From positions 1-56,651 of IMG/VR virus record IMGVR_UViG_3300021519_000012: a stretch of 56,651 nt of DNA; one strand, written 5' to 3'. This DNA is from a virus. Under the pieces are notes generated by a model. It saw only the letters and a list, made by a program, of their open reading frames with translations, ran no database searches and was not told the DNA's origin. A program made the translations under genes and the position numbers. Numbering within the stretch: position 1 is the stretch's first letter; each line of letters starts with the position of its first letter. Shown here in pieces: positions 1-56,651 of this stretch.

Positions 1-3000
1 TTTACTATTATGACTTTGATGCAACATCAACTGCAATTCCAGATGAAGTTCCTCAAACAATTGCTGCCTATGAATTTATTAAAGCCATTAGTCAACGAAT
101 TGTCAGCAATGAAGTCATAACTCCAATGCAAACAGCAGTGTCACAGGTAACAACTTTACCACCTGCTGCTGGCCTAGTTGCACAAACAATTAGCGATAAG
201 ATTGAAAAAATTATTAATATTATCGAAAACGGCCCAACTGTAATAAGAACTAAACAACCAATTAGCTTAACCACTTCAGTTAACGGTGATGAATTGTATG
301 CTTCACAAAATTTAGCAGCCAATAAAGAATTTATCAAAGCAGAAACTATTGCCTACATAAACAGTAGATATGTTTTCCAATACGACCACGCTAAATGCCG
401 TCGCGATGTAGGATATATGATTGACTCGGTAAGTTTTGATTTGCTATACGGCGGAAACCGTCAAGCAATTCAGTCAGGAACTTACTATTGGGGCTACAAT
501 AATGTAAGCACCAGCCTACCTTCTGAACAGGTTGCATCCACTGCGGCATATCAATATATGAAGTCGCTAATGACAAGTATTGTAACTGCTACTCCGATTG
601 CAGAAACATATCAAAGTTCAATAGCACAGGTAACAAACTTGCCAGCTGGAACTTCAGTAGAAGCTGATATTATGTCGGCAAATATTGATATTATAACAAA
701 TATTATTAACAATGGTCCGTCGATTGCAGCAGCAGGCAAACCTATTGGACTTACCCGTAGTAATAATGCATATACCAACAATGCTGCCAACCTAATTGAA
801 GCTAATCGCGACTTTATTCGTGCAGAAGTAAATGCCTATGTTCAATCTAATGTAAACGAACAAGTATTCTTGCCTTTCTATAATAAAGGTGCTAATGCAA
901 CATTGTCAGTAACTCGTAACTTTGATCTTATTACAAATATTATTCAAAATGGTCCAGGAGTTGCTCCTATTAAAACAGACGGCAACGGAATATTTGTAAA
1001 AACAGGTCTAAGCCTAGACGATATTAAAATAGCACCAGTTATTACTGCCATTACTACAGTGTCTAGCGGAGTTTATCAAGTAGATATTAGTCAAAGCACA
1101 GTCGGCTACGGCGATTCACAGTCATTATATTTTGGTCAAACTGCGGTGTTTCCACTATTAGATCCAGATGTTCCTGCTCGTTGGCAACAACGTCGCATTA
1201 ATCCTATTGGCTCAATGGGCGGCGCACTTATTGATGGTGGAGTTGTTTCAGATCGTGCACCGATTAACTCTTTCGTATTTGATGCGTTTACACAAGTTAA
1301 CCAAGGCGGTATCGGCATCCACGTAACAAACAACGGATATGCGCAGCTGGTATCGGTGTTTACAATTTTCTGTTCACAAGCAGTTTTAACTGAGAACGGC
1401 GGCATTTGTTCTATTACTAACTCCAACTCAAACTTTGGTGACTTATGCTTAATCTCTAAAGGGTATGGTAAAAGAGATTTCTCAGGATACATTTATAATC
1501 CTCCAGTGCTTCCATATTACCCATATGGTAAGTATCCATTAAATTCATCTATTGGCGTTTACATTGCTGATCCTAAGCTGCGTCCACACATTGGTTTATT
1601 ATTGGAAGTGCAGCCGCCAGTAGGATTTATTAACAATCAAGGCCTTCCTGGATTTGTAACAGGTAATACTAATGTGGGGACATTAACAACCGGCACTATT
1701 AATATTACCGGACTAGATACAACTGGTATGGTAGTTGGTCAAACGTTCTATGTAAGAGATCAATACGGTAAGTTTGTTGACAGCGATAATCAACCTTATG
1801 TAACTCCGGGCACTATTATCTCCGATATTAATTTCCAGAGTATTACATTGAACTATCCATTAAATTCTGGTGGTGGTGATTCAAACAATAACAATTATTT
1901 TAATTTGTATAGTTGTGGTAATGCATATTACACTGTTTTATCTAGCACAGTATTACCTGATCCAATTGTTCCGGGAACATTGCTATTGCCTAACAATCAA
2001 AATGCTGAAGAAGTTACAAGTTTTGGGTATATAAGTTCCATCACAGAATTGATTGTTAACAATATAGCAATCACTCCGTTGCAAACAGTATCAACACAGG
2101 TATTTGATTATACTTTATCAGCAGGAGCCGGCGCAATTTCGTTTATTAATAATGAATTAAGTCTAATGGGTAGCATATTAACCAACGGCCTAAGCTCTGC
2201 ACCTGCAATTACTACATCTGGCACCAAGCCATCTGGCACAGTATATGAAGATGCTGCTGGGTTGTTACAAGCTAACAGAACATTTATTCAAGACGAAGTA
2301 ATTGAATATGTAAATCAAACATTCTTTTCATTAAATTATGATAAAGTAAAATGTGCTCGTGACACAGGATTAATTGTTGATGCTATTGCACAAGATTTAT
2401 TATTCAGCACATCAAGTCAGTCAACATTTGCCGCTATTCAATATTGGGCGCAAGATGGATACGTCGGTGCTATTGCTGATGAACTTACAACTACAACTAA
2501 CACTATTAACTATGTTAAAACAGTAGCTCAAGAAATTGTTCAAGGAATTGTTGGCACACGCTACTCAACTGGCACACAAATTACTGCAATGACTACTGCT
2601 ACATCAGCAGAAGCTAATACTATTGGCACAGACTTTGATGTCATTACAAATATTTTATCTACTGGAACTGCAGGCGTTACAAATATTATTGTTCCTAATA
2701 GCTTAACTTCTAGCACCAATGTTAATGTTGCTAATGCTTATGCTTTATTACAAGCAAATAAAGAATACATTGCACAAGAAGCAATTGCATACATCACATC
2801 AACTACTGATATTAGTTTCACATACGACCAATCTACATGCATGCGCGATGTAGGCTTTATGATTGACTCTGTATCTTTTGACCTATTGTATGGAGGCAAT
2901 CGCCAAGCAGTTCAGTCAGGTGTTTACTACTATGGTTACTCGACTGCTACTGTTATTAACAATGAAATTCCAGAAACCATCGATGCATATAATCATATCA

Positions 3001-3785
3001 GTTCATTAACACAACAAATTGTATTAGGTCAAACAGTGACTGCACTACAAACAACAGTAGCACAGGTAAAAAATCTTCCTATAGGCACAACTGCTGAAGT
3101 TACTGCTATGCAAACTAGCATTAATACAATTACAAATATTATTCAAAATGGGCCAAGCGTTGCCAACGGCGGAACTCCGATTAGCCTAACTGCTAGCACT
3201 AATACTAATGTAATAAATGCCGCAAAGATTCTTGAAGCTAATCGTGCGTTTATTAAAGCTGAAGTTATTGCCTACATTGATGGCAAATATGTAACATATA
3301 ATCGTGCAAAATGTCGTCGAGATGTTGGATTGATTGTTGATGCATTATCCTATGACTTAGCAACAGGCGGAAACTACAATGCAGTTATTGCAGGTAAGAG
3401 CTACTATGCACAAACAGGCACATTCCACCTAGTAAACATTGAAGAAAATATTACAGATCCTGCACTATTCCCAGATGGCGCAATTATTAATTACTATCAA
3501 CGTTCGTATCAATCAGCTTCTGGTTATTTGTTTGAGTATGTTGGTGCTGGTACTAACTATGGATCATTACCACAACGCGGTAAGGCCGACCCAATTCAGG
3601 CCCAAGAAGTTGTTCAATTAAATAACGGTAAGGTATTCTTTACATCAACTGACCAAAACGGTGACTTCCGTATTGGCCCAGGATTGGTAATTAGCCAAGC
3701 AACTGGTGTATTATCAGGTCGTACATTTACTAAATCGTTGTTTGCAAACTTAACGCCATTCATATTGGCAATTGAAGGAATCTAA
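1..3785 (+). CDS. Giant virion structural protein, C-terminal part (5' end outside window)
   Basis: The reading frame is open from the first bases of the window (first full codon at position 3) and the residues before the first internal ATG (126) match the repeat pattern found further on, so this is the C-terminal part of a longer gene. It is built from repeated modules: a cysteine/aspartate segment of the form YD-x-x-KC-x-RDVG followed by IDSVSFDLLYGGNRQA, centred near nt 380-500, 2330-2455, 2815-2945 and 3290-3410, alternating with coiled segments of the type ITNIIQNGPS. The end (VFFTSTDQNGDFRIGPG, then a short tail) resembles the C-terminus of very large virion structural proteins of aquatic T4-like phages. 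Role inferred: tail or baseplate-associated fibre or whisker. Exact function unknown. A small structural gene follows 2 nt after the stop. Confidence 0.8.
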   Translation, partial: YYYDFDATSTAIPDEVPQTIAAYEFIKAISQRIVSNEVITPMQTAVSQVTTLPPAAGLVAQTISDKIEKIINIIENGPTVIRTKQPISLTTSVNGDELYASQNLAANKEFIKAETIAYINSRYVFQYDHAKCRRDVGYMIDSVSFDLLYGGNRQAIQSGTYYWGYNNVSTSLPSEQVASTAAYQYMKSLMTSIVTATPIAETYQSSIAQVTNLPAGTSVEADIMSANIDIITNIINNGPSIAAAGKPIGLTRSNNAYTNNAANLIEANRDFIRAEVNAYVQSNVNEQVFLPFYNKGANATLSVTRNFDLITNIIQNGPGVAPIKTDGNGIFVKTGLSLDDIKIAPVITAITTVSSGVYQVDISQSTVGYGDSQSLYFGQTAVFPLLDPDVPARWQQRRINPIGSMGGALIDGGVVSDRAPINSFVFDAFTQVNQGGIGIHVTNNGYAQLVSVFTIFCSQAVLTENGGICSITNSNSNFGDLCLISKGYGKRDFSGYIYNPPVLPYYPYGKYPLNSSIGVYIADPKLRPHIGLLLEVQPPVGFINNQGLPGFVTGNTNVGTLTTGTINITGLDTTGMVVGQTFYVRDQYGKFVDSDNQPYVTPGTIISDINFQSITLNYPLNSGGGDSNNNNYFNLYSCGNAYYTVLSSTVLPDPIVPGTLLLPNNQNAEEVTSFGYISSITELIVNNIAITPLQTVSTQVFDYTLSAGAGAISFINNELSLMGSILTNGLSSAPAITTSGTKPSGTVYEDAAGLLQANRTFIQDEVIEYVNQTFFSLNYDKVKCARDTGLIVDAIAQDLLFSTSSQSTFAAIQYWAQDGYVGAIADELTTTTNTINYVKTVAQEIVQGIVGTRYSTGTQITAMTTATSAEANTIGTDFDVITNILSTGTAGVTNIIVPNSLTSSTNVNVANAYALLQANKEYIAQEAIAYITSTTDISFTYDQSTCMRDVGFMIDSVSFDLLYGGNRQAVQSGVYYYGYSTATVINNEIPETIDAYNHISSLTQQIVLGQTVTALQTTVAQVKNLPIGTTAEVTAMQTSINTITNIIQNGPSVANGGTPISLTASTNTNVINAAKILEANRAFIKAEVIAYIDGKYVTYNRAKCRRDVGLIVDALSYDLATGGNYNAVIAGKSYYAQTGTFHLVNIEENITDPALFPDGAIINYYQRSYQSASGYLFEYVGAGTNYGSLPQRGKADPIQAQEVVQLNNGKVFFTSTDQNGDFRIGPGLVISQATGVLSGRTFTKSLFANLTPFILAIEGI

Positions 3786-3787
3786 AA

Positions 3788-4174
3788 ATGGCTCTATTAC
3801 CATTAAACGTTTTTAAAACTAAGACAGCCGTGTTAACAACCGGCACTAATACTAGAATATACACTGCTCCGGTGGGTGCAACTGCTATTATTTTGATGGC
3901 CAACGCGGCAAACATTGATAATACTAATACACACCTTGTTAGTTTTGTGCATTATAGAAATCTTCCAGTATTGCCCGATACACAGGGTAATGACGGACAA
4001 GCAGGCAATACATATACCGAACAGGTAGTAGGATTTCCGATTCCGTCAAATAATGCTGCAAACTTAATTGCAGGTAAAATGATTATTGAAAGCCTAGATA
4101 GTATTATTGCTTATACGGATTCAGAAGGTGCAATAAAAATAACAATGAGCGTCCTAGAGACAGCAAACAGCTAA
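3788..4174 (+). CDS. Small virion structural protein, unknown
   Basis: A 128-residue protein starting at ATG 3788, two bases after the stop of the giant structural gene, with a GGAA ribosome-binding site in that gene's end. No signal peptide or membrane segment is visible. The sequence is rich in T, N, V and A with alternating hydrophobic residues (GTNTRIYTAPVGATAIILMA), suggesting a small beta-sandwich. Location between two tail genes and the overlapping translation suggest a tail or baseplate component. I do not recognise a named family. Confidence 0.7.
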   Translation: MALLPLNVFKTKTAVLTTGTNTRIYTAPVGATAIILMANAANIDNTNTHLVSFVHYRNLPVLPDTQGNDGQAGNTYTEQVVGFPIPSNNAANLIAGKMIIESLDSIIAYTDSEGAIKITMSVLETANS

Positions 4175-4175
4175 C

Positions 4176-5102
4176 ATGCCAACCTTATTAAATGGCGGCG
4201 CACCTTTAAGAGGTACGTACGGCACCCAAACAATATTCATCACGCTGCCAACAGCGCAGTTGAGCTTGGGTCAAACTCCTACAAGAGATACAGGTTATAC
4301 TCTTGTTACAGGAGCCAATGGGCAGTTATTTTTTACTGCTACAATGGGAGCCATTTATTTTTCAAGCGGCACAATTCAGTCTAATGTTCCAAATAGAGAC
4401 CTTGTTATTCAGTCAACAGGCACCGGCGCAGTAAGACTAGAAGGTAATGTTTTAATTAACGGTAAAGATATTACTGAACTTACCGGCACCATTAATGATT
4501 TAACAGTAACAAATTTAACAGTTACTGGTCAAGCTCTATTTACATCAGCAACCAGTACAGCAACATTTGCAGGCGACCTAACTGCCCAGGCAATTTATGA
4601 TTCTGGCAATCGTGTTCTAACATCGTTTACCGTTGTTACAAGCGACGGACTTATTGGCGGACAAGTAGTTAGTTTTAACTCAAGCACGATTACATTAAAG
4701 AACACAGGTGTTTTAGAAATACTACCCGGCGCAGATATATCGTTAGATACACCAACTGGCATTGTAACCGTTTCAAGCACAGCTACTTTACAAAGTGTAA
4801 CCAACAGAGGCTCAACTACCACCAATGCAATTCATATTACTAGTGTAACTAGTTCTACAACATCTACACAAGGTGCATTAAAAGTAGATGGCGGAGTAGG
4901 GATTGGTGGTGACGTGCATGTTGGTGGGCAAGTTTATAGTGCTTGGGGTCAACCGCTATATACAATTAGAGTTTTAACAGATACTACTCCTCCAATTGAT
5001 GCTAGAATTGGAGATTTTTGGATTGACCCAGCAGAAGGTGTAGAATATCAATTTGTTCCAAGTGGAACCGGTGGTGCTTGGGTACAATTTATAGGATTTT
5101 AA
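4176..5102 (+). CDS. Tail fibre-like protein with GGVGIGG module
   Basis: A 308-residue protein, first of the paralogous fibre set. It has an N-terminal region unlike its neighbours, a middle with ITNLTVTGQ-type beta repeats, a module of the form TSTQGALKVDGGVGIGGDVHVGGQ near residues 228-250, and a C-terminal domain (GDFWIDPAEGVEYQF...GGAWVQFIGF) of the G-x-x-W-x-D type that recurs in the other fibre genes and the tail sheath. The gene starts one base after the preceding stop and is followed 7 nt later by the next fibre gene, so it is translated as part of one polycistron. Function inferred as tail fibre or fibre adaptor. Confidence 0.75.
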   Translation: MPTLLNGGAPLRGTYGTQTIFITLPTAQLSLGQTPTRDTGYTLVTGANGQLFFTATMGAIYFSSGTIQSNVPNRDLVIQSTGTGAVRLEGNVLINGKDITELTGTINDLTVTNLTVTGQALFTSATSTATFAGDLTAQAIYDSGNRVLTSFTVVTSDGLIGGQVVSFNSSTITLKNTGVLEILPGADISLDTPTGIVTVSSTATLQSVTNRGSTTTNAIHITSVTSSTTSTQGALKVDGGVGIGGDVHVGGQVYSAWGQPLYTIRVLTDTTPPIDARIGDFWIDPAEGVEYQFVPSGTGGAWVQFIGF

Positions 5103-5109
5103 TTAAGAC

Positions 5110-6420
5110 ATGCCAATTTTAACCTTTCCGTCAAATCCTTTAGTAGGGGATATCTATACACTAGGAACTAGATCCTGGCGTTGGAACGGCACCGCTTGGC
5201 AATTGCAAAGTAGTGTTCAAAGTTTAGATCCTTTTACTATTGTTCGAGGCATAGTCACTACTTCTACTAATTCTACAAGTACAAGCTCAGGCGGCCTGAT
5301 TGTATATGGTGGTGTAGGTATTGGCAAAGATTTATGGGCAACTCGAATTTATGCTACAGAAATTTATCAAGATGGTTCTCGAGTTGGTATTGTAGATCTC
5401 CAAGCTGGTACCGGAATACAGATTACAACAAGCGGTGTTGCTACTTACACTATTACAAATATAGGAGTGACCAGCCTAACTGGCACACCATATATTGGAG
5501 TTAGTTCAAACACCGGCAGCGTGACTTTAACCAACCTTGGCGTTCAAACGCTAACTGCCGGAACAGATACTGCGGTATCATCGAATACCGGTACAATTAC
5601 TGTTTGGAATACAAGTACCTTACAAAGCATAACTGATCGAGAATCAACAACCACCAACGCTATTCATATTATCAATACAACATCTGGTAATACTGGTACA
5701 GGCGCATTGATAGTAGACGGCGGAGTGTATGTTGGTGGCGATTTATTTGTCACGGGGCTATTATTTTCAGGGGGCGCACCGCTATTAACAACTTCAAGTT
5801 TTGCTAGGAGTTTTAATACCGGAACAGATATTTCTATTATTGCTGACCCAGGAACTGGCGCAGTTACGATTTCTAATACTTCTACATTACAATCAGTAAC
5901 ACTCCGAGGATCAACGACTACAAACCGCGTAACTTTTGCCAATACAGTTAATGCAACATCAACACAAACTGGTGCTATTTTAGTAAGGGGTGGTATTGGG
6001 GTAGGCAAAGACATATATGCAGCAGGTAATATAACAGCAAATAATGTAACTGCAAATAGTGTGGTTATTGGAAATTCATTATACAGTTACTTTACAAGCC
6101 CTGTGATTACTACCGGTGCTGCGGTAAATCTTGATGCATTTAATGTTAACGACTATAGAACAGCAAAATATTTGGTGCAGGTTGTTGATAATGGATTTAT
6201 ACCTAATTTGATACACAGTGCAGAATTGTTAGTAACACACGATCACGGCGGTTTTGGCACAACTGGATATATTGTTCAGTACGGAATTGTTACAAATATG
6301 GGCGAATTAGGGTCGTGGGACTCTGTATACAGTGGCGGACTGCTACAGCTACAGTTTACTCCTAATTATATACCAACAAGCATGGTAATTAAAGTTAACA
6401 GAACGGTCATGACGACCTAA
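5110..6420 (+). CDS. Tail fibre protein, 436 residues
   Basis: The protein begins with a compact module FPSNPLVGDIYTLGTRSWRW-NGTAW (residues 5-29), a common N-terminal element of fibre proteins in aquatic T4-like phages. GGVGIGKDL/GGVYVGGDL/GGIGVGKDI modules follow, separated by the recurring text TAGTDTAVSSNTGTITVWN. The last ~100 residues (YRTAKYLVQVVDNG...YGIVTNMGELGSWDSVY...LQFTPNY) form a discrete domain that is shared with the end of the next gene. Known from family context: such repeats are fibre shafts and the C-terminal domain is the tip candidate. No signal peptide. Promoter-like AATAAATA follows the stop. Confidence 0.8.
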   Translation: MPILTFPSNPLVGDIYTLGTRSWRWNGTAWQLQSSVQSLDPFTIVRGIVTTSTNSTSTSSGGLIVYGGVGIGKDLWATRIYATEIYQDGSRVGIVDLQAGTGIQITTSGVATYTITNIGVTSLTGTPYIGVSSNTGSVTLTNLGVQTLTAGTDTAVSSNTGTITVWNTSTLQSITDRESTTTNAIHIINTTSGNTGTGALIVDGGVYVGGDLFVTGLLFSGGAPLLTTSSFARSFNTGTDISIIADPGTGAVTISNTSTLQSVTLRGSTTTNRVTFANTVNATSTQTGAILVRGGIGVGKDIYAAGNITANNVTANSVVIGNSLYSYFTSPVITTGAAVNLDAFNVNDYRTAKYLVQVVDNGFIPNLIHSAELLVTHDHGGFGTTGYIVQYGIVTNMGELGSWDSVYSGGLLQLQFTPNYIPTSMVIKVNRTVMTT

Positions 6421-6432
6421 TATGGCAAAAGC

Positions 6433-6440
6433 AATAAATA
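6433..6440 (+). promoter_or_regulatory. T4-type late promoter box AATAAATA
   Basis: Seven of eight bases match the T4 late consensus TATAAATA. It lies in the short gap between two fibre genes, 31 nt before the ATG at 6472. An intervening CGGAGAG ribosome-binding site supports a leadered transcript. Confidence 0.55.
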
Positions 6441-6471
6441 TACTAGATTGAATCCACCGGAGAGCATTTAA

Positions 6472-9400
6472 ATGGCAACATCAAAAGACTTTATAGTCAA
6501 AAATGGCATACAAATATTAGGAGTTGGCACAACTGTCGCTACTAATACTGGCACAGGTGCGTTAATTGTAAGCGGTGGAGCAGGATTTAACGGCGATATA
6601 TTTGCAAAAAATATATACTCACAAAGTAGTCAGGTTATTACTACAGCTACGTTAGCAAACTATGGTGTTAGTTCTATTTCTGCAGGTACAGATACAGCGG
6701 TCAGCGCAAGTACTGGGTCTGTTGTAATATGGAATACCTCAACGCTACAATCGATTACTAGTCGTGGTGCAATAACTCCTAGCGCAATTACAATTACCAA
6801 TACTACAGATGCAACTACAACAGGCTCCGGTGCCTTGATTGTATCTGGTGGAGTTGGCGTTGGTCTAAATTTAATTGTTGGAAATACTATTGCAGCAGGA
6901 TTTAACAGTGCAAACTTTATTAAATTAACTGGTGCAGTTTCAACAAACGCAGTTACATTAAACGCTACAGGTACAGATGCTACTGTAAACATGAATATTG
7001 TTGCCAAAGGCAACGGTAGTGTAGTTGTTACAAGCACCGCTGCGGCTGCTGATACAGCTTCTGGAGCATTAATTGTAGCTGGTGGTGCAGGGATAGGCGG
7101 CAATTTATATGCTAAAAATATCTTTGACAACAACAATCGTGTACTAACAAACGTTGTTCTTAACAGTGGCCCCGGTATCAGCATTGCTAACTTAGGAACT
7201 GTAGGTTCGACTATTAGTTTCAGGGTTGATAACAGTGGTGTTACTGCAACTATTGGAACAACATACTTAGGCGTTAGTTCACAAACTGGTATTGTAACAT
7301 TTACCAACTTAGGTGTTCAAACAATTGTTGCTGGTACAGATACACAAATCGTATCAACTGGTATTAACGGTACTGGTACTGTTACAATTAATAGTACAGC
7401 TACATTACAAACTATCACCAATCGTGGTAGTACAACAAATAATCAAATTAACTTTACTAATCTAACCAATGCTACTACAGCGACTAACGGTGCGTTAGTA
7501 GTAAGCGGCGGTGTCGGAGTTGGCAAAGATGTAATGATTGGCGGTAGAATGAATGTCTACGGTCCTGTAACATTCTCTGACACTGTAACATTTAGTGGTA
7601 CAGCAACATACGTTCTAAGTACAAATACATATTACACAGATAATATTTTAGAAATTCACGTACCGCCAACAGGTGTATACGGTAATTGGACATACGATGA
7701 CGGCAAAGACATTGGGTTCCGTTTCCACTATTACAACAGAACAACTTCAACAGATACAAATGCGGCCCTTGTAATAGCCAACGACACACAAGTACTTGAA
7801 TGGTACGGCTCTGGCGCAGAAAGCACAGGCAGTACATTTACTTCTGCTACATACGGTGTATTTAAAACTGGTGTAATCCAGTTAATGAATACTGCAACCA
7901 ATGCTCAGAATGCAGTCTCTGGTGCATTACAAGTAGCTGGTGGTGTCGGGGTTGCGTTAACACAGTGGGTAGGCGGGACTGGTGGTACTGCTAGCAAAAC
8001 CGCTGTAAGTCAACAGGCATTTATTGTTAATGCCAACGGTTTAGGTGTTAACGGTGATTCATACTTTGCTAACAACATAGGTATTGGCGGCAGCGAAACA
8101 GTTGCAGGTAACCTAGGAGTAACAGGTGTAACAACGTCTGGTAGTTTATTAGTAACTAGTGGCTCAACCCTAAACGGTAACGTTGCAATTAATAGTAATT
8201 TAGGTGTTAGTGGACAGTTAAATGTAACAGGAACTTCAGTATTAAATGGTAACTCAACTGTTAACGGTACTCTTGGTGTTGCTGGCGCATTTAATGTAAC
8301 TGGTACAACTCTATTAGTTGGCATAACAACCATCACTAACACAACTATTGCAACATCAACAGCATCAGCGGCATTTACTGTAGCTGGCGGTGTTGGTATT
8401 GGTAAAAACCTATGGGTAGGTGGGGATGTATTTGTTGCCGGAACCATTAATGCAAGTATTACTGGTATTACTACTACTGCTACTAACATTGCTGCTGGTA
8501 CAGCTGGCCAAGTTCCTTATCAAACATCGCCTGGTGTAACTAATTTCTATGGTCCAGGAACTGCTGGTGACGTATTAATCAGCAACAGTACGGCTGGTCC
8601 AAGATATCAAAACACACTAACATTAGCTGGCACAGTACAAGCAGTATCAACAAATACAGGGGCATTCCAAGTAGTTGGCGGTGCCGCTGTTGGTAGTAAC
8701 TTGTTTGTTGGTAATAACTTTGTTGTATCAGGTACATCGATCCTTGTTGGCGCTACAACATTACAAGGTGCGGTAACTGCTAACTCAACACTAGGTGTGT
8801 TGGGTAACTTTAACGTAACTGGTACTACATTATTATCAGGCACTTCAGTATTCAACGGTGCTGCAACTGCTAACTCAACATTAGGAGTTGCTGGCGCATT
8901 AAACGTAACTGGTACAACAACATTAGTTGGTGGACTAAACGGTACAGCAGCAACATTATCAGGTAACTTAGGTGTAACTGGTACAACAATGCTAGTTGGC
9001 GGATTAAATGCTGCTGGTGCAACATTCTCCGGCAACATAGGTGTAACTGGAACCACATTATTAAGCGGTATTGCTACTGTTGGAAATACTACAAACTCAA
9101 CATCAACAACAACTGGTGCATTGGTAGTTAAAGGTGGCGCAGCTATTGGTGGGGATTTGTGGGTAGGTGGAAACATTTATCTAGATGGTGTTGGCCTAGA
9201 TACTGTTTATGGTACAACAGCTACATTCTCATATGCAAATATTACAGGAACAGGCGTTGCATTATATGTAACCAATAATGCAATAGTTAACGGTAACTTA
9301 ACTGCTACAACATTTAATGTAATCGGCCGTAGTACACTACAAGATGTTACTGCCGCAAACGTTACTGTTACAACATTAACAGTTACAGGCAACGAAGTAG

Positions 9401-9972
9401 TTAACGGTAACTTAGGCGTTGCTGGAACTTTCAGCGTAACAGGTACATCAGTACATGTAGGTAGTGCAGCATTTAACGGTAACGTAGGCATTTCTGCTAA
9501 CTTTAACGTAACAGGAACATCTGTATTAAATGGAAACGCTGCATTTAATACCAATGCAGGTATTGCTGGTAACTTAAACGTTACGGGTACTTCAGTATTA
9601 AGCAGTCCTGTAACTGTTCAATCAGTAAGTCAGTACAGTGCCTATGCAAGTCCAAATACAACAACAAGTGTTACATTAACATTAGACAGTTTTGTTGCAG
9701 TTACATACAGAACTGCAAAGTATGTATGTCAAGTAGTAGATAGCGGAGTAATTCCGAATAAAGTACAAGTAGAAGAATTTTTAGTGTTCCACGACAACTA
9801 TGGTTCAACAACCACAGCGTATATTATATCATACGGTATTGGAACAAACACAGGTGAGATGGGAACTTGGGATGCTGTATATGCTGGCGGCAGTGTATCG
9901 CTACAGTTTACACCAAATTATACTCCAGGATCACTAGTTGTTAAAACTGTAAGAACTTCAATCACTACATAA
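6472..9972 (+). CDS. Large tail fibre protein, 1166 residues
   Basis: The start ATG has a good ribosome-binding site (CGGAGAG, 7 nt upstream). The protein opens with ATSKDFIVKNGIQILGVGT, the same opening as the gene at 10055. It is a long series of GGVGIG/GGAGIGG modules, followed by a stretch of short repeats LGVTGTTLLSGTSVFNGAATANSTL (positions about 8080-9600) likely to form a beta-helical shaft. A distinct domain at residues about 370-470 (STNTYYTDNILEIH, DDGKDIGFRFHYY, VLEWYGSGAES) recurs in the gene at 13075. The C-terminal ~100 residues match the end of the preceding fibre. Likely a distal tail fibre. Host receptor unknown. Confidence 0.82.
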   Translation: MATSKDFIVKNGIQILGVGTTVATNTGTGALIVSGGAGFNGDIFAKNIYSQSSQVITTATLANYGVSSISAGTDTAVSASTGSVVIWNTSTLQSITSRGAITPSAITITNTTDATTTGSGALIVSGGVGVGLNLIVGNTIAAGFNSANFIKLTGAVSTNAVTLNATGTDATVNMNIVAKGNGSVVVTSTAAAADTASGALIVAGGAGIGGNLYAKNIFDNNNRVLTNVVLNSGPGISIANLGTVGSTISFRVDNSGVTATIGTTYLGVSSQTGIVTFTNLGVQTIVAGTDTQIVSTGINGTGTVTINSTATLQTITNRGSTTNNQINFTNLTNATTATNGALVVSGGVGVGKDVMIGGRMNVYGPVTFSDTVTFSGTATYVLSTNTYYTDNILEIHVPPTGVYGNWTYDDGKDIGFRFHYYNRTTSTDTNAALVIANDTQVLEWYGSGAESTGSTFTSATYGVFKTGVIQLMNTATNAQNAVSGALQVAGGVGVALTQWVGGTGGTASKTAVSQQAFIVNANGLGVNGDSYFANNIGIGGSETVAGNLGVTGVTTSGSLLVTSGSTLNGNVAINSNLGVSGQLNVTGTSVLNGNSTVNGTLGVAGAFNVTGTTLLVGITTITNTTIATSTASAAFTVAGGVGIGKNLWVGGDVFVAGTINASITGITTTATNIAAGTAGQVPYQTSPGVTNFYGPGTAGDVLISNSTAGPRYQNTLTLAGTVQAVSTNTGAFQVVGGAAVGSNLFVGNNFVVSGTSILVGATTLQGAVTANSTLGVLGNFNVTGTTLLSGTSVFNGAATANSTLGVAGALNVTGTTTLVGGLNGTAATLSGNLGVTGTTMLVGGLNAAGATFSGNIGVTGTTLLSGIATVGNTTNSTSTTTGALVVKGGAAIGGDLWVGGNIYLDGVGLDTVYGTTATFSYANITGTGVALYVTNNAIVNGNLTATTFNVIGRSTLQDVTAANVTVTTLTVTGNEVVNGNLGVAGTFSVTGTSVHVGSAAFNGNVGISANFNVTGTSVLNGNAAFNTNAGIAGNLNVTGTSVLSSPVTVQSVSQYSAYASPNTTTSVTLTLDSFVAVTYRTAKYVCQVVDSGVIPNKVQVEEFLVFHDNYGSTTTAYIISYGIGTNTGEMGTWDAVYAGGSVSLQFTPNYTPGSLVVKTVRTSITT

Positions 9973-9980
9973 AAAAGTAG

Positions 9981-9988
9981 GATAAGTA
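9981..9988 (+). promoter_or_regulatory. Variant late promoter box GATAAGTA
   Basis: Six of eight bases match TATAAATA, and the core is TAAGTA. The same 8-mer occurs at 17889 before another tail gene, and a related AATAAGTA occurs at 29503. It sits 66 nt before ATG 10055. Confidence 0.35.
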
Positions 9989-9993
9989 ATACG

Positions 9994-10012
9994 GGTGCGT
10001 ATGTTGCGCACC
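9994..10012 (+). other. Leader hairpin between fibre genes
   Basis: GGTGCG and CGCACC pair across a 7-base loop. No T-run follows, so this is not a standard terminator. It would lie in the 5' leader of the gene at 10055 if transcription starts at the GATAAGTA box. Role unknown. Confidence 0.35.
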
Positions 10013-10054
10013 ACACAATTTAAGTAACTTGCCGTTACGTGGAAAGGGAAACTA

Positions 10055-13000
10055 ATGGCGCTGACCAAAGACTTTATAGTCAAAAACGGTCTTGTTGTTT
10101 TAGCAGCAGGATCGGCACAATCAATAAGCACCACTACAGGTGCAATTGTTACCCCTGGCGGCGTCGGTATCGGCGGCAATGTTAATATCGGTAGTACAAT
10201 CAATAGCACAAATGCAACAAACGGCGCACTAACTGTAGCCGGTGGAGCAAGTGTTCAGCAAGATTTATGGGTTGGCGGAGATATATACTCTCGCGGTAAC
10301 CCTGTAATAACATCACAAACCCTCGGCGCATACGGAGTAAGTAGAATCACTGCCGGTGTAGGTATTCAGGTCAGTTCAAATACCGGCTCTGTTACTGTCA
10401 CCAACATCGGTGTTGTTAGCTTAGCCGGCTCCACATACTTAGGTATAAGCGCAGCAAGCGGCAGTAACATTACATTAACCAACTTAGGTGTTCAAACACT
10501 AACTGCTGGAACAGATACCGCAGTATCTTCAACTACTGGCACAATTACAGTTTGGAATACAAGTACCTTACAAAGCATTACTGCTAGAGGTGCTTCTACA
10601 ATTAATGCAATTAACATTAATAATCAAGCCGCATCAAATTCTACTAACTCGGGAGCATTGCAAGTCCTGGGCGGTGTTGGAGTAGGTGGTTCAATATATG
10701 CAGGAAATCTATTTGCAAACGGTGCTCAAGTATGGACCACTGCAACCTTAACAAACTTAGGGCAGTTATCTAACACCACTACACAATATCTAACATCATC
10801 AACACTTGGCCAATATGGGGTTAGCAGTATACAACCTGGCACAGGTATTACAGTCAGCACGTCAAGCGGAATAGTAACTATTACCAACGTTGGTGTTGTA
10901 AGTTTAGTTGGCAGTCAATATTTAGGTATTAGTGCCGCAAGTGGTACAAGTATTACATTAACAAACTTAGGTGTTCAAAGTCTAACAGCAGGCGCCGATA
11001 TTTCAGTATCAGCTAGCACTGGAACAATTACTGTTTCAGGTACAGGTACATTTCAAACTGTTACTAACCGCGGTTCAACAACTACTAACGCAATTCGTGT
11101 TAATAATACAACTAGTGTAAATTCAACAGCAACTGGTGCTCTACAAGTAGTAGGCGGAGTTGGTATTGGTGGCGGACTATTTGTTGGTGGCACTATTACT
11201 GCTACCAGTTTGACTATTGGCGGCTATCCAATATCAACTTCATCTGTAATGACTGCTTCGTATTTTGGCAGTCCTTTAGGAACATTTACAAATTTAAACT
11301 TTGCCACAGGTACTACAGCAACTATTGTTGGCGGATCAGTAACACTTCAATCTGTTGGCGCAAGTGTAACAGTAAGCGACACTCCCCCAACTGGCCCAGC
11401 ACCGGGTAACTTATGGTGGGATAGCACTGTTGGTATTTTACGTGTTTATTATGCTGACGGAACCAGTAACCAGTGGGTTGATGCATTTCCGATTATGGTT
11501 GGTCCAACTGGGCCACAAGGCGCAACCGGAGTATTCACCGGCACAATCTCAACACAATTAGGACTCACAAATAATACAGCAAGCACCTCTACTAATACTG
11601 GTGCATTAACTGTTGGCGGTGGCGTTGGTATTGGCGGCGATTTATATGTTGGCGGCACTATTGTCGCTAATCAACTAACAATCCAATACACAACCGTTAC
11701 TACAAATTTAGTAACTACTGATGATATTATTATTACAACTAATAATACTTCAGCAACATCAACAACTACTGGTGCTTTAAGAATTGCTGGCGGTGCTGGA
11801 ATTGGCGGCGCACTATATGTTGGGGCAACTTCGTATGTTGCCGGCTCACAGATTATTACAACTGCAACAATTGGTAGTTTTGCAGTTACGTCAAGCGGGT
11901 ATGCAACAACATCAAGTTTAGCTGCTTATGCAACAACATCCTCTCTGGCTGCCTACGCAACTACATCAAGTATTGCATCAACTGCAACAAGTGCGGCAAT
12001 TGCCTATTCGATTGTAAACACGTCAACTTTACAAGTAGGATTTGCTGTTAATGCATTTACAGCAACAAGTGCGGCAGTTGCTTACTCACTAGTAGGTTCA
12101 GGATCACTTACTGTTGGTTCAGCAACAACCGCTACAAACATTGCAGGTGGAACTGCTGGCATGATTCACATGCAGAGCACCACTGGAACAACGTCATTTA
12201 TTAATGCTGGTACTACTGGGCAGTTATTACAGAGTCAAGGATCAACAGCATCATTTGTATCTACTACAACATTACAGGTTGGTAATGCGTTATTGGCAGT
12301 TAGTGCAGGCTATGCAACTACATCAAGTTTAGCTTCATATGCAACAACTGCAAGTTTAGCTTCATACGCAACTACATCAAGCATTGCGTCAACTGCAACC
12401 AGTGCAGCAGTGGCTTATTCAATAGTAAACACATCAACATTACAAGTTGGATTTGCTGTTAATCAAGCAGGCGGTTCAGTAAATGCCACCACTGGTCAGT
12501 TTAGCGGTATTACCACAGTTACCAACGTTACCGCAAGTACAACAACAGCCACTGGCGCACTACAAGTAGCGGGCGGGGTTGGTATTGGTAAAAATATCAA
12601 CGTCGGGCCAGGCGCAACCAATAGAAGTATTGCCAACGCCAATGCATACGGTAATATGTTTGTTGCCGCAGGCGACTCACAATACGTAAATTATATTTTA
12701 GGCATTAAGACAACTACCAATGCCGCTACAGGACTGACAACAGATCATAATACCGCTGGTGCAGCCAATCAAATTATTCTTCCTAACAGTTCAGCATACG
12801 GATTTAAAGCCTATGTAACTGCTAGAGATTCAGTTAATCAGTGGATGGGTGTTTGGGAAATTAGCGGAGGTATACGCAGGGGCGCAACCGCAGCATCAAC
12901 TACACTAGTCGGCACACCAGTAGTGACTAGAATAGCATACGATACAACAGCAACAACTTGGGCAGCAACCGTTGCTGCAGATACTACTAATGGAGGTTTA

Positions 13001-13075
13001 CAGGTTCGTGTTACAGGAACAGGTACAACAAATATTACTTGGGTAGCAAACGTTTTAACTATTGAGGTAGCATAA
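10055..13075 (+). CDS. Large tail fibre protein with collagen-like segment
   Basis: A 1006-residue protein, ATG at 10055 behind a purine-rich GGAAAGGGA site. It opens with ALTKDFIVKNGLVVLAAGS, a paralogue of the start of the 6472 gene. It contains at least five GGVGIGG-type modules, a G-x-LWWDSTVGILRVYYADG segment followed by a short collagen-like GPTGPQGATG near residue 483, then Ala/Ser/Thr repeats (YATTSSLAAYATTSSIAST) that continue in the next gene. The last ~130 residues (SAYGFKAYVTARDSVNQWMG, TWAATVAADTTNGGLQVRVTG) look like a globular tip domain. Its stop overlaps the next gene's start codon (ATAATG), so translation is coupled. Confidence 0.8.
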   Translation: MALTKDFIVKNGLVVLAAGSAQSISTTTGAIVTPGGVGIGGNVNIGSTINSTNATNGALTVAGGASVQQDLWVGGDIYSRGNPVITSQTLGAYGVSRITAGVGIQVSSNTGSVTVTNIGVVSLAGSTYLGISAASGSNITLTNLGVQTLTAGTDTAVSSTTGTITVWNTSTLQSITARGASTINAININNQAASNSTNSGALQVLGGVGVGGSIYAGNLFANGAQVWTTATLTNLGQLSNTTTQYLTSSTLGQYGVSSIQPGTGITVSTSSGIVTITNVGVVSLVGSQYLGISAASGTSITLTNLGVQSLTAGADISVSASTGTITVSGTGTFQTVTNRGSTTTNAIRVNNTTSVNSTATGALQVVGGVGIGGGLFVGGTITATSLTIGGYPISTSSVMTASYFGSPLGTFTNLNFATGTTATIVGGSVTLQSVGASVTVSDTPPTGPAPGNLWWDSTVGILRVYYADGTSNQWVDAFPIMVGPTGPQGATGVFTGTISTQLGLTNNTASTSTNTGALTVGGGVGIGGDLYVGGTIVANQLTIQYTTVTTNLVTTDDIIITTNNTSATSTTTGALRIAGGAGIGGALYVGATSYVAGSQIITTATIGSFAVTSSGYATTSSLAAYATTSSLAAYATTSSIASTATSAAIAYSIVNTSTLQVGFAVNAFTATSAAVAYSLVGSGSLTVGSATTATNIAGGTAGMIHMQSTTGTTSFINAGTTGQLLQSQGSTASFVSTTTLQVGNALLAVSAGYATTSSLASYATTASLASYATTSSIASTATSAAVAYSIVNTSTLQVGFAVNQAGGSVNATTGQFSGITTVTNVTASTTTATGALQVAGGVGIGKNINVGPGATNRSIANANAYGNMFVAAGDSQYVNYILGIKTTTNAATGLTTDHNTAGAANQIILPNSSAYGFKAYVTARDSVNQWMGVWEISGGIRRGATAASTTLVGTPVVTRIAYDTTATTWAATVAADTTNGGLQVRVTGTGTTNITWVANVLTIEVA

Positions 13076-16000
13076 TGGCAATTTTAATTGATCACATACA
13101 AAATATAATTCAAAGCGACGGTGTTCCTAATTTAATATTAGGATTGTCAGGTACCGTTGTGACAATTAACGGTGATCCAGTAAGCACTTCGACATTTAAT
13201 ACCGGTACATTAGTTTTACAAGCAGTATCGGCGGGCTATGCTACAACCGCATCGCTGGCTTCATACGCAACTACATCGAGCATTGCATCAACAGCTACCT
13301 CGGCTGCTCTTGCTTACTCACTAGTTGGTGGCATTGGAGTTGCAAGTTTAGCAGGTAGTTCAGGCACGAGTGTGTCAGGAAGCACCGGCGCTGTTACTGT
13401 TTGGTTTAATACAGCAACATTAGTTGCAAGCGCAGTTAGTGCGCAGTCAGCTACTACTGCAACATCAGCAGCCGTTGCCTACTCACTTGCAAACACTTCG
13501 ACTACACAAGTTGGATTTGCTGTTAATGCGTTTACGGCAACCAATGCGGCGTTTGCTTATTCATTTAATACAGCAACATTAGTTGCTAGTGCGGTAACCG
13601 CACAAACATTAGCAAGTTCAAGTTCGTTTAGTGTTGGTTATTCAAACACTGCTACAAACATTGCAGGCGGAACTGCTGGCATGATCCACATGCAGAGCAC
13701 TACTGGTACAACTTCATTTATTAATGCTGGAACTAGTGGACAGTTATTACAAAGTGCTGGGTCAACCGCATCATTTGTTTCAACAACAACTTTACAAGTT
13801 GGTAATGCGTTATTTGCTATTACTGCTACTAATGCGTTCTTTGCAAGTACATCAACTAATGCATTTTTTGCAAGTACCTCTACCAATGCTGCGGTTGCCT
13901 ATGCATTAGCAAGCACAAGTACAACACAAGTAGGATTTGCAGTTAATGCATTTACGGCTACGTCAGCCGCAGTAGCATACTCATTAGCAAGTACAGGTAC
14001 AACACAAGTTGGCTCGGCAGTTAACGCTGTATATTCATCAACTGCCACAAACATAGCAGGTGGACTTACTGGTTGGATTCATATTCAATCAACTACCGGT
14101 ACAACCTCATTTATTAATATTGGCTCTGCTGGTAATTTATTACAAAGCAATGGTAGCACAGCAACCTTTGTGTCAACCACAACATTACAAGTTGGCAATG
14201 CATTATTAGCAATCAGTGCGGGATATGCTACCACATCGAGTTTAGCTGCTTATGCAACTACATCAAGTATTGCCACAAGTGCAGCATACGCAACTACAAG
14301 CTCATTGGCTAGTTATGCAACTACATCAAGTATTGCAACCAGTGCAGCTTATGCTACCACATCGAGTTTAGCTGCTTATGCAACTACATCAAGTATCGCT
14401 TCAACAGCAACAAGTGCGGCAGTGGCATACTCACTCGCTAGCACAAGTACAACACAAGTTGGATTTGCTGTTAATGCCTTTACAGCAACATCGGCTGCTA
14501 TTGCATATGCAGTAGCAAGTACTTCAACATTACAAGTTGGTAGTGCCTTATTTGCAGTTACAGCAACAAGTGCGGCAGTGGCATACTCACTCGCTAGCAC
14601 AAGTACAACACAAGTTGGATTTGCCGTTAATGCGTTTACTGCTACGTCAGCAGCCACAGCATATAGTTGGACAGGCGGTACTGTACCTAATGCTGTAACA
14701 TTTAGTGGCGCAGTTACATTTAACGGAACCGCAACTTATGTATTATCTACTAATACTGTTTATACCGACAATATCCTTGAAATACATACAACAGCATCAG
14801 GTGTTACAGGGCTTTGGACATATGATGACGGTAAAGATATTGGATTCCGATTCCACTATTATGGAGCAGGAGCCGATCAAAACGCTGCGTTAATTCTTGC
14901 TAATGATACAAAATATTTAGAGTGGTATGGTACTGGGGCAGAAAGTAATACAGGCACATTTACCGGTGCAACATACGGCACAATCAAAACTGGAAACATT
15001 TTCTTAACCGGTGTCGCTACTGCTACAACTTTCTTTGGTAACTTAACTGGCACGGCATCAACTGCTACAGCAGCCGCAACAGCCTATGCACTAGCAAGTA
15101 CAAGTACTACACAAGTTGGATTTGCAGTAAACGCATTTACTGCAACATCAGCAGCCGTTGCTTACTCCGTAGCAAGTACTGCAACACTTCAGGTAGGTTC
15201 AGCAGTTAATTCTGTATATGCCGTAACTGCTACAAACATAGCCGGTGGACAAACTGGTTGGATTCATATCCAATCAACTACTGGTACAACTTCATTCATT
15301 AACATTGGCTCTGCAGGTAACTTACTACAAAGCAATGGCAGTACTGCAACATTTGTATCAACTACAACATTACAAGTTGGCAATGCATTATCAGCAGTTA
15401 GTGCGGCTTACGCAACAACAAGTTCATTAGCGGCATATGCTACTACATCAAGTATTGCTTCAACCGCAACAAGTGCGGCAGTGGCCTACTCATTAGTTAA
15501 CACATCAACAGCTCAAGTTGGATTTGCAGTCAATGCCTTTACAGCAACAAGTGCTGCTACTGCTTACTCATTAGCAAACACAAGTACAACACAAGTTGGG
15601 TTTGCTGTTAGTGCGTTTACAGCGACCTCTGCGGCCATTGCTTATTCAGTAGCAAGCACTGCCTCTTTACAAGTAGGATCAGCAGTTAATTCCGTATATG
15701 CATCAACTGCTACTAATATTGCAGGTGGACTTACTGGTTGGATTCATATCCAGTCAACCACAGGCACTACTTCATTTATTAATATTGGTAGTAATGGTAA
15801 CATACTACAAAGTAATGGCAGTACCGCAACATTTGTATCTACCTCAACATTACAAGTTGGGTTTGCAACAAGTGCATTTACATCAACCAATGCCGCAACT
15901 GCTTACACTTTAGCTAACACATCGACTTTCCAGGTTGGCTTTGCAGGCAGTGCTTATAGTGCCACAACAGCAACCAATGCCGCGGTAGCATACTCAATAG

Positions 16001-17883
16001 TAAACACATCAACACTGCAAGTTGGATTTGCTGTTAATGCGTTTACTGCAACAAGTGCGGCTATTGCATATTCAGTAGCAAGTACGTCATCTTTACAGGT
16101 AGGGTCAGCAGTTAACGCTGTATATTCATCAACTGCCACAAACATAGCAGGTGGACTTACTGGTTGGATGCCGATTCAATCAACTACCGGTACAACCTCA
16201 TTTATTAATATTGGCTCTGCTGGTAATTTATTACAAAGCAATGGAAGTACTGCAACGTTTGTTTCTACTTCAACTCTACAAGTTGGATTTGCAACAAGTG
16301 CATTTACAGCAACTAGTGCCGCAGTAGCTTACTCGTTAGCTAACACATCAACATTCCAGGTAGGCGTTGCTGTTACAGCAACCTATGCTAATATTTCTAC
16401 TAACCTTGCTGGCGCAAGTGCTGGATACATTCCAATACAGTCAGGAACAAGCGCAACATCATTTATTAATCCAGGCACTGCTGGTGATATTTTAAGAATG
16501 CAAATAGGCAATACTGCTACATTTGTATCCACTTCGACCTTACAAGTCGGCAATGCATTATTTGCTGTTACAGCAACTAGTGCTGCCGTTGCTTATTCAT
16601 TAGTTAATACTTCAACATCACAAGTTGGATTTGCAGTTAGTGCCTTTACAGCAACATCTGCGGCATTGGCCTATGCGGTAGCAAGTACATCAACATTACA
16701 AGTCGGCAGTGCTTTGTTTGCAGTCACAGCAACATCAGCCGCAGTAGCATATTCACTAGCTAGTACAAGCACAACACAAGTTGGATTTGCGGTTAATCAA
16801 TCAGGTGGTTCAGTAAATGCTACCACTGGGGTATTCAGTGGCATCTTTACAATAACAAATACAACTGCGGCAAGTTCAACCTCAACTGGCGCATTACAAG
16901 TGGCGGGTGGTGTAGGTATCGGCGGCGATGTATATGTCGGCGGTACTGTAACTGCTACAAATATGTTTATTGGTCCTTGGGCAGTCAGTACAGGGTCGAG
17001 TGGAACATCATTCACTGGGGGTATTGTTCCTAACGTAACCACAGTTACAAATTACTTTACTGTATATTCGTCAACTTCTGTAACTACCAGAGGTGTTCAA
17101 GAAATATCAGGTAATGCTGATGGTTCATTCTTAGCACCAAACAACTCTGGTGTAATGTTACATATCACTGGACAAAGTGGACAGCCTGGTCGACTATATA
17201 TTGACGGTCAAGGAACCAGCAATTATTCCGCAGTTATTGGTCGCAAGTCTAGAGGCACAACAGCATCACCTACACAGGTACTTGCAAACGATATAGTATT
17301 CCGTTTAGGCAGCACTCCATATACAGATGCAGCGTTCCCTGCAATTAGCACAACACGACTTGACTTTTTAGCAGACGAACTACAAACAGTTACCACTCAA
17401 GGTAGCCGTATTGAAGCGTGGGTTACACAGTTAGGTACAACAAGTTCAGCAATCTCTAAACAAATGACTATTGCCACAAATGGCACTGTTATTTGGAACA
17501 CATTTACATCAGTATCAACTACAACAGGTGCACTACAAGTAGCTGGTGGTGTTGGTATTGGTGGAAACATTTATGCAGGCGGAAGCATTTATAGTAATGG
17601 TGCACAATTATTACCGACAAGTATTCAGGAATTTACAGCAACCGCAAGTCAAACAATATTCACAATTTCTGGTGGTTATACCGTGGGATCGGTGCAGGTA
17701 TATGCCAACGGTGTTGCCCTAGGAAATTCGGATATTGTAGCATCAAACGGAACTACAGTAACACTAACCACAGCACGACAAGTTGGCGATATTATAAGGA
17801 TTACCGCTGGATTAGCCAGCCCTGCAACAAATATCAACAGTCTTAAGGCGTTTAGCGTCGCGATGAGTGTGGCGTTAGGATAA
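13075..17883 (+). CDS. Giant repetitive tail fibre protein, 1602 residues
   Basis: The longest complete gene here. After a short N-terminal segment (LIDHIQNIIQSDGVPNLILG) most of the protein consists of low-complexity Ala/Ser/Thr repeats: STTQVGFAVNAFTATSAAVA units and six copies of a block IQSTTGTTSFINIG...GNLLQSNGSTATFVS. The STNTVYTDNILEIH/YDDGKDIGFRFHYY domain (residues about 540-640) is shared with the 6472 gene. The C-terminus carries two GGVGIGG modules, a QPGRLYIDGQGTSNYSAVIG domain and a final beta-rich segment. No signal peptide. Function inferred: long tail fibre shaft and tip. The start codon overlaps the stop of the preceding fibre gene. Confidence 0.8.
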   Translation: MAILIDHIQNIIQSDGVPNLILGLSGTVVTINGDPVSTSTFNTGTLVLQAVSAGYATTASLASYATTSSIASTATSAALAYSLVGGIGVASLAGSSGTSVSGSTGAVTVWFNTATLVASAVSAQSATTATSAAVAYSLANTSTTQVGFAVNAFTATNAAFAYSFNTATLVASAVTAQTLASSSSFSVGYSNTATNIAGGTAGMIHMQSTTGTTSFINAGTSGQLLQSAGSTASFVSTTTLQVGNALFAITATNAFFASTSTNAFFASTSTNAAVAYALASTSTTQVGFAVNAFTATSAAVAYSLASTGTTQVGSAVNAVYSSTATNIAGGLTGWIHIQSTTGTTSFINIGSAGNLLQSNGSTATFVSTTTLQVGNALLAISAGYATTSSLAAYATTSSIATSAAYATTSSLASYATTSSIATSAAYATTSSLAAYATTSSIASTATSAAVAYSLASTSTTQVGFAVNAFTATSAAIAYAVASTSTLQVGSALFAVTATSAAVAYSLASTSTTQVGFAVNAFTATSAATAYSWTGGTVPNAVTFSGAVTFNGTATYVLSTNTVYTDNILEIHTTASGVTGLWTYDDGKDIGFRFHYYGAGADQNAALILANDTKYLEWYGTGAESNTGTFTGATYGTIKTGNIFLTGVATATTFFGNLTGTASTATAAATAYALASTSTTQVGFAVNAFTATSAAVAYSVASTATLQVGSAVNSVYAVTATNIAGGQTGWIHIQSTTGTTSFINIGSAGNLLQSNGSTATFVSTTTLQVGNALSAVSAAYATTSSLAAYATTSSIASTATSAAVAYSLVNTSTAQVGFAVNAFTATSAATAYSLANTSTTQVGFAVSAFTATSAAIAYSVASTASLQVGSAVNSVYASTATNIAGGLTGWIHIQSTTGTTSFINIGSNGNILQSNGSTATFVSTSTLQVGFATSAFTSTNAATAYTLANTSTFQVGFAGSAYSATTATNAAVAYSIVNTSTLQVGFAVNAFTATSAAIAYSVASTSSLQVGSAVNAVYSSTATNIAGGLTGWMPIQSTTGTTSFINIGSAGNLLQSNGSTATFVSTSTLQVGFATSAFTATSAAVAYSLANTSTFQVGVAVTATYANISTNLAGASAGYIPIQSGTSATSFINPGTAGDILRMQIGNTATFVSTSTLQVGNALFAVTATSAAVAYSLVNTSTSQVGFAVSAFTATSAALAYAVASTSTLQVGSALFAVTATSAAVAYSLASTSTTQVGFAVNQSGGSVNATTGVFSGIFTITNTTAASSTSTGALQVAGGVGIGGDVYVGGTVTATNMFIGPWAVSTGSSGTSFTGGIVPNVTTVTNYFTVYSSTSVTTRGVQEISGNADGSFLAPNNSGVMLHITGQSGQPGRLYIDGQGTSNYSAVIGRKSRGTTASPTQVLANDIVFRLGSTPYTDAAFPAISTTRLDFLADELQTVTTQGSRIEAWVTQLGTTSSAISKQMTIATNGTVIWNTFTSVSTTTGALQVAGGVGIGGNIYAGGSIYSNGAQLLPTSIQEFTATASQTIFTISGGYTVGSVQVYANGVALGNSDIVASNGTTVTLTTARQVGDIIRITAGLASPATNINSLKAFSVAMSVALG
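13200..16800 (+). repeat. Degenerate tandem repeat array inside the giant fibre gene
   Basis: DNA-level repeats match the protein repeats. A block of about 90 bases beginning near the sequence GGTTGGATTCATAT recurs near 14065, 15250, 15730 and (variant) 16160, with more diverged copies near 13675 and 16420 and one in the preceding gene near 12160. Short units such as ACACAAGTTGGATTTGC recur many more times. Copies differ mainly at third codon positions, which indicates old duplications under protein-level selection together with some very recent ones. Confidence 0.75.
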
Positions 17884-17888
17884 AAACA

Positions 17889-17896
17889 GATAAGTA
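17889..17896 (+). promoter_or_regulatory. Variant late promoter box GATAAGTA
   Basis: Identical to the box at 9981. It is placed 22 nt before ATG 17918, with an AAGG ribosome-binding site between. Confidence 0.38.
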
Positions 17897-17917
17897 CAAG
17901 CAAGATAAGGAATAATA

Positions 17918-20900
17918 ATGGCCAAGCAGCAGATTAGACAATACGCATTTACTACAGGCACTGTAGGAACTACCAATATTGAGGTATTAGGCAAGGTTGA
18001 CCTTGAACAGTTAACTCTGATCACCAATGCCACACGAAATGTAATATTATACAACTTTGCTGATGCAACCTACGCAGGAACTACTGTTACGTTTAATCGT
18101 GGCGATTCTACAAATTTTCCAAAAGCTACACAAAACGGTGACGGTACAACCACTATTAATCTTACAGTTAATACCACAGGTTATAGTTCAGCAGATCGCC
18201 TACAGATCTTTTATGAACGTGCAGAACAGATCGTGCGCCCTTGGCCAATGGGCACAGATGCATTTGAACGTACTCGTGCCGCCAATCCACAAAGCATGCT
18301 TGACGCTGACTTTGAATACGGACTACAGCCAACTAAATGGCAAACACTAGATATTGTTCGTGCCGCTCCTTCAATTTATGAAATCCCCGGTAGTGACATA
18401 GGTATTTCGTCATTGATTACTGATGCTAGTAACGGACAAGCCGCCAATATTGAAAGTTTAATCACAGTGGTAAGCACTACTCCACATAATTTGTCAACAA
18501 ACTCTGCTATCACAGTCAACGGTCTAGATATTAGCATACAAGGATATAGTCGTGCAATGGGTCCGAGCATTGTTAACTCTGTTCCTAATCAAACAACATT
18601 TACCTATTATGCCAAAGCAGCAGTTGGGTCAACATCAAGCCAGTCGTTATTGACACCATATACTACAATTAGAAAAGGCGGATTTTATTCTAACTCCGCG
18701 ATGACTCCTACATACGCAGTCGCAGGCAGCGGCAATACCACAACAGGCACAGTGACCTTAACTTTTTCAACTGCACACGGCCTATTTCCTGGACAAACAA
18801 TTCTTTCATTGGTCAATTCGGACAATGGATCCAATAATCACACCTTGGTGCAAGGTCCTTTTACTATTTTTTCAGTTCCAACTCCAACAACTGCGATGTT
18901 TAATGCTCGTAACGTTGGCACAATCACTGGTACTCCAATAGGTAACATATATGTTCGTGGTGACGCATTCTTTGTGCATAGACCACTTGACGGCGGAGTA
19001 AGTTTAGGTACAGGTGGTCCAAGTTACGGAACTCATGCACAGCGTATGAGTAAAAAATACATTCGTTATCAATCAGGTAAAGCTGTTAACTACAATACTG
19101 CGGCTCTTTTTGCTCCTAACTATGATGTTAGATCGGTAACTGCTTCAAATACCATTGTAGGCAGCACAATTTATATTACCATGGATGAATTTGATCATGG
19201 TCTACAAGCAGGTGCAGGCATACAGTTAAATGGTATGACATCTGCTACTGGATTTGCTGGAACATATACGGTTGCGCAAATTGTCGACGAACGCACCATT
19301 GCTATAACCGCAACCAGCGTATTAAGTTCTGTTACTCCACCTATTTCAAATCCCTCATATATTAACCATACAACCTGGCACGGTGCATACATCCGTGCTG
19401 GTACATTTGACGATCAAAACGGGATTTTCTTCCAATACGACGGACAGTATATGGCAGTTGGATTACGATATTCAACATTACAGCTTGCTGGCACCATGGC
19501 GCTTACTCCAAGCAGTAATATTGTCTCTGGCACCAATTCTAGATACGATCAACAACTAGCTGCAGGTGATCGAATCGTAGTTAAAGGAATGAGTCATGTG
19601 GTTACTTCGGTCAATAGCGGAACACAGATTACAGTGACCCCACCGTATAGAGGCGCAAGCTCTATAACTGGGGCTAAATCAGCAAAAACATTTGAAAATA
19701 TTATTCCGCAATATCAGTGGAACGTTGATCGTTGCGACGGAACAGGTAGTGTGTTTAATCCATCAGGATACAATTTACTGCCATGGAAGATGCAGATGGT
19801 CGGATTGCAGTGGACATGGTATGGCGCTGGATTTATTGAGTGGATGGTGCGTGGCCCCGACGGGACATACATGACTGTCCATAGATTAAAAAATTCTAAT
19901 ACTCGAACAGAAGCATATATGCGTTCAGGTAACCAACCTGTTCGTTATGAAGTGCAAAATGAAGGTGCAAGATCTACACTAGTTAATGACTTGAGTTCTG
20001 CTAACGTGGCCGGCATGACTGTTACAGACGTTACTTACTTTCCGCCAAATGGTGTGGTAATGATTGATAACGAATTAATTAGATATTCAAGCAAAAGTAC
20101 CAGCACCGGTAGTGGTCAATTGTTAGGACTAACCCGTACAGCACCATTAAATTATTATACACTCGGAGCATTACAAACATTTACTGCTACCAACGTAGCA
20201 GTAGCACACTCGTCAACCGTTGGCGTAATAGTTGCCAGCTTAACAGCAAGTCCCACAGTAAGTCACTGGGGTTCAGCGTTTATCCAAGACGGTGGATTTG
20301 ATCAAGACCGTGGTTACATTTTTAGTTACCAAGCTCCAAACATCACTGTATCAACTGTTAAGAAAACAGCGTTTGCGATCCGATTAGCACCGTCAGTGTC
20401 AAACGCTATTACAGGTGACCTAGGTGTTAGAGATTTGATTAATCGCTCACAGTTATTATTGCAGACTATTGAAAATACAGTTGGTGGCGCAGCACAGTCA
20501 ACTGGTAGTCAGGCAGTGGTTATTGAGGGAGTGATCAATCCTGGTAACTATCCAAGCACAGTCACCAACATCACATGGTTCCCACTACAGGGTTCTATCG
20601 CAGGTGGTAGTTTACTAGGTACTGGACAACCAAGTTTTACACAGGTTTCCCCAAGTATATATATTAACTTTGATAATACCGCTACCTACGCTACTACCAT
20701 AAACTCTAACGCTGCCGCAGGTGCAACCACATTAGCAGTAGCTAGCACAGCAACAATGGCCATCGGCGATGCGTTAGTTACTACAACAGCAAGCCTAGCT
20801 AACACGGGTATTGCCGGTAATACTTTTATTACATCGATCGGTAACGCTACTGTCGTTATCAGCCAGCCAATATTGAGTGCCATTCCTAATAGTACTCCTA

Positions 20901-21139
20901 TAACATTGTATAGAAATCAATGGGCTCAACCAGGCGAAACAATTTTCTCGTTTATTTCAAGTCCGGCAAACAAAGATTCATTAGATTTAACAAGTTTAAA
21001 AGAGCTTGCTAATACACCGCTAGGCGGAAGAGGTACTTTTCCTAATGGTCCAGATACTCTGTTTATCAACGTTTATCTAACATCAGGACTACCATTGCAG
21101 ACCAACTTGGTTTTACGTTGGGGTGAGGCACAGGCATAA
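17918..21139 (+). CDS. Large virion/baseplate structural protein, 1073 residues
   Basis: This protein lacks the GGVGIGG modules of its neighbours. It has a region MLDADFEYGLQPTKWQTLDI (residues about 126-145) and two HGL-type segments (TTPHNLST, STAHGLFPGQT), a pattern I associate with large structural proteins of aquatic T4-like phages. The middle (residues about 480-700) contains DDQNGIFFQYDGQ, GAGFIEWMVRGPDGTYM and YFPPNGVVMIDNELIRY, typical of beta-rich virion proteins, and a related DQDRGYIFSYQAPN recurs near residue 800. Start chosen at ATG 17918, which has AAGG 11 nt upstream. The stop overlaps the next start (TAATG). Probably baseplate or tail-spike associated; precise role unknown. 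Confidence 0.7.
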   Translation: MAKQQIRQYAFTTGTVGTTNIEVLGKVDLEQLTLITNATRNVILYNFADATYAGTTVTFNRGDSTNFPKATQNGDGTTTINLTVNTTGYSSADRLQIFYERAEQIVRPWPMGTDAFERTRAANPQSMLDADFEYGLQPTKWQTLDIVRAAPSIYEIPGSDIGISSLITDASNGQAANIESLITVVSTTPHNLSTNSAITVNGLDISIQGYSRAMGPSIVNSVPNQTTFTYYAKAAVGSTSSQSLLTPYTTIRKGGFYSNSAMTPTYAVAGSGNTTTGTVTLTFSTAHGLFPGQTILSLVNSDNGSNNHTLVQGPFTIFSVPTPTTAMFNARNVGTITGTPIGNIYVRGDAFFVHRPLDGGVSLGTGGPSYGTHAQRMSKKYIRYQSGKAVNYNTAALFAPNYDVRSVTASNTIVGSTIYITMDEFDHGLQAGAGIQLNGMTSATGFAGTYTVAQIVDERTIAITATSVLSSVTPPISNPSYINHTTWHGAYIRAGTFDDQNGIFFQYDGQYMAVGLRYSTLQLAGTMALTPSSNIVSGTNSRYDQQLAAGDRIVVKGMSHVVTSVNSGTQITVTPPYRGASSITGAKSAKTFENIIPQYQWNVDRCDGTGSVFNPSGYNLLPWKMQMVGLQWTWYGAGFIEWMVRGPDGTYMTVHRLKNSNTRTEAYMRSGNQPVRYEVQNEGARSTLVNDLSSANVAGMTVTDVTYFPPNGVVMIDNELIRYSSKSTSTGSGQLLGLTRTAPLNYYTLGALQTFTATNVAVAHSSTVGVIVASLTASPTVSHWGSAFIQDGGFDQDRGYIFSYQAPNITVSTVKKTAFAIRLAPSVSNAITGDLGVRDLINRSQLLLQTIENTVGGAAQSTGSQAVVIEGVINPGNYPSTVTNITWFPLQGSIAGGSLLGTGQPSFTQVSPSIYINFDNTATYATTINSNAAAGATTLAVASTATMAIGDALVTTTASLANTGIAGNTFITSIGNATVVISQPILSAIPNSTPITLYRNQWAQPGETIFSFISSPANKDSLDLTSLKELANTPLGGRGTFPNGPDTLFINVYLTSGLPLQTNLVLRWGEAQA

Positions 21140-21642
21140 TGAGTCAAGCCAGTCAACTATCGTTTATAAGTAGTTCTACGGGACAGATAGTAATTGCCGC
21201 CACTACTGCATCAGAATCAACAACTACGGGTGCTCTACAAGTAGCAGGTGGCGTTGGTATAGGTGGTGGACTATATGTCGGTGGGACAGTTACTGCTACA
21301 AACTTTATATTAAACGGATATCAGGTTAGCACAGGGTCAGGCGGGACATCATTCACTGGTGGATCAGTAGCTAATCCTATTACTATTACAAGCACTGCGG
21401 CATCAACCTCAACCACCACTGGAGCACTACAAGTAGCTGGTGGGGTTGGCATCGGCGGTAATTTATTTGTAGGTGGTGTTATATCGGGCACCTTAAATAT
21501 ATGTGGAACAAATAACAAAATTACAACAGCCGTCGTACTGAATTCAACAACTAATGCACAGTCATTTGGAGCAACATCAATTGCTCCAGGTGGTTCATTA
21601 TTCGTCCCAGTGGGATCAAGATATAAAGTAACAGTATTTTAA
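21139..21642 (+). CDS. Short fibre-family protein with two GGVGIGG modules
   Basis: A 167-residue member of the fibre family whose start codon overlaps the preceding stop (TAATG). It holds two modules (TTTGALQVAGGVGIGGGLYV and a second GGVGIGGNLFV) and ends in a small beta segment (GGSLFVPVGSRYKVTVF). No receptor-binding domain is evident, so it may be a fibre adaptor or a shortened fibre paralogue. Confidence 0.68.
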   Translation: MSQASQLSFISSSTGQIVIAATTASESTTTGALQVAGGVGIGGGLYVGGTVTATNFILNGYQVSTGSGGTSFTGGSVANPITITSTAASTSTTTGALQVAGGVGIGGNLFVGGVISGTLNICGTNNKITTAVVLNSTTNAQSFGATSIAPGGSLFVPVGSRYKVTVF

Positions 21643-21660
21643 TTTTAAGAGAGAACTAAC

Positions 21661-22554
21661 ATGGCAACAACAATTAACAATTCAACAGCTGGTATACTAA
21701 CTACACCAGATGCAACAGGCGCACTAACTCTGCAAACTGGAGGAGTAGATGCTATAACAATTGATACTTCACAGAACGTGACTATCAGTCCCGCAGGTGC
21801 AAGTACTGTGGCAATATCACCAGCTGGCGCATTGACCATCAACCCAACTGCGGCTAGTACAATTAACAATGCTTCCATTGGCGTTACTACAGCAGCCGCA
21901 GGTAGATTTACAACATTAACAGCTACAACTAGTGCCACATTGAGTCCAAGTGGCACAGTTATCATCAATCCAACTACTGCTAGTACAATAGACAATGCTT
22001 CCATTGGCGTTACTACTCCGTTGGCTGGCTCATTTACATCACTAACAGCTACTTCGGTTGGTACAGCGGGTGTTCTAGCAAAAACAGGTGGGCAAACAGC
22101 CAATATTACAGTTACCAACACTGTCACATACACAACTGGTGGTAACACATTAGCCAGTCAAACTGCTACTACAGGTGCTACTTGGAGAGTCCGTGCATTT
22201 GGTCAATATGCTGCGGTTACCTCGGCAACCGCTAGAAATGCCCAAGTGAGGCCTTATTGGGGGACTGTTGCATTACCGGCAATTACTCCAGCTGTTCTTA
22301 CCAGTGCCGCCAATACTACCCAATGGCAATGTGAATTTACTTTGACAGCATCTAGTACTACTGCTATGTGGACTGCTGGAAGTTTATTAAGTCGGGTTAC
22401 ATCAGCAACTGCTTTTGCGGTGGATAACGCTACCCCTGCTTCTACTACAGTAACAGCAGGAGCACAAACTTTAGATTTAAGATTTTCAATGTCAAACGCA
22501 ACCCCCGCAGATTCTTGGATTGTTCAATCAGTGATTTTTGAACGACTAGTATAA
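21661..22554 (+). CDS. Tail fibre protein with distinct C-terminal domain
   Basis: A 297-residue protein starting at ATG 21661 behind AGAGAGAA. The N-terminal half has repeats of the type TINNASIGVTTAAAGRFTTL, a motif common in short fibre proteins. From about residue 145 the sequence changes to a globular domain (TYTTGGNTLASQTATTGATW, VRAFGQYAAV, DSWIVQSVIFERL) that looks like a terminal receptor-binding or capping domain. It is the last full gene of the fibre block and converges on the Nudix gene. Confidence 0.72.
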   Translation: MATTINNSTAGILTTPDATGALTLQTGGVDAITIDTSQNVTISPAGASTVAISPAGALTINPTAASTINNASIGVTTAAAGRFTTLTATTSATLSPSGTVIINPTTASTIDNASIGVTTPLAGSFTSLTATSVGTAGVLAKTGGQTANITVTNTVTYTTGGNTLASQTATTGATWRVRAFGQYAAVTSATARNAQVRPYWGTVALPAITPAVLTSAANTTQWQCEFTLTASSTTAMWTAGSLLSRVTSATAFAVDNATPASTTVTAGAQTLDLRFSMSNATPADSWIVQSVIFERLV

Positions 22555-22569
22555 TAAAGAGAACGATAA

Positions 22570-22623
22570 ATGAGCTTTCCAATATCGCCAACAAACGGGC
22601 AACAGCGTATAACCTTTAGTTAA
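22570..22623 (+). pseudogene. Possible remnant of a fibre gene start (17 codons)
   Basis: An ATG with an AAAGAGAA site upstream encodes SFPISPTNGQQRITFS and then stops. The FP-x-SPTNGQ opening matches the N-terminal module of fibre genes (compare TFPSNPLVGDIY at 5110). It overlaps the end of the convergent Nudix gene by four bases. This looks like a truncated fibre gene, but a chance short frame cannot be excluded. Confidence 0.3.
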
Positions 22624-23048
22624 CCTATAACATCTAGGATTGTTTGGATTTTTGCTTTTGTTGTGCGACTGCTTAAGGTAGTTTTTACACCCTGGTGTAG
22701 GGGTTTAGGCCAATTGTCAATGCTGACCCAACAATATCCAGCGTGTTCTTCATTGAGTTTAGGAATAAACTCTTCATCAACAATCAACACATAGGTATTA
22801 TAATAGAACAATTCATCTCTCGATGAATACCATTCAATTGGCACTGTTTTATTGATCTTCGGTAGAAACCCAACTTCTTCTTGAATCTCACGCTGTAGTG
22901 CATCGTATGGGGTTGTATCTTCGGGTTCTTTTTTACCACCAGCAAGTCCCCAAGTGCCCGCAGTGCGGCCTTGAGTTCGAAGTAAAAATAAGAATCTTTG
23001 TGTGTCGCGGGCCAGGAATATTCCCCCCGCACAGGTTACATCGGTCAT
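22620..23048 (-). CDS. Nudix hydrolase
   Basis: A 142-residue MutT-fold protein. The Nudix box runs from GGKKEPED to REIQEEVGF (residues about 37-61); the REIQEEVG metal-binding core is intact, although there is one more residue than the consensus G-x5-E-x7-REU-x-EE-x-GU. Such enzymes hydrolyse nucleoside diphosphates linked to another moiety; T4 has one (NudE), but substrate cannot be told from sequence. Start chosen at ATG 23048, which overlaps the upstream gp15 stop in an ATGA arrangement; an upstream TTG at 23063 would add five residues but is less likely. It is last in the minus-strand gp14-gp15-Nudix operon. Confidence 0.85.
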   Translation of the reverse strand: MTDVTCAGGIFLARDTQRFLFLLRTQGRTAGTWGLAGGKKEPEDTTPYDALQREIQEEVGFLPKINKTVPIEWYSSRDELFYYNTYVLIVDEEFIPKLNEEHAGYCWVSIDNWPKPLHQGVKTTLSSRTTKAKIQTILDVIG

Positions 23049-24448
23049 AGGACTAATCGCCAATCGCCTGCTGTATAAATGCCTTCAACGCTCTTCATCC
23101 AACTTTCTCCATCCCACATATACTGAACCCCAGTACGTGCATTAGTTATGTAAGTTAGATCCTGGACACTAGCAGAATCGAATATAACATTCCATTTTGC
23201 TCCATCCCATTGGATAATATCATTAGCCCGGCCAACAAAGTCCGATGCATCTTCATTTTTCCAAGCTTCTGGCCCATCTGCCGCAGTGCTGGCCACATCT
23301 TCCAATATTAAATATCGAGCATCAGTTGCTGGCCATCCTAATGCGCCATTAGGCAAATAAGGGCGAGGATTAAATGTTTCTGGATTAACAATAGCATCTA
23401 CGGTACCACGCGGTAACTGTCCAACAGCATCAGAAATCAACGTATTCATAGCAACAGTATCTTCATCAAATGTGATTGCCATGATACTGTCATCTGTAGG
23501 ATTTAAGCTGATATATCCGACTATTTCGTTTCCATCGGGCTTTGTCAATCTAATCTGACTCAGTCCTGCGGTAAACTGTCCCGGATACGCATCTAAAATA
23601 CTCATCCAATTCATGCTACGTGAACCGTCTGATCCCTCGGGTATTAACTTAGCGGTGCTATCTAAAATCAGTAGACCTAGATTTCCTAATGTAGTTACTC
23701 CTACGCTTACTGCATTTCTGCCAGAGAAATAATCAACTTCGGTGCCATTGCTGTATGCACCCGATGCTTTAGTTCCTGGAGCATCTTCAAATACTGATGT
23801 AATAATCTTAGTAATAATACCTAATTTTTTAACCTTGGCCGGAGTAGTGATCCAAACAGGACTTTTAAAAGTTAACGAAGCAATATCAATATCCTGTTCT
23901 AAGCCTTGCGGAATCTGACGGCTACTTAAACTAAATGAAGTAAGTTCAAGCAAACTCAAACTAGTCCAGTCTAGATAGTTGTTACTGCTTTGTATTTCTA
24001 TACTAGGGTTAAACAATACTAATAATTGTTCAACAATTTGTAATTTTTGATCTGTGTTGGTGCACCAAATATCTGCAACAAATTGCAAATCATATGGCGT
24101 TGGCATTAAGCGTTCTACTGTATAGTTTGCACCTTGGGTATTAAGATATTCATTTCCTTGTTCGTCAAATGCACGTTCACGAATATTAACTTTACTAACA
24201 AATGTCGGATCTTGCAAGCGGTCACGAGCAAATTCCATGTTCTTAATGTAGCAGGCAATAAAGGGTGCGCTTTGAACTATGTTTTCACTGTTCTTGTTTA
24301 GCACTTGTGCTACCTGACGATTCATATCACCATAGCGAACAGGAATCTGTACAAGTTTACCCTTGGCATCCTTGTAGGCAAAGTTACTCATTACACGCAT
24401 GAACTGCGTTAGATATCTTTTTATTTGAGAATCGTAGAAGTACTCCAT
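23045..24448 (-). CDS. 15: Tail completion and sheath stabiliser protein (gp15-like)
   Basis: The N-terminal ~250 residues match the T4 gp15 pattern: YFYDSQIKRY at the start, VPVRYGDMNR, then YTVERLMPTPYDLQFVADIW and QIVEQLLVLFNPSIEI (compare T4 YNPSPIKMIYELSIF and QIVEQILPYFQP). gp15 caps the tail tube and sheath and joins the tail to the neck. At 467 residues it is much longer than T4 gp15 (272). The extra C-terminal half (DGNEIVGYISLNPTDDSIMA, DVASTAADGPEAWKN, DDIIQWDGAKW-like segments) looks like added beta domains. The ATG overlaps the gp14 stop by one base (TAATG), so the two are coupled. Confidence 0.78.
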   Translation of the reverse strand: MEYFYDSQIKRYLTQFMRVMSNFAYKDAKGKLVQIPVRYGDMNRQVAQVLNKNSENIVQSAPFIACYIKNMEFARDRLQDPTFVSKVNIRERAFDEQGNEYLNTQGANYTVERLMPTPYDLQFVADIWCTNTDQKLQIVEQLLVLFNPSIEIQSSNNYLDWTSLSLLELTSFSLSSRQIPQGLEQDIDIASLTFKSPVWITTPAKVKKLGIITKIITSVFEDAPGTKASGAYSNGTEVDYFSGRNAVSVGVTTLGNLGLLILDSTAKLIPEGSDGSRSMNWMSILDAYPGQFTAGLSQIRLTKPDGNEIVGYISLNPTDDSIMAITFDEDTVAMNTLISDAVGQLPRGTVDAIVNPETFNPRPYLPNGALGWPATDARYLILEDVASTAADGPEAWKNEDASDFVGRANDIIQWDGAKWNVIFDSASVQDLTYITNARTGVQYMWDGESWMKSVEGIYTAGDWRLVL

Positions 24449-25584
24449 TAATTATCTGCCCTAGGTTTTAATATTTTGCTTAGTGCTTGTCGCTCCGGCA
24501 CTATTTGTCCAGCAATAGTAGCAGTGGTATTATTGTTAATAAAGCCAGTGCGTTGTGTTTGTCTTGTGACAGAATTATCAGCAGCGACTCCGTCTTTTGG
24601 TTTGTTGGTTAATGTCATACGCACATCTTGTTCATACATTATCCAGGTATGTCCGCTGTATCTAAACAATCTATTTGGGAAGTAATCTGTGCGTAGATGA
24701 AACTGTCCTTCAATAGCAGCGGTTGGGAATGTAATTCCAAAACTATAAGGAGCACCATTTGGTGGTTTACCATCACCTGTTAAGTATCCAACGTAGAAAT
24801 CTTTTTCAGGACTCTTAAGAATGTAACTAGCATCTAGGCTATGAGTTTCACTACTAGCATCTACATCCACATTGGTAGTATCTTCAATGGCCACAGTGCC
24901 GTCTGGATTCTGCGGAACTACATATAGTTGTTTAGTATCATATCCGCTTAGTGGAGCATCGGCTTCTGCTTGTGCTATGATAGCATCGTTGACTGCAATG
25001 TTTTGATTGTAGGTACTGATAAGATCTCGTAGACTGCTTCCATCAGTAGCACCACTTGCCGCATCCAGAATCTCTGAGTATTCCTGACTGTCTACTAGTG
25101 GTACACACTTAACACGTAACAGGTGTGGATACCAAGTTTGACTAAATCCGACACTGGCACGAGTAACATCTTGCACTACATAAAATCTTTTTAGAGCAAC
25201 GCTGGCATCATCCAGGGCATATTCATCTTTTAAGTGAGGTAATTCTAATACGTCACCTGCCATAATTTTACGGCCTAGGGTATCTACACAGTTGCGCAAG
25301 TGTAGATGCATAAAAAGCGTATCGTTGTTTAGGAATATACCAAACTGACTTAGATTAAAATCTAAATCTTGCATTTGATAAATGCCACGCATTACATACA
25401 CGTCTGGTGCATAATGGCGATCACGATTTTCCATTAGAATAATATCTTGTATTCCCAGTTCAGGAATAGGATTTGCCTGGGTAGGAACACCCGGAGTAGC
25501 CTCACCGTCTGCAGGGTTTACAGGACCCATATATTTGTGAACATAAATGTCCACACCTCCGACCTGAAATTCTTCATTAATCAC
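24448..25584 (-). CDS. 14: Neck protein (gp14-like); true start probably upstream at 25644
   Basis: The order gp14-gp15 and motifs such as GIQDIILMENRDRHYAPDVY, FNLSQFGIFLNNDTLFMHL and GRKIMAGDVLELPHLKDEYA identify a T4 gp14-type neck protein, which with gp13 forms the collar to which tails attach. The coordinates use the first conventional start (GTG, 25584), but that GTG has no ribosome-binding site. The frame stays open upstream and encodes PRLSLYRPEKGADFRFIDR, which looks like real protein. An AAAGGAG site at 25652-25658 is ideally spaced for an ATT codon at 25642-25644, which would give 398 residues. Longer than T4 gp14 (256 residues). First gene of the gp14-gp15-Nudix operon. Confidence 0.75.
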   Translation of the reverse strand: MINEEFQVGGVDIYVHKYMGPVNPADGEATPGVPTQANPIPELGIQDIILMENRDRHYAPDVYVMRGIYQMQDLDFNLSQFGIFLNNDTLFMHLHLRNCVDTLGRKIMAGDVLELPHLKDEYALDDASVALKRFYVVQDVTRASVGFSQTWYPHLLRVKCVPLVDSQEYSEILDAASGATDGSSLRDLISTYNQNIAVNDAIIAQAEADAPLSGYDTKQLYVVPQNPDGTVAIEDTTNVDVDASSETHSLDASYILKSPEKDFYVGYLTGDGKPPNGAPYSFGITFPTAAIEGQFHLRTDYFPNRLFRYSGHTWIMYEQDVRMTLTNKPKDGVAADNSVTRQTQRTGFINNNTTATIAGQIVPERQALSKILKPRADN

Positions 25585-25631
25585 GCGATCAATAAAACGA
25601 AAATCCGCACCCTTTTCGGGACGGTATAAAC

Positions 25632-26297
25632 TTAATCTTGGAATTTTAATTCTCCTTTGATAGCAATTAATTTACAGCGACCACCGTGCCATCTAAGGTA
25701 ATTTGATTGTCCCTTTCCAGTTTTATTGCAGTGAGGGCATATAAACAAAGGCATGTTTGCCTTTCTAATCTCGCTAAATTTAATTCGCTCTTCAACAGTC
25801 CATCTTTCAATTGCAGACTGCTGCATTTTTTTCTTAGATTCTTCTGTATGAGGTTTTCTAGGGTATGGAGTTTTTTTATGTCCTTTTGATTTGGCTTTTT
25901 TCTCTGCACTCCATTGCTTACCAAAATTATAATTTTGACTTCCAGTTCTTGTATTTTTTGTAGTAAGTGACCGCATAAGTTTTATCTGATTGTACATTCG
26001 TGATGTTATTTTATATCGATTTTGTCCGATACCCTGTACTTGGGTAATATATAGTGATTTCCACATTTTACTTTTTGCATCGCCTACTACCATTTTAGTA
26101 AGTAGCCAGTGACAAATAAAATGCTCTCGTGCAGTTAATTTAACTAGATTAGGTTGCTTATTACTACCACCTAAACTTTTAGGAATAATATGATGTTTTT
26201 CAGTATAGCCAGAAATATCTCGATTTTGAGCATTAAAAATAATATTAAAATACCACTTGGTATATTTGTTCTGTAGGAAGTCAAAGGTCTCTAGCAT
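25632..26297 (-). CDS. HNH homing endonuclease
   Basis: A 221-residue protein with an HNH core EKHHIIPKSLGGSNK...NLVKLTAREHFICHWLL (residues about 33-66), including the paired histidines and the downstream histidine typical of phage free-standing homing endonucleases. A basic middle (AEKKAKSKGHKK) and a C-terminal zinc-ribbon-like motif C-P-H-C...H-x3-C (residues about 184-205) are likely DNA-binding. It lies between gp14 and gp13, genes that are adjacent in T4, and its end contains the ribosome-binding site of gp14. This suggests insertion at the gp13/gp14 junction. A CATAAATA box lies 7 nt before its ATG. Confidence 0.85.
   Translation of the reverse strand: MLETFDFLQNKYTKWYFNIIFNAQNRDISGYTEKHHIIPKSLGGSNKQPNLVKLTAREHFICHWLLTKMVVGDAKSKMWKSLYITQVQGIGQNRYKITSRMYNQIKLMRSLTTKNTRTGSQNYNFGKQWSAEKKAKSKGHKKTPYPRKPHTEESKKKMQQSAIERWTVEERIKFSEIRKANMPLFICPHCNKTGKGQSNYLRWHGGRCKLIAIKGELKFQD
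25642..25658 (-). promoter_or_regulatory. Ribosome-binding site with probable ATT start for gp14
   Basis: On the minus strand AAAGGAG (25658-25652) is followed by 7 bases and then ATT (25644-25642) in the gp14 frame. No ATG, GTG or TTG is available at a suitable distance. The site lies inside the last codons of the upstream HNH gene. ATT is a rare start codon, so the assignment is inferential. Confidence 0.5.
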
Positions 26298-26304
26298 AGT
26301 CTAC

Positions 26305-26312
26305 TATTTATG
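26305..26312 (-). promoter_or_regulatory. Late promoter box CATAAATA (minus strand)
   Basis: Seven of eight bases match TATAAATA. It ends 7 nt before the HNH endonuclease ATG at 26297 and is back-to-back with the plus-strand box for gp13. Confidence 0.5.
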
Positions 26313-26320
26313 GCTAAATA
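26313..26320 (+). promoter_or_regulatory. Late promoter box GCTAAATA, leaderless geometry
   Basis: The TAAATA core ends exactly 5 nt before the gp13 ATG at 26326. There is no room for a ribosome-binding site between them. With T4 late geometry (box at -13 to -6) transcription would begin at the A of ATG. Confidence 0.55.
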
Positions 26321-26325
26321 TCTGT

Positions 26326-27084
26326 ATGAGTACATTAGAACAGACCCGCCAACCCGTAGTTGAGTATATCAAAGCCATGCTCGGATCCGGGATGATTGAT
26401 GTGGAATTGGACCCTATACACTATAACACCTCTATTGATCGTGCTTTTGCAAAATACCGCCAAAAAAGCGCAAATAGTGTAGAAGAAAGTTATGCATTTT
26501 TAACCCTGGAGCAGGATGTTAATGAATACGCACTTAGCCAAGAAGTTATCGAAGTTCGTCAATGTTTCCGCCGCAGTATTGGTAGTAGAACAGGCGGTGG
26601 CGATACTGGTAGTTTATTTGAGCCATTTAACTTAGCCTACTCTAACACCTATTTGTTAAGCACCAGCAACATGGGTGGACTAGCAACATACTACGCATTT
26701 GCTTCATACCAGAAAATGGTTGGTAAAATGTTTGGTAGTGAAATTAATTTTACGTGGAATCCTGCTACTAAAAAATTAACAATAATGCAACGACCACGTG
26801 GCGAAGAAACATTATTGATTTGGCTATATAATCATAAACCCGACTTTGTGCTTCTAGCAGATCCATACGCTGGTATTTGGCTTAAAGACTATGCCCTAGC
26901 ACAGTCCAAGATTATCTTAGGCGAAGCTCGTGAAAAGTTCCAAACTATTGCTAGCCCACAAGGTGGCACACAGCTAAACGGAGCCGCCCTTAAATCAGAA
27001 GGCCAAGCCGCTATCGAGCGTCTAGAACTAGAACTAGCAAACTACGGCACTGGTGAAAAACCAATGTGGTTTGTAGTTGGCTAA
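26326..27084 (+). CDS. 13: Neck protein (gp13-like)
   Basis: A 252-residue protein. The C-terminal part, with DPYAGIWLKDYALAQSKIIL, GEAREKF, ASPQGGTQLNGAALK and a final Asn-Tyr-x-x-G segment, is the conserved signature of T4-like gp13 neck proteins, which bind the portal and gp14 to complete the head neck. The start was set at ATG 26326 rather than an in-frame codon farther upstream, because the N-terminus STLEQTRQPVVEYIKAMLGSG fits the family and the extra upstream codons would overlap the HNH gene. No ribosome-binding site is visible, only the TAAATA box 5 nt away. It faces away from gp14/gp15, unlike in T4. Confidence 0.85.
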   Translation: MSTLEQTRQPVVEYIKAMLGSGMIDVELDPIHYNTSIDRAFAKYRQKSANSVEESYAFLTLEQDVNEYALSQEVIEVRQCFRRSIGSRTGGGDTGSLFEPFNLAYSNTYLLSTSNMGGLATYYAFASYQKMVGKMFGSEINFTWNPATKKLTIMQRPRGEETLLIWLYNHKPDFVLLADPYAGIWLKDYALAQSKIILGEAREKFQTIASPQGGTQLNGAALKSEGQAAIERLELELANYGTGEKPMWFVVG

Positions 27085-27093
27085 CCAAATCTG

Positions 27094-27122
27094 TTGACAC
27101 TGTAATCAAACGGTAATAAACT
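27094..27122 (+). promoter_or_regulatory. Possible sigma70 promoter before the dNMP kinase
   Basis: A perfect TTGACA (27094-27099) is followed after 17 bases by TAAACT (27117-27122), which matches 4 of 6 bases of TATAAT. A better -10 match, TATAGT at 27122, would need a 22-base spacer. Its place directly before the gp1 homologue, an early/middle function in T4, fits host-polymerase transcription. Confidence 0.45.
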
Positions 27123-27144
27123 ATAGTATCATCCAGGAGATACT

Positions 27145-27780
27145 ATGATCATCGGCATTTGCGGCTTCATCGGCAGTGGTAAAGATACTATTGCAGACTA
27201 CCTAGTCAATTTCAACGGTTTTAGAAGAGAAAGTTTTGCTAACTCATTAAAAGATGCAGTAGCTTACGTATTTGGTTGGGACCGCACAATGCTAGAAGGA
27301 CGAACTAAGGCTGCTCGTGAATGGCGTGAACAAGTTGATCCATGGTGGGCAGAACGATTAAACATGCCACACCTAACTCCACGTTGGGTCCTACAGTATT
27401 GGGGAACTGAAGTGTGCCGCAAGAGCTTTCATGACGATATTTGGATTGCTAGTTTAGAAAATAAACTTCGCACATCAAAAGACGATATTGTTATCAGTGA
27501 CTGCCGTTTTCCTAACGAAATTAAATCAATCAAAGCCGCAGGCGGCATCGTAATCCGTGTTGTTCGTGGCCCAGAACCTGAATGGTATAGTATTGCAAAG
27601 AATGCCAACAAAGGCGCACCTATTGCTCAAGAATTACTTAAAGAATTTGGTGTACATGCTAGTGAAACTGCGTGGGTTGGAACCGACTTTGATGCGGTTT
27701 TAGATAACAACGGTACTATTGATGAGCTGTTTCAGCAGATCAAAACCATCGCAACTCCCGAACTTACTCCTGCTGTTTAA
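27145..27780 (+). CDS. 1: Deoxynucleoside monophosphate kinase (T4 gp1-like)
   Basis: A 211-residue P-loop kinase. GFIGSGKDT (residues 7-15) is the Walker A loop; WREQVDPWWAERLNM, PRWVLQYWGTEVCR and SDCRFPNEIKSIKAAGG follow in the order seen in T4 gp1. The enzyme phosphorylates dNMPs to dNDPs for phage DNA synthesis in the cytoplasm. Close in length to T4 gp1 (241). The ATG at 27145 has CAGGAG upstream. It stands between gp13 and the solute-binding-protein cassette, preceded by a possible sigma70 promoter and followed by a late promoter box at its own stop codon. Confidence 0.9.
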   Translation: MIIGICGFIGSGKDTIADYLVNFNGFRRESFANSLKDAVAYVFGWDRTMLEGRTKAAREWREQVDPWWAERLNMPHLTPRWVLQYWGTEVCRKSFHDDIWIASLENKLRTSKDDIVISDCRFPNEIKSIKAAGGIVIRVVRGPEPEWYSIAKNANKGAPIAQELLKEFGVHASETAWVGTDFDAVLDNNGTIDELFQQIKTIATPELTPAV

Positions 27781-27786
27781 TAAATA
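27779..27786 (+). promoter_or_regulatory. Late promoter box AATAAATA
   Basis: Seven of eight bases match the T4 late box. It overlaps the stop of the dNMP kinase gene and lies 23 nt before ATG 27810, with a GGAG ribosome-binding site between, so the DctP-like gene is likely expressed late. Confidence 0.55.
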
Positions 27787-27809
27787 TCATTATATAAACA
27801 GGAGTTGTT

Positions 27810-28772
27810 ATGAAACAGATTACCCTAAATTGGGTTTTAGCCCACGAACCATACCATGTCTTTATCAAGGCAGCTAAAAGTTTTGCCGCAGAAGTTGCCG
27901 CCGAAACCAACGGCGAATACAAAATTAATGTTATTAGCCTAGACGAGTGGAACGATCTTGCTAAACACAATCTAACAACTCACACAACTGACCGTAATAA
28001 AATCCTCGACTTGGTTGACAACGGCACTATTGACCTAGCAACAGTATACGCTAGCGCACTGGGCGGCATCGATAGTGATATGTATTCTTTAGCAATGCCA
28101 TTCTTGTTTAACGATCACGACGAAGCATCTAATGTTATTGATGGTAAAATTGGTCAGCACATGTTGGCTAAAATTGCTGACAAGAGCAACATCCGTGGCC
28201 TAGTGTTTACATACTCTGGCGGTTTTAAAATTATTCCAAGTAAAAATGTAATTGAAACTCTAGAAGATTTTTATCGTTTAAATTTAAGTTGCAGTAATAA
28301 TCCTGTTTCAATCGGTACATTAAATGCAGTTGGAGCAAATCCAGTTCCAACATTCATTGAAGATATTACTAAAAAATTAGTTAGCGGAGAAATTGTTGGC
28401 GGAGAAACAACATATACTCGTTACTTGATCCTCGAACAAGACAAGCACACAAACTACATTAACGACACAGAACACAGTTTATTCCTAACAAGTTTAATTA
28501 TTAACAAACAACTATGGTTGTCATTAGGCGAAAAGGTACAACAAGTATTTGCCGCAGCCGCTATGAGAGCCGCAAAGATTGAGCGTGAAGAAAGTTTGGC
28601 AGACAATGTTGTTGTTGAAGAACAAGCAAGACGTCAAGGTATTTCTACTATTAGAATGACCGCTAAAGAAAAAGCTAAAATGGTTGCAGCCACTAAAGGT
28701 CTGTATTCTAGTTTAGATTCTTATTTTAGTCCAGGCTTATTAAATCAAATTGTTGATGGAAAAAAAGGTTAA
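27810..28772 (+). CDS. TRAP transporter DctP-like solute-binding protein without signal peptide
   Basis: The 320-residue sequence follows the DctP fold pattern: an opening beta strand (TLNWVLAHEPYHVFIKAAKSFAAEV), NGEYKINV, DLATVYASALGG, then SLAMPFLFNDHDEASNVIDG, RGLVFTYSGGFKII, and AVGANPVPTF. DctP proteins are periplasmic receptors that deliver organic acids to TRAP transporters. Two oddities: there is no signal peptide (the start is fixed by GGAG 5 nt upstream), and where the family has the ligand-clamping Arg in L-K-G-L-K-x-R this protein reads FYRLNLSCSNN, so the Arg seems lost by my manual alignment. No TRAP membrane subunits are nearby. A late promoter box precedes it. It may therefore bind something else, in the cytoplasm or virion. 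Confidence 0.75.
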   Translation: MKQITLNWVLAHEPYHVFIKAAKSFAAEVAAETNGEYKINVISLDEWNDLAKHNLTTHTTDRNKILDLVDNGTIDLATVYASALGGIDSDMYSLAMPFLFNDHDEASNVIDGKIGQHMLAKIADKSNIRGLVFTYSGGFKIIPSKNVIETLEDFYRLNLSCSNNPVSIGTLNAVGANPVPTFIEDITKKLVSGEIVGGETTYTRYLILEQDKHTNYINDTEHSLFLTSLIINKQLWLSLGEKVQQVFAAAAMRAAKIEREESLADNVVVEEQARRQGISTIRMTAKEKAKMVAATKGLYSSLDSYFSPGLLNQIVDGKKG

Positions 28773-29502
28773 TCTTTCAGTACCGTTAAGCGAATTTGAT
28801 AGTCTATGGGAATGGACCAAGTCTAGAAGCACATACCATTTTGACAAGTGGCGCACAGATGCTCCGGGGTCTACCTATAAGACCCTAGGGCGTTTTGAAA
28901 ACACTTGGTCGCACTTAATACAAGAAATTAAAGAAAAATCTTTTCCTACCAACTGGGGTAATATTACCACATCCGGTGGTGGGGTACAAAAACCTGTTAG
29001 TTATGATAAGCGTGGTCGTGACATTGCCCAAGGCGGTGGCGACATTGATAAAATACAACTGACTAATCTTGCAGAAAATCCTTGGCAGTATCCTGAATTT
29101 AAAAAAATAATTGACTATTTTCATTTAGAACCAATAGAAGCAAGGTTTCACGTTCAACTAACAGGACAGATGTTTACTGTTCACGTTGATCCAAATCATC
29201 ATAGATTTATGCCACCCGGCTCAAATCCATTGGGTCCGTATGACTATGATCCAATGGACCAAGTGCGTATTACTATTATGTTAGAAGATTGGGAGCCTGG
29301 ACAGTTTATGATTTACGGTAACACAGTATATCAACAATGGCGAGCAGGTGATTTCCATATGCACGATTGGCCTAACATTCCCCATGCAACAGCCAATGCT
29401 AGTCAGCACAGTCGTATTACCCTTCAAATAACCGGTATGCGTACCGCAGAAACAAACAAAGTTATTGGCGGTCCAAATAACTTTGCACCGCACAATCCTT
29501 AA
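28756..29502 (+). CDS. 2-oxoglutarate/Fe(II)-type oxygenase-like protein
   Basis: A 248-residue protein from ATG 28756, overlapping the DctP-like gene by 17 nt (upstream in-frame TTG codons are less likely). The C-terminal half reads as a double-stranded beta-helix: H143-V-D145 (FTVHVDPNHH), a distal His210 (WPNIPHATAN) and Arg220 (HSRITLQITG), matching the HxD...H metal triad and 2-oxoglutarate-binding Arg. WRAGDFHMHDW is typical of the strand before the second His. The N-terminal ~90 residues are Trp-rich and unfamiliar. Substrate unknown: related folds hydroxylate proteins, nucleobases or small molecules. Its place between two solute-binding-protein genes suggests a shared accessory cassette. 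Confidence 0.65.
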   Translation: MEKKVNLSVPLSEFDSLWEWTKSRSTYHFDKWRTDAPGSTYKTLGRFENTWSHLIQEIKEKSFPTNWGNITTSGGGVQKPVSYDKRGRDIAQGGGDIDKIQLTNLAENPWQYPEFKKIIDYFHLEPIEARFHVQLTGQMFTVHVDPNHHRFMPPGSNPLGPYDYDPMDQVRITIMLEDWEPGQFMIYGNTVYQQWRAGDFHMHDWPNIPHATANASQHSRITLQITGMRTAETNKVIGGPNNFAPHNP

Positions 29503-29510
29503 AATAAGTA
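29503..29510 (+). promoter_or_regulatory. Variant late promoter box AATAAGTA
   Basis: Core TAAGTA as at 9981 and 17889. It ends 8 nt before ATG 29519 of the TctC-like gene, with no ribosome-binding site between. Confidence 0.35.
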
Positions 29511-29518
29511 GTGTTACT

Positions 29519-30424
29519 ATGAAAAAACTATTATCTATACTTCTCATGACATGTTCACTTTCAGCATTTGCTGGGCAAGTGGTTCCTATTGTTTGGCCAT
29601 TCTCTCCAGGTGCCAATCAAGTAAATTTTATTAGAGCGATTGCTGATGAAGCAAATAAACAACAAACGAAATATACCTTTGTGTTTGATAATAAAACCGG
29701 CGCAGGTGGTGCGGTAGCAGCACAGCATGTGCTAGCTCAACAAAATCTAACTATTTTAAGCAGCTCTGGAAGTTTTTATATCCGCCCACAGTTTTACCCT
29801 AAAGAAAGTCATAAGTTAGAAGATTTTAAACCTGTGCTTATTGAATGTATTGGACAACCATATGCGGTTACTAGTGTAAAATTCAAAACACTTGACGAAC
29901 TGCGTGGACAAGAACGAGTTACTATCGGAGCAAATCTGGGTAGTCTAACCGAAGCTATTGCTAGAGAACTGCAACTAGTATTGCCTGGCGTTAAAGTAGA
30001 TGTTGTACCATTTTCTACAGGAACGCAACAACCTAAAATGCAAATGCTTGCTGGGGTAATTGATCTTAATGTGGATCTACCAGATGGTGCAAGACAGTGG
30101 ATTGAAGAAGGCAAGATGTTTGTGATTGGATCTAGCGGAACTATTGATTATCCTAACTGGCGCACATTTAGTAGTCAGGGTGTTAAAGGATTTGGGGGAT
30201 TAGTCAGCAACTACGGCATGTATGTTAAAGGGACGACTGATCCTAAAACAGTAGAAGAATTGCATACAATATTGCGCAAAGCCGCTAAAGCCAGCCCAAT
30301 GTTACAAGAATACTATGCTAGAGATTACTGCACTGGTGTAGATTATGATCTTAAGAAAACCAACGAAGTATATGCCAAGTGGTTGAAGTATTGGCCTGAA
30401 AAACTCAAGCCTTTAGAAAACTAA
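29519..30424 (+). CDS. Exported TctC/Bug-family solute-binding protein
   Basis: A 301-residue protein with a clear Sec signal peptide, MKKLLSILLMTCSLSAFA with cleavage expected after AFA (residue 18). The mature part fits the tripartite tricarboxylate transporter receptor family: VPIVWPFSPGANQVNFIRAI (compare the PF-x-PGG-x-x-D-x-x-AR signature), DNKTGAGGAVAAQHV, VTIGANLGSLTEAIAREL, QMLAGVIDLNVD and GVKGFGG. Family members bind carboxylates in the periplasm. Length is normal. Start ATG 29519 is fixed by the signal peptide; farther-upstream codons would lie inside the previous gene. No TctA/TctB genes are seen here. Such receptors are very numerous in betaproteobacteria, which hints at host. 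It converges on the minus-strand zinc/HNH gene. Confidence 0.85.
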   Translation: MKKLLSILLMTCSLSAFAGQVVPIVWPFSPGANQVNFIRAIADEANKQQTKYTFVFDNKTGAGGAVAAQHVLAQQNLTILSSSGSFYIRPQFYPKESHKLEDFKPVLIECIGQPYAVTSVKFKTLDELRGQERVTIGANLGSLTEAIARELQLVLPGVKVDVVPFSTGTQQPKMQMLAGVIDLNVDLPDGARQWIEEGKMFVIGSSGTIDYPNWRTFSSQGVKGFGGLVSNYGMYVKGTTDPKTVEELHTILRKAAKASPMLQEYYARDYCTGVDYDLKKTNEVYAKWLKYWPEKLKPLEN

Positions 30425-30756
30425 AAATCAGGGGTTAAGTCGCCCTGTTTCCATGCTAGTTTAAGGATGTGTAAAATCCGCTGACAATTAGCACATACTG
30501 TTTTTAAATTAGTCATACTACAATTCGTTGGATTTCCGTCAATATAATAGACATTGAATTGTTCCTTATATTGACTGGTGTGCCCGCAACGATCACATTT
30601 AAGCTTCATCTTGTATCCGGCTTTTTGCCAACGAGGCTTTCCGTCATTCCTGTTACGAGCACAATGATCACACTGACTACGATAAAAAGTTTTATCATCT
30701 CGTCGATAGTTAATAGCTACCGGCCTACTTCCACAAGTTTTGCATAAACTTCTCAT
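30421..30756 (-). CDS. Small zinc-binding HNH-type protein
   Basis: A 111-residue protein with three cysteine pairs: C-K-T-C, C-D-H-C and C-D-R-C-G, then YYIDGNPTNCSMTNLKTVCANCQRILH, an HNH-like core (DGN...N...NLk-x-C-x-x-C). Similar small proteins occur scattered in T4-like phages and are probably HNH nucleases or zinc-finger DNA-binding proteins. The terminal histidine is present but catalytic competence is uncertain. Its end overlaps the stop of the convergent TctC-like gene. The ATG at 30756 has an AAAAGGG site and a TAAATA box about 30 nt upstream. Confidence 0.65.
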   Translation of the reverse strand: MRSLCKTCGSRPVAINYRRDDKTFYRSQCDHCARNRNDGKPRWQKAGYKMKLKCDRCGHTSQYKEQFNVYYIDGNPTNCSMTNLKTVCANCQRILHILKLAWKQGDLTPDF

Positions 30757-30786
30757 ACCAAGCCCTTTTAGTGCCCTTTCATATGG

Positions 30787-30794
30787 TATTTAAC
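30787..30794 (-). promoter_or_regulatory. Late promoter box GTTAAATA (minus strand)
   Basis: Lies 30 nt before the minus-strand ATG at 30756, with an AAAAGGG site between. It is divergent from the tail sheath promoter. Confidence 0.4.
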
Positions 30795-30815
30795 CCACTA
30801 AAATATTCGGTAATC

Positions 30816-30823
30816 ACTAAATA
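30816..30823 (+). promoter_or_regulatory. Late promoter box ACTAAATA before the tail sheath gene
   Basis: The TAAATA core lies 34 nt before ATG 30858, and GGGAG at 30844-30848 forms the ribosome-binding site. This fits a leadered late transcript for sheath and tube. Confidence 0.55.
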
Positions 30824-30857
30824 GTTATTGATAAAACCATATTGGGAGATGTATTAA

Positions 30858-33800
30858 ATGGCAACCACACTTCAATCACCAGGCGTTTCAGTTTCAATTA
30901 TTAATGAGAGCTTCTATACACCAGCTGCTCCAGGAACTGTACCACTAATTTTTGTTACTTCAGCGGACAATAAAACTAATCCTTCAGGGGTTACTGCTGT
31001 AGGTACAGACCCAGCTAACGCAGGTAAAGTATACCTCGTTACAAGTCAAAGAGATCTTACAGATACTTTTGGCACTCCACTATTCTACACAGATGCTAGT
31101 GGCAATCCAATTCACGGTGGGGAGCTAAACGAATACGGTTTACAAGCCGCCTACTCACTACTAGGTGTTAGTTCAGCTGCTTACTTGGTAAGAGCTCCTA
31201 TCGATCTAGCTAGCCTAACAGCCGCTTCAAGTGCTCCAGCAGGAACTCCATCTAATGGATCATACTGGTTAGACACTGCAGATACTACATACGGTATTTT
31301 TGAGTGGAGCCAATCATTAGGCACATTTACAAACAAAACACCATTGGTTATTACTGATGCAACTGCATCATTAAACACAACTGACGGATTAACACCAAAA
31401 GCAAGCGTTGGCCTAGTTGGTCAATATTGTGTAGTTTCTACTACAGACAATGAAAACGCAGTTTGGTATAAAAACAGCGATGCTAACTGGGTAGCAGTTG
31501 GTACAACAGTTGAAGCAAACTTTACAAATAACAGTTTTAATAACACATTTGTAAGCACAACATGGGGAACAAGTTTCCCAACTGTTACTGGCTCAACAGC
31601 ACCAGCATCAATTACCGCTGGCGGAACTATTACTGTTAACGGTCACGATGTAGTTGTTACTACTGGGGTTGTTGGCGATATTGCAGAGTCAATTAACTCA
31701 GCATTGCATGTATACGGTATCGGTGCAAAAGTTGTTAAGGGTGCATTGGCTATCTATGCTGACTCACATTCTTCTAGTAGCACTAGCGTTACTATTACAA
31801 GTTCTGCTACAACACTAATGACACAAGTTGGTCTTACAAACGGAACATATTCTGCTCCAACAGTATTTGTTGGTCCGCATACACAATATCCTAACTTTGG
31901 TGCAGAGCCAACAGGTAGCGTCTACATGAAGACTACAAGTCCTAATAGTGGTGCTAACTGGGTAGTTAAACAGTGGTCTGATAGCTCTAATGCATTCAAT
32001 ACTGTTAAAGCTCCAGTGTATTCAGATGCATCAGCGGCAACATATAGCCTAGACAAAACAGGCGGCGGCGCAAATATTCCAGTAGGCACATTGTTTATTG
32101 AAAGTAACTTTAATCATGGTAATGAAACTTCAGGTCCTGTATTAGCTAACTTTAAATTACATCGTCGTGTTGCAGTATCTCCTACAACTATTACGAGTAT
32201 TGCTCATGCTGATACTGTGGCGATTGCTTCTACTTTAACTATGACAATTTCTACTACTGCTCCAGGCAGCACAGGGTATGGAGCCGGCGTAACTATTTCA
32301 GTAGTTGGCGATCTAAGTAACCTAGTGCAAGAAATTAATAATTCAGGCATTGACAATTTAAGTGCTTCAACTAATGCAGATGGTTCTATCAGTATTGTTC
32401 ACGCAACTGGTGGAGATATCAAGTTTGTCGATGCTGACAATTTGTTATCTACAGCAGGATTTACTGCAGGAACTACATCTAACTTCTACGAGTTAGGTAT
32501 GTTTGAACCAGACGGTGCAAACTTTAGAGCAAGTAACTGGGCTCCATTGACATTCACAGCATCAGCTGTTGCTCCAAGCACAACTCCTGCAAATGGCCAA
32601 CTATGGTATAGTTCAATTGTTGACCAAGTTGACATTATGGTTCATGACGGAAATAACTGGGTTGGTTATGCTAACGCATTCCCTGGCTCAGATCCAACAG
32701 GTCCTATCGTTGCAGCTTCTAAGCCAACAACACAAAGCGATGGCGTAACACCACTAGTAACTGGCGACATTTGGGTTAGCACTGCTAACATCGAACGTTA
32801 CGGTCAAGATATCTATGTTTACAATGGCAATTTGCTATTGTGGGAACTACAAGATACTACAGATCAAACAAGTCCTACAGGCTGGTTGTTCCACGATGCA
32901 CGTTGGGCAACAAGCGGTCAAGCAACAGATGCAGCTACAATCGTAGAACTTCGTTCAAGCGATTACGTTGATCCTGATGCTCCTGATCCAGCAGAATATC
33001 CACGTGGTATGCGTCTATGGAACCTACGTCGTTCAGGTTTCAACGTTAAGAAATATGTAACAGACTATATCAACATCAATGCTAACAACGGTATTAACAT
33101 CCGTGTTACCGGCGATCAAATGGCTGACTACAATCCAGATCGTTGGGTTTCAGTAAGTCCTAATAACGCAAACGGTTCAGGCACATTTGGTCGTCATGCA
33201 CAGCGTAGCTTTACTGTTGCAGGTCTAAAATCAACAATTGATGCTAACCAAGCAATCCGCGATACAGATACATTGACATTTAACTTGATTGCAACTCCTG
33301 GTTATCCAGAAGCAATCCAGAACATGATCAGCTTAAACGTTGACCGTGGTTTAACAGCATTTGTAATCGGTGACACAAGCATGCGTCTACAGCCAACAGG
33401 CACAGCATTGCAAGCATACGGCCTAAACAGCAACGGTGCATTTGACAATGGTGATGACGGTCTTGTTTCATACAATGAATACATGGCTGCATTCTATCCA
33501 AGCGGTTACACAAACGATTTGGCAGGCAACTATATTGTTGTTCCACCAAGCCACATGATGTTACGCACTATTGCTGTAAGTGACCAGAAGAGTTATCCAT
33601 GGTTTGCTCCAGCAGGTATCCGTCGTGGTGTTGTTGACAATGCTACATCAGTTGGTTATATTGCTGACGGTGAGTTTAAATCAACTGCATTGCCAGTAGG
33701 TCTACGTGATGTAATGGCTAGTGTTAAGATTAATCCTATTGCAACTATTACAGGTGCTGGTATTATTAACTTTGGTCAATATACTCGTGCTAACGCAGCT

Positions 33801-34142
33801 TCAGCATTAGATCGTATTAACGTAGCTCGTTTAGTATGTCACTTACGTCGTCAATTAGATATCCTTGCTCGTCCATTCTTGTTTGAACCAAATGACAAGA
33901 TTACACGCAACGAAATCAAAAATGCCGTTCAAAAGTTGTTGCTTGAACTAGTCGGTCAACGTGCTTTGTATGACTTCATTGTAGTTTGTGATGAATCAAA
34001 TAATACACCAGCCCGTGTTGATCGTTCAGAACTATGGGTAGACGTTGCTATTGAGCCAGTTAAGGCCGTAGAATTCATCTACATCCCAGTGCGTTTAGTA
34101 AACACTGGCGCTATTAAAGCTGGAACATATACCCTAGCATAA
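30858..34142 (+). CDS. 18: Tail sheath protein (gp18-like), enlarged
   Basis: The start TTLQSPGVSVSIINESFYTP is the sheath N-terminal signature. The last ~330 residues are the conserved sheath core: YPWFAPAGIRRG, NPIATITGAGIINFGQYT, RINVARLVCHLRRQL, PFLFEPND, VVCDESNNTPARVDRSELWV and KAVEFIYIPVRL. The sheath contracts to drive the tube through the host envelope. At 1094 residues it is far longer than T4 gp18 (659). The excess lies in the middle (residues about 120-700) and includes repeated G-x-x-W-x-D elements (NGSYWLDTADTTYGIFEW, NGQLWYSSIVDQVDIMVHDG, GDIWVSTANIERYGQDIYVY) like those in the fibre genes. These are presumably surface domains. Confidence 0.93.
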   Translation: MATTLQSPGVSVSIINESFYTPAAPGTVPLIFVTSADNKTNPSGVTAVGTDPANAGKVYLVTSQRDLTDTFGTPLFYTDASGNPIHGGELNEYGLQAAYSLLGVSSAAYLVRAPIDLASLTAASSAPAGTPSNGSYWLDTADTTYGIFEWSQSLGTFTNKTPLVITDATASLNTTDGLTPKASVGLVGQYCVVSTTDNENAVWYKNSDANWVAVGTTVEANFTNNSFNNTFVSTTWGTSFPTVTGSTAPASITAGGTITVNGHDVVVTTGVVGDIAESINSALHVYGIGAKVVKGALAIYADSHSSSSTSVTITSSATTLMTQVGLTNGTYSAPTVFVGPHTQYPNFGAEPTGSVYMKTTSPNSGANWVVKQWSDSSNAFNTVKAPVYSDASAATYSLDKTGGGANIPVGTLFIESNFNHGNETSGPVLANFKLHRRVAVSPTTITSIAHADTVAIASTLTMTISTTAPGSTGYGAGVTISVVGDLSNLVQEINNSGIDNLSASTNADGSISIVHATGGDIKFVDADNLLSTAGFTAGTTSNFYELGMFEPDGANFRASNWAPLTFTASAVAPSTTPANGQLWYSSIVDQVDIMVHDGNNWVGYANAFPGSDPTGPIVAASKPTTQSDGVTPLVTGDIWVSTANIERYGQDIYVYNGNLLLWELQDTTDQTSPTGWLFHDARWATSGQATDAATIVELRSSDYVDPDAPDPAEYPRGMRLWNLRRSGFNVKKYVTDYININANNGINIRVTGDQMADYNPDRWVSVSPNNANGSGTFGRHAQRSFTVAGLKSTIDANQAIRDTDTLTFNLIATPGYPEAIQNMISLNVDRGLTAFVIGDTSMRLQPTGTALQAYGLNSNGAFDNGDDGLVSYNEYMAAFYPSGYTNDLAGNYIVVPPSHMMLRTIAVSDQKSYPWFAPAGIRRGVVDNATSVGYIADGEFKSTALPVGLRDVMASVKINPIATITGAGIINFGQYTRANAASALDRINVARLVCHLRRQLDILARPFLFEPNDKITRNEIKNAVQKLLLELVGQRALYDFIVVCDESNNTPARVDRSELWVDVAIEPVKAVEFIYIPVRLVNTGAIKAGTYTLA

Positions 34143-34145
34143 TTG

Positions 34146-34153
34146 GGTAAATA
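34146..34153 (+). promoter_or_regulatory. Late promoter box GGTAAATA before the tail tube gene
   Basis: TAAATA at 34148-34153, an AAGGAG ribosome-binding site at 34162-34167 and ATG at 34175 are correctly spaced for a separate late transcript of the tube gene. Confidence 0.5.
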
Positions 34154-34174
34154 TAGAGAACAAGGAGCAGTAAC

Positions 34175-34801
34175 ATGACAGTCGCAAGTTTAAGTAAATT
34201 AACAGTACCATTACCAGCAGGCCAGAGTTCTAGTAACCAAGGCTTGTTAATGCCAAAACTACAGTATCGCTTTAGAGTGACGTTGCAGAACTTTGGTGTA
34301 ACAAGTCCTACTACTGAAATCACCAAACAGGTTATGACTGTAACACGCCCAGAAGTAAGTTTTGATAACATTACACTAGATGTTTACAACAGCCGTATCA
34401 AGTACGCTGGTAAGCATACTTGGTCAGATGTTACCCTAGTTGTTCGTGATGACGTATCAGGTGCAGTAAGCAAGTTGGTTGGCGAACAAGTTCAGAAACA
34501 ATTCGACTTCTTCGAGCAAGCATCAGCTGCTTCTGGTATCGACTACAAGTTCACTACAGTTGTTGAAATTCTAGACGGCGGCAACGGCGCCTACGAACCA
34601 ACTGTATTAGAAAGCTTCGAACTAGAAGGTTGCTACTTACAGAAAGTAAAATATAAAGATGGCGATTATAAAACAAGTGATCCAATGGACATTTCCTTAA
34701 CAATCACCTACGATAATGCGATCCAAACTAATGCCGCTGGTAACCCAATCGGAATTGGTACAAACGTTGGCCGCACAGTTCGCACATTAGCTACTGGCTA
34801 A
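34175..34801 (+). CDS. 19: Tail tube protein (gp19-like)
   Basis: A 208-residue protein directly after the sheath gene, as in T4. It shows the tube-protein pattern KLQYRFRVTLQNFGV near residue 28, TRPEVSFDNITLDVYNSRIKYAGKHTW (residues about 58-85), a beta-hairpin region and LESFELEGCYLQKVKYKDGDY near the end. gp19 hexamers form the rigid tube inside the sheath. T4 gp19 is 163 residues. The ATG has an AAGGAG site. A strong terminator follows 43 nt after the stop. Confidence 0.88.
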   Translation: MTVASLSKLTVPLPAGQSSSNQGLLMPKLQYRFRVTLQNFGVTSPTTEITKQVMTVTRPEVSFDNITLDVYNSRIKYAGKHTWSDVTLVVRDDVSGAVSKLVGEQVQKQFDFFEQASAASGIDYKFTTVVEILDGGNGAYEPTVLESFELEGCYLQKVKYKDGDYKTSDPMDISLTITYDNAIQTNAAGNPIGIGTNVGRTVRTLATG

Positions 34802-34843
34802 TATTACCCCCACCATTCAAGGACATAGTCCGACGATTGATGT

Positions 34844-34872
34844 AAGACCCAGTTTATCCTGGGTCTTTTTTT
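34844..34872 (+). terminator. Rho-independent terminator after the tail tube gene
   Basis: AGACCCAG pairs perfectly with CTGGGTCT across a six-base loop and is followed by a T-run to 34872. Confidence 0.85.
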
Positions 34873-34875
34873 ATG

Positions 34876-34883
34876 AATAAATA
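34876..34883 (+). promoter_or_regulatory. Late promoter box AATAAATA, leaderless geometry
   Basis: Seven of eight match TATAAATA. It ends exactly 5 nt before ATG 34889, directly after the gp19 terminator. Confidence 0.6.
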
Positions 34884-34888
34884 ATGTT

Positions 34889-36634
34889 ATGCCATCATTA
34901 GGATCCTACCTTCAACCCATCATAGGCGACATTGGAAATATGAAGGACTACGCACACGCTAGTCGTTTATATGCTGACAATGTATTTGCCCTAGCCCCTA
35001 AAGCAGGGTGGATGTACTATGTTGTATTTGACATCGATCCTAGCTGTATTACAGATCAGTCATGGGCAAATAAACAAAAAGTGACCGAAGTAGGTATGCT
35101 GGTTAAGTCCGCAGATCTTCCAAAGTTCACTGTTCAAACAGAAGTAGTAAATCAATATAATAGAAAAACAGTTATACAAAAAGGTATGACTTATAATCCT
35201 ATTAACATTACTATGCATGACGATCAGTCAAACGTAGTTCATAACATGTGGCTAAACTATTATAGATACTACTTTGCTGACTCAACTTGGGGAGCCACTG
35301 GTCCTCTTGGAACTGATGCCTTCAGCACTCCTGGCGCATATCAAAATAACAAATACATGCCACCTAATGCACTATTCGATCCGGTCAATTACGGTTTAAA
35401 TTCACCATTAGTTGTTGCTCCATTTTTTAGAAGTATCACGGTCTATCAACTTAATAGACGAGTGTTTACAAGTTTTAAATTAGTTAATCCATTAGTAGCA
35501 TCATGGGATCATGATAAAGTAGATCAAACCCAAGGTGCCCGACTTGCAGAAAGTAGAATGGCATTAAATTACGAAGCAGTCTTTTATGGCACTGGCCAAA
35601 TTAGAAAAGACACACCGACTGGATTTGCTGTATTCCATTACGATACAAGTCCAAGTCCGTTGAGCATTGCTGGTGGCGGTAATAATAGCATATTTGGCCC
35701 AGGCGGAGTTATTCCCGGTGCTCTTGATATATTTGGAAATATAGAAAATCTAGATGTTTCAAAAAATCCATTAAGTGCTCTTGGTGTTGCTCTTGAAGGA
35801 GTCAATCTAGTTCGCAATGTTAAGAGTATAACAGCGTCAAGTTTACGAGCAGAAGGATATTCAATATTAAATACCGCACTGCAAAAAGCAGGGCAAGGCG
35901 GCCTGAATGGTTTAGGAGTTAATCTAAATCTAAATCAAGGAACGAACTATGCCACTGCTGGACAATTTTTAGGAACTCCAGTGGCAGTAATTCAAGCTAC
36001 AGGAGTAGGAAAAGACGGTGGCGGAACAACTTCTCAAACAGGCACTTCGTCTAATGGAAAAGCGCCATCTACAGCAAATGCAGCGGCACTTGGCGTTGCA
36101 GCAGCGTCCATGTTTGCTAGCCAGAAAAATATTATCGATGCAACTAAACCAAGCGGTTCTTCCTCTGATACAACTCCAAGTGGGGACACTAGTTCACCCG
36201 GACAATACTTTCCACCGCCTCAGCCATTATCCGATACTGAGCCATTTAGCACAGGCGTTGATGAAAATAGTTCTCCTGATGAAATACAATCAAGTTTGAA
36301 TTCTTTAAACTCTGCATGGGCAAGTGATAATTCTTATGTAAATTCACAAGCACCTGATCCTTCAGCAATATCAAGCAGATTAGCATCTGCTTCATCCGAT
36401 CAAGAAAGAAGTGCTATACAAGCAGAAGCAGACACTTCATACAACTCAATACAATCTATTCAATCAACAGTTGACGGCAAATATCAATCAGAATATAGTC
36501 GTCTATCATCATTATTGAATACTGCACAAACTAAGACATCCGGTAGTGAAAGCACACAATCTACACCAGATGAGTCACCAACAACACCAAGCCCAGAGAG
36601 CGATGTTATTCCACCAGAGAATGAAGACATTTAA
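34889..36634 (+). CDS. Tail-tube-like structural protein with disordered C-terminus
   Basis: A 581-residue protein. The N-terminal ~260 residues look like a tube-domain relative: FALAPKAGWMYYVVFDIDPS, EVGMLVKSADLPKFTVQTEV, VNQYNRKTVIQKGMTYNPIN and HDDQSNVVHNMWLNYYRYYF. Such proteins in T4-like phages include the baseplate tube initiator and cap (gp54, gp48 roles), which is my inference from the fold and location after gp19. From about residue 370 the sequence is Ser/Pro/Asp/Gln-rich and probably disordered or coiled (SGSSSDTTPSGDTSSPG, then SSRLASASSDQERSAIQAEA). Transcription likely starts at the box 5 nt upstream; there is no ribosome-binding site. Confidence 0.65.
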   Translation: MPSLGSYLQPIIGDIGNMKDYAHASRLYADNVFALAPKAGWMYYVVFDIDPSCITDQSWANKQKVTEVGMLVKSADLPKFTVQTEVVNQYNRKTVIQKGMTYNPINITMHDDQSNVVHNMWLNYYRYYFADSTWGATGPLGTDAFSTPGAYQNNKYMPPNALFDPVNYGLNSPLVVAPFFRSITVYQLNRRVFTSFKLVNPLVASWDHDKVDQTQGARLAESRMALNYEAVFYGTGQIRKDTPTGFAVFHYDTSPSPLSIAGGGNNSIFGPGGVIPGALDIFGNIENLDVSKNPLSALGVALEGVNLVRNVKSITASSLRAEGYSILNTALQKAGQGGLNGLGVNLNLNQGTNYATAGQFLGTPVAVIQATGVGKDGGGTTSQTGTSSNGKAPSTANAAALGVAAASMFASQKNIIDATKPSGSSSDTTPSGDTSSPGQYFPPPQPLSDTEPFSTGVDENSSPDEIQSSLNSLNSAWASDNSYVNSQAPDPSAISSRLASASSDQERSAIQAEADTSYNSIQSIQSTVDGKYQSEYSRLSSLLNTAQTKTSGSESTQSTPDESPTTPSPESDVIPPENEDI

Positions 36635-36639
36635 TTACT

Positions 36640-37017
36640 ATGACCTTTTACAATAACTTACCACAGCCGACTAAATCTTCTGATAGTAGTATCAAGACTT
36701 TAAAAGTTTTTGATGCATACACCACTGCCCCATTAAACATTGACGGCGCAACATTTGATGCAATGACTGGGTTTTTTGGCAGTAGAGGGTTTGGTGATGA
36801 TGCCGCTAAGAGCATGGCATACATTATTATTAAACAAGCTATCCTAGATAAGTTTAATCCATTTGAATTAATCGAAACATTAAAAGGATTAACCGACATT
36901 GAGATCAGCAGCCTTATCACAGAAATTTTAAATTACAATAGATTTAAAACCAGCAGCCTAGGTACAGCAAGTCCATTCACTCCTGCGGCTGAGGTTGCCA
37001 GGAACATAATTGCATGA
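36640..37017 (+). CDS. Conserved small structural-region protein, unknown
   Basis: A 125-residue protein between the tube-like protein and gp4. Its stop overlaps the gp4 start (TGAAAT with ATGAAA at 37014). Predominantly helical, with NIDGATFDAMTGFFGSRGFG, SMAYIIIKQAILDKFNPFEL and ITEILNYNRFKTSSLGT. A similar small gene precedes gp4 in other aquatic T4-like phages as far as I recall. Possibly a head- or tail-completion factor. No catalytic motif is visible. Confidence 0.65.
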   Translation: MTFYNNLPQPTKSSDSSIKTLKVFDAYTTAPLNIDGATFDAMTGFFGSRGFGDDAAKSMAYIIIKQAILDKFNPFELIETLKGLTDIEISSLITEILNYNRFKTSSLGTASPFTPAAEVARNIIA

Positions 37018-37451
37018 AATTTGCCCAAGGTGCATTCAAATTAAAGAATCCTGAAAAGTATGTTGGTAACGGTACTCCACGATATCGCAGTTCGTGGGAG
37101 TTTGCCGTAATGAAAATGTGTGATGAAAATCCCGGCATACAACAGTGGGCTAGCGAAAGTATAAAAATTCCATATCGTGATCCGTTAACTGGCAAGCATA
37201 CTGTTTATGTTCCAGATTTCCTTGTTATGTATACTGATAAGAATCAAACAAAGCATGCAGAATTATGGGAAATAAAACCACGTAGTCAAGCAGTATTAGA
37301 AGCAGTTGGAAAGAACAAACACAACCAAGCACACTATGTTAAAAACATGGCAAAATGGGAAGTTGCAAGAGCGTGGAGTAAGCGACACGGAATGACTTTT
37401 AGGGTTTTAACTGAACAAGATATTTTCCATATGGGCAGCAAGAAGCGTTAA
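37014..37451 (+). CDS. 4: Head completion protein (gp4-like), nuclease fold
   Basis: A 145-residue protein with the T4 gp4 pattern: FKLKNPEKYVGNGTPRYRSS-WEFAVMKMCDENPGIQQWASE, then DPLTGKHTVYVPDFLVMY, ELWEIKPRSQ and AKWEVARAWSKRHGMTFRVLTE. The E (WEF), D (PDFLV) and E-x-K (EIKP) positions match a PD-(D/E)xK-type nuclease core. T4 gp4 is needed to finish filled heads before tails join. Length equals the family norm (about 150). It overlaps the preceding gene by 4 nt. The gp16 promoter box overlaps its last codons. Confidence 0.88.
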   Translation: MKFAQGAFKLKNPEKYVGNGTPRYRSSWEFAVMKMCDENPGIQQWASESIKIPYRDPLTGKHTVYVPDFLVMYTDKNQTKHAELWEIKPRSQAVLEAVGKNKHNQAHYVKNMAKWEVARAWSKRHGMTFRVLTEQDIFHMGSKKR

Positions 37452-37454
37452 ATA
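37447..37454 (+). promoter_or_regulatory. Late promoter box GTTAAATA, leaderless geometry
   Basis: The core contains the gp4 stop codon and ends exactly 5 nt before ATG 37460 of the small terminase gene. No ribosome-binding site lies between. Confidence 0.55.
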
Positions 37455-37459
37455 ATATT

Positions 37460-37942
37460 ATGACAAAAAAGTTAGAAGAACTACTAAATTTACCAGAACA
37501 ACAGGAACCAGAATTAATTGCTCCTGCCAAGAAAGAAACGCCACCTGCTGTAGTTGATTTACAAGAGCAGTTAGAGCAGTTTGATAAAATTAGTTCAGCC
37601 TTGCCTAAAGTTAAAGGGTTAGGCGATATGAGCGACACAGAGCTCGACGGATTAGCAACTAAAGCAGAACAAGCATTTGATGACCTGATGGACCTCGGCA
37701 TGAACGTTGAAGCCAAATACGGTAGCCGTATGTTTGAAGTAGCGGGTAATATGCTTAAAACCGCCCTGGATGCTAAATCAGCTAAAATCGACAAGAAATT
37801 AAAGATGGTAGATTTACAGCTTAAAAAGCTGGCTATAGATAAAAAATCTGCAGGTGAAAATGACGATGCAGTAGAGGGCAAAGGATACATCATTACTGAC
37901 CGTAATAGTCTCCTGGAAAAACTCAAAAATGTTAATAAATAA
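37460..37942 (+). CDS. 16: Small terminase subunit (gp16-like)
   Basis: A 160-residue, mainly helical protein. The middle follows the T4 gp16 pattern: FDDLMDLGMNVEAKYGSRMF, then EVAGNMLKTALDAKSAKIDK, KLKMVDLQLKKLAID (compare PRHMEVFATLMGQMT and NKEILKLHKDMKDI in T4) and a C-terminal segment GKGYIITDRNSLLEKLKN. gp16 oligomers recognise DNA ends and stimulate gp17 in packaging. T4 gp16 has 164 residues. It is separated from gp17 by two genes here, whereas in T4 they are adjacent. Confidence 0.75.
   Translation: MTKKLEELLNLPEQQEPELIAPAKKETPPAVVDLQEQLEQFDKISSALPKVKGLGDMSDTELDGLATKAEQAFDDLMDLGMNVEAKYGSRMFEVAGNMLKTALDAKSAKIDKKLKMVDLQLKKLAIDKKSAGENDDAVEGKGYIITDRNSLLEKLKNVNK
37934..37941 (+). promoter_or_regulatory. 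Late promoter box AATAAATA
   Basis: Overlaps the gp16 stop codon, 19 nt before ATG 37961, with AGGA at 37949-37952 as ribosome-binding site. Confidence 0.5.
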
Positions 37943-37960
37943 CGTATCAGGAAACCAATT

Positions 37961-38539
37961 ATGAAAAGTTTTAAAGACTACCTAACAGAAAGCAAAAGAA
38001 CCTATGATTTTAAGGTTAAAATTGCTGGCAATGTAACAGCCGAGCAAGAAGACTCACTAAAGTCATTATTGGCAAAATATCAGATTGTTGGTTTTAAAAA
38101 ATCAGCATCTACTCCAGTTCAAGCATTGCCACTAGATTTTCCTCGTCTAACTAACGAAGAAGTTAATATCTGGGAAGTTAGTTTAGACTATCCAGTTGCT
38201 AGTCATGAATTAGCAAACTATCTAGGTAGTGGTTTAAAAATTAATGAACAGTATATCATTGTTCGTAGACCAGGCGAGCCATCAGAAGAATACCAAATGC
38301 CAGCAGCAACATACGAAGGCGCACTACTTGGAGATTCAACATATAAAGAATCACCAAATGTAGACAGCAACGATTTTTATGGCGACAAATACAATCTAAG
38401 TCTTGTAAAGACATTGAACGCTGATCTTAAAGCACAACAAAAGGCACGAGGTGAAGTTAGACCTTCAGGCGAAGCAACACAAACAACAAGTGATTTACCA
38501 CAAAACAATACTAGCCCAGTGGCTAAGTCAACCAAATAA
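37961..38539 (+). CDS. Probable capsid-interior protein with prohead-targeting N-terminus
   Basis: A 192-residue protein. Its start MKSFKDYLTESKRTY closely parallels the capsid-targeting peptide of T4 internal proteins (MKTYQEF-I-x-E), and L-T-E at residues 8-10 fits the (L/I)-x-E cleavage site of the gp21 prohead protease. I infer packaging into the prohead and cleavage after Glu10. The mature part has EVNIWEVSLDYPVASHELAN and IIVRRPGEPSEEYQ, which I do not recognise, and a low-complexity tail (TQTTSDLPQNNTSP). ATG 37961 has an AGGA site; a late promoter box lies upstream. Confidence 0.6.
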   Translation: MKSFKDYLTESKRTYDFKVKIAGNVTAEQEDSLKSLLAKYQIVGFKKSASTPVQALPLDFPRLTNEEVNIWEVSLDYPVASHELANYLGSGLKINEQYIIVRRPGEPSEEYQMPAATYEGALLGDSTYKESPNVDSNDFYGDKYNLSLVKTLNADLKAQQKARGEVRPSGEATQTTSDLPQNNTSPVAKSTK

Positions 38540-38551
38540 GGAATACATAAA

Positions 38552-39316
38552 ATGCAAATGATCGACGTACTTAAACGTTTAGCCGAGCTAGACTCAACAA
38601 ATCCAAACGTAGCAAAGCCAGCAATGACTCAAGAACAGAGTCTAGCCACAGTAACTAATATTGAAGGTGAGACAATCACTGAAAGTATTAATGAATGCGG
38701 CGGCCCAATGGGCATGATGGGCGGCATGCCTGCACCACGCACTCCTGCTAGCTTTAGCATTAATGCTTCTGCTGAATCAGGTGAAGAAGTTAGTTCAATG
38801 TTACGCGACATTATGAATCTAGCTGGCGTTAAACCTGTTGCTGATTTGCCAGCATTTGCAGAACCACATAAAGAAATTGAATTAGAACCAGCGCACTCTG
38901 CAGAGATGGAACCATCCGCAGGTGACGACATGGCTAAGGCAATCAGCATGATTGACAAGATGAATGGCCCTTCCGAAGAGCCAGGCGCAGAGTTAGGTGA
39001 TGAGCCAAGTGCAGAACTTGGTGGCGAACTTGCCGGTGGCGATTCTGATAGTCCAGTTGCTGATATGGCTGATCAAGTCCGTGATATGACAGCAGAACTA
39101 ACTGGCGAAGGACAAGCAGAAGAAGAACGCATGTATCCTAATAGCCCAGAAGAAGAAACTGAAAAACACGATTATGGCAACAAGCAAGTAGCTGGTTTAG
39201 GTCAAACACAATCTAACCCATTTACAGGTTTAGGCAATAACAACTTAAAAAATGAATCAGTTGAACAAGTTAGCCTACAACTACTTAAAGCATACGCAGA
39301 ATTTAAGAAGCAATAA
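38552..39316 (+). CDS. Acidic, Met/Gly-rich protein, possibly prohead core
   Basis: A 254-residue acidic protein starting MQMIDVLKRLAELDS with an L-A-E site at residues 10-12, again compatible with gp21-type processing. It includes GGPMGMMGGMPAP, acidic repeats (GAELGDEPSAELGGEL), helices (VADMADQVRDMTAEL) and a C-terminal helix (SLQLLKAYAEFKK). Composition and position between gp16 and gp17, after a likely internal head protein, suggest a scaffold or core role, but this is inference. The start has AAGGA upstream. A strong terminator follows the stop. Confidence 0.6.
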   Translation: MQMIDVLKRLAELDSTNPNVAKPAMTQEQSLATVTNIEGETITESINECGGPMGMMGGMPAPRTPASFSINASAESGEEVSSMLRDIMNLAGVKPVADLPAFAEPHKEIELEPAHSAEMEPSAGDDMAKAISMIDKMNGPSEEPGAELGDEPSAELGGELAGGDSDSPVADMADQVRDMTAELTGEGQAEEERMYPNSPEEETEKHDYGNKQVAGLGQTQSNPFTGLGNNNLKNESVEQVSLQLLKAYAEFKKQ

Positions 39317-39333
39317 GCAACTCTGCACAGTTC

Positions 39334-39361
39334 AAATAGGCACTACGGTGCCTATTTTTAT
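39334..39361 (+). terminator. Rho-independent terminator before gp17
   Basis: AATAGGCAC pairs with GTGCCTATT across the stable tetraloop TACG, followed by TTT. It sits between the acidic core-like gene and the gp17 promoter box. Confidence 0.8.
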
Positions 39362-39362
39362 C

Positions 39363-39370
39363 ATTAAATA
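39363..39370 (+). promoter_or_regulatory. Late promoter box ATTAAATA, leaderless geometry
   Basis: The core ends exactly 5 nt before ATG 39376 of the large terminase gene, immediately after a terminator. No ribosome-binding site lies between. Confidence 0.58.
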
Positions 39371-39375
39371 CACAT

Positions 39376-40944
39376 ATGAGTAAATCACTAGACGGCAACT
39401 TAATTAAGTCAGCCAATAAGAAACAACGATTCACTGAACAAGATCTCGAAGACATTGCTCAGTGTATGCACGACCCGCATTACTTTCTTAAGAATTTTTT
39501 CTACATTCAACATCCTACCAAAGGTAAGATACAGTATGATGCATTTGACTATCAAAAAGAATTATTAGATAGTTATAATGGCCATCGATTCAGTGTAAAC
39601 ATGCTAGGACGCCAAATGGGCAAAACAACCACAGCCGTGGGATATTTGCTGTGGTATGGAATGTTTGTTCCTGACTCAACTATTCTAATTGCCGCACACA
39701 AATACACAGGTGCTAAAGAGATTATGCAACGTCTACGATATGCATATGAAACTTGCCCTGATCATATTCGTTGCGGTGTAACAAGTTACAATAAAGAATC
39801 AATTGAATTTGACAACGGGTCACGTATTGTTGCACAGACAACAACTGAAACAACAGGTCGTGGTATGTCCTTATCACTCCTATACTGCGATGAGTTTGCG
39901 TTTGTTCCACCCAACGTGGCATCAGAGTTCTGGACTTCAATATCACCTACACTAGCAACTGGTGGTAAAGCGATTATTACATCAACACCAAACTCAGATG
40001 AAGATCAGTTTGCACAGATTTGGAATGAAGCTAATAAACGCTTTGACGAGTTTGGCAATGAACAAGAAGTAGGACGTAACGGATTTGCACCATACATGGC
40101 TATTTGGAGTCAACATCCAGATCGTGATGACAAGTGGATGCACGAAGAAATGTCACGAGTAGGCGAAGAACGTTTTCGCCGTGAACATAATTGCGAATTC
40201 TTAGTATTTGATGAAACACTTATTAACTCGATTAGCCTGGCCAATTTAGAAGCAGTGAACCCTATTATGAATATGGGGCAAGTTCGCTGGTATAAAAAGA
40301 TCGACCCAACTGCTACATACATTGTTAGTTTAGATCCTAGTTTAGGAACAGGTGGCGACTACGCAGGACTTGAGGTATTAGAAATCCCCAGTTTCCATCA
40401 GGTTGCAGAGTGGCATCATAATACAACACCTATTCAAGCACAAGTCCGTATTATGCGAGATATTTGCAAGCATATTGAAGATGAATGCACCAGACAAAAT
40501 ACCACAGTTAGTCTATATTTTAGTGTAGAAAATAATACAGTAGGCGAAGCGGCACTGGTTGCTATTAATGAACTAGGCGAAGAAACTTACCCAGGAATGT
40601 TCCTAAGTGAACCGATCAAGAAAGGGCATGTGCGCCGCTACCGTAAGGGCTTTAATACTACACACAAGTCAAAACTATCAATTGCTGCCAAGTTAAAACA
40701 GTTAATTGAAACTAATACACTAAAGATCTACAGTAAACCCCTAATCAGTCAACTTAAAGCATACGTTGCCAAAGGGCTGAGTTTTGAGGCAAAAACCGGC
40801 GAACACGACGACTTAGTGGCGTCTTTATTGCTCAATATACGCATGGTTATGATGCTACAGGACTGGGATCCTAGTGTATATGAAAAGATGCACGAACACG
40901 TCTCAGAGGAGTTACTGCTCCCAATGCCCATATACATAGGTTAA
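39376..40944 (+). CDS. 17: Large terminase subunit (gp17-like)
   Basis: A 522-residue packaging motor with nuclease. ATPase motifs: adenine-binding region YDAFDYQKELLDSY, Walker A LGRQMGKTTTAVG (residues about 79-91), Walker B LLYCDEFAFV near residue 170, and the coupling motif ITSTPNSDED. RNase H-like nuclease: first Asp in YIVSLDPSLGTGGDY (about residue 319), a second acidic site in YFSVENNTVGEA, and a third in GEHDDLVASLLLN (about 478). It translocates DNA into proheads and cuts the concatemer. Shorter than T4 gp17 (610), mainly at the N-terminus. All catalytic motifs are intact. Confidence 0.97.
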   Translation: MSKSLDGNLIKSANKKQRFTEQDLEDIAQCMHDPHYFLKNFFYIQHPTKGKIQYDAFDYQKELLDSYNGHRFSVNMLGRQMGKTTTAVGYLLWYGMFVPDSTILIAAHKYTGAKEIMQRLRYAYETCPDHIRCGVTSYNKESIEFDNGSRIVAQTTTETTGRGMSLSLLYCDEFAFVPPNVASEFWTSISPTLATGGKAIITSTPNSDEDQFAQIWNEANKRFDEFGNEQEVGRNGFAPYMAIWSQHPDRDDKWMHEEMSRVGEERFRREHNCEFLVFDETLINSISLANLEAVNPIMNMGQVRWYKKIDPTATYIVSLDPSLGTGGDYAGLEVLEIPSFHQVAEWHHNTTPIQAQVRIMRDICKHIEDECTRQNTTVSLYFSVENNTVGEAALVAINELGEETYPGMFLSEPIKKGHVRRYRKGFNTTHKSKLSIAAKLKQLIETNTLKIYSKPLISQLKAYVAKGLSFEAKTGEHDDLVASLLLNIRMVMMLQDWDPSVYEKMHEHVSEELLLPMPIYIG

Positions 40945-40952
40945 TATAAATA
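40945..40952 (+). promoter_or_regulatory. Perfect T4 late promoter box TATAAATA, leaderless geometry
   Basis: An exact match to the T4 late consensus, ending exactly 5 nt before ATG 40958. This is the strongest single instance supporting late-promoter interpretation of the other boxes. Confidence 0.7.
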
Positions 40953-40957
40953 CATAA

Positions 40958-43222
40958 ATGAAGCCAATAGAAATTATCGCCAACGATTTATTCGACAAAG
41001 TCCGTAGTCGTTTCACCGACTTACAAATGGGAGACGAAGAAGGGTCCATTACCGCAGATCCTAACGAAGCTAGATTCTTCGACTTTGACTTTGCAATCGA
41101 AGGCAATACACTAGGGCGTGTCAGTATTAGTATTAACGAAACTGGCAACTTAAAGATTTATTATAGTCAGGGAATTACAGAAAACGCTGACTCAATTACA
41201 CAATCATTGTGGTATGATTTCTTAAGAGAAATGCGCTTTTTTGCAAAACGCAGACTATTAAGATTTGACACTCGCGATATTACTAAAGGTAACTTGGATA
41301 AAACTGATTTCCAATACCTAGCACAGAACGGAAACAAGGACCCTAACATGAACGAATCAGCTATGACTGGAAGCAAAATGACTTCCCGTAGAAAAATAGA
41401 AAACTGTGAATTAATTATTCGTCACGCAGCGCCAGTTGACGAAACTGTTCCAGGTGCCCGTAGCCGTAAAATTAAAAACATTTTTATTCAAAATGCAGAT
41501 GGCGAGCGTTTTAAATTTCCATTTACATATCTTCCAGGTGCTCGTGCAATGCAACGTCACGTGGCAAACGGCGGCTATCCACACGACGATGGCGGCAAAC
41601 ATATTGTTAGAACTTGCGAAGAAATCCTTAAACTATCAGATTTTGGACGTAAAGTCAAGCACTCAACTCTAAATGATAATGCACATCAAATTGCAGAACG
41701 TGCCGGACAAAAATTAAAATCATTGCGCCATCACATGGAGTGTATGAGCAAACAAGGGTATTATGAATCTTGGAAAGAAGCGTATGCTCCTCAAGAAGAC
41801 GACCTAATAGAAATCGATGCAGCCACAATGGAAAGTTATAAAGATACTTTCACAGTTAATAAGTTTGACGAAGCCCTTGCAGATGTGTTTCCATTACTGC
41901 ATTCTATTATGCAAGAAGCAGGCACAGTTGACTTAGAAGATTATGTTAGTGAAGCACAGCAAGATGAAGAAATTGCAGAAGTTGACGAATCCAATGAAGA
42001 CGAGTTTGCTGCATTTGAGTCTTGGACTGAGTCAGTTATCGGTGAAGGTTTTTCAGACGAAGAACTACAAGCACTACAACAACTAGTTCAAGAACCTTTA
42101 TTAGTTGGCGCAAGCGACGAAGCTGCCCAAGCACTTGCCGGAATTGGCATTAAAGATCCAACACTAATCAATGCACTTCGTGCTGTGGCAGCAATGCCAA
42201 ATGGTGCTAATGCAGATGCAAGAGATACAATTAAGACATATCTTGGAGCAGACGCTGCTAAATTAAACTGGGGTGCTGAACCAGCTGCGGCAGCCGCTCC
42301 TGCACAACAACCACAGGAGCCAGCTATGGCAGAAGCAACACCAAATACAGGCATTGGCGGCAAACATGTTCCAGTTGCTAATAATCAAGATAAAGAAAAT
42401 TTATTAAAAGGCAAAACAGATCGCCCAGCAAACTATGGCCTAGGCAAAAAGCCAATGGAGAGTTTTATGGGCCCAGAAGATTTTAATGATTGGCTAAAGG
42501 ATGCTACTCACCGTGTTGCCCATGGTAAGGTTGCAGATTGGACAGAGCTATATGCTGAACTAACAAGCGACTTAGCAATGGACGATAACAAAGCAGAGCG
42601 CATTGCCAAACGCATTTATAGTCATGACGCACTAGCACAACATCGTGTTACTCCAACTGACGATTTAGATATTACTCCTGATGCTGATGTTGGAAACGAT
42701 GACGAATTTGACGGCGGAATGAGCGATGATGATTTCGTTAATCAAGCTAAACAAAACGTTGGATACAGACCAGAAATGGACGAAGATGATATTGATCCAG
42801 AAACAGGTGACGATACTTTGATTGAACCAGAAGCACCAAAAAGTTCAGCAAAAGAAATCGCAGAAATTGTTATGGGATTTTATGACCGCGAAAAAGGTAC
42901 ATGGCCAAAAGGCGAGCATGGAGTAGTTACTCATGTTAAGCGTCAGTTTAGTGATGAAGAAGGCAATGGCGGCGATCAAGAAGCTGCAATGGCCGCAAAG
43001 TTAATTCAACATCTTAACCAATCACATCCATCGCAACAAGCTGAACAGTTTGCCGAAATGCGTAAGCTGGCTGGCTTACCAGTTACTGAAGCCGATGCTT
43101 GGAAAAAAGAAACACCTTGGAAAAAAGCGACTAAAAAAAATCCACGTGGTGTAGTTACTAACCTAAGTGATAGAGCTCGCAAAGAAACTGAGAAAGCTGA
43201 TAAAGAAACAAAAAAGAAATAA
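40958..43222 (+). CDS. Conserved 754-residue phage protein, two-part, unknown
   Basis: The N-terminal ~350 residues are ordered and highly patterned: EARFFDFDFAIEGNTLGRVS, LWYDFLREMRFFAKRRLLRF, DTRDITKGNLDKTDFQYLAQ, MNESAMTGS, RSRKIKNIFIQNADGERFKF and GARAMQRHVANGGYP. I recall similar proteins in aquatic T4-like phages, without known function. The second half is acidic and Ala-rich with helices (AQALAGIGIKDPTLINALRA), and near residues 635-690 has IVMGFYDREKGTWPKGEHGV. The basic tail ends KKATKKNPRGVV...KETKKK. The late promoter box and location after gp17 suggest a virion or prohead protein. A strong terminator follows. Confidence 0.7.
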   Translation: MKPIEIIANDLFDKVRSRFTDLQMGDEEGSITADPNEARFFDFDFAIEGNTLGRVSISINETGNLKIYYSQGITENADSITQSLWYDFLREMRFFAKRRLLRFDTRDITKGNLDKTDFQYLAQNGNKDPNMNESAMTGSKMTSRRKIENCELIIRHAAPVDETVPGARSRKIKNIFIQNADGERFKFPFTYLPGARAMQRHVANGGYPHDDGGKHIVRTCEEILKLSDFGRKVKHSTLNDNAHQIAERAGQKLKSLRHHMECMSKQGYYESWKEAYAPQEDDLIEIDAATMESYKDTFTVNKFDEALADVFPLLHSIMQEAGTVDLEDYVSEAQQDEEIAEVDESNEDEFAAFESWTESVIGEGFSDEELQALQQLVQEPLLVGASDEAAQALAGIGIKDPTLINALRAVAAMPNGANADARDTIKTYLGADAAKLNWGAEPAAAAAPAQQPQEPAMAEATPNTGIGGKHVPVANNQDKENLLKGKTDRPANYGLGKKPMESFMGPEDFNDWLKDATHRVAHGKVADWTELYAELTSDLAMDDNKAERIAKRIYSHDALAQHRVTPTDDLDITPDADVGNDDEFDGGMSDDDFVNQAKQNVGYRPEMDEDDIDPETGDDTLIEPEAPKSSAKEIAEIVMGFYDREKGTWPKGEHGVVTHVKRQFSDEEGNGGDQEAAMAAKLIQHLNQSHPSQQAEQFAEMRKLAGLPVTEADAWKKETPWKKATKKNPRGVVTNLSDRARKETEKADKETKKK

Positions 43223-43240
43223 GGTAATACCTACTTAAAC

Positions 43241-43268
43241 AAAAAGGCAGATTATTTCTGCCTTTTTT
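43241..43268 (+). terminator. Rho-independent terminator ending the late block
   Basis: AAAAAGGCAGA pairs with TCTGCCTTTTT around a five-base loop, with the T-run included. It separates the structural genes from the gp32-recombination operon. Confidence 0.88.
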
Positions 43269-43269
43269 G

Positions 43270-43298
43270 TTGACAGGATAAATAAACTAGCATATAAT
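43270..43298 (+). promoter_or_regulatory. Consensus sigma70 promoter for gp32
   Basis: TTGACA (43270-43275), a spacer of exactly 17 bases and TATAAT (43293-43298) form a perfect host-type promoter. A GATAAATA late-like box (43277-43284) lies in the spacer. Transcription should start near 43305, giving a leader of about 80 nt before ATG 43387 that contains an AAGGAG site. Confidence 0.88.
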
Positions 43299-43386
43299 AA
43301 TATATATGCAAACTTTCGTAAGTCAGTTGGCTTATAATAGAAAGAGGCAAAGTAGTAAACAAAGGCACATTATAAGGAGAAATAAC

Positions 43387-44385
43387 ATGGCATCTTTGGC
43401 AGAAATTAGAGCAAAACTTCAAGCATCATCACAACAAAACACCGGTGGCAGCAACGGCGGTGACAACGCAATATTCCCCCATTGGAACGCCGCAGAAGGC
43501 ACAACGACTACAGTTCGTTTCCTACCTGACGCAGATCCAAACAACACTTTTTTCTGGATTGAACGAGCAATGATCAAATTGCCATTCGCTGGAGTTAAAG
43601 GTGAAACAAATAGTAAACCAGTAACAGTACAAGTACCTTGCATGGAAATGTGGGGCGAGACTTGTCCAATTCTTGCTGAGGTTCGCCCTTGGTTTAAAGA
43701 TAAGTCATTGGAAGAAATGGGTCGTAAGTATTGGAAGAAGCGTAGTTATTTGTTCCAAGGTTTTGTTACAGACACAAAAATGTCTGAAGATAAGACACCA
43801 GAAAATCCAATCCGCCGTTTCATTATTGGCAGTCAGATTTTCAATCTAGTTAAAAACGCATTAATGGATGCAGAGATCGAAGAGTTGCCAACAGACTATG
43901 TCCGTGGCTTAGACTTTAAGATCACCAAAACATCCAAAGGTGGATATGCTGATTACTCAACATCAAGCTGGGCTCGTCGTGAACGTGCTTTAGGCGATGA
44001 AGAAAAAGCGGCTATCGAGCAATATGGTTTGTTTGATTTAAAATCATTCTTACCTAAAAAGCCAGGTGAAGTAGAACTCAAAGTTATGAAAGAAATGTTT
44101 GAAGCGTCAGTAGACGGTGAAGCATTTGACATGGAACGTTGGGGTCAATACTTTAAACCAGCTGGTATGGGTGGTAGTGGTGCGGCAACAGGTTCAGCTT
44201 CAACAGCGGCTCCTAAAGCGGCTCCTGCACCAGCAGTGGACGAAGACGCACCTTTTAACTCTGCGGCTCCAGCTGCCGCTGAAAAAGTTGCTGAGGCTGC
44301 TCCTGCGGCTACAACTGGTTCAGACGCATCGGCTCGTGCCCAAGACATCTTGGCAATGATCCGTAACCGTCAAAAAGCAGAATAA
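43387..44385 (+). CDS. 32: Single-stranded DNA-binding protein (gp32-like)
   Basis: A 332-residue protein starting at ATG 43387 (AAGGAG at 43374-43379); an in-frame ATG at 43306 is too far upstream. The OB-fold core shows IFPHWNAAEGTTTTVRFLPD, VPCMEMWGETCPILAEVRPW, RKYWKKRSYLFQGFV and PIRRFIIGSQIFNLVKNAL, characteristic of gp32 of T4-like phages. It coats ssDNA and organises replication and recombination proteins. Of the T4 zinc ligands (His and three Cys) only two Cys remain; CPIL stands where CPVC would be. The C-terminus is Ala-rich and moderately acidic, ending in a helix (RAQDILAMIRNRQKAE). The gene leads an operon with uvsX and uvsY under a perfect sigma70 promoter. Confidence 0.92.
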   Translation: MASLAEIRAKLQASSQQNTGGSNGGDNAIFPHWNAAEGTTTTVRFLPDADPNNTFFWIERAMIKLPFAGVKGETNSKPVTVQVPCMEMWGETCPILAEVRPWFKDKSLEEMGRKYWKKRSYLFQGFVTDTKMSEDKTPENPIRRFIIGSQIFNLVKNALMDAEIEELPTDYVRGLDFKITKTSKGGYADYSTSSWARRERALGDEEKAAIEQYGLFDLKSFLPKKPGEVELKVMKEMFEASVDGEAFDMERWGQYFKPAGMGGSGAATGSASTAAPKAAPAPAVDEDAPFNSAAPAAAEKVAEAAPAATTGSDASARAQDILAMIRNRQKAE

Positions 44386-44395
44386 GGAGTAACAA

Positions 44396-45460
44396 ATGAG
44401 TAAAGCATTTGATATCTCTAAGTTTCGCAAGTCAATCACTAAGTCTATTGAAGGCTTAGGTGTTGGCTTTAATGACCCAACTGATTGGATTTCAACTGGC
44501 AATTACGCACTCAACTATCTTATCTCAGGGGACTTCTTTAAGGGAGTTCCTTTGGGTAAGGTAACAGTGTTTGCTGGTGAATCTGGTGCAGGTAAGTCGT
44601 ATATTTGTTCCGGTAACATTATTAAAAATGCACAAGAGCAAGGCATCTTTGTTGTGCTAGTTGATAGTGAAAACGCACTTGACGAACAATGGTTGAAAGA
44701 TTTGGGTGTTGACACTGGTGAAGACAAACTTCTAAAGTTAAACATGGCTATGATTGATGACGTTGCTAAAACTATTTCAGAGTTTATGAAAGAGTATAAA
44801 ACAATGGATCCAGTTGAGCGTCCAAAGGTTATGTTTGTTATTGACTCACTTGGTATGTTGCTTACTCCTACTGACGTAAATCAGTTTGAAGCAGGCGAGA
44901 TGAAAGGTGATATGGGCCGTAAACCTAAAGCACTTACAAGTCTTGTTCGTAACTGTGTAAATATGATCGGTAGCTATAATGTTGGATTAGTTTGTACTAA
45001 TCATACATACGCTTCACAAGACATGTTTGATCCAGATGACAAGATCAGTGGTGGGCAAGGTTTCGTTTATGCTTCTAGTATTGTTGTTGCTATGAAGAAA
45101 CTTAAATTAAAACTTGACGAAGATGGTAATAAAGTTACAGACGTTTTGGGTATCCGAGCCGCTTGTAAGATTATGAAAACTCGTTATGCTAAACCATTTG
45201 AAACTGTGCAGATCCAAATTCCTTATTCAACAGGAATGTCTCCAACATCCGGATTGGTTGACATGTTCGAGAAGATGAATGTATTATCTAAAGTCGGCAA
45301 TAAATTAGCTTACACAAGTAAAGAGACAGGTGAAATTATCGCTGAATTTCGTAAGAATTGGACTGAAGACAAGCTCCAAATGATTATGAAAGAATGGGAT
45401 GCCAAGGCAGCTGAATCTTTAACCACAACTGAAATCATTGAGGAAAGTGAAGAAGCATAA
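44396..45460 (+). CDS. uvsX: RecA-like recombinase UvsX
   Basis: A 354-residue recombinase. Walker A is GESGAGKSY (residues about 62-70), Walker B KVMFVIDSLGMLL (about 143-155), with DSENALDEQWLKDLGVD and LVCTNHTYASQDMFDPDDKI (L2-region equivalent), then GGQGFVYASSIVVAMKKLKL. It forms filaments on ssDNA with UvsY and gp32 for recombination-dependent replication. Slightly shorter than T4 UvsX (about 390). The ATG has AAGGAG. It lies 10 nt after gp32 and its stop overlaps the next start (TAATG). Confidence 0.96.
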   Translation: MSKAFDISKFRKSITKSIEGLGVGFNDPTDWISTGNYALNYLISGDFFKGVPLGKVTVFAGESGAGKSYICSGNIIKNAQEQGIFVVLVDSENALDEQWLKDLGVDTGEDKLLKLNMAMIDDVAKTISEFMKEYKTMDPVERPKVMFVIDSLGMLLTPTDVNQFEAGEMKGDMGRKPKALTSLVRNCVNMIGSYNVGLVCTNHTYASQDMFDPDDKISGGQGFVYASSIVVAMKKLKLKLDEDGNKVTDVLGIRAACKIMKTRYAKPFETVQIQIPYSTGMSPTSGLVDMFEKMNVLSKVGNKLAYTSKETGEIIAEFRKNWTEDKLQMIMKEWDAKAAESLTTTEIIEESEEA

Positions 45461-45711
45461 TGGATGAACAATTAATTATCACTGTGTGGGACATCTTTCG
45501 CGAATACATTCCTGAAAAGAATCGCGAAATGGCAGCAAATCAATATGTGGATTTTTTACTAGGAAATGACATTGATGCAGATACATTGCAGTCATATACT
45601 GGCTACGACCCACATCTCGACGAAGCTATCAAATCTGTTACAGACGAAGAGTCAGAAGATGACGAAGACGAATATAACGAAACTGGATACGACGAAGACG
45701 AGGATTATTGA
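45460..45711 (+). CDS. Small acidic protein between uvsX and uvsY
   Basis: An 83-residue protein. The first part (IITVWDIFREYIPEKNREMA, ANQYVDFLLGNDIDADTL) is helical. The tail is almost wholly acidic (EESEDDEDEYNETGYDEDED), like a DNA mimic or a protein-binding tail. Translation is coupled at both ends: the start overlaps the uvsX stop and the stop overlaps the uvsY start (TGATG). Small genes of this kind accompany recombination genes in aquatic T4-like phages. Function unknown; a modulator of UvsX is a guess from position. Confidence 0.75.
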   Translation: MDEQLIITVWDIFREYIPEKNREMAANQYVDFLLGNDIDADTLQSYTGYDPHLDEAIKSVTDEESEDDEDEYNETGYDEDEDY

Positions 45712-46166
45712 TGAGCTGGTACTCAAAAGTCAGTAAAGACATTAGTCATTTACCCGATTGTATTGAGTACTACTACGCTCAGTTAGACGAAGCACGGAAG
45801 GAGGTCCGAGTATATGGAAACCTAGAAAAGTCCTCCGCCCAACTACCTGGAATTGTAGAACAGCGTTTTAATCAATTGCAGGAAATTGAGGGTGTTTTAG
45901 AATACCTTAACATCGAGCTACGTAGAACACGCTCAAAAGCATTTAAGAAATATTTGGAAAACTATCAGCGAGCTTTAAGCAGTCGTGACTGTGAAAAGTA
46001 TTGCGAAGGGGAACCAGATGTGGTAGATCTTGAAAAGATTGTCAATGAGTTTGCGTTATTACGCAATCAATGGCTAGGTATTATTAAAGGTCTTGATATT
46101 AAACAATGGCAGTTAAGCAACATTATCAAGTTGCGAACAGCCGGAATGGAAGATGTTCAAATCTAA
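45711..46166 (+). CDS. uvsY: Recombination mediator UvsY
   Basis: A 151-residue protein with the UvsY pattern: LPGIVEQRFNQLQEIEGVLE, RRTRSKAFKKYLENYQRALS, SRDCEKYCEGEPDVVDLEKI, ALLRNQWLGIIKGLDIKQWQ and IIKLRTAGMEDVQI. It loads UvsX onto gp32-covered ssDNA. T4 UvsY has 137 residues. Start taken at ATG 45711, overlapping the preceding stop by one base; a TTG at 45708 would add a single residue. Adjacent to uvsX and uvsW, as expected. Confidence 0.88.
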   Translation: MSWYSKVSKDISHLPDCIEYYYAQLDEARKEVRVYGNLEKSSAQLPGIVEQRFNQLQEIEGVLEYLNIELRRTRSKAFKKYLENYQRALSSRDCEKYCEGEPDVVDLEKIVNEFALLRNQWLGIIKGLDIKQWQLSNIIKLRTAGMEDVQI

Positions 46167-46168
46167 CA

Positions 46169-47398
46169 ATGTATATCGAAAATCTAATTTGCGAAGCAAC
46201 CAATACAGGGCTGTGGACTTCGACTCGCCGAACTTTTAATATTCCTTGGCAAGGCACTGATTTTACTTTTATTCAAAGCCTTGCGGAGCAGATAGCATTT
46301 CAAAGTCTCGCATTAACAGAAAAGCAAGCCAATCACGCATTAAAAATTCTAGATAAACATCGCGAATCGTTGCGCCAATGGGTGCCGTTAATTGACGATA
46401 TTTTAGAAACACCCAAATGGAAAAACGTTTTTAGAGTATTACCTACTGTCAAAACTATTAAAATAGGAATACATAAACAGCCAGCACGATTCTTTAATGG
46501 CAAATGTATTCTTATAGAATTCCCATACGACCACAACCTAGTAGATGTATTTAGAAAACGGAATTCTGACATGCATGACTTGCATAAAGGTCAATGGGAT
46601 TCAAATCTCAAACAGTGGATATTTGCATTAACAGAAACAAATATTGGGTATCTTGGGGATACGTTATTGTCAAAAGAATTTCATGCCGATGATGAATTTC
46701 TAACCCTGTATGCCGGAGTGTTAGAAGTTCGCGAAACTATCGAGCAACTTATGCCTATGGTAGTTAAAACGTCTGACGGATATTCAATAGTAAATGCCCA
46801 TAGTAATGTTCCGTCGTTACCTGCCGGTCATTTGCTAGAAATAATGTTTACTGCAAGAAATTGTGGAGTTGGTACTTGGGATGACGCTGTTGAAAAAGAC
46901 ATGAATCAACTTATCAATCCAATCACAAAACAAATATTATCAAATAGAGAACTGTGGATTGATAGCAATGTTGTGAATATTAACTCATTTAAAGAATTGC
47001 TAGTATACGGCGGCCCAGCATTGGTTATTGTGCCAGGTGGGCACGAAGCAAAGCTGGTTAAACAATGGACCGAGCTTGCATTGAGTATTGGAATTAGAAT
47101 TGACGAGATTAGTGCAATGTTCCGCTTGCCAAACGAGCGGGCAGATTTTAACATATATGTTCGTGATGCTGGACTAAACAATCCAATAACTGAAAATACC
47201 AAACTTGTGTTTGTTAGCACTAAGATTACCAAACCGTTAGTTAAATCTGAAATTAGATTTGATACAGTAATCAATTTAGGTTACTATAATTATATGCATT
47301 TTAGTATGAGCACAGTGGTTGATAATGCTGTCAATTTAGTGTATTATAGTATGAAGAAACCGACCCAACAGAATAAATGGCAACCGCAAAAATTATAA
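46169..47398 (+). CDS. Conserved protein between uvsY and uvsW, unknown
   Basis: A 409-residue protein; ATG 46169 lies two bases after the uvsY stop. An N-terminal region contains WDSNLKQWIFALTETNIGYL (residues about 142-161), reminiscent of the short substrate-binding region of SNF2/HARP-like proteins. A C-terminal region (ELLVYGGPALVIVPGGHEAKL, WTELALSIGIRIDEISAMFR, ENTKLVFVSTKITKPLVKSE, FDTVINLGYY) has the rhythm of a helicase-like domain, but no Walker A or DExH box is visible. It overlaps uvsW by 22 nt. Possible partner or regulatory subunit of UvsW; inference only. Confidence 0.65.
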   Translation: MYIENLICEATNTGLWTSTRRTFNIPWQGTDFTFIQSLAEQIAFQSLALTEKQANHALKILDKHRESLRQWVPLIDDILETPKWKNVFRVLPTVKTIKIGIHKQPARFFNGKCILIEFPYDHNLVDVFRKRNSDMHDLHKGQWDSNLKQWIFALTETNIGYLGDTLLSKEFHADDEFLTLYAGVLEVRETIEQLMPMVVKTSDGYSIVNAHSNVPSLPAGHLLEIMFTARNCGVGTWDDAVEKDMNQLINPITKQILSNRELWIDSNVVNINSFKELLVYGGPALVIVPGGHEAKLVKQWTELALSIGIRIDEISAMFRLPNERADFNIYVRDAGLNNPITENTKLVFVSTKITKPLVKSEIRFDTVINLGYYNYMHFSMSTVVDNAVNLVYYSMKKPTQQNKWQPQKL

Positions 47399-48831
47399 TT
47401 AAAGATGAAGTCAATGTAAAAATTGAAGGACTTGACCTTGATACCCGCAAAGAGCTGGTAAAGAAGTTCAAGTATTTCCAGCAGAGTGCAAGGTATCAAC
47501 CTGCGTATCGTCTTGGACGATGGGACGGTTGCGTTAGTTTCTTTGGCTTAGGTGGAACCACTTATGTTAGTCTACTTGATCGTATCCTACCTTTGTTAGA
47601 AGGATGGGGATATTATATCGAAGTAGAAGACGAACGCACTAGCGAACCGTTAGAGTTTGAAAAGATTGCAGAAGATTATTGGGGCGATCAATGTTGGCCG
47701 GTAGGACATAGATTTGCCGGGCAACCTATTAGACTGCGTGACGACCAAGTAGGAGTTGTCAATACCTTCCTAGAAAATCCACAAGCATTACAGTCAATTG
47801 CTACAGGTGCAGGCAAGACTATTATGACTGCTACACTGAGTAAGATATGTGAGAAGTATGGCCGCTCATTGGTCATTGTGCCAAACAAATCACTTGTAGA
47901 GCAAACAGAAGAAGACTATGTCAACGTTGGATTAGACGTGGGCGTTTATTATGGAGACCGTAAGGACCTAGGTAAGACGCATACTATTTGTACCTGGCAA
48001 TCATTAAACATTTTAGATAAAAAATCTAAGAATGGTGAAGCCGATCTTATTACATTAGCAGAGTTTCTTGAAGGTGTTAGCACTATTATTATTGACGAAG
48101 TCCATCAAGCAAAAGCAGATGTTCTAAAGAATTTGCTTACACAGAACTTACGCAACGCACCAATTCGTTGGGGACTTACCGGTACTATTCCCAAGGATGA
48201 ATTAGAATTTGAAAGTATTCGTTGCTCATTAGGTAACGTAGTTGGGCATGTTACTGCTCATGAGTTACAAGAAAAAGGTGTGCTGAGCACATGCCATGTA
48301 AATATCATTCAAACGCAAGAATGGAAAGAGTTTGGCAGCTACCCAGAAGAATTAAAGTATCTAGTTACTGATGATACTCGTATGGAATGGATGGCTAAGT
48401 TAATACAAGGTATTTCAGCTACAGGTAACACATTGGTATTAGTTGATCGTATCGAATCAGGAAAGTTTCTACAGAATGAATTACCCGACAGTGTATTCAT
48501 ATCAGGCGCAGTAAAAACAAAGGATAGAAAAGAAGAATATAATGAAATTGCCATTGCCGATAACAAAATTATTGTGGCTACTTACGGTGTGGCTGCTGTT
48601 GGGATTAACATTCCACGCATCTTCAATCTTGTTCTCGTGGAGCCTGGAAAATCTTTTGTACGTGTTATCCAGTCCATCGGACGTGGCATACGCAAAGCAG
48701 AAGATAAAGATTTTGTACAGATCTACGACATCACAGCCAATACAAAATACGCCAAACGACATTTAACAGAACGTAAGAAATACTATAAAGACGCCAAATA
48801 CGACTTTACAATTAATAAAGTAAAAATATAA
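47377..48831 (+). CDS. uvsW: UvsW-like DNA/RNA helicase
   Basis: A 484-residue SF2 helicase. It has an N-terminal substrate-binding domain (FKYFQQSARYQPAYRLGRWD), Walker A SIATGAGKTIMTAT (residues about 141-153), motif Ia SLVIVPNKSLVEQ, DEVH box IIIDEVHQAK (about 238-247), motif III GLTGTIPKDE, and motifs V/VI VATYGVAAVGINIP and RVIQSIGRGIRK. UvsW unwinds R-loops and branched DNA and helps the switch from origin- to recombination-dependent replication. Length is like T4 UvsW (503). The start ATG 47377 overlaps the preceding gene. Confidence 0.95.
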   Translation: MATAKIIIKDEVNVKIEGLDLDTRKELVKKFKYFQQSARYQPAYRLGRWDGCVSFFGLGGTTYVSLLDRILPLLEGWGYYIEVEDERTSEPLEFEKIAEDYWGDQCWPVGHRFAGQPIRLRDDQVGVVNTFLENPQALQSIATGAGKTIMTATLSKICEKYGRSLVIVPNKSLVEQTEEDYVNVGLDVGVYYGDRKDLGKTHTICTWQSLNILDKKSKNGEADLITLAEFLEGVSTIIIDEVHQAKADVLKNLLTQNLRNAPIRWGLTGTIPKDELEFESIRCSLGNVVGHVTAHELQEKGVLSTCHVNIIQTQEWKEFGSYPEELKYLVTDDTRMEWMAKLIQGISATGNTLVLVDRIESGKFLQNELPDSVFISGAVKTKDRKEEYNEIAIADNKIIVATYGVAAVGINIPRIFNLVLVEPGKSFVRVIQSIGRGIRKAEDKDFVQIYDITANTKYAKRHLTERKKYYKDAKYDFTINKVKI

Positions 48832-48844
48832 AAAGGAAATAACA

Positions 48845-49348
48845 GTGCAAATTTTAACCTTAGAAAATCAGACTTTCTATCTCAACAATCTACCCGAAGA
48901 AGTAGATGATGACTTGCGATACGCAGTTATGGATAACAGCGATAATCAAAATCCTGACTATTTCTATTTGCCGTTGATCTTTTTAGAATCCTTTACTGGC
49001 CCAGCTGTAGTATTAAAAATAGGCCCACACGAAGTAACTATGCCACTAGATTGGTGCACGATTGTTGGAGACCCTCAAGGTCCAGATATGGAAGTGCTAC
49101 CGCTTACAAGTTTAAATGATCGCGGATTTAGAACATTTACATTTAACCCACTAGGCTCATTCCGTCCAGAGTTTTTCGACATCGATATTATCAATGTTTA
49201 CCAAGATGTTAAATGGTATTTTCCAAAAATGAAACCTGGACAACTATTATGCACTCCGCTTCACGATGGCCCTAATCCAGTATGTGCTTACTTTGTCAAA
49301 GAAGTTAGTCGCCAAAGCGAGATAGTAAACTATACAAAGTGTTGGTAG
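48845..49348 (+). CDS. Conserved unknown protein, GTG start
   Basis: A 167-residue protein. The GTG at 48845 is chosen because AAGGAAA lies at a good distance and no ATG is near. Motifs: GPAVVLKIGPHEVTMPLDWC, IVGDPQGPDMEVLPLTSLND and FRTFTFNPLGSFRPEFFDID, with a highly patterned, globular, beta-rich sequence. I recall similar proteins in aquatic T4-like phages but no function. Its place between uvsW and the gp62-like gene suggests a role in DNA metabolism or transcription. Confidence 0.68.
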   Translation: MQILTLENQTFYLNNLPEEVDDDLRYAVMDNSDNQNPDYFYLPLIFLESFTGPAVVLKIGPHEVTMPLDWCTIVGDPQGPDMEVLPLTSLNDRGFRTFTFNPLGSFRPEFFDIDIINVYQDVKWYFPKMKPGQLLCTPLHDGPNPVCAYFVKEVSRQSEIVNYTKCW

Positions 49349-49349
49349 A

Positions 49350-49613
49350 ATGGGCTCACTTAAACCAGGCGCAACCTACATATACGAACGAGTAGATGAT
49401 GTAGTGTATGCTAGAGAAGCCGGAGCACTACCAGAAACCCGAGTAGCAGTAGGTTGGGATTACGATCCTGCAAACAATCCGGGGTTAGCCAAAATGCGTC
49501 ACGAATTTCTTTGGAACCAAATTTTTGAAGAAGCCACACATAATCCTGCCTTGCAAAAAGCACTGGATCAGTGTATAATAATATATAATCTGAGTAAAGA
49601 CCATGGCACTTGA
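49350..49613 (+). CDS. Small conserved unknown protein
   Basis: An 87-residue protein whose ATG lies one base after the preceding stop. N-terminal GSLKPGATYIYERVDDVVYA resembles a short hairpin; ETRVAVGWDYDPANNPGLAK and a helical end follow. Its last codons contain a sigma70-like promoter and overlap the start of the gp62-like gene by 11 nt. No known function. Confidence 0.62.
   Translation: MGSLKPGATYIYERVDDVVYAREAGALPETRVAVGWDYDPANNPGLAKMRHEFLWNQIFEEATHNPALQKALDQCIIIYNLSKDHGT
49551..49579 (+). promoter_or_regulatory. Possible sigma70 promoter before the gp62-like gene
   Basis: TTGCAA (49551-49556), a 17-base spacer and a perfect TATAAT (49574-49579) lie in the end of the 87-residue gene, 24 nt before ATG 49603. 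The -10 context TATAATAATATAT is the same as in the gp32 promoter. Confidence 0.5.
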
Positions 49614-50058
49614 TATTAAACGAGAATTGGCAGCAGTTGATCTAAGGAATTATGATTTCTACGATAAGCTCACGCCTGAAGAAAAGAAAGAGTTCAGTCC
49701 ATATATCCTAATGCGATATGTTAGTAATACTGACGGTGATCGTGATTTACAAGAATGGTTTTTAGAAAGAACCAATGAACTTGTTAATAAAAATCATTGG
49801 GTGTTAAGTAAAAATCACAAAGGGCTACTTTGGAAATTATTTGCAAGTTGCGGCCCAGGTATGAAAACATACCACCCATATCTTAAAGCAGGCACAAAAG
49901 AAAAAGCAGTTAAGATTGAAAAGTTATTAGCAGAATTACATCCAGCAATGAAAATGAATGAAATTAAAATTCTAGCCAAGATGATGTCCAAAGAGGACAA
50001 ACAAGATCTGTTTGATAAAATGGGCTTTGATAAAAAGCAACGGAAGGAATACGAATGA
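49603..50058 (+). CDS. 62: Clamp-loader small subunit (gp62-like)
   Basis: A 151-residue helical protein. RELAAVDLRNYDFYDKLTPE, EKKEFSPYILMRYVSN, RTNELVNKNHWVLSKNHKGL and LWKLFASCGPGMKTYHPYLK follow the pattern I associate with gp62 of aquatic T4-like phages. gp62 joins gp44 to load the sliding clamp gp45. T4 gp62 is 187 residues. No gp44 or gp45 lies in the window, so assignment rests on sequence pattern only. Its stop overlaps the next start (ATGA). Confidence 0.65.
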   Translation: MALDIKRELAAVDLRNYDFYDKLTPEEKKEFSPYILMRYVSNTDGDRDLQEWFLERTNELVNKNHWVLSKNHKGLLWKLFASCGPGMKTYHPYLKAGTKEKAVKIEKLLAELHPAMKMNEIKILAKMMSKEDKQDLFDKMGFDKKQRKEYE

Positions 50059-50261
50059 CAACTTTTGATCACACCAATATTAAAAATATTAATATTAACA
50101 TGAATAAGGCAGGTTGGAATCCCGAAACACACGACATGGTGCTAACATATGACCCAACCAAAACATCAAAGTTTACTATCAAATTAATAAAGGTTCCAGA
50201 AGAAGCGCCAATCCTGGACATAACATTAGCCAAAGAAGTATTAAAAAAGTTTAGACCCTAA
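50055..50261 (+). CDS. Small unknown protein, 68 residues
   Basis: ATG 50055 overlaps the preceding stop in an ATGA arrangement, with GAAGGA upstream. The sequence has a repetitive N-terminus (NIKNININMNKAGWNPETHD) and a basic middle (TSKFTIKLIKVPEEAP). The stop is immediately followed by the next ATG. No recognised family. Confidence 0.6.
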   Translation: MTTFDHTNIKNININMNKAGWNPETHDMVLTYDPTKTSKFTIKLIKVPEEAPILDITLAKEVLKKFRP

Positions 50262-50953
50262 TGGAATTAGCAGAGCAACCGTTTAATTGTGTTCATTGTA
50301 ATAAGAGTTTTATGAAAGAAAAAACTCTTGTTGCTCACATGTGCGAGCAAAAAAGACGGGCTATGCAGAAAGACGAGAAACGTGTTCAAGCAGGATACAT
50401 GGCATATAATCGATTCTTTCAACTTACTCAGAATGCTAAGAAATTAAAATCATACGAAGACTTTTGTAAGACTGCATACTATAATGCGTTTGTAAAGTTT
50501 GGATCATTTGTTAATAATGTTAATCCATTATACCCAGATAAATTTATTGATTTTGTTATTAAGAGCGGAGTTAAGTTAGACCACTGGTGCCGCGATGCCC
50601 TCTATGAACAGTATCTATACGAGATGCTCAAAGTGGAACCAGTTGAGGCTGCTGTTCAGCGTAGCATTGCAACTATGATGGAATGGGCCGATGATAACGA
50701 CTCAAATTTTACTCATTATTTTTTATATGTGAATCTAAATCGTGCTGTGCATCATATTAAAGATGGCAGGATTAGTTGTTGGTTAATGCTTAACTGTACC
50801 AGTGGCAAAGACATGTTGAGTAAGTTTACTGACGAACAATTGGAATTAATTGCTCCAGCATTTGATTTACCGTATTGGATAAAGAAGTTTAAAGAGAATC
50901 CAGCGGATGTAACTTTAGTCAAAGAGATTTGTAAGGAGACCGGAATTGCCTGA
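50261..50953 (+). CDS. Zinc-finger protein upstream of the DnaE-like gene
   Basis: A 230-residue protein with an N-terminal C2HC-like zinc finger (C-V-H-C near residue 10, with H-M-C about 16 residues later) in FNCVHCNKSFMKEKTLVAHM, followed by helical segments QAGYMAYNRFFQLTQNAKKL, LYPDKFIDFVIKSGVKLDHW, CRDALYEQYLYEML and AFDLPYWIKKFKENP. It overlaps the DnaE-like gene by 8 nt and carries that gene's ribosome-binding site near its end. Probably nucleic-acid binding; possible partner of the DnaE-like protein by position. Confidence 0.7.
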   Translation: MELAEQPFNCVHCNKSFMKEKTLVAHMCEQKRRAMQKDEKRVQAGYMAYNRFFQLTQNAKKLKSYEDFCKTAYYNAFVKFGSFVNNVNPLYPDKFIDFVIKSGVKLDHWCRDALYEQYLYEMLKVEPVEAAVQRSIATMMEWADDNDSNFTHYFLYVNLNRAVHHIKDGRISCWLMLNCTSGKDMLSKFTDEQLELIAPAFDLPYWIKKFKENPADVTLVKEICKETGIA

Positions 50954-51524
50954 TATTGACATAGACTTTCCAGACAGAACAAAGGTGCTTGATATTATCA
51001 AGCATGTTCCTGCAATTATAGATCCAACTAAGAAACATAATACCGGTGTGTATTGTCATGAGATTCCAACTAATCCATTAACAGGATTTGCAAGTATTCC
51101 CTATGAAGAATCAGAAGAGCGTGGCTATTTTAAGATAGACTTTCTTAATGTTAGTGCCTACGAAGGTGTGCGAAATGAAGAGCATATTAAAGAATTGTTG
51201 GCAGTAGAACCGCTTTGGGAGTTAATGTATGAGAAGGATGTGTGTGATCAGTTGTTCCATATTAATGGTTACCACACCTTACTAGCCGACTTAAAGCCAA
51301 CGAGTATTTCAGAACTTGCCATGGTCCTTGCCCTGATTCGTCCGGGTAAAAAACATCTCTTGCCAATATGCAAGGAAAAAGGATTCGAGGCTATCAAGGA
51401 TGAGATTTGGACTCGTAATGAAGAGGCTTACTTTTTTAAACATAGTCATGCGATTGGTTACGCTCATTTAATTGTAATGCAATTGAATTTGATTTGTGAA
51501 AAACTTAGCTACGGATTTTCTTAG
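50946..51524 (+). CDS. Miniature DnaE-like (DNA polymerase III alpha) protein
   Basis: A 192-residue protein starting at TTG 50946, chosen because TAAGGAG lies 7 nt upstream and no ATG precedes the first motif. It keeps, in order, signatures of the bacterial replicative polymerase catalytic region: PDIDIDFPDR (PDxDxDF aspartates, residues 2-11), a HNTGV segment, YFKIDFLNVS (KxDFL aspartate, D65), LFHINGYHTLLADLKPTSIS (compare F-x-E-S-x-GM...LLxxLKP), ALIRPGK, and FFKHSHAIGYAHLI (KSHAxxYAL). The full family exceeds 1000 residues; the PHP, most fingers and clamp-binding parts are absent and the interval between the aspartate motifs is about 58 residues instead of about 150. Whether it polymerises is unknown. 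Confidence 0.78.
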   Translation: MPDIDIDFPDRTKVLDIIKHVPAIIDPTKKHNTGVYCHEIPTNPLTGFASIPYEESEERGYFKIDFLNVSAYEGVRNEEHIKELLAVEPLWELMYEKDVCDQLFHINGYHTLLADLKPTSISELAMVLALIRPGKKHLLPICKEKGFEAIKDEIWTRNEEAYFFKHSHAIGYAHLIVMQLNLICEKLSYGFS

Positions 51525-51894
51525 GATTCTTGACTAACTGTATTGATCTGCGTTTGATACGCTTTTCAGCAATATCACTTAGATTCACAGTAGGACCAAA
51601 CACCACAGTAACATCCTTACTATTGAATGTTTTAATTACTGGGCGAAACGCCATCATATCAGCTTTTAGGAATATGTTAATAGGAATTTTGCGATTTGAT
51701 TCCCACCACCAAATTTCGCCCAATTCAAGGAACTTTTGCTTGTCTATGTCTGTCTTTAATATACCGAAGTCATAGATGCTTGTAACCTGTAGATCGTAGT
51801 TAATAACGATGCCGATATACTCGTTTTCGCAACATTTGATGCAGGTAATGAAGGGAAAATTTTCCTGGAAGCTATCGTTTTTAATAAGGGTCAT
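51505..51894 (-). CDS. Conserved T4-like phage protein, unknown
   Basis: A 129-residue minus-strand protein overlapping the end of the DnaE-like gene by 20 nt. Motifs: ITCIKCCENEYIGIVINYDL, FLELGEIWWWESNRKIPINI, FLKADMMAFRPVIKTF and a basic end (IAEKRIKRRSIQLVKNPKK). I recall similar sequences in many aquatic T4-like phages without known function. The WWWESNRKIPI segment is the best family marker. It is divergent from the gene at 51914. Confidence 0.7.
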   Translation of the reverse strand: MTLIKNDSFQENFPFITCIKCCENEYIGIVINYDLQVTSIYDFGILKTDIDKQKFLELGEIWWWESNRKIPINIFLKADMMAFRPVIKTFNSKDVTVVFGPTVNLSDIAEKRIKRRSIQLVKNPKKIRS

Positions 51895-51899
51895 GTATG

Positions 51900-51907
51900 A
51901 ATAAATA
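51900..51907 (+). promoter_or_regulatory. Late promoter box AATAAATA
   Basis: Seven of eight match TATAAATA. It ends 6 nt before ATG 51914, near-leaderless, in the divergent gap between two genes. Confidence 0.58.
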
Positions 51908-51913
51908 TGTATT

Positions 51914-52813
51914 ATGAATAAGTTACCAGTCTATTTATACTCCAATAAACTTGATGTAATATTGGATCTGGATCAAAACAGAGGAATCCACACGATTATG
52001 TACCAACGCAAACTAAAAATACAAAAAGGGTTTAAAGACTCGATTCAAATTCAGTTTAAAAACTCTGATCAGAAGCCAGTGTCAATTAGCACAAGCACCA
52101 ACTACTGGTTTGATATGATCGATTCTAGTGGACGTCAACTTGTTCTTACCAAGCAACTAACTGTGTTAGATGACAGCGTTACAACCTCAACTCGAGGTAC
52201 TTGCCTTGCTTCATTTGATCCTGTTGATACTATCAATCTAACTGCGGCCAGCTATAAATTTCTAATTAAACAAGACAACGGTGATGGTACCTTTACTCCT
52301 GCTTACTCCAATACATACTACGGTATCACTGGAGAAGTTGAAGTAGTTGAAGACGGATTTGCCATTGGGTTTCCTGTTCAAACAGTTAGTTCTAAACAGC
52401 TCGAGCAAGGGCAAGAGTATAACCGTGACCCAGAACATATGGGTTACTTCTTTTACTCTGGATGGTATCGCCCATGGCCAAATGCTATGACTGTAGTTAC
52501 TCCACAAAGTTGCACTATTGCCTTAAACAATTTTAAAGGCACAATTACCGTTCAAGGTAGTTTGGATAATAATCCAAGTCCTGCTGGTTCAGCAAATGCT
52601 CAATCATTTGTAATAGCCAGTGCCGCATCTGTTACTCCTACTACTGGTAATATCCAATTAAGTTGGAATACTAATTTAACTGCTGTCCGTTTTGTTATCC
52701 AACCAGATGCTGACGGATTTGGCAGTAACTATTACCCAACCGGCTTTCCAGTAGGTTCTAATCTGAACAAATTTCCATCCGGTTTCATTGATCAAATCCA
52801 ATATTTCAGTTAA
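51914..52813 (+). CDS. Probable virion structural protein, 299 residues
   Basis: The N-terminal part reads NKLPVYLYSNKLDVILDLDQ, GIHTIMYQRKLKIQKGFKDS and IQIQFKNSDQKPVSI, the rest being beta-rich (TAASYKFLIKQDNGDGTFTP, TIALNNFKGTITVQGSLDNN). I associate this pattern with small structural proteins of aquatic T4-like phages. The late promoter box directly upstream supports late expression although it lies among replication genes. Precise virion location unknown. Confidence 0.65.
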   Translation: MNKLPVYLYSNKLDVILDLDQNRGIHTIMYQRKLKIQKGFKDSIQIQFKNSDQKPVSISTSTNYWFDMIDSSGRQLVLTKQLTVLDDSVTTSTRGTCLASFDPVDTINLTAASYKFLIKQDNGDGTFTPAYSNTYYGITGEVEVVEDGFAIGFPVQTVSSKQLEQGQEYNRDPEHMGYFFYSGWYRPWPNAMTVVTPQSCTIALNNFKGTITVQGSLDNNPSPAGSANAQSFVIASAASVTPTTGNIQLSWNTNLTAVRFVIQPDADGFGSNYYPTGFPVGSNLNKFPSGFIDQIQYFS

Positions 52814-52817
52814 AATA
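52810..52817 (+). promoter_or_regulatory. Late-box-like TTAAAATA before primase, 5-nt spacing
   Basis: A weaker variant (TAAAATA) that overlaps the preceding stop codon and ends 5 nt before ATG 52823. The same spacing as the leaderless set argues for function, but the sequence is less conserved and primase would be an unexpected late gene. Confidence 0.3.
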
Positions 52818-52822
52818 GTAGT

Positions 52823-53821
52823 ATGAACTTGATTCAGGCTAGAGTGCAAGCAGCCTTACCACCTCGTAGAAAAATGACCCCATCTGGATGGGAATCGTTT
52901 AATGCTGTCTGTTGTGTCCATAATGGAGACAAGCGAGATACTCGTAAGCGTGGCGGTGCCCGCTTTGATAAAGATGGATTCTCTTATCATTGCTTCAACT
53001 GTTCTTTCAAAGCTGGATGGACTCCTGGAAAGTTGTTGAGTAAGAATACACGCAATTTATTTTCGTGGTTAGGCATACCTGATACAGAAATCCAACAACT
53101 GGCCCTAGAAGCAGTAAAAAGTAAAGACGATCAACCAAAGCCCACTAAGGAATTGTTGTTTGATTTAGAAACTCGTGCCCTACCAGAAGAGTGTAAATCA
53201 TTTAATGAGTGGATTCAAGAAGGTTGCGAGGAAGAAGATTTCCTTAATGTTATTGCTTATATCTTAGATCGCGGTATGGAACTTGATTGGTATGAGTGGA
53301 TGTGGAGTTCAGCTAACGGGTATAGAGATCGTGTGATCATTCCGTTCTACGACAAAGAAAGAGTAGTTGGCTGGACAGGTCGAAAGATTAAAGATGGTGC
53401 TCCTAAGTATCTAACCACTGCACAACCTGGCTATGTGTTTAACGTAGATCGACAAGATTATGATCGTAAGTATGTTATAGTAGTAGAAGGACAGTTTGAT
53501 GCCGTTGCTATAGATGGTGTTGCTATTATGCATAATGATCCAAATGAAACACAGATTGCACGTATTAAGGCACTAGGTAAAGAAGTCATAATTGTCCCGG
53601 ACAATGACCGACCTGGGGCTAAATTAATATCCACAGCGATCAATCACAACTGGTCTGTGAGCAGGCCAGACTGGGGCGATGATGTCAAAGACGTTGCGGA
53701 TGCTGTAAAGAAATACGGAAGACTATATACATTGCTTACGATCTTAAAATATCGCGAGCACGGACAAATTAAATTAACAATGATCAGGAAAAAGATAGAA
53801 CATGGCACAACAACAGAATAA
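52823..53821 (+). CDS. 61: DNA primase (gp61-like)
   Basis: A 332-residue primase. The N-terminal zinc region is CCVHNGDKRDTRKRGGARFD followed by YHCFNCSFKAGW (residues about 30-75), and the TOPRIM part contains VIVVEGQFDAVAIDGVAIMH (about 215-235) and IIVPDNDRPGAKLI. It makes RNA primers for lagging-strand synthesis with helicase gp41. Length matches T4 gp61 (342). The end overlaps the gp41 start by 20 nt, so primase and helicase are translationally linked. Confidence 0.93.
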   Translation: MNLIQARVQAALPPRRKMTPSGWESFNAVCCVHNGDKRDTRKRGGARFDKDGFSYHCFNCSFKAGWTPGKLLSKNTRNLFSWLGIPDTEIQQLALEAVKSKDDQPKPTKELLFDLETRALPEECKSFNEWIQEGCEEEDFLNVIAYILDRGMELDWYEWMWSSANGYRDRVIIPFYDKERVVGWTGRKIKDGAPKYLTTAQPGYVFNVDRQDYDRKYVIVVEGQFDAVAIDGVAIMHNDPNETQIARIKALGKEVIIVPDNDRPGAKLISTAINHNWSVSRPDWGDDVKDVADAVKKYGRLYTLLTILKYREHGQIKLTMIRKKIEHGTTTE

Positions 53822-55244
53822 AGAAGCAGCACCAGATTATAGCTATGAGGTACAGAAGCTATATATTGAAATGTTTATGAGTGATGCTGAAACATTTGTG
53901 CGTTGTCAAAATATTTTTGAACCGTTAAATTTTGATCGCAAATTACAAGATGTTGCTAAGTTTATTACAGAGTATGTAAATGAATATAAGGTAATGCCAG
54001 AGCCACAAATTGTTAATGCATCGTGTGCAATGGATTTACAGCCAGCAATATTGCCCAAAGAAAACTATGAATGGTTGATGAATGAGTTTGAAAATTTTAG
54101 TCGTCATAAAGGACTAGAGCGAGCTATTCTAGCATCAGCTGATTTGCTTGAGGCAGGTGACTACAATCCTGTAGAGAAACTGATTAAAGATGCTATTCAG
54201 ATATCTCTAAACAAAGACATGGGCACAGATTATTTTGAAGATCCCCGTGCTCGACTAGAGGCATTAAAGAATAGTAACGGACAGATTTCAACAGGCTGGC
54301 CTAGTGTTGATAAGAAACTATACGGCGGATTTAACCGCGGTGAGCTTAACATTTGGTGTGCGGCATCAGGCGGCGGAAAGTCATTGTTCCTTGCTAACCT
54401 AGGATGTAACTGGGCACTAAACGGACTTAATGTTCTATATCTAACATTTGAGTTGAGCGAAGCACTTGTAGCTATGCGTATGGATAGTATGCTTACTAAT
54501 GTTCCAACACGTGAAATCTTCCGCAACTTAGATGATGTCGAACTTAAAGTTAAGATGATGGGTAAGTCAGCAGGAAGTGTGCAGATTAAGTATATGCCTT
54601 CAGGAAAAACTGCAAACGATATTCGTGCATACTTAAAAGAATATCAAGTTAAGAAAGGCTTTAAACCAGACATTCTGTTAATTGACTATCTCGATTTAAT
54701 GATGCCGATGAGTGTTAAAGTTAGCCCAAGTGATCTGTTTGTTAAAGACAAATATGTATCAGAAGAATTGCGTAACCTAGCAATGGAAACCCAATGCGTA
54801 GTATGCACCGCGTCACAGTTGAACCGTGCGGCTGTTGAAGAGATTGAATTTGATCACAGCCACATCTCAGGTGGACTATCAAAGATTCAGACAGCAGATA
54901 ACGTGATCGGTATCTTTACAAGTCGTGCAATGAAAGAACGTGGGCGTTATCAAATTCAGTTTATGAAGACACGTTCAAGTTCAGGTGTTGGACAGAAAGT
55001 TGATTTAGAGTTTGACTTAGAGAGCCTACGCATTCGTGATCTGGGTGAAGAGGATGAAGGGTATACTGCTAAACCTAAGTCAAGTATATATGAAGGATTA
55101 AAGAAAACAAGTACCGTTGTTGATCAAGGAACTGGCGAAGTTCGTGATCCTACTGAAGGTATTAATGTTGGAAAAATTAAAGGTGTAACTCAGAGCTCTA
55201 AGATTAGAGAAATGCTTGCTAATCTAAATTCTGAAAAAGATTAA
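53802..55244 (+). CDS. 41: Replicative DNA helicase (gp41-like)
   Basis: A 480-residue DnaB-family helicase: N-terminal helical domain, then Walker A CAASGGGKSLFLAN (residues about 186-199), Walker B PDILLIDYLDLMMP (about 287-300), VVCTASQLNRAAVEE and QIQFMKTRSSSGVGQKVDLE (arginine-finger region). It forms the hexamer that unwinds the fork together with primase gp61. Nearly the same length as T4 gp41 (475). Its 3' end overlaps the convergent YqgE/AlgH gene by 4 nt. Confidence 0.95.
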   Translation: MAQQQNKEAAPDYSYEVQKLYIEMFMSDAETFVRCQNIFEPLNFDRKLQDVAKFITEYVNEYKVMPEPQIVNASCAMDLQPAILPKENYEWLMNEFENFSRHKGLERAILASADLLEAGDYNPVEKLIKDAIQISLNKDMGTDYFEDPRARLEALKNSNGQISTGWPSVDKKLYGGFNRGELNIWCAASGGGKSLFLANLGCNWALNGLNVLYLTFELSEALVAMRMDSMLTNVPTREIFRNLDDVELKVKMMGKSAGSVQIKYMPSGKTANDIRAYLKEYQVKKGFKPDILLIDYLDLMMPMSVKVSPSDLFVKDKYVSEELRNLAMETQCVVCTASQLNRAAVEEIEFDHSHISGGLSKIQTADNVIGIFTSRAMKERGRYQIQFMKTRSSSGVGQKVDLEFDLESLRIRDLGEEDEGYTAKPKSSIYEGLKKTSTVVDQGTGEVRDPTEGINVGKIKGVTQSSKIREMLANLNSEKD

Positions 55245-55263
55245 AATAGCGATGCTATCTTTT
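55237..55263. terminator. Possible bidirectional terminator between gp41 and the YqgE gene
   Basis: ATAGC pairs with GCTAT around GAT, with flanking A-rich and T-rich sequence, at the junction of two convergent genes. The stem is short and contains a bulge, so strength is uncertain. Confidence 0.4.
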
Positions 55264-55801
55264 GATTGACGCTGTCATTGATAGCTCGCTGCCACTGCTC
55301 ATCACCGCTACCAGTTAAACACAGTTCCATATTAGCATCAGCAACTAACCACTGATGTTTCTCAGTCCAGGGTTCTTCCCCACTCATTTCACCCTCTAAC
55401 TGGCCTGCTGCCCAAACTGCTAGTCCTACTCCTGCTCGATAAATCTCTGGGCCAATGCCCTGACTTATAGCAGCCAATACACTCATATCACCAGTAATAC
55501 CTATTTCGTCGGTGATCTTTAAGGTGCTTTGTGAGAACCAATCTAATGTGTGAACAACGTGGACCCTAGTAGGTTCTACCGGTCCGCCAATATAAATTGG
55601 GTCATATCCATCATATTCAATCCCGGCAGCATTCATAATATTTTGCATGCTGACCGTTTTTGCTGGCTTGTTAAGAACTACTCCCCACGCACCATTAAGC
55701 CCGTGTTGAGCAACTAACACAACGCTGTGACCGAAGTGACCCGAAGTATTACGGGGTTGAGATACCAGTATTTTGCCGTCAAAGAAATCATTGTTGTCCA
55801 T
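55241..55801 (-). CDS. YqgE/AlgH (UPF0301) family protein
   Basis: A 186-residue minus-strand protein. The family signature is clear: GKILVSQPRNTSGHFGHSVV (G-x-LLxxxP...F..sV), HGLNGAWGVVLNKPAKTV, YIGGPVEPTRVHVVHTL, and VGLAVWAAGQLEGEMSGEEPW (G-x-x-x-W-x-x-GQLE-x-E-x-x-x-x-x-W). Bacterial YqgE/AlgH is about 187 residues, so this is full length. AlgH has been described as a regulator in Pseudomonas, but its molecular function is unsettled. Start taken at ATG 55801, 5 nt downstream of a TAAATA box; an upstream TTG would add eight residues. Presence in a phage is notable. Confidence 0.85.
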   Translation of the reverse strand: MDNNDFFDGKILVSQPRNTSGHFGHSVVLVAQHGLNGAWGVVLNKPAKTVSMQNIMNAAGIEYDGYDPIYIGGPVEPTRVHVVHTLDWFSQSTLKITDEIGITGDMSVLAAISQGIGPEIYRAGVGLAVWAAGQLEGEMSGEEPWTEKHQWLVADANMELCLTGSGDEQWQRAINDSVNQKIASLF

Positions 55802-55806
55802 CCAAA

Positions 55807-55814
55807 TATTTAAC
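55807..55814 (-). promoter_or_regulatory. Late promoter box GTTAAATA (minus), leaderless geometry
   Basis: The core ends exactly 5 nt before the YqgE-like ATG at 55801. It abuts the plus-strand AATAAATA box at 55815, forming a divergent pair in a 28-nt gap. Confidence 0.55.
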
Positions 55815-55822
55815 AATAAATA
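55815..55822 (+). promoter_or_regulatory. Late promoter box AATAAATA (plus)
   Basis: Seven of eight match TATAAATA. It ends 7 nt before ATG 55830 of the nucleotidyltransferase gene, with no ribosome-binding site between. Confidence 0.55.
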
Positions 55823-55829
55823 CAATACA

Positions 55830-56522
55830 ATGAATAGTTTTGAAATGCCTGCTCAAAATCACAAAGAACTTAATCCTGTATTATGGGATGGAGATTCCCT
55901 CAAGCCCGCTGTAGAGCATGCCCTGTTAAAAATTGCCAAAGCATACTGGCAGTTTCTAAGTATAGATACTCCTGTTACTGATATCGTAATTTCAGGAAGC
56001 CAAGCAAATTTTAACTACGGCAAACATTCAGATATTGATCTGCATCTTATTGTAAGTTACGCAAATGTGCAATGCGATATGGCCGTAGATGAACTGTTTA
56101 ATACAAAACGTAAATTATGGAAAGAACAGCACAACATAGATATTCACGGAATTCCTGTAGAAGTCTACGTTGAAGATACTGCTAAACCTGCGGTAACTGC
56201 TAGTTATAGTTTGTTAAAAAATACGTGGGTAAGCCCACCTAAACATATTGACACAGAAGCAAGCCCTGATAGAATCCAACGCTTATGTAAAGCATGGATG
56301 AAATTAATTACCAATTCAATCAAAACAAAAGATCTAGAACAGATCGATCAAGCCAAAGAACTACTTTGGACATACCGCAAAGTTGGACTAGCTCGTGAGG
56401 GCGAAATGGGTGTTCCAAACTTAGTATTCAAAACCCTAAGAAATTCTGGTGTTACAGAGCTGCTATTAATGGCAGTTAGGGAAATAAACGACCGCAAACT
56501 AAGCCTCGAAAACATATCGTAG
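55830..56522 (+). CDS. Nucleotidyltransferase-fold protein
   Basis: A 230-residue protein starting at ATG 55830. IVISGSQANFNYGKHSDIDL (residues about 49-68) is the GS...D-x-D motif of the DNA-polymerase-beta-type nucleotidyltransferase superfamily, with a third acidic residue likely in IPVEVYVEDT near residue 114. This is similar to minimal nucleotidyltransferases that modify nucleic acids or antibiotics. The C-terminal half is helical (LCKAWMKLITNSIKTKDLEQ). Substrate unknown. A late promoter box precedes it. Confidence 0.78.
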   Translation: MNSFEMPAQNHKELNPVLWDGDSLKPAVEHALLKIAKAYWQFLSIDTPVTDIVISGSQANFNYGKHSDIDLHLIVSYANVQCDMAVDELFNTKRKLWKEQHNIDIHGIPVEVYVEDTAKPAVTASYSLLKNTWVSPPKHIDTEASPDRIQRLCKAWMKLITNSIKTKDLEQIDQAKELLWTYRKVGLAREGEMGVPNLVFKTLRNSGVTELLLMAVREINDRKLSLENIS

Positions 56523-56565
56523 GTGCGAGTATTATCTTAAAAATCCGGTATTAAAACTCGTAGAA

Positions 56566-56606
56566 AGAGGTCGATTCAGTATCAAAAAGACAGCAAAACG
56601 ACCTCT
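56566..56606 (+). repeat. Inverted repeat AGAGGTCG...CGACCTCT at the window end
   Basis: Two perfect 8-base arms separated by 25 bases follow the nucleotidyltransferase gene. The loop is too large and the T content too low for a classic terminator. No tRNA or gene is recognisable in the last 129 bases. Confidence 0.4.
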
Positions 56607-56651
56607 ATTTGTTTGAATTTAGACTGTTTAGAACCGACCCACTGCAACTTC

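Follow-up and report, generated by a model that had tools for sequence, protein, structure and literature searches.

A phage gene cassette pairing a DctP-fold protein that lacks a signal peptide with a putative oxygenase and an exported TctC-type binding protein

Three intact genes lie between the dNMP kinase and tail sheath genes of an IMG/VR virus record of 56,651 bases (hereafter the window, meaning the whole stretch of DNA that was analysed), a T4-like phage fragment whose gene set of this type comprises sheath, tube, neck, terminase, SSB, helicase and primase. They encode a DctP-fold protein without a signal peptide (P; 27810–28772, plus strand, 320 aa), a 2OG-Fe(II) oxygenase-like protein (O; 28756–29502, plus strand, 248 aa) and a solute-binding protein of the TctC/Bug family with an N-terminal signal peptide (T; 29519–30424, plus strand, 301 aa). 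Our best explanation, to which we give about an even chance, is that the three genes are a metabolic operon gained by horizontal transfer that serves to capture and modify a compound, and neither a lone transporter nor a structural part of the virion. The evidence laid out below supports a view of the three genes as transferable metabolic cargo, with T acting outside and P and O inside the cytosol.

How is the cassette organised and expressed? Its left border is a gp1-like dNMP kinase (27145–27780, plus strand; PHROG_139, 1.4e-53) and its right border a gp18-like tail sheath gene (30858–34142, plus strand; PHROG_10581, 7.7e-206). The last 17 nt of P are also the first 17 nt of O, and 16 nt separate O from T. 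The hexamer TAAATA is rare on the plus strand of the record (19 copies against about 41 expected under a first-order model), and 12 of the 19 copies have a gene start no more than 70 nt downstream. One late-type box, AATAAATATCATT (27779–27791, plus strand), assigned from the placement of its TAAATA, stands 31 nt upstream of P and is the sole such box of the cassette; the sheath gene also has one TAAATA, and ATAAATA precedes P in four further loci (L003, L004, L005 and L008). By analogy with T4, the box upstream of P may serve as a late promoter, and the cassette would then be expressed late. The sequence-only reading of this DNA had given each binding-protein gene a late-type box of its own. 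A search upstream of T returned no TAAATA, and a separate late box for this gene was consequently rejected. Since P and O overlap, O and T lie 16 nt apart and T has no TAAATA, a single operon read from one late-type promoter is more likely, and is the simplest reading of the layout.

The assignment of P to the DctP family is firm, with a Pfam match far over the cut-off (PF03480, 1.8e-39) and a best match of 4e-21 in a PDB sequence search. Its AF2 model, built on 49 phage sequences (pLDDT 94.8), retrieves TRAP receptors in Foldseek at TM 0.85–0.86, with the isethionate receptor IseP at TM 0.85, in keeping with the DctP-like label that the gene had been given earlier. What P does not have is a signal peptide. 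In the window, the previous in-frame stop lies just 4 codons before the ATG, which is itself preceded by AGGAG. A signal peptide is likewise absent from all phage P proteins with a placeable start: the placed starts fall 5–8 aa ahead of WVLAHE, the motif opening the mature fold, and a Shine-Dalgarno-like sequence is usually present at their start codons. Lacking a signal peptide, P cannot be a Sec-exported periplasmic receptor and, judged by its N-terminus, is not a periplasmic TRAP receptor. Both binding proteins had previously been placed in the periplasm; this location stands for T, with its export signal, and falls for P. In a phylogenetic tree, the signal-less P family forms a supported clade of its own (100/98) on a long stem, although long outgroup branches leave the root and the number of signal losses uncertain. 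Inside this clade, signal peptides are confined to Bacteriovorax-type bacterial copies. In L124, L137, L138, L141 and L153 the P gene appears as two overlapping ORFs, possibly reflecting frameshifts or sequencing errors.

In the TRAP receptor SiaP, R147 binds carboxylate and is required for high affinity, and the position is Arg in 96.8% of the family (PMC4646407). As set by sequence alignment rather than from a ligand-bound structure, its equivalent is Ser160 in window P, Ser or Gly across the window clade and Arg in 39 of the 49 phage P sequences, while the equivalent of SiaP R127 in window P is Lys140. According to this alignment, the carboxylate-binding arginine is lost in the window clade. 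Either O or a ferritin-like di-iron protein (F) adjoins P in the aligned members of that clade. A coupling between loss of the arginine and an adjacent oxygenase was nevertheless rejected as statistical evidence, because a single clade amounts to one event and because in L163 an F gene adjoins a P that retains the Arg.

Searches with O against Pfam, PHROGs, NCBIfam and PDB sequences gave no match; a 2OG protein of a Synechococcus phage gave one weak local match. An AF2 model based on 31 sequences (pLDDT 88.7) matches proline hydroxylases, P4H and AspH (best E 2.1e-6, at a modest TM of 0.46), in line with a double-stranded beta-helix fold. Across the same 31 sequences, H143 and D145 of the HxD...H...R signature are invariant, and H210 and R220 are conserved at 90% or more. 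The conservation of these four residues makes it very probable that O is a functional 2OG-Fe(II) oxygenase, and together with the fold matches it agrees with the enzyme class originally proposed.

T, in turn, matches TctC over the curated Pfam cut-off (PF03401, 2.4e-11) and BugD at 2.3e-8, carries an NKTGAGG motif and begins with a signal peptide recognised by inspection (MKKLLSILLMTCSLSAFA, then GQ). Its identity to the phage copies first aligned is 21–54%, and nearly all T relatives have a similarly textbook signal peptide. An exported TctC/Bug-like protein, as read from the letters alone, is thereby upheld, and profile searches do return the DctP and TctC families expected of the two binding proteins. 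The membrane subunits that such receptors work with had been described as missing, and neither TctA nor DctM was found in this record, a fragment of 56.7 kb. In bacteria, the orphan state of TctC proteins is common, and orphan copies adjoin catabolic enzymes (PMC5812351).

Is the cassette an integral part of this region of the phage genome? Sixty-seven relatives that share the virion genes of the window have a gap of 79–457 bp between dNMP kinase and sheath, against 3,077 bp here, and P and T are absent from all 67 of these sheath relatives showing the junction. The cassette was therefore inserted at a site that is otherwise empty. Its right edge is occupied by a small HNH-endonuclease-like ORF in convergent orientation to T (30421–30756, minus strand; weak PHROG HNH matches, 7.7e-4), for which the relatives' gap would have no room, and a homing-endonuclease gene is located at 25632–26297 (minus strand). 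Together, these two genes suggest an endonuclease-assisted insertion, with the HNH-like ORF as its possible agent. In a second phage, a gene of the homing-endonuclease or HNH-like type is also found near the cassette (L003:2116–2772, minus strand).

Comparison of closely related contigs adds to this picture. L002 is identical to the window at the cassette, whereas L001 has an identical P downstream of a different dNMP kinase: between L001:4053–4706 and window 27145–27780 the kinases are 80% identical, as against 98% for the neck protein and 100% for P, which points to recombination beside the cassette. The dN/dS of P (0.08–0.13) indicates purifying selection and hence a cassette that is not decaying; the value for T, 0.26, stands on a near-saturated dS, and O is saturated at synonymous sites. 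The sequence-only reading had regarded absence of the trio from relatives, if coupled to decay, as speaking against its proposal. The trio is indeed absent at this site from the sheath relatives, yet without decay, and the module recurs elsewhere, in unrelated phages.

How widely is the module distributed? Relatives of P were found on at least 132 viral contigs, of T at a minimum of 71 loci and of O at 44 or more, these counts being lower bounds from pattern-based scans in which many contigs are near-copies. Within the window clade, P-O-T order (L002, L005, L006, L017, L018, L020 and L021) occurs alongside P-F-T order (L003, L004 and L019). Other phages have A-P-T or T-T-P, where A denotes a PP-loop ATPase, and several copies of T are present in some. 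Cassette orders recur in phages that otherwise lack homology to the genes of the window: the flanks of L003–L005 differ from the window's with the exception of endonuclease-type genes, and L006 has one helicase gene in common with it. For a count of linked genes, we took loci found through P alone and clustered them at 90% identity with 3-kb flanks, leaving 30 non-redundant loci. A PP-loop ATPase occurs within 3 kb of P in 20 of these 30, T in 13, O in six and F in four; at 80 control loci selected by their sheath gene, PP-loop ATPase, T and F are each absent and O occurs once. As the contigs are related to each other, these counts stand without a p-value. At 8 of the 30 loci none of the linked genes lies within 3 kb, so P may also act alone.

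One PP-loop family showed weak motif-level matches in the PDB (GMP synthase, Asn synthetase and QueC), and a second gave nothing meaningful there. Among isolated phages, relatives of T or of the tested PP-loop family were not found, and matches to P and TctA reached at most about 30% identity, in short or bacterial-looking records. In about 45 marine loci, a 91-aa DUF2061 membrane protein adjoins a signal-less DctP (e.g. L076:1465–1716, cluster 7).

Some phages encode what the window does not. TctA was present in 4 and DctM in 3 of the 40 records searched. On the 244-kb viral contig L073, positions 5245–12406 hold two signal-less P genes that flank genes for DctQ (by inspection), DctM and an exported DctP, and a Rieske-type oxygenase gene follows this block. 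In L071:12549–18875, the tail sheath is immediately preceded by a terminase, a fused permease of the DctM type and a TAXI/NMT1-type receptor. L080 has TctB, TctA and TctC together with a TauD-like gene (partly by inspection), and in L028 P is accompanied by TctA and a small gene resembling TctC. In a marine set, TctC-TctA pairs adjoin relatives of O, the order in L164–L195 (e.g. L167:7420–10738) being methyltransferase-like, TctC, TctA, 2OG oxygenase and P-loop/sulfotransferase-like; SUP05 viral contigs with tctA and 2OG-FeII oxygenase genes were already reported in 2014 (PMC4164917).

What, then, could the cassette do? In the scheme we favour, T, exported to the periplasm, would capture an organic acid, or a solute related to one, and pass it on to membrane proteins of the TctAB type; these would come from the host or, in relatives that encode them, from the phage. 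P would stay in the cytosol, its DctP fold repurposed for small-molecule binding, with the window-clade proteins holding their ligand without the usual arginine-carboxylate salt bridge, and O would hydroxylate the captured compound or a product thereof. The ligand, the reaction, a hand-over among P, O and T and the cooperation of T with host TctAB are parts of this scheme that we infer. It is favoured by the whole TctBAC or DctQM-plus-P transporters of some related phages, and supported by the recurrence of the four cassette orders in unrelated phages, by the linkage of PP-loop, T and oxygenase genes to P at the 30 loci relative to the 80 controls, by the contrast between signal-less phage P and the signal peptide of nearly all T, and by the empty site in the 67 relatives along with the low dN/dS of P. 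Orphan TctC proteins in bacteria (PMC5812351) and the lone binding protein PstS carried by phages (PMC3037559) lend it further support. More tentatively, and short of an even chance, the widespread virus-borne cytosolic DctP-fold family might provide the core, ligand-binding or catalytic, of a modular pathway for small molecules that uses PP-loop ATPases and interchangeable iron oxygenases and is fed by TctC/TTT or TRAP systems. If true, phages bring a compound into the infected cell and alter its chemistry. That more than a simple supply of receptors is at work had been suspected from the start, and this suspicion is upheld.

A biosynthetic or modifying role for P is a serious rival to uptake, even if we hold it rather unlikely. 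P would here be a ligand carrier or binding-fold enzyme in a biosynthetic or peptide-modifying pathway with a PP-loop ATPase and oxygenases, T would serve a separate import, and the phage would make or decorate a metabolite. This role draws on cellular genomes: signal-less P lies beside a PP-loop protein and 2OG-like/desaturase genes in the MAG contigs L197 and L211, where a similar partner of about 265 aa also adjoins it (by inspection), near an Asn-synthase-like protein (PF00733, 6e-24 in L200) and ABC-transporter genes in L200 and L201, and next to an MNIO of the MbnB/TglH family (L207:1841–2740; PF05114, 3.3e-77), a RiPP-modifying family, in a Myxococcales MAG. None of these bacterial loci has a TctC, a context more in line with biosynthesis than with uptake, and some phage loci add a Trp halogenase, methyltransferase-like or Rieske-type gene. 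Yet the window itself lacks a PP-loop gene, a search around phage P for a conserved small precursor ORF gave nothing convincing, and the bacterial examples are few, all of them MAG contigs. Beside the Asn-synthase-like genes and signal-less DctP of L200 and L201 are proteins with SSSSSYSGGGG-type tails (L200:10335–10958 and L201:4755–5954, both minus strand), possibly modified peptide tails.

The sponge, exclusion and virion readings account for most of the probability beyond capture and modification and the biosynthetic role. As a sponge, P would sequester a host small molecule in the cytosol (e.g. a defence signal or regulator) and T would do likewise in the periplasm. A binding-protein fold without an export signal, a remodelled pocket and the eight P loci with no linked gene nearby would all fit, but the persistent linkage to oxygenases and PP-loop ATPases and the whole transporters of some phages make this improbable, and we know of no defence signal bound by a DctP fold. 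Alternatively, T might alter host uptake or block superinfection by competing with host Bug proteins for TctAB, as its export, its orphan state, its multiple copies in some phages and its co-expression with late genes, provided the operon is read as proposed, could indicate. Such a role would leave the signal-less P and the oxygenase unexplained, and the full TctBAC or DctQM sets that some phages carry suggest functional transport; we deem it a slim prospect. Slimmer still is a virion role for P, T or both, raised initially and prompted by the position of the cassette between gp1-like and sheath genes, and by a P in L071 that also lies between neck-type genes and terminase/sheath. Here, the 67 neck and sheath relatives have the same virion genes without the cassette, the cassette sits among unrelated genes in other phages, and the signal peptide of T is of the cleavable type.

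A binding protein that a phage carries on its own is usually interpreted as supplying nutrients, and automatic annotation of P as a TRAP subunit would lead to the wrong ecological reading, namely phage control of C4-dicarboxylate uptake. What we see instead is a signal-less P family that is found across uncultivated aquatic phages and linked with ATPases and oxygenases. The fold family of each protein is already known, as are similarly named database entries from uncultured Caudovirales ('DctP/TeaA' and 'Bordetella uptake protein'), which have the same folds as P and T. Beyond the notes on tctA and 2OG genes, we found in the open-licence PMC literature no description of a phage DctP/TctC module or of the missing signal peptide, nor of a signal-less phage DctP clade, its linkage to PP-loop ATPases and oxygenases or its pairing with an exported TctC.

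Compared to TRAP receptors such as SiaP and IseP (PF03480), P has the same fold and keeps many core motifs, but the phage proteins lack the signal peptide, are adjoined by DctQM only in L073 and form a separate supported clade on a long stem, and those of the window clade have Ser or Gly at a site that is Arg in nearly the whole family (PMC4646407). T has its family match, signal peptide, NKTGAGG motif and orphan state in common with TctC/Bug proteins, orphan Bug included (PF03401), and differs in being phage-encoded and paired with a cytosolic DctP-fold protein. O belongs to the same enzyme class as the 2OG-Fe(II) oxygenases that cyanophages and SUP05 viruses encode, and SUP05 viral contigs are reported to carry tctA too (PMC4164917); unlike these enzymes, however, it is linked to P and T and goes undetected by Pfam, PHROGs and NCBIfam. 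Cyanophage PstS, finally, is likewise a phage-borne single substrate-binding subunit (PMC3037559), yet where PstS supplies phosphate through the periplasm, the cassette described here combines two binding-fold proteins, one of them predicted to be cytosolic, with an oxygenase in what is probably one operon.
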